Below are positions 1 to 35,489 of a stretch of DNA of 35,489 bases, one piece after another; positions within the stretch are counted from its first letter, which is position 1, and each line of letters begins with the position of its first letter. A model generated the notes under the pieces. That model was not told the DNA's origin. It did no database searches and saw only the letters and a list, made by a program, of their open reading frames with translations. Both the position numbers and the translations under genes were made by a program. Origin of the DNA: a bacterium (lineage in GTDB: Bacteria > UBP14 > UBA6098); contig QNEE01000004.1 of the NCBI GenBank assembly GCA_003645085.1, positions 1 through 35,489 on the forward strand. Reading direction: 5' to 3'.

Positions 1-855
1 GCCGCATACTGGGGATATTTCGAGTGCGAGAACGACCACGCGATTGCCAACGCCTTATTCGACGCAGCTATCGATTGGGCATCACGGCAGGGTTGCACAA
101 GGATTATCGGGCCGCTATCACCGTCCTCGAACGACATCGTCGGGCTTCTTATCGAAGGTTTCGGCGAGCCGCCGGTCATAATGATGTCCTATAACCCGCC
201 GCATTATATCGAGCTTATCGAAAGCTACGGGCACAAAAAATGGAAAGACCTCTACGCCTGGCTTATCGACAAGCAGGAAATACCCGAACGGCTGGAGAAG
301 ATAATACCGAAACTCGAAAAGCGCGGGGGATTTTCCGTCAGGAATATCGACCCGAAGGATTGGGAGAACGAGGTCGAACGTGCGCGGACTGTTTACAACG
401 AGTTCGAGCAGGTGAACGCTATTTACACGCCGATGACCGAGGACGAATTCCGGTTCACCGCGAAGGATTTAAAGCTCGTTCTCGATCCCGAACTCGTGTT
501 TTTCGCGGAGGTCGATAACGAACCGGTCGGATTGTCGCTGACCGTGCCGGATTTCAATATCGCCTTGAAAGCTGCGCACGGAAGGCTTTTGCCATTAGGG
601 ATATTCAGAATAATGCTCGCTAAAAAGAGAATAAAACGAATTCGCGTTATGAGTATGGGTGTTATCGAGGGTTTCCGCAACAGGGGAATCGACCTCGTTT
701 TTTATTATCGCACGTATATCAACGGGCTGAAGAACGGCTATACGAGTGCCGAACTGTCGTGGGTCGAGGAGGACAACAATGCAATGAACAACGTCGCCGT
801 GAAGCTCGGCGCGAAGAAACATAAAACATATAGAATTTACGAGTATAAATTGTAA
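1..855 (+). CDS. GNAT-like acyltransferase family protein, 5' end outside window
   Basis: The reading frame is open from base 1, so the start lies upstream; 284 codons are visible. The visible N-terminal part contains GPLSPSSND and then IMMSYNPPHY, a pattern I associate with the large (about 370-390 residue) GNAT-related proteins of the YghO type. The C-terminal half has a GNAT-like fold signature: a VGLSLTVPDFN strand, then RVMSMGVIEGFRNRGID, which resembles the acetyl-CoA binding segment (R-x-x-G-x-G/A), and a final strand with NNVAVKLGAKK. The substrate cannot be told. The stop overlaps the next start as TAATG, so it is translationally coupled to the epimerase-like gene. Internal ATGs at 181 and 184 are not real starts because family-like sequence continues upstream. 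The window's only GATC lies in this gene at 484-487. Confidence 0.7.
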   Translation, partial: AAYWGYFECENDHAIANALFDAAIDWASRQGCTRIIGPLSPSSNDIVGLLIEGFGEPPVIMMSYNPPHYIELIESYGHKKWKDLYAWLIDKQEIPERLEKIIPKLEKRGGFSVRNIDPKDWENEVERARTVYNEFEQVNAIYTPMTEDEFRFTAKDLKLVLDPELVFFAEVDNEPVGLSLTVPDFNIALKAAHGRLLPLGIFRIMLAKKRIKRIRVMSMGVIEGFRNRGIDLVFYYRTYINGLKNGYTSAELSWVEEDNNAMNNVAVKLGAKKHKTYRIYEYKL

Positions 856-1832
856 TGCGCTTTTTAGTTACAGGCGGCACTGGTTTTGTCGGGTCGCATA
901 TCGTCGAGTGGCTTCTCGCCGACGGCGATTCCGTTGTAGTAGCGAAGCGAGAAACCTCGAATCTTCGCTGGCTGCCTATAGATAAAATCGAGCTTATCGA
1001 CGCGCCGGTCGACCAGCCCGAGCCTCTTCGCCGAATTCTCTCCGAAGTCGACGGCGTTGTCCACGCGGCGGGATTGACGAAAGCGAAGCACACCGGGGAT
1101 TTTCACAGGATAAACGCGGAAGGCACGCGCAGGCTGCTCGAATTATGCGGCGAGAATTGTGAAAATCTAAAACGGTTTGTCCTGGTTTCGAGTCAAGCGG
1201 CGTCCTGTCCGGGAAATGTCGATAATGCGGTTTGCGAAACTACACCCGAAGGCCCGCTTTCCGCCTACGGGCGAAGTAAATTAGCCGCGGAGCAGATAGT
1301 AAAAGAATTCGCGCCGGATATTCCGGTATCGATAATCCGTCCGCCGACAGTCTACGGTCCTCGAGACACGAATGTTTTCGCCTATTTCCGGTTGGTTAAT
1401 AGAGGATTGCTCCCGTTCGCCGGCGACCCGGATAGGCAATTCTCGATAATTTATGTTAAAGACCTCGCAAAATCTGTTTCGATATTGTTGAGAAAATCGC
1501 ACGAGTCGGGTTCGGTTTATTTCGTAAGCGACGGCGAGGTTCATACGTGGCGGAAATTCGGCGAGGCGGTCGCGAAAGCTCTGGGTAAAAATCCTGTAAA
1601 ACTAAAACTGCCGAAATGGGCGTTCTGGCCCGTGGCGGCGGTCGCCGAATCGGCGGCGAAAATCAGCGGAAAACCGACGATATTATCATTCGAGAAAGTG
1701 CGAGAGATGTCGGTTAGCTGGGTTTGCGACGATTCGCTTATCCGGCGCGAACTGGAATTCGAATCGGAATACGACCTGGCTCGTGGAATCGAAGAGACTG
1801 TCGATTGGTATCGGACGGTCGGGTGGCTTTGA
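855..1832 (+). CDS. NAD(P)-dependent epimerase/dehydratase (extended SDR)
   Basis: A 325-residue cytoplasmic extended short-chain dehydrogenase/reductase. The N-terminal Rossmann motif is TGGTGFVGSH (G7, G10, G13). The catalytic pair is Y138 and K142 in SAYGRSKLA, with serines at 112-113 in the SSQAA segment. RPPTVYGPRD follows, as in sugar-nucleotide epimerases and related enzymes. Length is normal for the family. The exact substrate (nucleotide sugar, isoprenoid or other) cannot be inferred. The ATG overlaps the previous stop (TAATG), and an L,D-transpeptidase gene follows 24 bases later, so the three genes probably form one operon with a cell-envelope theme. Confidence 0.85.
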   Translation: MRFLVTGGTGFVGSHIVEWLLADGDSVVVAKRETSNLRWLPIDKIELIDAPVDQPEPLRRILSEVDGVVHAAGLTKAKHTGDFHRINAEGTRRLLELCGENCENLKRFVLVSSQAASCPGNVDNAVCETTPEGPLSAYGRSKLAAEQIVKEFAPDIPVSIIRPPTVYGPRDTNVFAYFRLVNRGLLPFAGDPDRQFSIIYVKDLAKSVSILLRKSHESGSVYFVSDGEVHTWRKFGEAVAKALGKNPVKLKLPKWAFWPVAAVAESAAKISGKPTILSFEKVREMSVSWVCDDSLIRRELEFESEYDLARGIEETVDWYRTVGWL

Positions 1833-1856
1833 TGTAATAGTCTAAAGAGGCTATCG

Positions 1857-2579
1857 ATGGCAAAGAGTATCCTGATTGTAATTCTCTTGATTTCGGTTAT
1901 CGCGATATTGGCGTATTATTTTTTGTTCATTTCCGACGATATTGAGATGGCGCGCGATTGGGCGAGGATGCAGTCGATTTATCTCAGGCAATTTAATGAA
2001 TCGGATTCCCTTCGTATAGTCGCGGATTCATTGCTTTTCGCCCTAGAACGGCTTCGTGTGCAACTCGAGGCCCTCGACGAACCGGGGTATTATCTGGTTA
2101 TCGATACTCGGGCTAAGAAATTTCAATTGCGTAAAGGGAATATGATAATCCGCGAAGGGCCATGCGGCGTTGGCAAGGGTTATCATAGCGCCGGCTCGAG
2201 AAGCTGGAATTTCGAGACGCCCAAAGGAGAACGGCATATTACAAGCAAGACGGTCAATCCGACCTGGCACCGGCCCGAGTGGTATTGGCAGGAACAGGGA
2301 AGGAGCGTTCCGAGCGATTTTATTACTTTTAGCCCCAATATGCCCGAATCGGAGCGCAGGGAGGCCTATCGGATTCTGTCCGGCTCGGAGAAGGAACTCG
2401 TTCGGTCGGTTCCGGGAGCACTTGGCAGGTATAGCCTCGGGCTCGGCGATGGTTATTACATCCACTACGGAAGGGGTCTCGGGCGCGCTGTTTCACACGG
2501 TTGCGTGCGCGTCGGCGCGTCAGATTTAGAGGTGATATACAATGCTCTCGAGGTAGGCGACCCTGTGTTTATTTACTAA
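1857..2579 (+). CDS. L,D-transpeptidase (YkuD domain), membrane-anchored
   Basis: 240 residues. An N-terminal hydrophobic segment (about residues 4-25) serves as signal anchor, a short helical linker follows, and the YkuD domain covers about 78-240. The catalytic signature is complete: H203 in YIHYGRG, then SHGCVRV with nucleophile C216 and R218. Such enzymes cross-link peptidoglycan (3-3 links) or attach proteins to it in the periplasm. TPKGERHITSKTVNPTWHRP (121-140) is the usual substrate-loop region. It is the last gene of the left operon and converges with the minus-strand gene ending at 2630. The ATG at 1857 is the only plausible start and leaves a 24-base gap after the epimerase-like gene. 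Confidence 0.88.
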   Translation: MAKSILIVILLISVIAILAYYFLFISDDIEMARDWARMQSIYLRQFNESDSLRIVADSLLFALERLRVQLEALDEPGYYLVIDTRAKKFQLRKGNMIIREGPCGVGKGYHSAGSRSWNFETPKGERHITSKTVNPTWHRPEWYWQEQGRSVPSDFITFSPNMPESERREAYRILSGSEKELVRSVPGALGRYSLGLGDGYYIHYGRGLGRAVSHGCVRVGASDLEVIYNALEVGDPVFIY

Positions 2580-2581
2580 CT

Positions 2582-2620
2582 TTAAGCATTAATCGGTATC
2601 GAGAGACGGCCCCTGCTTAA
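2582..2620. terminator. Weak hairpin between convergent genes
   Basis: TTAAGCA at 2582-2588 and TGCTTAA at 2614-2620 form a perfect 7-bp inverted repeat with a 25-base loop in the 50-base gap between the convergent transpeptidase and sorting-domain genes. There is no clear T-run, so a terminator role rests mainly on position. Confidence 0.25.
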
Positions 2621-2629
2621 TTCACGACG

Positions 2630-3547
2630 CTATTTAGTGAGGACGATTTTCTTCGTTACTCTTGTATCCCCTATACAGGCTTTGACTAGATAGACGCCCG
2701 ACGGTAACGAGTTGTTTGGAGTCCATATCAGGGGCGTCGGGCCCCGCGCTGAATCCGGACTGCGATTCTCTATATATCCACCGGTTTTATCGTCGGATTC
2801 AGCGCGGGGCAACGGCAGGTCGGCCACCAGGCGGCCGGTTATATCGAAGATTTGCAGTCCGACCTGCCGTGGCGACCGTCCGGTCGCACCGACGCCCCGA
2901 CAATCGATTTTAACCGCCGAATTAAACGGGTTCGGATAAGCATCTAACGTCAATCGGTATGGTTGTTCTACGGGAGTATTTTCTATCGACATAACTGTAT
3001 TAGTCGAAACGCCGATGTCGTCAAACTTACATTCGCGTGTGAAAGAACCGGTCCCGAAATTAGCCTCGAGATAGAAAAAGACCTGCGATTCCCCGGCGGC
3101 GTGTTCAGTAAAATCGATATTCATCGGTTGCCAGTCTCTTGTGGAGTCGGGCCCCATCGAATAGGTTACCGTGCCGGCGTATCCCGATGGTTCTATCCAG
3201 ACATAAAAGCGCGCGAAATCGTAATCGCCCGGGTCGGCGGTGTTCCACATCCGGAAGGATAAAATTACCGAATCGGCGGTCGAGCAATCGATTAACGGAG
3301 TGCGGATGAAGTTTCCCCACCAGTCCGGCCATGACATCGGGCCAGAACCAATCGCGGAATCGCTCTCGAAACCGGGGCCGTAAACGAACATAGAATCGTT
3401 ATACGTAGGCGCAAACCAGTATCCGCTGGGGCCTGATGTTCCCCATACAATTGTTACATCGTCCTCGAAACCTTCCGGACCGAACAACCAGTCGGCGAAA
3501 ACCGCCGATACAAGTGAAACCAAAGCAAAGACAACAGGAAGCCGCAT
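2630..3547 (-). CDS. Exported protein with type IX-type C-terminal sorting domain
   Basis: 305 residues. The signal peptide is about residues 1-18 (MRLPVVFALVSLVSAVFA). Residues 20-185 look like a beta-rich, Trp/Tyr/Asp-rich carbohydrate-binding or MAM-like domain with RTPLIDCS and FDDIGV strands; I do not recognise a defined family. A short linker leads to YPNPFNSAVKIDC (204-216), the start of a sorting domain ending in SGVYLV and IVLTK. Such proteins cross the outer membrane by type IX secretion and lose this domain. The domain carries Arg/Pro/Gly-rich inserts (217-230 and 246-274) encoded by palindromic DNA also present in the next gene upstream. The gene lies 11 bases downstream of the 810-residue FG-GAP protein and is probably co-transcribed with it. 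Confidence 0.75.
   Translation of the reverse strand: MRLPVVFALVSLVSAVFADWLFGPEGFEDDVTIVWGTSGPSGYWFAPTYNDSMFVYGPGFESDSAIGSGPMSWPDWWGNFIRTPLIDCSTADSVILSFRMWNTADPGDYDFARFYVWIEPSGYAGTVTYSMGPDSTRDWQPMNIDFTEHAAGESQVFFYLEANFGTGSFTRECKFDDIGVSTNTVMSIENTPVEQPYRLTLDAYPNPFNSAVKIDCRGVGATGRSPRQVGLQIFDITGRLVADLPLPRAESDDKTGGYIENRSPDSARGPTPLIWTPNNSLPSGVYLVKACIGDTRVTKKIVLTK
2723..2938 (-). repeat. 216-bp near-identical repeat, copy 1 (palindrome-rich sorting-domain segment)
   Basis: It differs from 3652-3867 at two of 216 positions (one Tyr/His change, one silent), while both flanks diverge at once. It encodes the region from about YPNPFN to PLIW of the sorting domain. It holds nested perfect inverted repeats: GGGGCGTCGG 2731-2740 with 2889-2898, GCCCCGCGCTGAATCCG 2741-2757 with 2794-2810, ACGGCAGGTCGG 2812-2823 with 2859-2870, and GCGACCG 2872-2878 with 2881-2887. 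Confidence 0.95.
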
Positions 3548-3558
3548 AGTTTCTCTTT

Positions 3559-5991
3559 CTATTTAATATAGACTACTCGTCTATAAGCTGTTTTTCCGCC
3601 GGAAGCTATATGAACGAGGTATACCCCCGAGCCGAGAGATTCATCCGGTCGCCATATCAGGGGCGTCGGGCCCCGCGCTGAATCCGGACTGCGATTCTCT
3701 ATATGTCCACCGGTTTTATCGTCGGATTCAGCGCGGGGCAACGGCAGGTCGGCCACCAGGCGGCCGGTTATGTCGAAGATTTGCAGTCCGACCTGCCGTG
3801 GCGACCGTCCGGTCGCACCGACGCCCCGACAATCGATTTTAACCGCCGAATTAAACGGGTTCGGATAGACCGTTATACTCAATTTCTCCGGCTTATTAGA
3901 GCTTTCGCCGATATAATGTGTGCCCTCGACAAGATTATAAGTTGCGTTAGCGGCGACACTATAAAGCGTCTCGATTGTCCCTGAAGTCCATTCGATAATA
4001 ACGGTATCCATAACCGCCGCGGAGCCGAGACCGAAATGCAGGACAGGCTCAGATTGAGAAGCGACACCGCCGTATTGCGTGCCGACCTCACGCATGAGCC
4101 AGAGCGTATCCGCGAGAACTCTAACTCTGGTGCCTATTCCGAGTTTGTTGCCGTCGGCGCCCTCGCAACGGAAACGTGCCCAGTTATTGGTCGTTCCCAT
4201 AATAAGTGAATACTGGTTGTAATATATATCTTTCCTGCGGCATGTTTCGATAACGAGGTCGATATCGCCGTCGAGGTCGATATCCGCGAAACCGGCGGCG
4301 TCACAGCCATTGATGAATAGTCCCGCTTCTTCGGTAACGTCGCTAAAGGTGCCGTCGGCATTGTTGCGATAGAGCGTCGCGTAGGACCCCGGAGCCTTTC
4401 CAGTAATAAAAAGGTCGAGCCAGCCGTCGTTATCGTAATCGAAAAATAGCGGGATTGACTGCACGGTGCAAAATCCGATTCCGCGGGCGGCGCGTTCGTC
4501 GAACATATAATAATCGGGTGGACCGAGATTGGTGTAGAACATCGAATTATCCGCAGCAGGGATAGCCGGGTCCGAGACATCGTTGGCGACAAAAAGGTCC
4601 AGGTCGCCGTCGTTATCGAAATCGCCGAAACAGGCGCCGAGACTACGGCCGTAAATACCCCCGCCGTCGTTGATACCGTCCACGCCGTAGGCGTAAGCCA
4701 TCTCCATAAAAGACCCGCCAGTATTCAGCCATAGGTAGTTAGGGTGGTAATGCGAGTTAGCGACGTAGATATCGGGATAGCCGTCGTTATTCCAATCGCC
4801 GAGAGCGATTCCGCTGCCGGAATGCGGAATAGCGAAGACTATACCCATTCCGACGAGGTTTGTAGCCTCGACAAAATAAGCGCCGTCGTTCCGGTAAAAG
4901 AGGTCGGGATAATAAGTGTATGTGGAATCCACCGGGTCCCAATATTCGGAATTTGCGACATAGAAATCCAAGTCGCCGTCGAGGTCGTAATCGAGCCAAG
5001 CCGCGGCGTCGGTGTAATACGGATTGGATAAATCGCCGGCAACGTCCGTAACATCGAAAAAAACGCTGGAACCGGAATTATTGGCGAAGAGTTTATCGGA
5101 ACCGATAGCTCCCGCCAAAAATATATCGGGGTATTCGTTTAGGTCGAAATCGCCCCAGTAGGGATAACCGATTCCAGACATACCGGTGCTCGGCACGATA
5201 GTAAAGCTGCCGCTTTCGTTGCGGAAAAGATGGGTCCCGCTAGCCAAATCCGCGTCGCCGTCATAGTCGAAATCGTAAAGTGCGACACCGCTATGGGTGG
5301 TCGAAACCGCGGCGGAATCTCTCTCGAAAAGGTATTCATCCGGGACATGATAATAGGTGCCGTATGCCCGGATAGCGTAAGTTACCGGCCATTGGGTCGT
5401 ATCTGGTGGAGACATCGGTCTGACATATCCGGAACCCGGAATATAAAGCCAACTGCGTGCCTCGACATCCTCTTTCCACGTTAGCAATAACCTCGGCCTG
5501 TTCGGATAAACAACCTCTCTGCCGACATAGCATTCCTCGAACGGCTCGAGATAGAACTTCTCCGGCAGAACGACATCGTGCCAACCGTAAGTCCCCGAAT
5601 CTACAATATCGATAAAATGCGGGACTAACTCTGCGAATCCCGGCATCCTCATCGAATCGGAAACCCAGATATGAACCTCCAAAGAGCCGGCTTCCTGAAG
5701 ATAAAAACTAACGGACGAAACCGAACAGGGATGAATTGCCTGTATTCTGAGCATTTCGCGCATCCCGGGCGATGGTGTGCTAAGATACAGACTCGGATAG
5801 CCGGTGTCGTATTCGAACCAGAACGGCTCGGTGTGTTCGAGATAATCGGTCGGTCTGAGCCTCTCTATACCGCGGTCGGGCCCGAAAACGACCGGTTCGG
5901 TTTCCAATTTGGCGCAATCGGCGGTGTTGGAAGCCGACACAACCGCTGTTGCCATAGCCAGAACGAATAAATAAAAGACCGTTTTTCTCAT
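3559..5991 (-). CDS. Exported FG-GAP/VCBS repeat and ASPIC/UnbV protein with type IX sorting domain
   Basis: 810 residues. The signal peptide is about 1-20. After an N-terminal beta-rich region there are about seven FG-GAP-type repeats, each with a Ca2+-binding-like DxDxDGxxD loop (for example DFDYDGDAD, DYDLDGDLD, DWNNDGYPD, DFDNDGDLD, DIDLDGDID), which should fold as a beta-propeller as in integrin-alpha and CRTAC1 proteins. An ASPIC/UnbV-like domain follows (NKLGIGTRVRV to IIEWTSGTIE). The C-terminal sorting domain begins with YPNPFN at 709-714 and ends with SGVYLVHIASGG. It is a predicted secreted or surface calcium-binding adhesin-like protein; its ligand is unknown. A strong ribosome site (GAGGAGGGG) precedes ATG 5991. 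Its sorting domain is nearly identical in DNA to that of the downstream gene. Confidence 0.9.
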   Translation of the reverse strand: MRKTVFYLFVLAMATAVVSASNTADCAKLETEPVVFGPDRGIERLRPTDYLEHTEPFWFEYDTGYPSLYLSTPSPGMREMLRIQAIHPCSVSSVSFYLQEAGSLEVHIWVSDSMRMPGFAELVPHFIDIVDSGTYGWHDVVLPEKFYLEPFEECYVGREVVYPNRPRLLLTWKEDVEARSWLYIPGSGYVRPMSPPDTTQWPVTYAIRAYGTYYHVPDEYLFERDSAAVSTTHSGVALYDFDYDGDADLASGTHLFRNESGSFTIVPSTGMSGIGYPYWGDFDLNEYPDIFLAGAIGSDKLFANNSGSSVFFDVTDVAGDLSNPYYTDAAAWLDYDLDGDLDFYVANSEYWDPVDSTYTYYPDLFYRNDGAYFVEATNLVGMGIVFAIPHSGSGIALGDWNNDGYPDIYVANSHYHPNYLWLNTGGSFMEMAYAYGVDGINDGGGIYGRSLGACFGDFDNDGDLDLFVANDVSDPAIPAADNSMFYTNLGPPDYYMFDERAARGIGFCTVQSIPLFFDYDNDGWLDLFITGKAPGSYATLYRNNADGTFSDVTEEAGLFINGCDAAGFADIDLDGDIDLVIETCRRKDIYYNQYSLIMGTTNNWARFRCEGADGNKLGIGTRVRVLADTLWLMREVGTQYGGVASQSEPVLHFGLGSAAVMDTVIIEWTSGTIETLYSVAANATYNLVEGTHYIGESSNKPEKLSITVYPNPFNSAVKIDCRGVGATGRSPRQVGLQIFDITGRLVADLPLPRAESDDKTGGHIENRSPDSARGPTPLIWRPDESLGSGVYLVHIASGGKTAYRRVVYIK
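3652..3867 (-). repeat. 216-bp near-identical repeat, copy 2
   Basis: Second copy of the segment at 2723-2938, offset by exactly 929 bases, with the same set of nested inverted repeats, in frame within the 810-residue gene. The two differences lie in the TATAT(A/G)TCC and GTTAT(A/G)TCG positions. Confidence 0.95.
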
Positions 5992-6000
5992 TTCCCCTCC

Positions 6001-6855
6001 TCAGTCCACAATGTTTTTTATTTCTTTTATACTGATTGTTTCCTTACCATAGGCTTTTAAAAGAAGCCTTATTCCGAAAACGGTAAGAATAATAAGGCAG
6101 ATATATCCGGCCAGCGATAACAATGGATTACTCATATCCTCGGCTATTCCTCCTTTAATAAAGCCGAGCGTCCAAATAGATAGCGTTACGCCAAACCAGG
6201 GGCAGATAATATTCCCTACAATCCGATAAACAAGCGCCAGCAACACCCCGAGCAACAGCATAGCCGGGAAAACCGACCCGAAAAACCTGCTAATTTCGAG
6301 TATTTGTTCGGGCGCTGTCGGGTCGGCACCGAGAAAGGCGAACGGCATCAAACCATAGGCGATGCCGGATATCAAAATACCGGGAACCCACCCGATATCG
6401 CGCGAGAGTCTGCCCATCATATATCCGCGAAAAAGAACCTCCTCGGCGAAGGCATGAAATGCGCCTCCGAAAACTAAAACAAGTCCCGGTAAAACCTCGT
6501 TGCTCACCTTCAAATAACCTGCATACCGAGGGTCGAGACTGCGAACGCCCATAATCGCGAATCCAACCAGAAGTCCTACCGCAAGAGCGAGAAGCCCGTA
6601 TCGGCGGGTTATTCCGAGGTCCTTAAGCTCGCCGCCCGACATCAGGGTCGCCAGAACGGCACCCAGAATATAAAAAAGGTCGAGGAACGGGATGACGAAC
6701 CCGACAGTGCTTGAGTAAGCTTGAGGGTTTTTGACCAGAACTCGAATCAAAAATAACGTCGCCATCCCGGCCAGAAACAGCAAGAACGGCCCGATACTCC
6801 AGTGACTCGGTTTCCATCGGAAAGCGGGTGTTCGCCGTGCGCCGATAGGTATCAA
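6001..6855 (-). CDS. CPBP-family (Abi/Rce1-like) membrane protein, catalytic histidines missing
   Basis: 284 residues with about seven or eight hydrophobic segments, so an inner-membrane protein. Motif 1 of CPBP intramembrane glutamic endopeptidases is present as FAEEVLFRGY (E138, E139, R143). The usual motif 2 (FxxxH) reads YGLMP (167-171) and the motif 3 region GNIICPWFGVTLS has no histidine, so it may be a non-proteolytic member or a divergent one with other ligands. The start is a TTG at 6855 overlapping the upstream stop as TTGA. A clear AAGGAG five bases upstream supports this start. It lies in a minus-strand run with a PLD-like gene upstream and the FG-GAP gene 9 bases downstream. Confidence 0.75.
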   Translation of the reverse strand: MIPIGARRTPAFRWKPSHWSIGPFLLFLAGMATLFLIRVLVKNPQAYSSTVGFVIPFLDLFYILGAVLATLMSGGELKDLGITRRYGLLALAVGLLVGFAIMGVRSLDPRYAGYLKVSNEVLPGLVLVFGGAFHAFAEEVLFRGYMMGRLSRDIGWVPGILISGIAYGLMPFAFLGADPTAPEQILEISRFFGSVFPAMLLLGVLLALVYRIVGNIICPWFGVTLSIWTLGFIKGGIAEDMSNPLLSLAGYICLIILTVFGIRLLLKAYGKETISIKEIKNIVD

Positions 6856-7424
6856 CGGAACTCCTTCCAGAGACGCTCGAATTCGTCGGAATAAACCCGG
6901 GCGATATTACCGTTTTTAACAACAATGACGTTTTCATTGTTCCGCGTTTCTGCGGAATTCGACCAGTTGTAGCTTCCGGTTATGACCGTTTTTCCGTCTA
7001 TAATAGCGAATTTATGATGCATATATCCTCGAGAATCGTCGTATCTAACCGGGATACCCGAATCGGCGAGATACACGCTTTTACCGTATTTGCTGTCGAT
7101 ATTTCTGTCGTCCGCAACGACCCTTATTTTTACATCACGAGAATACGCCTGCACAAGAGCGCGGGCGAGTTCGAGATTGGTTATCGAATATATTGCGATA
7201 TCGATATTATTGGTTGCCGACTCGATATAATCGATAATCATCTCTCTGCAATTTCCTCCCGGAGAAAAACAAACCTCGACCGTAGTCGAATCGAAAGCGG
7301 TATCGGAGACCTGAATTCCGGGAGAATCCCCCTGGCCGAAACAGTAACCTACAAATCCCGATAGAATAAAGGCTGCCATTATAGCGAGCCATAAAATTCC
7401 CCTTATGCCGGTTTTTTTCGGCAT
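6852..7424 (-). CDS. Phospholipase D-like (single HKD motif) exported protein, Nuc type
   Basis: 190 residues. An N-terminal signal peptide or anchor (about 8-30) precedes one PLD domain. The HKD motif is HHKFAIIDG (H136, K138, D143), followed by TGSYNWSNSAETRNNEN, the classic downstream Ser/Asn segment. A single-HKD protein of this size matches the Nuc/bacterial endonuclease branch, which dimerises to form the active site; periplasmic nuclease or phosphodiesterase activity is therefore likely but unproven. ATG 7424 overlaps the upstream stop as TAATG, and the end overlaps the CPBP gene, so expression is coupled. Confidence 0.85.
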   Translation of the reverse strand: MPKKTGIRGILWLAIMAAFILSGFVGYCFGQGDSPGIQVSDTAFDSTTVEVCFSPGGNCREMIIDYIESATNNIDIAIYSITNLELARALVQAYSRDVKIRVVADDRNIDSKYGKSVYLADSGIPVRYDDSRGYMHHKFAIIDGKTVITGSYNWSNSAETRNNENVIVVKNGNIARVYSDEFERLWKEFR

Positions 7425-8680
7425 TAAGTTTTATGCTCCTTTTTCTGCGCCGCAGGGAATAGGATGTTATTCAATATCAGGCGATAACCGGGGGAATTTT
7501 TGTGGAGATTGAGGTCGGTTGGTGGGTCGCCGATAAAATGTGTGTAGTCCTCCGGGTCATGTCCTGCCAGAAATGTCCAGAAACCGCGGCCATAGTTACC
7601 GTGCAAATACTTGTGCACCGGACGGTTCTCGAACGTCGCCAAAACCGTAACGTTTTTCTTGACACAACTTGCCAGATAGGCGGAGTTTTGACCGAGAAAA
7701 TCTTTAACCACATTAACATGGTTTTGTGTTAACATAGTAGGCACCGGGTCGTATTTAGCCGAGAAATCGAACAGGGTGAAATAATCGACGCCCTCGCCTC
7801 CGTATCCGGGTCTGGCCGGTTTTACATCGATATTCGAATGCTCATAAACCAGCGGGTTCGTTTCTATTGTAAAATTCTCGAAAGCGAGGCACTCCTCGAA
7901 ATCGAGTTTAAGTTGTGCGTCCGGGTCGAGTGGGTCACCGTCGAATTCGGCGGGAACGATATCGACATTCCTCGCAGCCAAAGCGATATCCCAGGTATCG
8001 GTCGCGCTGCACATAGCGAATAAGAAGCCGCCTCCGGCAACGTAATCTCTTAGTTTCAAAGCGACGGCCAGTTTTAATTCGCTAACCTTGGTGAAACCGA
8101 GTTTGCGCGCCATTTCCTGATTCGTGGCCACATCCTGCTGATACCAGAGTGCATTGCGGTAGCTCGCGTAGAATTTGCCGTATTGTCCCGTAAAATCCTC
8201 GTGGTGTAGATGTATCCAGTCGTAGTTCTGTAGTTTGCCGGCGAGAACCTCGGCATCCCAGACGGTCTCGTATGGAACCTCGGCGTATGTAAGCGCGAGG
8301 GTAACGGCGTCGTCCCACGGTTCCTTATTCGGTGGTGTGTATATAGCTATTTTCGGCGCCTTTTCCAGCAGAACGACCTCCATATTGCTTTCCTCGATTT
8401 CAGCATATATACCGGCTATGGTCGCGCCGTCGATAATCTCGAATGCAACTCCCCTTATTCTACAAAGTGTCGTTAGAACGTCCTCCGCGGGCATCATAAA
8501 GCTGCCCCCGCGATAGTTTAATAGCCATTCGACGTTATAACCCTCGGAAAGGGCACTATAGGTAACTCCGTAAGCTTTCAGGTGGTCTGTTTGCGAGAGG
8601 TCCATAGGAATTAGCAATTTCTGCCCGAGAAGCGGGTGGGTAAACAGGATTAGCAATATAATAAAAAGGTATCTTCTCAT
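7424..8680 (-). CDS. Exported protein of the group often labelled asparagine synthetase B
   Basis: 418 residues from ATG 8680. A longer frame from 8743 would overlap the upstream PSP1 gene by about 60 bases, whereas ATG 8680 lies two bases after its stop and gives an immediate signal peptide (MRRYLFIILLILFTHPLLGQ). The mature part begins LLIPMDLSQTDHLKAYGV and includes WLLNYRGGSF, PWDDAVTLALTYAEVPYE and LHHEDFTGQYGKF. From memory this pattern matches proteins in Bacteroidota and relatives annotated as asparagine synthetase B, but I see no glutaminase or synthetase motifs and the protein is exported, so that name is doubtful. The AVPY-type and GGFLFAMCSATDTWD segments suggest a GATase-1/flavodoxin-like alpha/beta fold. 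Function unknown. Confidence 0.7.
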   Translation of the reverse strand: MRRYLFIILLILFTHPLLGQKLLIPMDLSQTDHLKAYGVTYSALSEGYNVEWLLNYRGGSFMMPAEDVLTTLCRIRGVAFEIIDGATIAGIYAEIEESNMEVVLLEKAPKIAIYTPPNKEPWDDAVTLALTYAEVPYETVWDAEVLAGKLQNYDWIHLHHEDFTGQYGKFYASYRNALWYQQDVATNQEMARKLGFTKVSELKLAVALKLRDYVAGGGFLFAMCSATDTWDIALAARNVDIVPAEFDGDPLDPDAQLKLDFEECLAFENFTIETNPLVYEHSNIDVKPARPGYGGEGVDYFTLFDFSAKYDPVPTMLTQNHVNVVKDFLGQNSAYLASCVKKNVTVLATFENRPVHKYLHGNYGRGFWTFLAGHDPEDYTHFIGDPPTDLNLHKNSPGYRLILNNILFPAAQKKEHKT

Positions 8681-8682
8681 TG

Positions 8683-9588
8683 TTATTCGTCTTTCTGCTT
8701 TTTCGGAAGCCATTTTTCGAGCCAGTCTTTGTTTTTCATACAATACCTGTTTCTGAATTCATCCAAAGGGATTTTTTCGATTACGTCCGTCTCGAGGTGT
8801 TTTATGACCAGTATTTCTTTGAAAAAGTCGACCTTCTCGATGACTACTCTGTCGCCGTCCGATTCGAACATCCTATCCTGTTGCGGGAATTTCCTTCTCG
8901 CTTCTTCGTAGAATTTTTGTTCGTAATCCAGGCAACAGAAAAGCCTTCCACATAAACCTGAGAGTTTTACAGGATTTACCGCGAGATTTTGGTCCCGGGC
9001 GAATTGCGTCGATATAGCGCTGAACTCCTTAAGCCATTTTGTGCAGCAGAGTTCCAATCCGCAAGGCCCCAGTCCGCCGAGTTTTCTAGTTTCGTCGCGA
9101 ACGCCAATCTGTCTTAGCTCTATCCTCGTCCTATATGTCGCTGCCAGGTCCTTAACCAGTTCTCGGAAATCGACCCTGTGTTCGGCCGTAAAATAAAAGG
9201 TTATTTTGTTGCCGTCGAATTGCATCTCGACATCGACCAGTTTCATATCCAACCCTCTGAAGTCGATGAATTGCTGACAGGTGGTCATCGCCTCCTCTTC
9301 ACGGTATCTGTTTGCAGCGAGCTGTTCGACCTCTTCCGGTTTGGCTTTGTGAAGTATTTCCAGCGGATATTTTCTCTGCGAAAGCCCCATCGCCTTCTCG
9401 GGGACCCGGGACTTAATTTGGCCAATATCGCGACCACGTTCGGCCTGAACTAGAACCCAATCTCTCTCCGCCAACTCGAGGTGATTTCTGTCGATAAAGT
9501 AGTCAACGCGGTCGCGCTTGAAACGGACCGAGTAATAATCCGGTTTTAATGTTGAAGCCTCGGTAGTATTCTTATCGTATTTTTCCAT
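8683..9588 (-). CDS. PSP1 domain protein (RicT/YaaT-like)
   Basis: 301 residues, cytoplasmic. The central PSP1 region contains QRKYPLEILHKAKPEE, FYFTAEHRVDFRELVKDLA and GVRDETRKLGGLGPCGLELC. Six cysteines are arranged as in RicT: C176, C181, C182, C213, C218 and C219 (LSGLCGRLFCCLDYE). In Bacillus, RicT is part of the RicAFT complex, which binds iron-sulfur clusters and affects RNase Y-dependent RNA maturation; that role is only inferred here. The ATG at 9588 follows an AT-rich leader without an obvious ribosome site. It is the first gene of the minus-strand run and diverges from rpiB across a 207-base spacer. Confidence 0.88.
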   Translation of the reverse strand: MEKYDKNTTEASTLKPDYYSVRFKRDRVDYFIDRNHLELAERDWVLVQAERGRDIGQIKSRVPEKAMGLSQRKYPLEILHKAKPEEVEQLAANRYREEEAMTTCQQFIDFRGLDMKLVDVEMQFDGNKITFYFTAEHRVDFRELVKDLAATYRTRIELRQIGVRDETRKLGGLGPCGLELCCTKWLKEFSAISTQFARDQNLAVNPVKLSGLCGRLFCCLDYEQKFYEEARRKFPQQDRMFESDGDRVVIEKVDFFKEILVIKHLETDVIEKIPLDEFRNRYCMKNKDWLEKWLPKKQKDE

Positions 9589-9795
9589 ATATTTGAGAAT
9601 GTTGGGAGTTTATTTCAAATGTGATTACGATTAGATATATTATATGAAATAAGCTTTCTAAATGCAAGGATGAATGCTTTAGGGGAATATCGGGTAAAGG
9701 AAAATGCTTTACCGACAAACTCCTTGACTTTTTAAATTTAAGTTAATTAATTATATAAATCAAGTATTATCCAATAATAACAAAACACTGGTGGA
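9589..9795. promoter_or_regulatory. AT-rich divergent promoter region
   Basis: This 207-base spacer separates the divergent PSP1 and rpiB genes, so promoters in both directions are expected here. It is far more AT-rich than its surroundings. TTGACT at 9724-9729 could be a -35 box for rpiB, with TATAAA-like sequence at 9754-9759, but the spacing is too long for a standard sigma-70 promoter. I see no gene in it. Confidence 0.4.
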
Positions 9796-10287
9796 ATGAA
9801 AATAGCAATTGGAAGCGACCACGGCGGGTTTGACCGTAAGGATTTCCTGTTAAAATCGTTGGGTGAGGATTACGATATCGTCGATGTCGGTGTTATCGAC
9901 AAGGAAAAATGCGATTATCCGGTTTATGCCGAGAGGGTTGCCCGGATGGTCTCCGACGGTCGGGCCGATTTCGGTATTCTTGTTTGCACGACAGGTATCG
10001 GGATGTCTATCGCGGCGAACAAGATAAAAGGAATCCGCGCCGCACTGGTTTGCGACCCGGAACGCGCCCGCCTTACGCGGCAGCATAACGATGCCAATGT
10101 TTTATGTCTCGCCGGCAGTTCACAATTTATGGCGGATTCTGATGCTTTCAAAATCGCGAATATATTTTTGGAAACCGATTTTATCGGCAATAATCCTGGT
10201 GAGGAAAGACACGTTAGACGTGTAGGTCAGATAAAGACATTAGACGAAGGTAGCACTATTCAGAAAGGGGAAGAATGGCAAATTTGA
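9796..10287 (+). CDS. rpiB: Ribose-5-phosphate isomerase B (RpiB/LacAB family)
   Basis: 163 residues; interconverts ribose 5-phosphate and ribulose 5-phosphate in the cytoplasm (non-oxidative pentose phosphate pathway). Family signatures are present: SDHGG (7-11), the catalytic cysteine region CTTGIGMS (C64 to S71), [19 protein letters not shown] (97-104) and the C-terminal RHVRRVGQI. The ATG follows GGTGGA closely. The end overlaps glyA by 13 bases, so the two are translationally coupled; the rpiB-glyA pairing is common in bacteria. Confidence 0.95.
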
Positions 10288-11516
10288 AACAAACCGACCC
10301 GGAGATATTCGACTCTATCCAGAAAGAACTCGAGCGGCAGCGTGATGGTCTGGAACTTATCGCCAGCGAGAATTACACGTCGGCGGCGGTTCTCGAAGCC
10401 AATGGTTGTATTATGACGAACAAATATGCGGAGGGTTACCCCGGCAGGCGCTATTATGGCGGTTGCGATTACGTCGATATAGCCGAGTCTCTTGCACGCG
10501 AACGCGCGATGGAGCTTTTCGGAGCGGAGCACGCCAATGTTCAACCGCACAGCGGCTCACAGGCCAATATGGCCGTCTATTTCGCCGAACTCGAACCCGG
10601 CGATACTATTATGGGCCTCAACCTTTCGCATGGCGGGCATCTGACGCACGGCCATCCGGTAAATTTCAGCGGTATTCTATACAATATCGTTCAATATGGT
10701 GTCGATAAAGAGTCCGAACTTCTCGATTACGACGCGGTGGCTGAAATTGCGCACAAAAACAAGCCGAAACTCATAATGACGGGTGCGAGCGCCTACCCTC
10801 GGTTCTGGGATTTCGCGAAATTCCGCGAGATAGCCGACTCGGTAGGCGCGATACTCGTCGCGGATATGGCGCATTTCGCTGGACTGGTCGCGGCGGGTTT
10901 GCATCCAAGCCCGATTCCGGACAGCCATTATGTTACGACAACAACACACAAAACGCTTCGCGGACCCCGCGGCGGAATGATACTCTGTAAAGAGGATTTC
11001 GCTAAAAAGCTCGATAAAACCGTTATGCCCGGTATGCAGGGCGGCCCGTTGATGCACGTAATCGCCGCTAAAGCGGTGTGTTTGAAAGAGGCTATGACCG
11101 ACGAATTCAAGTCTTATCAGCAGAGGGTGCTCGATAACGCGAAAGCGCTGGCGAAAGCGCTCGAGTCCGGCGGGCTGAGGCTCGTTTCCGGCGGGACGGA
11201 TAACCACCTGATTCTCGTGGATTTACGCCCGAAGGGTATCACCGGTAAAGTCGCCGAAAACGCTCTGGATAAAGCAGCGATAACGGTCAACAAAAACACG
11301 ATACCGTTCGACCCGGAAAAGCCGTTCGTTACCAGTGGTATCCGTATCGGCACGCCCGCCGTAACCACTCGTGGTATGGGAACTGCTGAAATGGAAACGA
11401 TAGGCGGTTGGATTATCGAGGCTATCGACAATGTCGAGAACGATACAAAACTCGAACAGATTAAACAGAAAGTAGTCGAGCTTTGCAATAAATTCCCGAT
11501 TTATCCGGAATTGTAG
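10275..11516 (+). CDS. glyA: Serine hydroxymethyltransferase
   Basis: 413 residues, normal length. Converts serine and tetrahydrofolate to glycine and methylene-tetrahydrofolate using PLP. Visible signatures: LIASENYTS (28-36), [22 protein letters not shown]197 and H200 in VADMAHFAG, and the PLP lysine K226 in [24 protein letters not shown] just upstream is a good ribosome site inside the end of rpiB. A small inverted repeat (TTGTAG 11511-11516 and CTACAA 11521-11526) spans the stop codon; without a T-run it is at most a weak stop signal. Confidence 0.97.
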
Positions 11517-11590
11517 GTAGCTACAAATAAGCAGAACTTACTAATATATAAGAAAGACCGGTGTGTCGGGAAATAAAAAAGGAGAAAACG

Positions 11591-11839
11591 ATGCCAGTAT
11601 TAAAAGCAGTCTATGATGAAAGGCTTACGGAGTTCCTTGAGAAACTAGGATTACTTTCTCAAATCCTAGGCGGCTCAATAAGATGCCATCAATGCGGGAA
11701 GGTTATAACTATCAAGAACTTCGGTTCTGTAAAAAGGTTAAATGGTGATTTGGTTGTTTTTTGCAATACCCCTGAGTGTATAGCCAATAGCCTTAAAGAA
11801 CCTGAGATTATAACCGATAGCCCCAAAAAGACAGACTAA
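11591..11839 (+). CDS. Small putative zinc-binding protein, first gene of an unknown two-gene cassette
   Basis: 82 residues from ATG 11591, chosen because AAAGGAG lies six bases upstream; the frame is open for ten further codons upstream without such a site. Four cysteines form a knuckle-like pair, CHQCG (CxxC) and CNTPEC (CxxxxC), separated by a basic segment, suggesting a zinc ribbon. I do not recognise the family. Its stop overlaps the next gene's ATG (TAATG), so the two proteins are probably made together. Base composition is more AT-rich than the flanking glyA. Confidence 0.65.
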   Translation: MPVLKAVYDERLTEFLEKLGLLSQILGGSIRCHQCGKVITIKNFGSVKRLNGDLVVFCNTPECIANSLKEPEIITDSPKKTD

Positions 11840-12900
11840 TGGATTGGGCTTCAATATTCGTCGGCGGAATAGTCGGTGCAATAATAGGTATAATCCTTGC
11901 GGCGGTTCTTACGAAAGTCTGGAATTTCTTTTTTGTGCGCGAATTTAGAAGCAAAGTTATCTGGGTATTAGCGAAGGTTTTTAAGACACAGACACTCGAA
12001 ACTAAAAGTATAAAAACGGACATTGAAACCTACCTTAATGAAGAAATAAAACTTTCAAATAAAAGGTCATTCGGTAACGATATACTCGTAAACGATAAAA
12101 TTAAAATCGTCTGGGTCAGGGTTGAAGCGGATGAAGGTATTTCTCTCGAAGAGGGAGAAACTATAATCCGCCTCGGCTATAATATGGATAAGACAAGGAA
12201 CTATATCGAAGCTGTTATGCGCTATTTGGATTATGGTTTTATCCCAGCTACCAAACCGTATCTCGATGAAAACCTTCGGACAGCCTTGAAACTCGAATTT
12301 ATCCATCAGGCTATGCTCGATAAAGGGGACAAGGCTTTCAAATACTATAACGAGCATTACCTTGCCCAAAAACTCGGGAACCAGCTAATCAGGGACTATA
12401 TGGATAAATCCGGGGTTATAAAACGAAAAGGGTTCTTCACCCCGGTTCTTTTAAGAGAGATAAACCTATTGGGCGGTAGATTAGCACGGGGCAGGCAAAT
12501 CAGGACGACCCAACTCGACCAAGAGATAGAAGAGTTTATTGAGTTTTTGTATGATATAGCGGACATCGACAATTATAGGAGCCAACACGGTTCCGACCCG
12601 CCATTAGCCTTTATAAATAACAACATTAAAACCGAGATAATGCTCGTAATGCGTTCAGACGCTAATGATATACAAAAGCCTGTCGATGGTGTAGGCTATT
12701 GGATGGCTCGAGGCGTTAAATCTCTTTACATAGCTGGTTTAGGCTTTAATAAGGATATCGCGATTAAGGTTTATAATAAAGGTTTTAACCGTTACAAAGC
12801 ACAATTTGGATTAATAGCGAATGGCTGTATCGATATAGAAGTCGAATTCGAAGATGGCATCCGAAAAGAAGGGAAGATTTGTCTTATAACGAGGCAATAA
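11839..12900 (+). CDS. Unknown protein with N-terminal membrane anchor
   Basis: 353 residues. Residues about 5-33 (IFVGGIVGAIIGIILAAVLT and on) form a glycine-rich transmembrane helix with a short outside end. The remainder is predicted cytoplasmic and soluble, with a charged helical region (36-85), a strand-rich part (WVRVEADEGISLEEGETIIRLGY), a helix-rich middle and a beta-rich C-terminus ending near CIDIEVEFEDGIRKEGKICL. I recognise no catalytic motif. It is coupled to the small zinc-ribbon protein by TAATG and shares its AT-rich composition, unlike the genes on either side. The pair could be an inserted accessory module; function unknown. Confidence 0.65.
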   Translation: MDWASIFVGGIVGAIIGIILAAVLTKVWNFFFVREFRSKVIWVLAKVFKTQTLETKSIKTDIETYLNEEIKLSNKRSFGNDILVNDKIKIVWVRVEADEGISLEEGETIIRLGYNMDKTRNYIEAVMRYLDYGFIPATKPYLDENLRTALKLEFIHQAMLDKGDKAFKYYNEHYLAQKLGNQLIRDYMDKSGVIKRKGFFTPVLLREINLLGGRLARGRQIRTTQLDQEIEEFIEFLYDIADIDNYRSQHGSDPPLAFINNNIKTEIMLVMRSDANDIQKPVDGVGYWMARGVKSLYIAGLGFNKDIAIKVYNKGFNRYKAQFGLIANGCIDIEVEFEDGIRKEGKICLITRQ

Positions 12901-12947
12901 ACTCCTTATCCCATGGACATTACTACGGCGATAATTTATAAAGTTAT

Positions 12948-13463
12948 ATGAAGCCCCCGGAATGGTTAGTTTCGATGTTCGAGCGTCGCGCCCTTAAACG
13001 GGCGAAAGACCTCGAATTCAGCTTCCCCGGCGCGCTGAACGCTCTCGAAAAAAGTGTGATATTGTGGCCGGCCGAGCCCGACGAAGCCGCAAAGGCAATC
13101 GCTTCGGGTATAAAAAGAGCATTGGGGAAAAAGATTAGGGCGATTCTCAGTTTTTCCGGCGAGGTTCCGTTTCCGGGAATCGAGCTTATACGGCTCGATA
13201 AGAGCGATATAGGGTTTTTAGGTTACCCGAAACGTTCAGCGGTGAGGAAGTTAGAAGCTTTCGGCGCCTCGATAGACCTGAGTCCCGAATTCGAGCTGAA
13301 CCTGTCGGTCCTACCGCTATGGGCCGATATTAAACTTCGCATAGGTAGAGACAGTTTGTTCGCCGGCAGCGCATATAATATAATAATCTCCGGGAAGACG
13401 GGTATGGAAATAGAAACGCTCTTGAATGCGAAGGAATGCGGTAGCTATGAGAAAGCAATATGA
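12948..13463 (+). CDS. Conserved-looking small protein of unknown function
   Basis: 171 residues, soluble, no signal peptide. It begins MKPPEWLVSMFERRALKRAK and contains alternating strands and helices (KKIRAILSFSGEVPFPGIELIRL, SDIGFLGYPKRSAVRKL), with LSVLPLWADIKLRIGRDSLFAGSAYNIIISG near the end. The last part resembles from memory the DUF6913-type proteins of Bacteroidota, but I cannot confirm this. Base composition returns to that of the main genome. It overlaps the following GT2 gene by 17 bases, so it is the likely first gene of the glycan locus transcript. Confidence 0.55.
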   Translation: MKPPEWLVSMFERRALKRAKDLEFSFPGALNALEKSVILWPAEPDEAAKAIASGIKRALGKKIRAILSFSGEVPFPGIELIRLDKSDIGFLGYPKRSAVRKLEAFGASIDLSPEFELNLSVLPLWADIKLRIGRDSLFAGSAYNIIISGKTGMEIETLLNAKECGSYEKAI

Positions 13464-14811
13464 TAAGAAGAGAATTCCGGCGCATTACTCGCTATCCGTA
13501 ATTGTGCCGGCCTATAATGAAGTCGATAATATCGAGCCTCTGGCAAGGGAATTCGACGATTTTCTTTCCGGACAACGTTTCCGCGCCGAGGTTATCGTTG
13601 TCGACGATGGCTCCACCGACGGCACTGCCGATAAGGTTCTCGAACTTTCCGAAAAATACGATTTTCTTAAACTTATCCGGCATAAACATAATCTCGGTAA
13701 AACAGCCGCGATAAACAGCGGTTTCACCGCGAGTAGGGGCAAGCGTGTTTGCATTTTCGACGCCGATTTGCAATACGACCCGCGTGATATCAAGCGTATG
13801 ATGGACAAACTCGACCGTGGTTTCGGTATTGTCGCGGGAATAAAGAAAGGGAAATACCAGAAGCCTTTCATCAGCAAAATATATAACGGCCTGACTCGGC
13901 GGCTTTTCGGTATTAAGGTCAAGGATATGAACTCCTTGAAGCTTCTTAGGCGGGACGTTATGGCCGATATTTTCCTGCGCAAAGACTGGCACAGGTTTAT
14001 GGTCGTTCTGGCGGCGCAACGCGGATATAAAATAGCGGAAGTGCCGGTAACACTGCGTCAGCGTAAATTCGGCGAGTCCAAATACGGCGGTGTCGGGCGT
14101 GTTTTTATCGGACTTACCGACCTTATCGCGGTCTGGTTAGCAGAACGCGTTTTCAAAAAGCCGATGCTTATATTCGGGAGTTTCGGTGTCGTAAGTCTCG
14201 GACTCGGTTTTTTTCTGGCCCTATTTATCCTCGTAGTAAGACTTTTCTTCGATTGGGGTTATCCACCGCTGCAGACAATCCTTATTCTCCTTGTATTGCT
14301 GGGCGGTATCTCGTTGACTCTCGGTTTTCTTGCGGAGGCGATAGCGAATCTGCGCGATAGAATCGAATTCCTTATGGCAAAAAGCGGTATCCACGAGACT
14401 CCACATATCGAAACGGCGAGGAATTCAAAGAGCGTAACTAGTAAGAAGTCCGCTCAAAAAAAACAACCGGAGCGTCGAGAAAGCTATCCGAAGAAACGAC
14501 CTGGCGAAAATTCTCGGTCTGAAACGCAATCCAAAAACAAGGGTTTTCGCAGCGAAAAAACCGAACGGCATCGAGAACAGACAGAACCGCAGACCGAGAA
14601 GAAATCGAGCAGTATCGAGGTTTTGCCTCACTCTGAAGAACCGTCGTGGGGGCGACGAGGAAAGCGCACCAAAACGACGGTTACGAAAGGGATTGAAAAT
14701 CCCGACGTTTTTAAAAACGTGGTAGATATGGCCAGAAAGAAATTCCACGGTAGCGCATATACCGGCAAAACAACTGAAAGGACGGAGGACGGCGATGAGC
14801 AACGCGATTAA
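13447..14811 (+). CDS. GT2 family polyprenyl-phosphate glycosyltransferase with two TM helices and long charged tail
   Basis: 454 residues from ATG 13447; an ATG at 13426 is in frame but has no ribosome site, whereas AAGGA lies 12 bases before 13447. The catalytic domain starts LSVIVPAYNE, with the nucleotide-binding [10 protein letters not shown] and the metal-binding FDADLQYDPRD, then VPVTLRQRKFGESKYG as in DPM1/GtrB-like enzymes that load a sugar from a nucleotide onto polyprenyl phosphate. Two C-terminal membrane helices follow. After them comes about 130 residues of Lys/Arg/Glu/Ser-rich, apparently disordered cytoplasmic sequence, unusual for this family. It overlaps the next epimerase gene by 17 bases. 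Confidence 0.85.
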   Translation: MRKQYDKKRIPAHYSLSVIVPAYNEVDNIEPLAREFDDFLSGQRFRAEVIVVDDGSTDGTADKVLELSEKYDFLKLIRHKHNLGKTAAINSGFTASRGKRVCIFDADLQYDPRDIKRMMDKLDRGFGIVAGIKKGKYQKPFISKIYNGLTRRLFGIKVKDMNSLKLLRRDVMADIFLRKDWHRFMVVLAAQRGYKIAEVPVTLRQRKFGESKYGGVGRVFIGLTDLIAVWLAERVFKKPMLIFGSFGVVSLGLGFFLALFILVVRLFFDWGYPPLQTILILLVLLGGISLTLGFLAEAIANLRDRIEFLMAKSGIHETPHIETARNSKSVTSKKSAQKKQPERRESYPKKRPGENSRSETQSKNKGFRSEKTERHREQTEPQTEKKSSSIEVLPHSEEPSWGRRGKRTKTTVTKGIENPDVFKNVVDMARKKFHGSAYTGKTTERTEDGDEQRD

Positions 14812-15784
14812 AAATATACTGGTTACCGGAGGCGCGGGCTTTATAGGAAGCCATTTGTGCGGAACTCTGCTCGATAGAGGTTGCAGAGTTACGGTAATCG
14901 ACGACCTATCGACAGGGCGGATGGAGAATATCGCGCCGCTTCTGAATCGCGCCGGGTTTTTATTTTTCAAAAACAGTATTATGAACAAGGGTTTGATGGA
15001 CCATCTGGTTTCCGAAACCGACGAGATATACCATCTGGCCGCTGTGGTAGGTGTCAAGAATATTGTAGAAGACCCGGTGCGCACGCTCCACACGATTATA
15101 GTGGGCACAGACACCGTTCTCGAACTCGCGCACGCACACGGCAACAAGAAGGTGTTTATCGCGAGCACTTCCGAGGTCTACGGCAAATCCCCGGATTGCC
15201 CTTATTCTGAAGAGGACGACCGCGTCCTCGGCTCGACTACTCGCTCTCGGTGGAGCTACAGTTCGGCAAAGGCGGTCGACGAGTATATGGCTCTCGCGTA
15301 TTTTAATAAAGAGAACCTGCCGGTCGTTATCGGTAGGCTTTTCAACACTGTCGGCCCGCGACAAACCGGGCAATATGGTATGGTTTTGCCGCGCTTTGTC
15401 AGACAGGCGCTAACAGGCAGTCCTATCACAGTCTACGGCGACGGCGGACAGTCGAGGACGTTCAGCTATGTCGTCGACGTCGTCGGGGCGATAATCGAGC
15501 TTATGGATTATCCTCCGGCGATGGGAGAGATTTTCAATATCGGCTCCGAGGAAGAGATTACTATTATGGAGCTCGCCGAGCGTGTCAAAACGATTACAGG
15601 CTCATCCTCCGATATTATAACTATAACCTACGAAGAGGCCTACGGCGAGGGTTTCGAGGATATGCAGCGACGTGTCCCGAATATCTCGAAGATACGCGAC
15701 GCTATCGGTTTCGAGCCGAAAACCGCTCTCGACGACATAATCCGGGCTGTAGCGGAATGGATAGAAAAAACCGGAAGGGCGTAA
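14795..15784 (+). CDS. NAD-dependent epimerase/decarboxylase of UDP-glucuronate decarboxylase/UDP-glucose epimerase type
   Basis: 329 residues. The Rossmann motif is TGGAGFIGSH and the catalytic motif is YSSAKAVDEY (Y-x-x-x-K). STSEVYGKS supplies the serine/threonine of the triad. The segment RSRWSYSSAK followed by GRLFNTVGPRQTGQYGMVLPRFVRQAL and the C-terminal FNIGSEEE strongly recall UDP-glucuronate decarboxylases and relatives, which supply nucleotide pentoses or epimerised hexoses. The exact product cannot be fixed. It lies between two GT2 genes with overlapping or abutting ends, so it likely feeds the same pathway. Confidence 0.85.
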   Translation: MSNAIKNILVTGGAGFIGSHLCGTLLDRGCRVTVIDDLSTGRMENIAPLLNRAGFLFFKNSIMNKGLMDHLVSETDEIYHLAAVVGVKNIVEDPVRTLHTIIVGTDTVLELAHAHGNKKVFIASTSEVYGKSPDCPYSEEDDRVLGSTTRSRWSYSSAKAVDEYMALAYFNKENLPVVIGRLFNTVGPRQTGQYGMVLPRFVRQALTGSPITVYGDGGQSRTFSYVVDVVGAIIELMDYPPAMGEIFNIGSEEEITIMELAERVKTITGSSSDIITITYEEAYGEGFEDMQRRVPNISKIRDAIGFEPKTALDDIIRAVAEWIEKTGRA

Positions 15785-16465
15785 TTGAAACTCTCGGTAA
15801 TCATACCGGTCTATAACGAGAAATCGACTATCTCGGAGGTTATCGAGAAGGTCCGCGAGGTGCCAATCGATAAGGAGATAATAGTCGTCGACGACGGCTC
15901 GACGGACGGCACCGGAGATATACTCGACAAACACGCCGACGACCCGATAATTACGGTGCACAAGTCGATGGTGAATTTCGGCAAAGGCGCCGCGGTAAGA
16001 ATAGGTTTCGAATACGCCACCGGCGACGCTGTAATAATCCAGGACGCCGACCTCGAACTCGACCCGAACGAATACCCACAGCTTCTCGAACCGATAGAAC
16101 GCGGCGAAGCAGATGTAGTCTATGGCAGCAGGTTCAAAAACCTGAAACAGAAGGTTAAATTAATAAACCTTCTCGCGAACAAGTTCCTTGTGTTTTTGAC
16201 AAATATCCTATACCACGCAAAACTCACCGATATGGAGACGGCGTATAAGGTTTTCCGTATCGATGTGGTCAAAAGTATAAAGCTCAATTCGATGGGTTTC
16301 GAGTTCGAGCCCGAGGTTACCGCACGCGTTCTTCGCGCGGGTTTCAAGATAGTCGAAGTCCCGATAACATACCATCCTCGCACAGTCGAAGAGGGCAAAA
16401 AGATAGGGTGGAAGGACGGATTTAGGGCGATTAGCATTTTATTTAAATATAGGTTTAGAGGTTAA
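15785..16465 (+). CDS. GT2 family glycosyltransferase (DPM1-like, soluble)
   Basis: 226 residues starting from TTG 15785, directly after the epimerase stop (TAATTG). Contains [28 protein letters not shown], then [13 protein letters not shown] and the acceptor-site sequence [20 protein letters not shown], typical of small dolichyl/polyprenyl-phosphate mannose or glucose synthase-like enzymes without membrane helices. It probably transfers a sugar to polyprenyl phosphate at the inner face of the membrane for later use by a GT39/GT-C type enzyme, a candidate for which lies at 18195. The TTG start is the only in-frame choice that retains the first beta strand. Confidence 0.88.
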
Positions 16466-16469
16466 GGTT

Positions 16470-17360
16470 ATGAAGGAAGTTTGCTGCAATCTATGTGGTA
16501 ATTGTGAATCTTTATTTTTCAAAAGATTGGGAAAGTCGAGTATAGTCAGGTGTAACAATTGTGGATTGTATTACCTAAATCCCCAACTGGAAGAAAAAGA
16601 GCTCGATGAATTATACTCGGAAGCCTATTTCTCAAGTGAGGATTCCGCGGTATCGGGATACGATAATTATACTTCCGATAAAGAAAATATTATACTGACA
16701 AGCCATAGGAAACTAAAGGTAATCGAGAAATTCCTCCCTCATAAAGGGGAGTTATTGGATATCGGTTGTGCTGCCGGCTTCTTTTTGCTTGCAGCGCGTC
16801 AGAGAAATTGGAAAGTAAAGGGTGTCGAATATTGTGATTATGTAGCCGAAATAGGGAGGGAGAGTTATAATCTAGAAATTACTACTGGAACACTGGAAAC
16901 GGCCAATTACGAAGATAACCAATTCGATTGCGTTACTATGTGGGATTTAATAGAACATTTACCGAACCCTATGGGAAGTTTGGCCGACGTTAATCGGGTC
17001 CTAAAGCCTGGCGGTATCCTCGCTATAATGACACCGAATGTTGACAGTCTAATCGCTAAAATTTGGGGCAGGAAATGGCTTCTCTGGAATAGAACCGACC
17101 ATATGTTCTTCTTTTCGCCTAAGACTCTCAATAAGATGTTGGAAAAAAACGGTTTTAACGTAGTGCTTCTAAAGAAAATAGGTTTAGGAGGTAAATATGT
17201 ATCAATCGATTTTATCTTCAGTAGGCTAATTAAATATTCTAAATCCTTATTTTCCTTCTTTCGAAATTTTGTAAACAAAATAGGAATTGGCAAGGTTACG
17301 ATTTTTGCAGATTGGGGGGACAACTTCGTTGTCCTGGCCAGGAAAGCCAATAATAAATAA
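16470..17360 (+). CDS. Class I SAM-dependent methyltransferase with N-terminal zinc-ribbon
   Basis: 296 residues. The N-terminal part has two CxxC pairs (CNLCG and CNNCG), then a SAM-binding domain: LLDIGCAAGFFL is motif I, and DCVTMWDLIEHLPNP is motif IV with the post-I acidic residue before it. The layout is common in sugar or lipid methyltransferases found in polysaccharide loci (Methyltransf_11/23 types). The substrate is unknown. The gene is visibly more AT-rich than those before it and opens a three-gene block (16470-19862) with this property, which points to acquisition from another source. Confidence 0.85.
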   Translation: MKEVCCNLCGNCESLFFKRLGKSSIVRCNNCGLYYLNPQLEEKELDELYSEAYFSSEDSAVSGYDNYTSDKENIILTSHRKLKVIEKFLPHKGELLDIGCAAGFFLLAARQRNWKVKGVEYCDYVAEIGRESYNLEITTGTLETANYEDNQFDCVTMWDLIEHLPNPMGSLADVNRVLKPGGILAIMTPNVDSLIAKIWGRKWLLWNRTDHMFFFSPKTLNKMLEKNGFNVVLLKKIGLGGKYVSIDFIFSRLIKYSKSLFSFFRNFVNKIGIGKVTIFADWGDNFVVLARKANNK

Positions 17361-17374
17361 GGAATACACTCAGG

Positions 17375-18226
17375 TTGAATCACTTTCTTACAATCGATTA
17401 CGAAGAATGGTATCACGTTCATTATCCCGGATTGGAAAAATCGAGGGCTCCAAAATTAATCAACAGAATAGATGTTACTACGGGTTATCTATTAGAATTA
17501 CTTTCCACAACGGATTCGCAGGCGACCTTTTTCGTTTTGGGTGAAATAGCACAAATGCACCCCGAATTAATTGTGGAGATTCATAACGCGGGGCACGAAA
17601 TTGCTTGCCACGGTTGGGGCCATGAACTTATTGATGAGCTTACCCAAAGCGAACTTGAAGAATCGATAATTAAAGCCAGAGATGTCCTTGAAAACACGGT
17701 CAACGAAAAAATAAAGGGATTTCGCGCACCTAATTTTTCCGTAAGCCCCTCGAACATCAAAAAGCTTCTTGATGTTTTAGAAAAGTGCGATTTTGTATAT
17801 GATTCGAGTGTTTTTTCTGGTAAACTCTATTATGGCGGAATTAAAGATGCTCCCCCCTTCGAACATATATTTACAGGCTATAATATTATAGAGTTCCCGC
17901 CTTCTGCTGGCAATTTTCTGGGTATTAATTATCCGTTAGGAGGATTTTATATTAGGTTGCTTCCTGCAGGAATTATTAGAAAAGCGATATATAAAATTGA
18001 AAAAAAGAATAAAAGAGCGAATATCTATATTCATCCAAAGGACCTGGATTCCGAAAACCCAAGCCTACCCGCAGGGCCGATTATCAATTGGATACACAAC
18101 GTAGGTTGTGGCAAGTCAAAAGCGAAGTTTAGAGAATTATTGAAATCGTTTCGATTTATATCGATATCTGAAGGTATAGCCGGTAAGGTTCAAGATGCCA
18201 AAGAAGAAGAAAAAACCGATAAATAG
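17375..18226 (+). CDS. NodB-type polysaccharide deacetylase (XrtA/PEP-CTERM-associated-like)
   Basis: 283 residues from TTG 17375; the protein begins MNHFLTIDYEEWYHV, matching the LTxDxEdwFxV start of the DUF3473-type deacetylases. NodB motifs: TIDYEEW (first metal aspartate), H-x3-H in CHGWGH, and RAPNFSVSP. The C-terminal half (PPSAGNFLGINYPLGGFYIRLLP and IYIHPKDLD) matches the same subgroup, which is linked to exopolysaccharide loci. It would remove N-acetyl groups from a glycan or its precursor. No signal peptide is visible. AT-rich like its neighbours; the end overlaps the next gene by 32 bases. AAGGA about 11 bases upstream supports the start. Confidence 0.85.
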   Translation: MNHFLTIDYEEWYHVHYPGLEKSRAPKLINRIDVTTGYLLELLSTTDSQATFFVLGEIAQMHPELIVEIHNAGHEIACHGWGHELIDELTQSELEESIIKARDVLENTVNEKIKGFRAPNFSVSPSNIKKLLDVLEKCDFVYDSSVFSGKLYYGGIKDAPPFEHIFTGYNIIEFPPSAGNFLGINYPLGGFYIRLLPAGIIRKAIYKIEKKNKRANIYIHPKDLDSENPSLPAGPIINWIHNVGCGKSKAKFRELLKSFRFISISEGIAGKVQDAKEEEKTDK

Positions 18227-19862
18227 AAAAGCACTTAACCGGAAAACCGGTAAGGTCGATATTTTTTTATTCCTAGCTCTGTTTTTCTGGCTTCTCCTGC
18301 TTGTTCTGATATTCGACCCTACACCTTTTACGGGAGGCGATAATGCGCATTACCGGGCTCTCGCTGAATCGATTCTCGAAGGCAACTTTAACAGAATTTA
18401 TGAACCTGGAGCTCCGCCGGAAACCTCTACTCCTCCAGGATACCCGTTACTATTAGCACCTTTTTGCGCAATATGGCCTGATAGCTTTATTCCCCCGAAA
18501 ATCGTTCTCAGTCTGCTCACTTACTTGGGGGCGCTTTTTATTTCTTATAAACTTTTTAGGTTCTATGGGGTAAATAAATGGATTGCATTAGGTATTCCTA
18601 CCCTATTAACAGTAAACATAAGAATCTCAGAATTCTCACATTGGTGTTTAACTGAAGCCCCTAGTATGTTTTTTGTTGTGCTCGCAATATTGCTACTCGA
18701 GATTTCGTTTCGGGATAAGAACACTATTTTATTTATCATTTCTTCGGTTATAGCGGTTTTCGCCGTTTATGTTCGACTTGCCAACCTACCACTCGTTGTC
18801 GGTTTTTTCTTATATATAATATACCGCAGAAAGTGGAAAAAGTTGGCTCTTTTTTCAATAATCGCTTTTTTGGGTTTGTTTCCATGGGGAATCTGGACGT
18901 TCTCAAAAGGTTCCAGCGGTTCAAATTTCTATTTTCAACATCTGTTATCAAACGAAGCTGGCGGGACTAATGAAGTTATGGGTTTTAAGGACCTGTTTTT
19001 CCGTCTCTGGGGGAATTTTAGAACATATACTTTTGGGCATCTTCCTAATCTTCTTTTTGCTCCCTTTATTAGCTCATATAGCAAAACTATAGGATTAACT
19101 ACGATTATTGGTATATTGTTTACTCCAATATGGCTAGCAGGTATTGTAAAGCGATTGCAGAAAAAGAACGTAATTGTAATACCTTTTATAATTATCCCAT
19201 ATTTAATTATGCTGTATTTTTGGGCGCATCCCAGATGGTCATGTGTTAGGTATTTGGTTGGAGGCGCCCCTCTTTTCTTGTTCGCATATTTTGAGGGTCT
19301 CGACTATCTAAAAAATTGGGTTAAAGAACGAATAGTCCATTATATCAAAATCGCATTAATGTTATTATCGATATTTATCGCACTTTTTAATTTCTTTCCG
19401 GATAGTTACACCAAATTGAATTATCTTCCTTCTGTAAAGAATAATATTAAAAATATAAACCTGTATCTCAAAGGATACGCATTTCCAGGATACCCAATAA
19501 GCATGACTCGATTTATTGAAGCATGCAGATGGATTAAAGGAAATACGCCCTACGATGCCATACTAATTTCTAGAAAACCCAAACTCAGTTATATGTGGAG
19601 CAGGCGTCCAAGTAAATGTTATAAACTTGTTCCTAATAGTCGCGCTATTATAGCTGATATTGATTCATCGAATATCGATTTTATATTAGTCGATAGTTTT
19701 ATGCCTGATACCTATAATTATCTTATCCCCGCAATCCAAACTTATCCCCATCGTTTTGCATTAGTCTATAAAACCGCTCCGCCGGAGACGTATGTTCTCA
19801 AGGTGCTGCCGGAATCCGAAACATCTTCTTTTTCACCGGTCGACTCGAATACGACACGATGA
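18195..19862 (+). CDS. GT39/ArnT-like integral membrane glycosyltransferase
   Basis: 555 residues. A basic N-terminus is followed by about ten to twelve hydrophobic segments and a soluble C-terminal part (about 440-555). The first external loop, FTGGDNAHYRALAESILEG, has the acidic pair expected for GT-C enzymes (PMT_2/ArnT-like), and STPPGYPLLLAP is the typical follow-on. Such enzymes take sugars from polyprenyl-phosphate carriers on the outer face of the inner membrane. No peripheral motif gives the acceptor. It overlaps the deacetylase by 32 bases and the next GT4 gene by ATGA. Composition is AT-rich, and its last part moves back toward the local average. Confidence 0.75.
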   Translation: MPKKKKKPINRKALNRKTGKVDIFLFLALFFWLLLLVLIFDPTPFTGGDNAHYRALAESILEGNFNRIYEPGAPPETSTPPGYPLLLAPFCAIWPDSFIPPKIVLSLLTYLGALFISYKLFRFYGVNKWIALGIPTLLTVNIRISEFSHWCLTEAPSMFFVVLAILLLEISFRDKNTILFIISSVIAVFAVYVRLANLPLVVGFFLYIIYRRKWKKLALFSIIAFLGLFPWGIWTFSKGSSGSNFYFQHLLSNEAGGTNEVMGFKDLFFRLWGNFRTYTFGHLPNLLFAPFISSYSKTIGLTTIIGILFTPIWLAGIVKRLQKKNVIVIPFIIIPYLIMLYFWAHPRWSCVRYLVGGAPLFLFAYFEGLDYLKNWVKERIVHYIKIALMLLSIFIALFNFFPDSYTKLNYLPSVKNNIKNINLYLKGYAFPGYPISMTRFIEACRWIKGNTPYDAILISRKPKLSYMWSRRPSKCYKLVPNSRAIIADIDSSNIDFILVDSFMPDTYNYLIPAIQTYPHRFALVYKTAPPETYVLKVLPESETSSFSPVDSNTTR

Positions 19863-21070
19863 ACTTCGAGACGCTTCATATAGTTACGGCTTTTCCAAGA
19901 AGTGAACAGGAGGTTACTATTACTCCGTGGCTCGTGGAAACGCTGCGACGACTGAAAGACCGGAGGATAGGGGTAACGGTCTTAGCGCCTTCATATAAAG
20001 GCCTCGGCGACCAGACTCTCTGGGGAATTCCCGTTAAACGGTTTCGATATTTTCCGAAGCGTTGGGAGGACCTGACCCACGATGTTGCGACCCCGGTCAA
20101 ACTCCAGCAAAAACCGCATTACGTGATTCAGTCCGGGATGCTCGTGCTGCGTAGTATATCCGCCGCGAAAAAATTGGCTCTGGAGATTCGGCCCGATATA
20201 ATCCATGTTCATTGGCCTTTTCCGTTCGCGATTCCGGGAGCGGCGGCGGCGAAAATATCTCGGGCTAAACTCGTTCTTAAATTCTATTCTGCGGAATTGG
20301 TTTTTTTAAAAAAACGCGCCGGATTTTTATCTAATCTGATTAGGAAACCCATTAATAAAGCCGACCTTATTCTGGCGAACTCCAGTTATACCGCCGCGCT
20401 TTTCAATCAGTTTTACCCCGGCAGAGAAATAGAGGTTCTGCCCGAGGGTTACTTTGTCCCGGAATCGATAGATGAAAACGAGGGTCTCTCGAAGTCCGAC
20501 CCGCCGGAAATCCTATTTGTGGGGCGTTTTGTTGAACGGAAGGGTATCGATGTTCTAATACGGGCTTTCGAGCTGGTTAGAAAGCGTATCGAGTCGCGAT
20601 TAGTTATTGTTGGCGGAGGTCCTATGGAAAACGAGCTTCGCCGGTTGGTCTCGGAATTGGGGCTCGACGGTTCGGTGGAATTCGCTATCAGGCTGCCCGA
20701 GGATGAGTTGGATTCTCGATATAGAAAAGCGAGCGTATTCGTTCTTCCGGCAATCTACGACCGCTATGGCGATACGGAAGGACTCGGGATGGTTTTGATA
20801 GAGGCCCTCGCGCGGCGGACACCGGTTGTTGCCAGCCGCGCCGGCGGTATTGTGGACATCGTGCGCGATAATCAAACCGGCTTGTTAGCCGAACCGGGGA
20901 ATCCGGATGAATTAGCCGTAAAAATAATCGAGATTTTGAGCGATTCCGACAAGGCGCGAAATCTCGCAGAAACAGGTTTCGAATATGTTCGGAAGCAGTT
21001 CGATTGGGATAACGTCATAGAGAAACTTGTCCTTAAATATAAGCGTATTTTGGAAAATTCCACAAGATAA
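19859..21070 (+). CDS. GT4 family glycosyltransferase
   Basis: 403 residues, GT-B fold. The N-terminal acceptor domain has DIIHVHWPFPFAIPG; the C-terminal donor domain has ILFVGRFVERKGIDVLIRAFELV, VIVGGGPMENELR, and the retaining-enzyme EGLGMVLIEALA (E-x7-E) followed by VVASRAGGIVDIV. It would add an alpha-linked sugar to the growing glycan on the cytoplasmic side. The ATG overlaps the previous stop (ATGA). Downstream, GAAAGAA 21073-21079 with TTCTTTC 21087-21093 forms a hairpin, and TCGGTCGACCGA (21092-21103) is a perfect palindrome in the 71-base gap before the next gene. Confidence 0.92.
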   Translation: MNFETLHIVTAFPRSEQEVTITPWLVETLRRLKDRRIGVTVLAPSYKGLGDQTLWGIPVKRFRYFPKRWEDLTHDVATPVKLQQKPHYVIQSGMLVLRSISAAKKLALEIRPDIIHVHWPFPFAIPGAAAAKISRAKLVLKFYSAELVFLKKRAGFLSNLIRKPINKADLILANSSYTAALFNQFYPGREIEVLPEGYFVPESIDENEGLSKSDPPEILFVGRFVERKGIDVLIRAFELVRKRIESRLVIVGGGPMENELRRLVSELGLDGSVEFAIRLPEDELDSRYRKASVFVLPAIYDRYGDTEGLGMVLIEALARRTPVVASRAGGIVDIVRDNQTGLLAEPGNPDELAVKIIEILSDSDKARNLAETGFEYVRKQFDWDNVIEKLVLKYKRILENSTR

Positions 21071-21141
21071 CGGAAAGAAATCCCCATTCTTTCGGTCGAC
21101 CGAGACAGTAGAGTTCAAAACCATTAAAACTAAATTTTCTA

Positions 21142-22146
21142 TTGTTGAAAACGCAGATTAAGACATTACTTTCCCAAAAATGGGTTTCGTGGGCAATCAC
21201 TATAATCGTGGTCGGTGCTGTCGTGTTCGGACTTGTCCGTATTATAGCGCGCGATTGGGAGAAGATTACCGATTACCCCTGGCGAATAAACGGCTGGTGG
21301 CTCGCGAGTAGCATTGTCCTTAACGGACTGGCTATCGCGTTTTCCAGCAAGATTATGCATAGGGTTATCAAAGCGTTCGGCGCTAAAATCCGTTTTTTGA
21401 AATTTCTTTATATCTTCTGGCTCGCGAATATCGGTCGTTACGCCCCCGGTAAGGTCCTTCTGGTTGTCGGGATGCTCGTTATGCTCAAGCGTCAGGGCAT
21501 AGACCGCAGAATTACATTATCTTCGATGGTTATTTTTCAGGGAATGAGTGTTTTGATGGGAGGTGTGGTCGGAGTCGCGTTAATGGGACCCGCTTTTCTG
21601 AAAGAGATATTGCCGGCTATTCCCGGCTGGATAATCGTCCCTATTCCGATTATCGGTTTGATTATATCTTTCCCGAAGGTTTTCGAGCGCATAATTAATT
21701 GCTTTCTCAGGCTAACCGGGCGTGAACAGATAGAATACAAACTCCCATTGCGCGACTGGTTGGTTGTTTTGTTTGCTTTTGTTGTAATGTGGATTGCCTT
21801 TGCGGCGAGTTTTGCATTTCTGGTGAAAGCGGTTACGCCGCTTACGTTTTCGGATTTTCCTTATGTCGGTGGAGCGTTCCTCGTGGCCTATGTGATTGGG
21901 TGGGTTATTTTGATTATACCGGGGGGGCTCGGTGTTCGGGAGGGAGCAATAACGTTACTTCTATCTGCGGTTTTGCCGAGAGGCGTCGCCGGGATAATAG
22001 CTGTCGTATCGAGACCGTGGACACTCGTAACCGAGTTGTTGCTTCTTGCGATAGTAGCATTGGTATATCGAGTGATAATGCGCGGGGAGGCTGTTATTAT
22101 TAAGAACGACAGCGTTAGCAAAAAGGTGGCAAATGGTTCGGTATAA
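21142..22146 (+). CDS. YbhN/AglD-like (LPG synthase TM region) integral membrane protein
   Basis: 334 residues with about eight membrane helices. WLANIGRYAPGKVLLVVGMLVMLKRQ and GGLGVREGAITLLLS are signatures of the lysylphosphatidylglycerol synthase transmembrane/UPF0104 group (PF03706), members of which lie next to polyprenyl-phosphate sugar enzymes and may flip or transfer lipid-linked sugars. The function of this member is unknown. The start is uncertain: two adjacent TTG codons (21142, 21145) follow a stretch without a clear ribosome site and no early ATG exists. Confidence 0.8.
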   Translation: MLKTQIKTLLSQKWVSWAITIIVVGAVVFGLVRIIARDWEKITDYPWRINGWWLASSIVLNGLAIAFSSKIMHRVIKAFGAKIRFLKFLYIFWLANIGRYAPGKVLLVVGMLVMLKRQGIDRRITLSSMVIFQGMSVLMGGVVGVALMGPAFLKEILPAIPGWIIVPIPIIGLIISFPKVFERIINCFLRLTGREQIEYKLPLRDWLVVLFAFVVMWIAFAASFAFLVKAVTPLTFSDFPYVGGAFLVAYVIGWVILIIPGGLGVREGAITLLLSAVLPRGVAGIIAVVSRPWTLVTELLLLAIVALVYRVIMRGEAVIIKNDSVSKKVANGSV

Positions 22147-22152
22147 ATGTAG

Positions 22153-22201
22153 AAATCCAAAATCCAAATGCCAAATGAAATCCAAAGCTCAAAATCCAAA
22201 A
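22153..22201. repeat. Degenerate 7-bp tandem repeat (AAATCCA type)
   Basis: Seven consecutive 7-base units related to AAATCCA/TCCAAAA lie in the 225-base gap before the UbiA-like gene. The units vary, but the 7-base period is kept. No open frame or RNA gene is seen in this gap. Confidence 0.75.
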
Positions 22202-22328
22202 TATCTGAGGCGCATCGGTTTTGCTATTTAGTCATTTGGATTTTTTTGAACTTTCCTCCTTGCAAAAACGCATTCGATGAGGTATCATTCGACAATGATA
22301 GAAATGAGAGAGTGGAGAGCAGTGGGCG

Positions 22329-22370
22329 CACACGGCACACAGCTCACAACTCACAGCGGAACGGATAACG
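22329..22370. repeat. Degenerate 7-bp tandem repeat (CTCACAG type) abutting a start codon
   Basis: Six consecutive 7-base units run from CACACGG through CTCACAA and CTCACAG to GATAACG, ending one base before ATG 22372. The usual ribosome site position is therefore filled by repeat sequence. Confidence 0.7.
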
Positions 22371-22371
22371 G

Positions 22372-23256
22372 ATGAAACTAATCGGCGGAATATTAAAAAG
22401 CATTCGGCCACATCAATGGATTAAGAACCTTTTTCTGTTCGCGGGGATAGTCTTCTCGGGGCAGTTCTTTCATCCCGATGCGTTCGTTCGCTCCATCGCC
22501 GGTTTTATCGCGTTCTGCGCGCTCGCAAGCGGGACATATCTGTTGAACGACGTCGTCGATATCGAGTCCGACCGGGCGCACCCGGACAAGAAAAACCGCC
22601 CGATAGCGTCGGGGATTGTGCCGGTCGGTCTATCGGTCGCGGTCGGGATAGCTCTCCTTTTCGGCGGGCTGGCGATTTCGTTCGGACTCGGGAGTCGTTT
22701 TCTGGCGATTTCCGCTGGCTACGTTTTCCTTCAACTATTATATATCTTTCTTCTTAAGAATCAACCGGTGCTGGATATTCTTGCCGTGTCTGCGGGTTTC
22801 GTGATTCGCGCTGCGGCGGGAGGTATCGTTATCGATGTCCCGATATCGTCGTGGTTGCTGGTTTGCACGAGCCTTTTAGCATTATTCTTAGTTACCGAGA
22901 AACGTCGTCAGGAACTCGCACGAATCGAAATCGAGAACGGCGAGCTCCAAAGTAGGCCGTCGCTGCGAAATTATTCCGTCGGTTTCCTCGACAATATGGC
23001 GATGATTGAAATCGCCGCCACGATGGTCGCTTATATGCTCTATGTCTTCTCAGTGGAGACCCGTGCGAAATTCGGCTATGGTATGGGTGCGACGATACCG
23101 TTCGTTTTTTACGGCTTCTTCAGGTATCTGTGGCTCGTTCATATAAAAGGCAAGGGGGAAGCCCCGACTAAAATATTCTTAACCGATATATCATCGATAA
23201 TTAACCTGTTTTTTTGGGGTTTTACCGTGTTTATTATCGTCTATTTAACGAAATAG
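22372..23256 (+). CDS. UbiA-family prenyltransferase, decaprenyl-phosphate phosphoribosyltransferase-like
   Basis: 294 residues with about eight or nine membrane helices. It starts with RPHQWIKNLFLFAG and has the first aspartate motif NDVVDIESD (N59 to D67) with HPDKKNRPIASG after it, and QPVLDILAVSAGFVIRAAAGG as the second region. This set matches decaprenyl-phosphate phosphoribosyltransferases (Rv3806c-type), which transfer phosphoribose from PRPP to polyprenyl phosphate, the first step toward polyprenyl-phosphate arabinose, rather than quinone-pathway UbiA. The assignment of substrate is inferred from similarity. It sits in the glycan locus next to an SDR gene that could act on its product. 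Confidence 0.85.
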   Translation: MKLIGGILKSIRPHQWIKNLFLFAGIVFSGQFFHPDAFVRSIAGFIAFCALASGTYLLNDVVDIESDRAHPDKKNRPIASGIVPVGLSVAVGIALLFGGLAISFGLGSRFLAISAGYVFLQLLYIFLLKNQPVLDILAVSAGFVIRAAAGGIVIDVPISSWLLVCTSLLALFLVTEKRRQELARIEIENGELQSRPSLRNYSVGFLDNMAMIEIAATMVAYMLYVFSVETRAKFGYGMGATIPFVFYGFFRYLWLVHIKGKGEAPTKIFLTDISSIINLFFWGFTVFIIVYLTK

Positions 23257-23326
23257 AATCGAGACGGCTATATGATATCTATGTCGAGAGCAGCGATTGC
23301 CCGAACGAAACCGGAGAATGATAATT

Positions 23327-24379
23327 ATGGCTAAATGGCTTGTAACCGGCGGTTCCGGATTCCTCGGAATAAATTTAATTAGATATCTGCTCGAGCGAGG
23401 CGAGGAAATCGTCTCTCTCGACCTTCAGCCTTTTACTTATGAAGATTGCAAAGATAGAATAGTCCATATCCAGGGCGATGTTCGTAACAAGCCGACTGTC
23501 GACCGGTGTATGGAGGGTGTCGATATAGTTATGCACGGTGCGGCGGCGCTGCCGTTATACCCTAAAAAGGACATTTATACGACCAATATCGACGGCACGG
23601 CGAAGGTTTTCGAGTCCGCGTTGGAGCACGGAGTCCATCGAGGGATTTATATTTCTTCGACCGCCGTTTACGGCCTTCCAGACCATCACCCGATTTACGA
23701 GGACGACCCGCTTATCGGAGTCGGGCCTTACGGCGAGGCGAAAATAGAGGCCGAGAAAATCGTGCGGATGTTCCGCGAAAGAGGAGCAACAATTACGACT
23801 ATTCGGCCGAAATCATTTGTTGGACCGGAAAGGCTCGGCGTTTTCGGAATTTTTTACGAGTGGGCGAGCGAGGGACGCAGTTTCCCGATGATAGGTCGCG
23901 GAAACAATCTATATCAACTTCTCGATGTCGAGGACCTATGCGAGGCTATATATATCGCCGCCAACTTCGAGAATAAAGCGCAGGTGAATACCGAATTCAA
24001 TATCGGCGCAAAAGAATTCAGCACGATGAAAGAGGATTATCAGGTTGTGCTCGACAGGGCGGGATTCGGCAAGAAAATCAAGGGGTCTCCGGCAAATCTG
24101 GTCGTTTTCGGGCTTGAAATACTGGAACTACTTCACCTTTCGCCTCTATACCCGTGGGTTTATAAAACCGCGACAAAGGACTCTTTCGTTTCTGTCGAAA
24201 AGGCCGAAAAGGTTCTCGGATTTACTCCTAAATACTCAAACAAAGATGCTCTGCTTCGCAACTACGAATGGTTTCTTGCCAATGTAGAGAAATTCAAAAG
24301 CGGCGCGACTCAGGACGGTATAACGCACCGCGTCCCGTGGAAACAGGGGATTTTGGGTCTTGTGAAGAGACTTTTCTGA
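23327..24379 (+). CDS. NAD(P)-dependent epimerase/dehydratase (extended SDR)
   Basis: 350 residues from ATG 23327; GGAG ten bases upstream supports this start over the in-frame TTG 23297 and ATG 23318. The Rossmann motif is TGGSGFLGINL and the catalytic motif is YGEAKIEAE (Y-x-x-x-K), with SSTAVYG before it. RPKSFVGPERLGVFGIFYEW and a long C-terminal region differ from common UDP-sugar epimerases. A role in modifying the polyprenyl-linked sugar made by the adjacent UbiA-like enzyme, or a nucleotide sugar, is possible but unproven. Confidence 0.82.
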   Translation: MAKWLVTGGSGFLGINLIRYLLERGEEIVSLDLQPFTYEDCKDRIVHIQGDVRNKPTVDRCMEGVDIVMHGAAALPLYPKKDIYTTNIDGTAKVFESALEHGVHRGIYISSTAVYGLPDHHPIYEDDPLIGVGPYGEAKIEAEKIVRMFRERGATITTIRPKSFVGPERLGVFGIFYEWASEGRSFPMIGRGNNLYQLLDVEDLCEAIYIAANFENKAQVNTEFNIGAKEFSTMKEDYQVVLDRAGFGKKIKGSPANLVVFGLEILELLHLSPLYPWVYKTATKDSFVSVEKAEKVLGFTPKYSNKDALLRNYEWFLANVEKFKSGATQDGITHRVPWKQGILGLVKRLF

Positions 24380-24427
24380 GTTGCGATAGACTCGTCGCGG
24401 GGAAGGCTGTTCGATAAATACTAATAG

Positions 24428-24448
24428 GGCAAAAGGCAAAAGGTTGGG
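24428..24448. repeat. Short 7-bp tandem repeat (GGCAAAA)
   Basis: Two exact GGCAAAA units and one GGTTGGG unit lie in the gene-poor stretch 24380-24877, in the same 7-base style as the other spacer repeats. Confidence 0.55.
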
Positions 24449-24481
24449 GCGAACGCCATTCATCAAAAAAACTAAAGAATA

Positions 24482-24781
24482 AGAACCGTAACCGAAAACG
24501 AACAAAAAGCCCTGGCCGCGTTCGCGATAGGACTACGCGAGGAATTCCCCGGCGTGAGGCGGTTTCTGTTCGGCTTTAAAGCCCGCGGCGACGATAAGCC
24601 GTATTCCGACATCGACATTATGGTCTTGCTTTCCAAATGCGATTCGTTTATACTTAAAAAAATCGACGATATCGACCACGAGGTCGATGCGGAGTTCGAT
24701 GTCGTTCTGACAACAATAGTCGGCTTAAACATCGTCATTGCGAGGAATGGAATGACGAAGCAATCTCATCGAATAAACTAA
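24482..24781 (+). pseudogene. Remnant of a minimal nucleotidyltransferase (MNT-type) gene
   Basis: The frame reads a helix ending in LREEFPG, then FLFGFKARGDDKPYSDIDIMVLL and, after a basic helix, EFDVVLTTIV. This is the core of a small MNT/KNTase-type nucleotidyltransferase, with the two metal aspartates in SDIDI and the third in EFDVV. Lesions: no usual start codon stands before the first helix (a GTA occupies the likely position, and the first GTG, 24554, lies inside the domain); the conserved GS of the active-site loop is GF; and the C-terminus from about 24733 is not domain sequence but translation of an inverted-repeat element. MNT proteins usually pair with HEPN toxins; no partner is present here. 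Most likely non-functional. Confidence 0.6.
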
Positions 24782-24814
24782 AAGATTGTCGTGCCCTTTG
24801 GGCTCATAATGACG
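24733..24814. repeat. Multi-palindrome intergenic repeat element
   Basis: The ends are CGTCATTGCGAG (24733-24744) and CTCATAATGACG (24803-24814), inverted with 10 of 12 matches. Inside, CAATCT (24761-24766) pairs with AGATTG (24783-24788), CGTCATT pairs with AATGACG (24751-24757), and GCCC-TTT-GGGC forms a small hairpin near the right end. The CATTGCGAGG...GAAGCAATCTC style is one I recall from intergenic repeats in other bacteria. It replaces the 3' end of the nucleotidyltransferase remnant and lies just before the GT2 gene. Confidence 0.65.
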
Positions 24815-24877
24815 TTTTTCGCCAAATTCGATGGTAAAAAAGTTCACCAGTTTTACCGAACGATAGGCCGAAAGATA

Positions 24878-25630
24878 ATGGCAACCGATAACTTTATATC
24901 GAATATCCTGGTCGTTATGCCTATGGTCAACGAGGAGGGCAACATAGGCCGCATCGTGCCGGCGGTGCTCGAGCAGGGGCCGGAGTTCAATATTCTTATC
25001 TGCGAGGACGAATCGACCGACCGGACACCTGAACTCGCAGAGGAACTGAGCCGTAAATACCCCGACCGTGTATCGGTCATTCACGGCAAACGCGAGGGTC
25101 TTGGCCCCGCCTACGTTCGCGGATTCAAATGGGCGCTCGAACGTGATTATAAACTCATATTCGAGATGGACGCCGATTTTTCGCACCAGCCGAAGTATTT
25201 AAGACCGATGGCCGAATTGGCTATGACCGACGGTGTCCATATGGTTGTCGGCAGCAGACGCACCAAAGGCGGCGGCGTCGAAAACTGGGACTGGTATCGA
25301 AGACTGCTGTCGTGGGGAGGAAGTATATATACGAGGCTTATCACTGGTCTTCCTGTTAAGGACGCGACAGCGGGTTTCGTAGTCTACCGCAGGGAGGTTC
25401 TCGAACATATCGACCCCGCCAAACTTTCCGCAGGCGGTTACGCATTCCAGATAGAAACCAAATATCAGGCCTGGAAACTCGGCTATAACATACGCGAATA
25501 CCCGATTATTTTTCCCGATAGAGAGGTTGGCGAAACGAAGCTTACGAAAAAAATTATCGGCGAGGCTATCACAATGGTATGGAAATTGCGGTTCGGTAAA
25601 GCAGGCAAAATTTCCCGGAAAGGCGAATAA
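24878..25630 (+). CDS. Polyprenol monophosphomannose synthase-like GT2 enzyme
   Basis: 250 residues from ATG 24878. The frame also opens earlier (GTG 24791), but those codons lie in the repeat element and homology-like sequence begins with NILVVMPMVNEEGNI. Signatures: ICEDESTDRTPELAEEL, FEMDADFSHQPKYL (metal-binding DAD), VVGSRRTKGGGVENWDWYRRLLS and KDATAGFVVYRREVLE, all typical of DPM1/Ppm1-like enzymes making polyprenyl-phosphate mannose at the inner membrane's cytoplasmic face. Its product would be a donor for a GT39/GT-C transferase. The next GT2 gene begins one base after its stop. Confidence 0.88.
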   Translation: MATDNFISNILVVMPMVNEEGNIGRIVPAVLEQGPEFNILICEDESTDRTPELAEELSRKYPDRVSVIHGKREGLGPAYVRGFKWALERDYKLIFEMDADFSHQPKYLRPMAELAMTDGVHMVVGSRRTKGGGVENWDWYRRLLSWGGSIYTRLITGLPVKDATAGFVVYRREVLEHIDPAKLSAGGYAFQIETKYQAWKLGYNIREYPIIFPDREVGETKLTKKIIGEAITMVWKLRFGKAGKISRKGE

Positions 25631-26563
25631 ATGGAACCGCAAAAGGCAACATCTGCCGCGACCGATGTGCTATCGCGGCAAACAGTTACACTTAGAAAGC
25701 TCTCCGTTATCGTATTATCATACAATACTCGTGAGACGACTATTCGGTGTATTCGCTCCCTTTTCAAACACGCGCCGACAACCGCCGAATTGGAGACTGT
25801 CGTTATCGACAATGCCAGCAGCGACGGTAGTGCAGAAGCAATAGCGAGGCTGTTCCCAAGAATAAAACTAATCCGAAACGCAAAAAACCGTGGATTCGCT
25901 GCGGCATGCAACCAGGGTATCCGTAGTTCGGACGGCGATATACTGCTGCTTTTGAACTCCGATACCGAACTGACCGACCAGTCGCTCGACATTATGCTCG
26001 ATTTTCTGGAGCGCAACTCGGATGTCGGAATTGCGGGTGGTGCTATGATTGGCCCCGACGGCCGACATCAGACCTCGTGTCAGCATTATCCATCCTATAC
26101 AAATTTGCTTTTTTCAAAACAATCGCTTTTTATGTCTTTCAAGGCCTTCAGGAAGAAATACTCGAAATACCGTAGAATTCCCGGCGCCATAACCGATGTC
26201 GATGCGGTAGCGGGAGGGTTTCTGTTTATCAGGCGCGAGGCGTTGAGAAAAGTCGGTCTTCTCGACGAGCGGTTTTTCTTTTATGTCGAGGATGTCGACC
26301 TCGCCAAACGTATGACCGATGCAGGCTGGCGCGTTGTCTATGTTCCGGCGGCGAAAATTTTACACTACGGTGGAAAATCCACGTCGCTGAAGCCTGCCAA
26401 AAGCTACTGGTGGCATCATCGCAGTCTTTACCGATATTTTAAGAAGCATTATGGCAAATATTGGCTTCTTAATTTTTTTCTCGGGTTAGGCCTACTCGGG
26501 CATTTCGTTTTCTGGTGGATTTTCTCCCGCAGTTTCGGTAACGGAAACGGCTCCGAGAAATGA
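25631..26563 (+). CDS. GT2 family rhamnosyltransferase-like glycosyltransferase
   Basis: 310 residues. It starts with LSVIVLSYNTRETTIRCIRSL, followed by VIDNASSDGSAEAI, NRGFAAACNQGIR, LLLNSDTEL, and GGFLFIRREALRKVGLLDERFFFYVEDVDLAKR, the full signature of WbbL/rhamnosyltransferase-type GT2 proteins. HYGGKST and a C-terminal hydrophobic stretch (about 285-303) suggest membrane association. The donor sugar is not certain. ATG 25631 follows the previous TAA directly. Confidence 0.9.
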   Translation: MEPQKATSAATDVLSRQTVTLRKLSVIVLSYNTRETTIRCIRSLFKHAPTTAELETVVIDNASSDGSAEAIARLFPRIKLIRNAKNRGFAAACNQGIRSSDGDILLLLNSDTELTDQSLDIMLDFLERNSDVGIAGGAMIGPDGRHQTSCQHYPSYTNLLFSKQSLFMSFKAFRKKYSKYRRIPGAITDVDAVAGGFLFIRREALRKVGLLDERFFFYVEDVDLAKRMTDAGWRVVYVPAAKILHYGGKSTSLKPAKSYWWHHRSLYRYFKKHYGKYWLLNFFLGLGLLGHFVFWWIFSRSFGNGNGSEK

Positions 26564-26567
26564 CATT

Positions 26568-27620
26568 ATGCATATATTCGCCTATATTCTCGCCGGTTTT
26601 TCGGCGTTTTTGTTAACCCTTATTTTTACTCCTGTTGCGATTGCGGCAGGAAAGAAGCTAGGGCTTTCGTCTCTACCGGAGGATATGGAAATATCGCGCC
26701 CAGCTGTGCCAGATATCGGCGGAATCCCCGTTTTATGTGCTTTTGCTATAGGAGTGCTATTCGCGAAACTCGTAGCGCCGACTGTTTTCGCAGGATATAC
26801 CGAGGCAATATCGGGAATAGCTATCGGCACGACGCTCGTGGCTCTAATGGGTTTTATCGATGACCGCAGAGGGCTTTCGCCGAGTATTAAAATAATCGTT
26901 CAAATCGTCGCGTCGATTGTAGTGGTTCTTTTTGGTGTTAGGATTGGTGAATTGACCAATCCGTTCGATAGCGTATTCGACCTCGGCGTATTATCGGTCC
27001 CGATAACGATTATCTGGATTGTAGGCTTGACCAACGCGGTAAATCTTATCGACGGTCTCGATGGTCTGGCGCCGGGAGTCCTTGCGATTGCCGGACTCGC
27101 TCTTTTCACTATTTGTGCATCGGGAGGGTTTCCGTTTATGGCGATAATAACTATCGCTTATTTCGGGGCGAATCTGGGATTTTTGCGCTTTAATTTCCCT
27201 CCCGCACATATTATATTAGGAAATATAGGGGCTTATGCCCTCGGGTTTATTATAGCGGCGTTCAGTATAGTGCATCCGGTTAAAACCTCCGCGGTTCTGG
27301 TATTATTCGTTCCTTTGTTGGCTCTCGGGTTCCCCTTTCTGGAGATAATTATCACCGTCGTGAGACGCGCACTGAAAAGGAAAAAAATATATGTTAAAGA
27401 CACGGAACATTTGCATCACGTGCTGGTGGCTCTCGGATTACCGCCGCATATAGTGGATTGGGTATTTTATGTTCTAAGTTTTCTGTTCGCGACTGTCGCG
27501 GTGGGTTTCGTTTCGGGCGACCGGAGACTTATGATAGGGTTTATAGTCGTTCTTATGCTGGCTTTCCTCGTGCTGGCCGTAAAACTTGCCGCTCTGGGCA
27601 AAAGAAAGGAGTCGGGTTGA
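26568..27620 (+). CDS. WecA/MraY-family polyprenyl-phosphate sugar-1-phosphate transferase
   Basis: 350 residues with about ten or eleven membrane helices. Signature motifs are FIDDRRGLS (D98, D99), NAVNLIDGLDGLA (N156, N159, D162) and the HxH-type EHLHHVL (H281, H283, H284), as in enzymes that place GlcNAc-1-P or a similar sugar phosphate on undecaprenyl phosphate to start a glycan. One change is notable: the usual GDxGS loop reads LGNIGAYALGF, so the conserved aspartate is N219. Whether this enzyme is active or has altered specificity is unclear. It overlaps accA (TTGA). Confidence 0.85.
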   Translation: MHIFAYILAGFSAFLLTLIFTPVAIAAGKKLGLSSLPEDMEISRPAVPDIGGIPVLCAFAIGVLFAKLVAPTVFAGYTEAISGIAIGTTLVALMGFIDDRRGLSPSIKIIVQIVASIVVVLFGVRIGELTNPFDSVFDLGVLSVPITIIWIVGLTNAVNLIDGLDGLAPGVLAIAGLALFTICASGGFPFMAIITIAYFGANLGFLRFNFPPAHIILGNIGAYALGFIIAAFSIVHPVKTSAVLVLFVPLLALGFPFLEIIITVVRRALKRKKIYVKDTEHLHHVLVALGLPPHIVDWVFYVLSFLFATVAVGFVSGDRRLMIGFIVVLMLAFLVLAVKLAALGKRKESG

Positions 27621-28582
27621 CCGCACGCAAATTCCATCTCGATTTTGAAAAGCCGCTCGTCGAACTCGAGAAGAAAATCGGCGAGATGGAACAACGTGCG
27701 TCTTCCGGCAAAGGCGAAGACGGTGCCGAAATCGCTGAATTAAAAGCGGAACTTGCCCGGATGCAGAAGGAGATATTCGGCAACCTAACCCGTTGGCAGC
27801 GTGTGCAGGTCGCGCGTCACCCCAACCGCCCTTATACTCTGGATTATGTAGAACACCTGACCGAGGGATTTATCGAAATGCACGGGGATAGGGGTTTCCG
27901 CGACGACCCGGCTGTAGTCGGAGGGTTTGCAAGAATGGGCGAATTCACCGTTATGATTGTTGGTCAGCAGAAGGGGCGCGATACGAAAGAGAACATCCGG
28001 CGTAACTTCGGGATGATGCATCCGGAAGGTTACCGCAAGGCTCTCAGACTTTTTAAACTCGCCGAGAAATTCGACCGTCCGATTGTTATTTTTATAGACA
28101 CACCCGGCGCTTATCCCGGTATCGGCGCAGAGGAGCGTGGTCAGGCCGAGGCAATCGCGCGGAATATATTCGAGATGGGTCGGATAAGAGTGCCGATTGT
28201 AATCTCGATAATCGGCGAGGGTGCTTCCGGCGGTGCGCTCGGAATAGGTGTCGGCGACACCGTTCTTATGATGGAAAATGCGTGGTATTCCGTTATTTCA
28301 CCGGAGGGTTGCGCAGCCATTTTGTGGCGCGACAGGGCGGAAGCCGAGAAAGCCGCCGAGGCTCTCAAAATTGCCGCGCCGGACCTGCTCGAGTTGGGTA
28401 TGATAGACAGAATCGTTCCGGAACCGCCGGGCGGAGCACATTCCGACCACGATAAAGCCGCAGAAATCCTGGGGAAAGAGATAATCGCCGAACTCGAAAG
28501 GCTGACGAAAATCGCACCGGATAAATTACTCGAGAATCGTCTGGAAAAATATAGAAAAATGGGGGTATATCTCGAGGATTGA
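27617..28582 (+). CDS. accA: Acetyl-CoA carboxylase carboxyltransferase subunit alpha
   Basis: 321 residues from TTG 27617, chosen because AGGAG lies five bases upstream and gives a normal AccA length; an open frame runs upstream only through the WecA-like gene. Family signatures: FEKPLVELEKKI, RHPNRPYTLDYVEHL, MHGDRGFRDDPAVVGG, GQQKGRDTKENIRRNFGM, TPGAYPGIGAEERGQ, GEGASGGALGIGVGD and ISPEGCAAILWRD. It is half of the carboxyltransferase that makes malonyl-CoA; accD is not in this window. The TTGA overlap couples it to the last glycan gene. Start elsewhere is unlikely. Confidence 0.96.
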   Translation: MTARKFHLDFEKPLVELEKKIGEMEQRASSGKGEDGAEIAELKAELARMQKEIFGNLTRWQRVQVARHPNRPYTLDYVEHLTEGFIEMHGDRGFRDDPAVVGGFARMGEFTVMIVGQQKGRDTKENIRRNFGMMHPEGYRKALRLFKLAEKFDRPIVIFIDTPGAYPGIGAEERGQAEAIARNIFEMGRIRVPIVISIIGEGASGGALGIGVGDTVLMMENAWYSVISPEGCAAILWRDRAEAEKAAEALKIAAPDLLELGMIDRIVPEPPGGAHSDHDKAAEILGKEIIAELERLTKIAPDKLLENRLEKYRKMGVYLED

Positions 28583-28965
28583 TAAGCGAGATTGGTGGTT
28601 TTTTCTTGTGAAACCTGTAATATAGCTATATTCGTATTTTTTTAGTCGGATGTGCAAAGCCCGCGGAGACTCGACCGAACTCGCCGAGGTCTTTAACCGT
28701 GGGTTACCCGAAGTTCGGCGGATAATGAGTTAGCCACTTCAGCGCCTTCGCGGAAGAGGGATTTCAATCGCTTTTATGGATAATAGCAATTTTGCAGTAG
28801 TTGTGATGTTTTCTAAAATGCGGAGGATTAAGTAGTCGGGAAGCAGAAGTCATAATCCACCTCATCCACATAAATAAAGGGTAGTGAAGGGGTTCTGAAT
28901 TCTCGATATAAACATCTTTTTCGGTAATCTAATGTTTCCACTGATTTTATCGGGAGGTCGAAGAT
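28583..28965. other. 383-base non-coding spacer with small hairpins
   Basis: No convincing gene on either strand. CCGAAC (28675-28680) can pair with GTTCGG (28713-28718), CGCCGA (28682-28687) with TCGGCG (28715-28720) as an alternative, and CTTC-GCG with CGC-GAAG near 28737-28756. The GC-rich part (about 28650-28760) stands out inside AT-rich flanks and could be a structured RNA or a 5' leader of the downstream gene. It does not match the tmRNA, RNase P or SRP cores I looked for. Confidence 0.4.
28619..28643 (+). terminator. Weak terminator candidate after accA
   Basis: A 14-base palindrome AATATAGCTATATT (28619-28632) is followed two bases later by a T-rich run (TATTTTTTTT), 37 bases after the accA stop. 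The stem is AT-only except for its centre, so it is weak. Confidence 0.35.
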
Positions 28966-29982
28966 ATGGCTATCGAAAAGCGACCGGATAAAATTGAGTT
29001 CGCACGGCTTCCAACGCCACTATATCTTATGGAACGCAGTTCTGCGAACGCGGGGGCGAATCTATGGATAAAGCGGGACGATATGACCGGCGCGATAATC
29101 TCCGGCAATAAGATACGCAAACTCGAATATATCTCCGCCGATGCGGTCGCGAAAGACGCCGATGTTCTTATAACCTGCGGCGGAGAGCAATCCAATCACT
29201 CACGCGCTACAGCGGTCGTTGCCCGGCGGCTCGGAATGGATGTCCATCTGGTTCTCCGACGCACGAGTGAAGGCCCCACCGGTAACTATCTTATCGACCT
29301 GATACTCGGCGCAACCACGAGGTTTATAACGGCCGAAGAATACGAGAACAGAGATGAAATAATGGCAGAGGAAGCCGATAGGTTCATATCGCAAGGCAGA
29401 AAGCCGTATATTATCCCCGAGGGTGCGTCCAATTCGCTCGGTGTATGGGGCTATTTCGAGGCCGCCGAGGAAATCGCCCGGCAGGCAAATGAAATCGGAT
29501 TTCTACCGGACAGGATAATAGTCCCGTCCGGAAGCGGCGGAACCTATGCCGGATTGTGGCTCGGCTTTCATTCACTCGGTCTACCGGTGCAGGTTATCGG
29601 CATAAGCGCGGGGCCAGAAACCGACCGACAGAGAGAACATATAACCGAGATAATCCGCAAATTCGGTAAGAATTATTGCACGGAGATGTTCCCGGAACCG
29701 GAGGATATCCAGCTATTCGGAGGTTTTTCTGGCAGAGGCTACGGGATTATGGACGACGACACCGCCGCTTTTATCGCAGATTTCGCCAGAACCGAGGGGG
29801 TGATTCTCGACCCGACATATACCGGCAAAGCGTTCCGCGCAACATTCGAGTTGATTAAAGAAGAAAAAATCCCGTCCGGCGGAAACTCTATATTGATTCA
29901 TACGGGGGGAGTTTTCGGGATATTCTCGAAAGGGCAATATTTTAGGGAATTGTATTTTCAAACGAAAATGGAAAAAAAATAA
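28966..29982 (+). CDS. PLP-dependent fold-type II enzyme, D-cysteine desulfhydrase/ACC deaminase family
   Basis: 338 residues, cytoplasmic. LPTPLYLMERSS, LWIKRDDMTGAIISGNKIRKLEY (PLP lysine in GNKIRKLE) and CGGEQSNHSRA are the core signature of this family. PSGSGGTYAGLWLG is the phosphate-binding glycine loop, and ILIHTGGVFG the C-terminal end. Members deaminate D-cysteine, ACC or related amino acids; the substrate here is not determined. A good ribosome site (GGGAGGT, 7 bases before ATG) and an isolated position suggest its own promoter in the spacer upstream. Confidence 0.9.
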   Translation: MAIEKRPDKIEFARLPTPLYLMERSSANAGANLWIKRDDMTGAIISGNKIRKLEYISADAVAKDADVLITCGGEQSNHSRATAVVARRLGMDVHLVLRRTSEGPTGNYLIDLILGATTRFITAEEYENRDEIMAEEADRFISQGRKPYIIPEGASNSLGVWGYFEAAEEIARQANEIGFLPDRIIVPSGSGGTYAGLWLGFHSLGLPVQVIGISAGPETDRQREHITEIIRKFGKNYCTEMFPEPEDIQLFGGFSGRGYGIMDDDTAAFIADFARTEGVILDPTYTGKAFRATFELIKEEKIPSGGNSILIHTGGVFGIFSKGQYFRELYFQTKMEKK

Positions 29983-30036
29983 AAAAATTGTGGATTTCCG
30001 AAAAAACACCGATATACTGGGAGAAATAAAATAACT

Positions 30037-30201
30037 ATGGTCGACGAAAAATTACTCGGAATAATCGCGTGCCCGGTATGTAAAAGGGGTTTAGTCTATG
30101 ATAAAAACGGAAGCAGGCTGATTTGCGAAAACTGCCGCCTCCGATATCCAATCGTGGACGATATTCCGATAATGCTCGAGGACGAGGCCGAGAGTTATTA
30201 G
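30037..30201 (+). CDS. Trm112/YcaR-like small zinc-binding protein
   Basis: 54 residues. [19 protein letters not shown], a basic turn and [19 protein letters not shown] form the Trm112-family pattern: two CxxC pairs and the YPI-x-(D/N)-GIP-like end, here [11 protein letters not shown]. Length matches bacterial UPF0434/YcaR proteins. In eukaryotes and archaea Trm112 activates methyltransferases; the bacterial role is little known. GGGAG lies 13 bases upstream of the ATG. It begins 54 bases after the PLP enzyme and could share its transcript. Confidence 0.85.
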
Positions 30202-30389
30202 TTTTATATTCAATTGACTAAACTAGAATCTATCAAACTATCCCGGTATTATAGACCGAGCCTTATCGAATTAGAACTCGAGTCGAAAGCACGGAACGGA
30301 GTGTTTGCAGAACTTGCTTTTCTTTTTTCAGGTTCAAAAGAAGTTATACACTCAAAAATCGTTAGTTTTATTCAACAGAGCGAGGAACG

Positions 30390-30839
30390 ATGAATCTTTC
30401 CCAGTTTTGTGGGACCACTCTTATCGACCTAGAACTTAAATCGAAGACTTCCGAGGAGGTGCTCGCGGAACTCGTGGAACTTCTCGCGAATTCCGAGAGA
30501 ATAAAGAACCCCGAGGCTGTTCTCGACGCGCTGAAAGAACGTGAGAAGCTGGCGTCGACCGGTATCGGATTCGGAGTCGCTTTGCCTCATGCCCGCGTTA
30601 AAGGGGTCGATGGATTAGTAATAGCTTTCGGGCGTAGCGAGGCCGGAATCGATTTCGGTTCGCTCGACAACAGGCCGGTGCATCTCTTTTTCACTATCGT
30701 CGTTCCGAAAACCGCTGTCAACACCCATCTAACCACGCTCGGGAAACTCAGCTATTTACTAAAAGAACCGGAAAACCGGGAATTTCTGTTAAAAGCCACT
30801 TTTCCGCAGGAAATCCTCGACTTTATGGACCAGGAATGA
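30390..30839 (+). CDS. PTS EIIA (PtsN/fructose-type) domain protein
   Basis: 149 residues, a single PTS EIIA type-2 domain. The phosphorylation-site histidine is H67 in GVALPHARV; STGIGFG before it and PVHLFFTIVVPKTAVNTHLTTLGKLS after it are typical. Stand-alone proteins of this type usually act as regulators (PtsN-like) rather than sugar transporters, since no EIIB or EIIC is present here. The 188-base spacer before it (30202-30389) shows no gene; GAGGAA just before the ATG is the ribosome site. It lies 55 bases upstream of mreC. Confidence 0.92.
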   Translation: MNLSQFCGTTLIDLELKSKTSEEVLAELVELLANSERIKNPEAVLDALKEREKLASTGIGFGVALPHARVKGVDGLVIAFGRSEAGIDFGSLDNRPVHLFFTIVVPKTAVNTHLTTLGKLSYLLKEPENREFLLKATFPQEILDFMDQE

Positions 30840-30894
30840 AACTGTTCCGGTAACTCTACGCGGAACGCGGCTGCGACTGCGGTCCGCCACTATT

Positions 30895-31737
30895 ATGGTA
30901 ACCCTTATAGATTTCATAAAGCGCCATTCGGGGCAGGTAATGTGGGTGTTAGCGCTAATAATCGGGGTCCTTCTATCGCAGGCACCGTTTACCGTAAAAT
31001 CAGCGATATCCGGGGCTTTGATGGATACTATTTACCGGCCGTTCGACTACTTGAGTGGAGCTTACCATACGTTTAAAAATAGACGCGTGGAAAATCTCCA
31101 ACTCAAAGAAGAACTCATATCGACCCGCCTTAAAATCGAAACGCTCAAAGAGATAGAACGAGAGAATTTACGTTTGCGCCGGGCGCTGGGTTTCTCGCAA
31201 AGGCTGGAATACGCTACCGTATTAGCCGAGGTCGTAGGTCGAGGAAATCCTAGAATGCCGGGCTCGATTGTTGTCGGTTCCGGCGCTAAACAGGGTGTAA
31301 TAGTCGGTCTTCCCGTTATCGACGAACACGGCGTAGTCGGCAAGGTAATAAGTGTAAGCGACAATACGAGCGTTATACAGCTTATAACCGACCCGAACCT
31401 GAAAATAAGCGCTGTAGATGGTAGGAGCCGTGTTCAGGGAATCATATCCGCGGCTTCCGGCGGTAAGCTCGTTCTGGAAAACGTCCCGGTAACAGCGGAT
31501 ATTCGTAACGGCGACCCGATAACTGCCTCCGGTCTCGGAGGATTATTCCCAAAAGGATTGAAAATAGGCTTGGTCAGCCGCGTTATGGTGCCCCAAAGCG
31601 GGCTTTTCAGTAAGGTCGAGATAACGCCGTCGGCAAAACTCGCCACGCTCGAGGAGGTTTTCATCCTTTTCACCGGTATAGCCGGTATGAACACCGATAG
31701 CGTCGCTATCGACACGATATCGGGAGATGGACGATGA
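30895..31737 (+). CDS. mreC: Rod shape-determining protein MreC
   Basis: 280 residues. One N-terminal membrane helix (about 13-33), a coiled-coil region (about 55-95, NLQLKEELISTRLKIETLKEIERENLRLRR split by turns) and the MreC beta domain: VVGRGNPRMPGSIVVGSGAKQGV, GVVGKVISVSDNTSVIQLITDPNLKISA and the later SGLGGLFPKGLKIGLV. It is a periplasmic scaffold linking MreB to cell-wall enzymes. The stop overlaps mreD (ATGA). Confidence 0.95.
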   Translation: MVTLIDFIKRHSGQVMWVLALIIGVLLSQAPFTVKSAISGALMDTIYRPFDYLSGAYHTFKNRRVENLQLKEELISTRLKIETLKEIERENLRLRRALGFSQRLEYATVLAEVVGRGNPRMPGSIVVGSGAKQGVIVGLPVIDEHGVVGKVISVSDNTSVIQLITDPNLKISAVDGRSRVQGIISAASGGKLVLENVPVTADIRNGDPITASGLGGLFPKGLKIGLVSRVMVPQSGLFSKVEITPSAKLATLEEVFILFTGIAGMNTDSVAIDTISGDGR

Positions 31738-32225
31738 CACGGAGGCTGCTTTATATTCTTCTACTCTATCTCGCCGTCGGAATGCAGATATCGCTTGCGA
31801 CACCTTTGCCGGGTCTCGGTTGGGATATCGATATAGTTTTATTATTCCTGGTTATTATTGCTACTAAGGTTGGACACGGCGAGGCGGTTATCTGGGCGGT
31901 GTTTGCCGGGTTGGCCCTGGATGTTTTCGACCCTTCGGCGATGGGCGGCTGTATCGTCGCGAAATCGACCGCGATTTTCCTTTTTGGTGTCCTCTCGAAC
32001 GCTCTCAATCTGGAACAACCTACGCTTCTCGCCGTTACTATCTTCATTCTTACGCTTATCGACCGCATTATTTACAGGCTTTTTAGTCCGTATTCGACCC
32101 AATTCGGCTGGGCTTTTCTACGCTTCGATTTACCCTCGGCGGCGGTCACGGCGATTGCAGGCTTGATTGTTCTGCTGATAGCTATCCGAATGCGCGTTTT
32201 TACACCGCGGACCGTGGAAGAATAG
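31734..32225 (+). CDS. mreD: Rod shape-determining protein MreD
   Basis: 163 residues with four or five membrane helices, the size and hydrophobic pattern of MreD (LPGLGWDIDIVLLFLVIIATKVGHGEAV, then GLALDVFDPSAMGG, the conserved G-x-x-x-D segment of the family). It is part of the elongasome complex in the inner membrane. It follows mreC with an ATGA overlap. The next gene, mrdA, starts only 403 bases later. Confidence 0.9.
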   Translation: MTRRLLYILLLYLAVGMQISLATPLPGLGWDIDIVLLFLVIIATKVGHGEAVIWAVFAGLALDVFDPSAMGGCIVAKSTAIFLFGVLSNALNLEQPTLLAVTIFILTLIDRIIYRLFSPYSTQFGWAFLRFDLPSAAVTAIAGLIVLLIAIRMRVFTPRTVEE

Positions 32226-32628
32226 ACTATGACCGGGAAATCGCCAATTACGAATTATTAACAACGAGTTTCGTGTTGAGATTACTAAAAAAAAAGGTTT
32301 ATATTCTATATCGAGAATTCGGAAACCAGAATCCAGAATTCAAAAGACATTCACTACATTGGATATTTGGGGATAGGGTGGATTTTGTATCGCGGTTCAT
32401 GGCAGCTGACTTCTTCGCTTTTTTAGAAAAAGTCAGCAGTCTCGAGTCTTTAATTAACGCCCGTTTAGTCCCATTTCTCAATCTTATGCCATTAATCCGA
32501 ATTTCCTATTCTACATTACGAAATCTGAAATCCTCAATCGTCGATTTCCCTCCGCGTTCTCCGGGATTACCTCGTGTGGTGTGGTGTAGCAAGCGCCAAC
32601 CGTCAATAGCCAATCGTCAATCCCCTTC
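32226..32628. repeat. 403-base spacer inside the rod-shape operon with 7-bp tandem repeats
   Basis: No gene is supported. Degenerate 7-base units occur at 32244-32257 (CCAATTA, CGAATTA), 32315-32342 (GAATTCG, GAAACCA, GAATCCA, GAATTCA), 32520-32540 (GAAATCT, GAAATCC, TCAATCG) and 32594-32621 (CGCCAAC, CGTCAAT, AGCCAAT, CGTCAAT). An 8-bp inverted repeat, GCTGACTT (32405-32412) with AAGTCAGC (32430-32437), encloses a T-rich loop. The last repeat group ends seven bases before the mrdA start. Confidence 0.75.
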
Positions 32629-34413
32629 GTGAAACCGCGTCGATTTGCCATACGGTCTAATAGGTATATGTTTTTCTCGGTCGGAGTGCTTTTTCTTATT
32701 CTATTCGGGAACATATTTAGGCTGCAGGTCGTTAAGGGGAGTTATTATTATCGGCTCAGCGAGAGCAACCGTATCCGAATCGTTCCGAAACGCGCCGCCC
32801 GAGGCCAAATACTCGACCGGCGGGGGCGGATACTTGTAGATAACAAGCCGACCTATACGATTAGCGTTCTTCCATTCGAATTCAAACCGACGCAAGAGGT
32901 CGTCGCGCGCCTCGAGAAACTACTCGATATAACGAAGCAGGACATCGAAAAGAACCTAAAACGTGGCGGTATCGCACCGTATTCGCCGGTGCCGATAAAA
33001 CGTCAGGTCGATTTCGAGACGGTTAGCTATCTCGAAGAGCATCTGCTCGATTTCCCCGGGGTTATTTACGAGGTCGAACCGGTGCGTATCTATCCATATC
33101 ACAGCCATGCCGCGCACACAATCGGTTATATAGGCGAAATAAATATCCCCGAACTGAGAGCCTTATATAAAAAAGGATATAAAGCGGGTGATTTTGTCGG
33201 TAAACTTGGAGTGGAGAAAGCTTTCGATTGGTATCTTCGTGGTAAAGACGGCGCAGATTATCTCGAGGTCAGGGTTACCGGCGAAGTAGTCGGTCCGGTC
33301 GAAGGAAGACCGAACGTCCCCGCGATTCCGGGCGCGCAAATCGTTACGACAATCGACCTCGACCTGCAGGCCTACGCCGAAACGTTGATGGCCGGTATCG
33401 GGACAGGGGTATTTATCGCTATGGACCCGGGAAACGGTGAAATTCTCGCTATGGTCTCGCGTCCCGGGTTCGACTTGGGGCTTTTCACGGAGACTATTAC
33501 CGACAGTATTTGGCAGCTTCTAAACGACCCGGAAACGCATCCGCTTTTAAATCGGGCTACTCAGGGAACCTATCCACCAGCCTCGATATTTAAACTCGTT
33601 ACTGCTCACGGTGCCGTCGACGAGGGTATCGCGAATGCGAACACGTGCCTCGAGCCCTGCCGCGGGAGTATCTGGTATGGCGACAGGTGGTTCAACTGCT
33701 GGAACCGGCGTGGGCACGGGAATATCAACCTGATACAGGCTATCGCGCAAAGCTGTGATGTCTATTTTTACCAGCTTGCGTTATATCTCGGTCTCGATAA
33801 ATGGAGCGAACTCGCAAAGGAAAGCGGTTTTGGAAAACCGACCGGAATCGATATCACTCCCGAAGCGTCCGGTTTTATCCCCGACAGAGATTATTATAAT
33901 CGCCGTTACGGCGGCCGGCGTGGGTGGGGTGCTGGCGTCCTTCTGAACCTGTGTATCGGCCAGGGCGAGGTTCTCGTTACGCCGATACAACTTGCGCAGT
34001 ATATTTGCGCGGTCGCTAACGGGGGAACAATATACAGGCCGAAAGTCGTCCGCGAGATACGCCCCCCGATGGATAGACCGCTGGTGGTCAAGGACGAAAT
34101 CACTGGACGGATACCCGCGTCTCCCGAAGCGATACGTATCGTTAAAGAAGGGATGGTCGCGGCGGTCAACGAACCACTCGGCACCGGCATCTGGGCGTAT
34201 TTGCCGGATATCGTTATCGCAGGGAAAACAGGCACCGCGCAGAATCCTCACGGCGAAAATCATGCCTGGTTCGTATGTTTCGCTCCGGCCGATAATCCTA
34301 AAGTAATGGTTCTCCTGCTCGTCGAGCAAGGTGGTTCTGGGGGTAACTGGGCCTACCTACCACGGAATTTCATCTGGTATTACTTCAACGTCTACGAGCC
34401 GAGGATATCGTGA
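32629..34413 (+). CDS. mrdA: Penicillin-binding protein 2 (elongasome transpeptidase)
   Basis: 594 residues from GTG 32629. One N-terminal membrane helix (about 13-33), a non-catalytic pedestal domain (RGQILDRRGRILVDNKP, HTIGYIGEINIPEL, GKLGVEKAFDWYLRG), then the transpeptidase domain. Its active-site motifs are S319-x-x-K322 in PPASIFKLV, S375-C-D, and K533-T-G in AGKTGTAQ. It cross-links peptidoglycan during side-wall growth together with RodA. The stop overlaps the rodA GTG (GTGA). Confidence 0.96.
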   Translation: MKPRRFAIRSNRYMFFSVGVLFLILFGNIFRLQVVKGSYYYRLSESNRIRIVPKRAARGQILDRRGRILVDNKPTYTISVLPFEFKPTQEVVARLEKLLDITKQDIEKNLKRGGIAPYSPVPIKRQVDFETVSYLEEHLLDFPGVIYEVEPVRIYPYHSHAAHTIGYIGEINIPELRALYKKGYKAGDFVGKLGVEKAFDWYLRGKDGADYLEVRVTGEVVGPVEGRPNVPAIPGAQIVTTIDLDLQAYAETLMAGIGTGVFIAMDPGNGEILAMVSRPGFDLGLFTETITDSIWQLLNDPETHPLLNRATQGTYPPASIFKLVTAHGAVDEGIANANTCLEPCRGSIWYGDRWFNCWNRRGHGNINLIQAIAQSCDVYFYQLALYLGLDKWSELAKESGFGKPTGIDITPEASGFIPDRDYYNRRYGGRRGWGAGVLLNLCIGQGEVLVTPIQLAQYICAVANGGTIYRPKVVREIRPPMDRPLVVKDEITGRIPASPEAIRIVKEGMVAAVNEPLGTGIWAYLPDIVIAGKTGTAQNPHGENHAWFVCFAPADNPKVMVLLLVEQGGSGGNWAYLPRNFIWYYFNVYEPRIS

Positions 34414-35489
34414 AACGCTCTATAGACTGGACATTGCTGATTTCCGCGCTAATACTCGCATCTATTGGCGTATTCCTGAATTACAGCGCCTCTCCGGCGA
34501 GCGGATTATGGCTACGCCAGCTTATCTACCTCGGTATCGGAGTTGTAGTGATGGTCGTTGTCTGGCGGATACCGATGCGCGTTCATTACTCGATAGGCTG
34601 GATTTATTATGCGATTGCGATTGTCATCCTCGGCGCGGCGCTGCTTCAATCGGGCGAGGTCAAACGATGGATACATATCGGACCGATAGGATTCCAGCCG
34701 TCGGAGTTCGCGAAACTGGCGGTGGCGCTGGGTGTGGCGCGCTATTTATACGACCGCAAAAAGGAAATCGAAACGCCGAGAACGATTATTGGTGCGATTA
34801 TTATGATAGCCATCCCGTTCGCGATAGTTATGGGCCAGCCGGACCTCGGCACCGCGATGGTTTTCACCGCGATACTCGTCGCAACGCTATACACGGCGGG
34901 TATGAGCGAGTTGACGCTGTTTCTTCTTGGAAGTCCTTTTTTATCGCTGATTTCCGCTGTCCACTGGATACCGTGGGCGGTTTTTTATGTGATACTGCTG
35001 ATAATTCTCTGGCGCGCGCGAGTTCGGTTGGCGGTATTTCTACCGGCAACTCTCGGGAACCTGATTATCGGCGTTCTCACTCCGGCTATATGGCGAAGTA
35101 TCCACGAATACCAGAAAGAGCGTATTCTGGTTTTTCTCGACCCGGGGCGCGACCCGTTTGGAACCGGATACCAGATAATCCAGAGTAAAATCGCTATAGG
35201 CAGCGGGCAGTTCTGGGGCAAAGGTTTTCTCGAGGGCACTCAGGTCAAACTCGCGTTTCTTCCAGCGAAACACACCGATTTCATTTTCGCGGTTCTCGGA
35301 GAGCAGTTCGGCCTTATCGGCTCTATAATAGTGCTCGGGCTTTTCCTGCTGATATTTTATAGAGTTCTCCGCATTGCCGATGAAGCCCGGAATCTTTATA
35401 CTCGACTCGTGGCGATAGCTGTGGGTGCGGTGTTGTTTTTCGGTGCGTTCGTCAATATTGGTATGGTTACCGGCATAATGCCTGTAACC
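34410..35489 (+). CDS. rodA: Peptidoglycan glycosyltransferase RodA, 3' end outside window
   Basis: 360 codons visible from GTG 34410 and still open at the window edge; the usual SEDS length is about 370-420. About nine membrane helices are covered. SEDS signatures: RWIHIGPIGFQPSEFAKLAV, GQPDLGTAMVF, FLDPGRDPFGTGYQIIQSKI, FLPAKHTDFIFAVLGEQFGLIGS (catalytic-region aspartate) and NIGMVTGIMPVT at the edge. It polymerises lipid II with PBP2. An unrelated frame across the same bases is not a gene. Confidence 0.96.
   Translation, partial: MKRSIDWTLLISALILASIGVFLNYSASPASGLWLRQLIYLGIGVVVMVVVWRIPMRVHYSIGWIYYAIAIVILGAALLQSGEVKRWIHIGPIGFQPSEFAKLAVALGVARYLYDRKKEIETPRTIIGAIIMIAIPFAIVMGQPDLGTAMVFTAILVATLYTAGMSELTLFLLGSPFLSLISAVHWIPWAVFYVILLIILWRARVRLAVFLPATLGNLIIGVLTPAIWRSIHEYQKERILVFLDPGRDPFGTGYQIIQSKIAIGSGQFWGKGFLEGTQVKLAFLPAKHTDFIFAVLGEQFGLIGSIIVLGLFLLIFYRVLRIADEARNLYTRLVAIAVGAVLFFGAFVNIGMVTGIMPVT

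Follow-up and report, generated by a model that had tools for sequence, protein, structure and literature searches.

A four-way-junction palindromic repeat dispersed among bacterial genomes and residing in frame in T9SS sorting domains

Two adjoining genes in the window (the whole 35,489-nt stretch of DNA analysed) carry, within their T9SS type A sorting domains, a palindromic element with the architecture of a four-way junction (hereafter cloverleaf), and copies with the same geometry are dispersed over the genome of the window (G000) and the genomes of three members of the same family (G002, G003, and G004). We interpret the cloverleaf, with a probability of roughly 0.6, as the unit of a dispersed palindromic DNA repeat family, presumably a selfish repeat resembling REPs or Rickettsia palindromic elements (RPEs), whose arms would be kept matched by arm-to-arm copying. 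The four-way architecture is unusual for a dispersed palindromic family of this kind.

Architecture of the element in the window

The minus strand of positions 2731-2898 codes for the central part of a T9SS type A sorting domain. Four perfect inverted repeats described there by the initial annotation, with arms of 10, 17, 12, and 7 bp, were all present (2731-2740/2889-2898, 2741-2757/2794-2810, 2812-2823/2859-2870, and 2872-2878/2881-2887, respectively). The description of these repeats as nested holds for the 10-bp pair, which encloses the rest, but the remaining ones are arranged next to one another. The segment is palindromic as claimed, but instead of several palindromes it comprises a single unit of about 165 nt, a four-way junction that P1 (10 bp) closes around P2 (6-7 bp and a very small loop), P3, and P4. 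The features are as follows.

2731..2898, minus strand: cloverleaf copy 1, in frame in the sorting domain of a 305-aa protein (inverted repeats, fold, covariance model match)
2889..2898, minus strand: P1 5' arm, GGGGCGTCGG on the coding strand, partner 2731-2740, invariant in 14/14 aligned copies
2731..2740, minus strand: P1 3' arm, CCGACGCCCC on the coding strand (inverted repeat, pairing in the alignment)
2872..2887, minus strand: P2 hairpin, GCGACC-N4-GGTCGC, covarying pairs 2/6
2859..2870, minus strand: P3 5' arm, coding ACGGCAGGTCGG, partner 2812-2823, two-sided change in 7/12 modelled pairs
2824..2858, minus strand: P3 loop, 35 nt, encoding the host sorting domain's own conserved strand, LQIFDITGRLV
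2812..2823, minus strand: P3 3' arm (pairing in the copy alignment)
2794..2810, minus strand: P4 5' arm, coding GCCCCGCGCTGAATCCG, partner 2741-2757, two-sided change in 7/15 modelled pairs
2758..2793, minus strand: P4 loop, 36 nt, hypervariable among copies, within a region predicted to be disordered (AlphaFold pLDDT <50, domain residues 61-78)
2741..2757, minus strand: P4 3' arm (inverted repeat, pairing in the alignment)
3660..3827, minus strand: cloverleaf copy 2, in the sorting domain of an 810-aa FG-GAP/UnbV protein (99% identical 216-nt block, covariance model match)
2723..2938, minus strand: 216-nt block, 99% identical to 3652-3867, identity stopping abruptly at both ends
2630..3547, minus strand: host gene 1, 305 aa, C-terminal T9SS type A sorting domain (PF18962 3.8e-7, TIGR04183 6.1e-6)
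3559..5991, minus strand: host gene 2, 810 aa, FG-GAP repeats, UnbV/ASPIC, T9SS sorting domain (profile matches)

The sorting-domain assignment was confirmed for the C terminus of the 305-aa protein by PF18962 (30.7 bits) and TIGR04183 (26.1 bits), both over the cut-off of Pfam and NCBIfam, respectively. The 174-nt element had fold z-scores of -7.6 as DNA and -6.7 as RNA, with none of 200 shuffles equally stable; the RNA fold was very stable. Copy 1 matched the covariance model at 160-176 bits. As proposed earlier, the segment is shared by two sorting domains, copy 2 lying in the adjoining gene; the common 216-nt block with its abrupt ends fits a recent event of duplication or gene conversion that involved the half of the domain bearing the element.

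Copies in the window's genome and in relatives

A protein search yielded 98 sorting-domain matches in G000, and the covariance model detected 18 clear cloverleaf copies on 17 different contigs, which disposes of the possibility, raised initially, of a chance local structure with no other copies. As had been suspected, copies occur both inside and outside genes: 14 were in frame in T9SS sorting domains (including the two in the window), and the other four were a decayed copy, two extragenic copies, and one in pdxA.

G000 C8:6251 (L117:1501-1674): decayed sorting-domain copy
G000 C73:9667 and C198:1674: extragenic copies
G000 C149:3071: pdxA copy

The 14 sorting-domain copies showed 71-99% DNA identity and share ancestry, so that enrichment p-values calculated from them overstate independence. 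The P3 stem GGGCAGATTGCC was common to the extragenic copies and several sorting-domain copies, and the P3 loops of the extragenic copies differed from the sorting-domain strand. The arms had been thought to spread as such; dispersed copies do exist, but they are not fixed sequences, GCCCCGCGCTGAATCCG being one of many stem versions, and what the copies have in common is the architecture and P1. In the decayed copy, all four stems were still perfectly paired although the protein motif was mostly lost.

A second covariance model, built from 32 diverse copies, detected at least 50 loci in G002, at least about 60 in G004, and at least 9 in G003; copy counts per genome are lower bounds from model searches in which up to 150 candidates were scored per genome. 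With this model, no copies were found in G001 of the same family or in 12 other genomes of the phylum (13 genomes in all). The first model, applied to 24 genomes at a greater distance, gave only one weak match (G039), which was judged to be due to chance because of its poor fold. Nearly all copies in the relatives were extragenic, and the convincing genic ones were found only in sorting domains (G002 C17:23361, G002 C16:52991, and G003 C36:1416). The stems of these three differed, and the P3 loop or its equivalent was again located at the conserved strand.

Three orthologous sites were compared between relatives. At one intergenic site, a cloverleaf in G002 corresponded to only a small hairpin of P1 sequence in G003 (GGGGGGCGTC..GACGCCTCCC), and at another, a G002 cloverleaf corresponded to GGGGGGC..GCCCCCC in G003. 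At the third, G004 and G002 both had cloverleafs with unlike stems, that of G004 being typical of its own genome. A position can therefore outlast its stems, which turn over in step with the genome as a whole. Simple GGGGGGC/GGGGGGCGTC hairpins were seen at about 10550-13150 of locus L339 (G003:C41), where G002 carries cloverleafs; such hairpins are either remnants of a lost cloverleaf or starting points from which the larger structure grows. In G004 copies (e.g., L183, L188, and L200), the flanks beyond P1 often contained a partly conserved inverted pair, TTTTCGC../..GAAAATC, and the unit of this genome may be longer than modelled.

Paired change in stems and free variation in loops

The proportion of pair cells that were paired was 97.8% in the 14 G000 copies and 98.8% in 34 G004 copies, and it fell to 34-49% when the partners were slid by 1-3 columns (34-43% in the G000 copies). 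Pair changes were two-sided in 39 cases and one-sided in 4 among the G000 copies, and two-sided in 110 cases and one-sided in 1 among the G004 copies, although these counts tally sequences rather than independent events. Given the strong fold score, the lack of shuffles of equal stability, and the loss of pairing on sliding, the inverted repeats are not a product of chance. Identity between G004 copies was 83-99% in stems, 36-41% in loop centres, and 30% in flanks. The stem sequences of P3 and P4 varied from genome to genome, and P1 (GGGGGCGTCGGC) was conserved. Shape thus seems to be inherited more faithfully than sequence.

Slow compensatory evolution of an RNA would leave G-U pairs and mismatched intermediates. 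Because both were nearly absent, the pattern points to a change of both arms in a single event, as in template switching, although some stem variants could have arisen by replacement of the whole element instead of by arm copying. Template switching is an established source of perfect stems, which it also repairs (PMC8794818), and coding inverted repeats are rewritten by it as well (PMC8604942). Where template switching makes structured DNA and RNA, it is expected to leave perfect stems whose two sides change without intermediates, and such changes can be counted here in over a hundred copies from four genomes.

Replacement of codons in pdxA

The cloverleaf in pdxA (L120:1501-1722, corresponding to G000:C149:3071-3292) spanned 226 nt, with perfect stems, a z-score of -8.6, and nearly the same P1. 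In comparison with PdxA of G002, G004, G007, and G011, the G000 protein showed gaps of only one or two residues over the cloverleaf region. The loops coded for recognizable native residues, and the arms altered residues (e.g., GPEvlsKAL to GPETAAKAV). The stems replaced native codons rather than being inserted, and a conserved region of an enzyme was recoded into a cloverleaf with the protein length essentially unchanged. P1 partly resembled the native codons of the PGGIGPE motif, and its match in pdxA may be partly coincidental. The earlier idea of an element inserted into the domain is thus true only in that inserts flank the conserved strand; simple insertion does not describe a P3 loop that is the host strand or a pdxA whose codons were replaced.

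Origin and maintenance of the repeat

The unit consists of the conserved closing stem P1, the short P2 hairpin, and the P3 and P4 hairpins, whose stems differ between genomes. In the mechanism that we favor, it would persist in G000 mainly in two loops beside the conserved strand of the sorting domain, where extra residues may be tolerated, and would spread among sorting-domain genes when the domain undergoes gene conversion or recombination. Copying from arm to arm (replicative template switching), together with conversion between copies, would maintain the match of the arms and renew them; the stems would thus change on both sides at once, and the loops would be left to local sequence or drift. 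A bolder version, which we regard as only tentative, is that the repeat is inherited as a shape: P1 would act as a recognition stem and turn the local DNA, including host codons, into matched arms, with host sequence staying in the loops and the arms being replaced genome-wide in concert.

It is unlikely that the cloverleaf is an ordinary miniature transposon or REP, mobilized by a RAYT or another transposase and inserted as a finished unit into sorting domains as tolerant targets. High-copy, near-identical stems at unrelated sites in G004 would fit such insertion, as would the intragenic GTAG and CGTC REPs and RPE-4/RPE-6 described by Di Nocera et al. (PMC3733652). However, the P3 loop of sorting domains and both large loops of pdxA contain host sequence, which is impossible by one insertion, and the copies have stems in common, not loops. 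No target-site duplication was visible by eye in the listed flank pairs, and neither a transposition event, a dedicated enzyme, nor a linked transposase was found for the cloverleaf. RAYT-like genes exist, one or two in each genome of the family, but they include cloverleaf-free G001, and no cloverleaf was located beside the RAYT-like gene of G000; RAYT was therefore rejected as the mobilizer.

A functional structured RNA selected for its fold, acting in mRNA stability, translational pausing, or termination, is quite improbable, despite the very stable RNA fold and the strong covariation. The near absence of G-U pairs and one-sided changes is the opposite of slow compensatory RNA evolution, and the model was also matched by the antisense strand. 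Of the extragenic copies, 33 lay in tandem gaps, 16 in divergent and 10 in convergent ones, and a role as terminator was rejected for this lack of gene-orientation bias. The Rfam search of the window region returned only chance-level matches, none at the gathering score, so that no structured RNA family could be assigned, and the element is absent from G001 of the same family.

Highly improbable is an explanation by paralogy only, in which one sorting domain gained palindromes by chance and was then duplicated. The homology of the 14 copies and the 216-nt block shared by the window's copies agree with it, but the extragenic copies with unrelated P3 loops already disfavor it, as do the sorting-domain copies of G002 and G003, which occupy the same place with wholly different stems, and the copy in pdxA. 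An assembly artefact (snap-back or chimeric contigs) is scarcely credible, for although the genomes are drafts broken into 40-480 contigs and the closest relatives that bear names are MAGs, the same geometry recurs on 17 contigs of G000 and in four genomes, open reading frames are kept, and ordered loops separate the arms.

Comparison with known palindromic repeats

RPEs are palindromes that occur in frame inside many proteins and also in intergenic regions, and the likeness to them that had been suggested at the outset holds in part: the cloverleaf is read in frame (sorting domains and pdxA) and has intergenic copies. Unlike RPEs, it has almost only sorting domains as hosts, its loops hold host residues, and the pdxA copy is a replacement. 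Fungal mitochondria contain double-hairpin elements and GC clusters that look mobile and combine a conserved shape with variable sequence. In this description they resemble the cloverleaf, but they are organellar, and the double-hairpin elements have two hairpins in place of a four-way junction that is closed.

RPEs have been reported in frame in many proteins and between genes, and REPs tagged with CGTC or GTAG are, like the present element, short G+C-rich palindromes that are mostly intergenic and in some cases intragenic in frame (PMC3733652). In known CGTC units, a single 8-9 bp hairpin with a 4-5 nt loop is accompanied by a terminal CGTC tag that stays unpaired and by a short CCA-like tail (PMC3733652). 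P1 also contains CGTC, but here it lies inside the paired closing stem of a four-way junction of 125-180 nt, with arms mostly of 12-20 bp and P3 loops of about 33 nt; with CGTC within paired P1 in all aligned copies and four helices, the element was not assigned to the CGTC super-family. GTAG double hairpins are also present in G000 and its sorting domains, but the cloverleaf ends with GGGGCGTC and a RAYT-like gene also occurs in cloverleaf-free G001, and membership of the GTAG REPs/REPINs was rejected. Assignment to insertion sequences or MITEs was also rejected; P1 acts as a terminal inverted repeat, but no target duplication was visible in the flank pairs inspected by eye. In mitochondrial genes of Nematomorpha, perfect inverted repeats have arms that each code for conserved protein, and protein function and perfect stems are kept together as in pdxA (PMC6649704), but there is no dispersed family with a common closing stem. 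Hairpins made by template switching share two-sided stem changes in one event and coding changes in arms with the cloverleaf (PMC8794818, PMC8604942); the known cases are local, in contrast to the genome-wide repeat family of constant geometry found here.

The sorting domain as a habitat for palindromes

All 17 sorting-domain copies (14 of G000 and 3 of relatives) had lengths divisible by 3, which was not so elsewhere, in agreement with the initial proposal of a palindromic element read in frame. The two encoded inserts lie on either side of the conserved strand (IFDITGRL), and, as had been expected of typical sorting domains, both were lacking in aligned element-free sorting domains of the same genome. 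In the AlphaFold2 model of the domain, the beta strands had high confidence, the P4-encoded stretch (residues 61-78) had pLDDT <50, and the P2-encoded stretch was near 53; the inserts thus fall in low-confidence loops of the predicted beta domain.

The cloverleaf is not alone at these two loops, which are occupied by several unrelated palindromic families. GTAG-type palindromes were located at the same two loops of other G000 sorting domains. Double hairpins of the GTAGGGGC type had ten exact occurrences in G000, five of them within sorting domains, which make up about 1.1% of the genome, although these copies are not independent. Similar hairpins were in frame in sorting domains of the related MAGs CSMAG_3036 and Zod_Metabat.733; no cloverleaf was found in the loci read from these MAGs. 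Sorting domains in this lineage are thus hospitable to palindromic repeats in general, and they show that protein domains, here secretion-sorting signals, act as a standing habitat for several such families. The literature searched yielded nothing relevant on palindromes in T9SS sorting domains.

Double hairpins of the form GTAGGGGC..GCCCCTAC, which are three-way junctions, were observed in other G000 sorting domains at C49:7174, C62:5807, C76:1313, C78:5078, and C209:1942, and their stems varied while the arms stayed matched. Further unrelated repeat-like peptides were seen at the same loops in L045, L075, L066, L085, and L096, the peptides at those loops including RRAQPNEAISS..GDCRALRARND, VIEPVEMTGG..STSSGSG, and CHSRESGNP. 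Additionally, a very long, DNA methylase-like open frame (L102; G000:C60:3115-6267) contained tandem in-frame GRTDILVCP palindromic repeats together with a stretch matching Y1/RAYT transposase, apparently representing nested elements within one gene.
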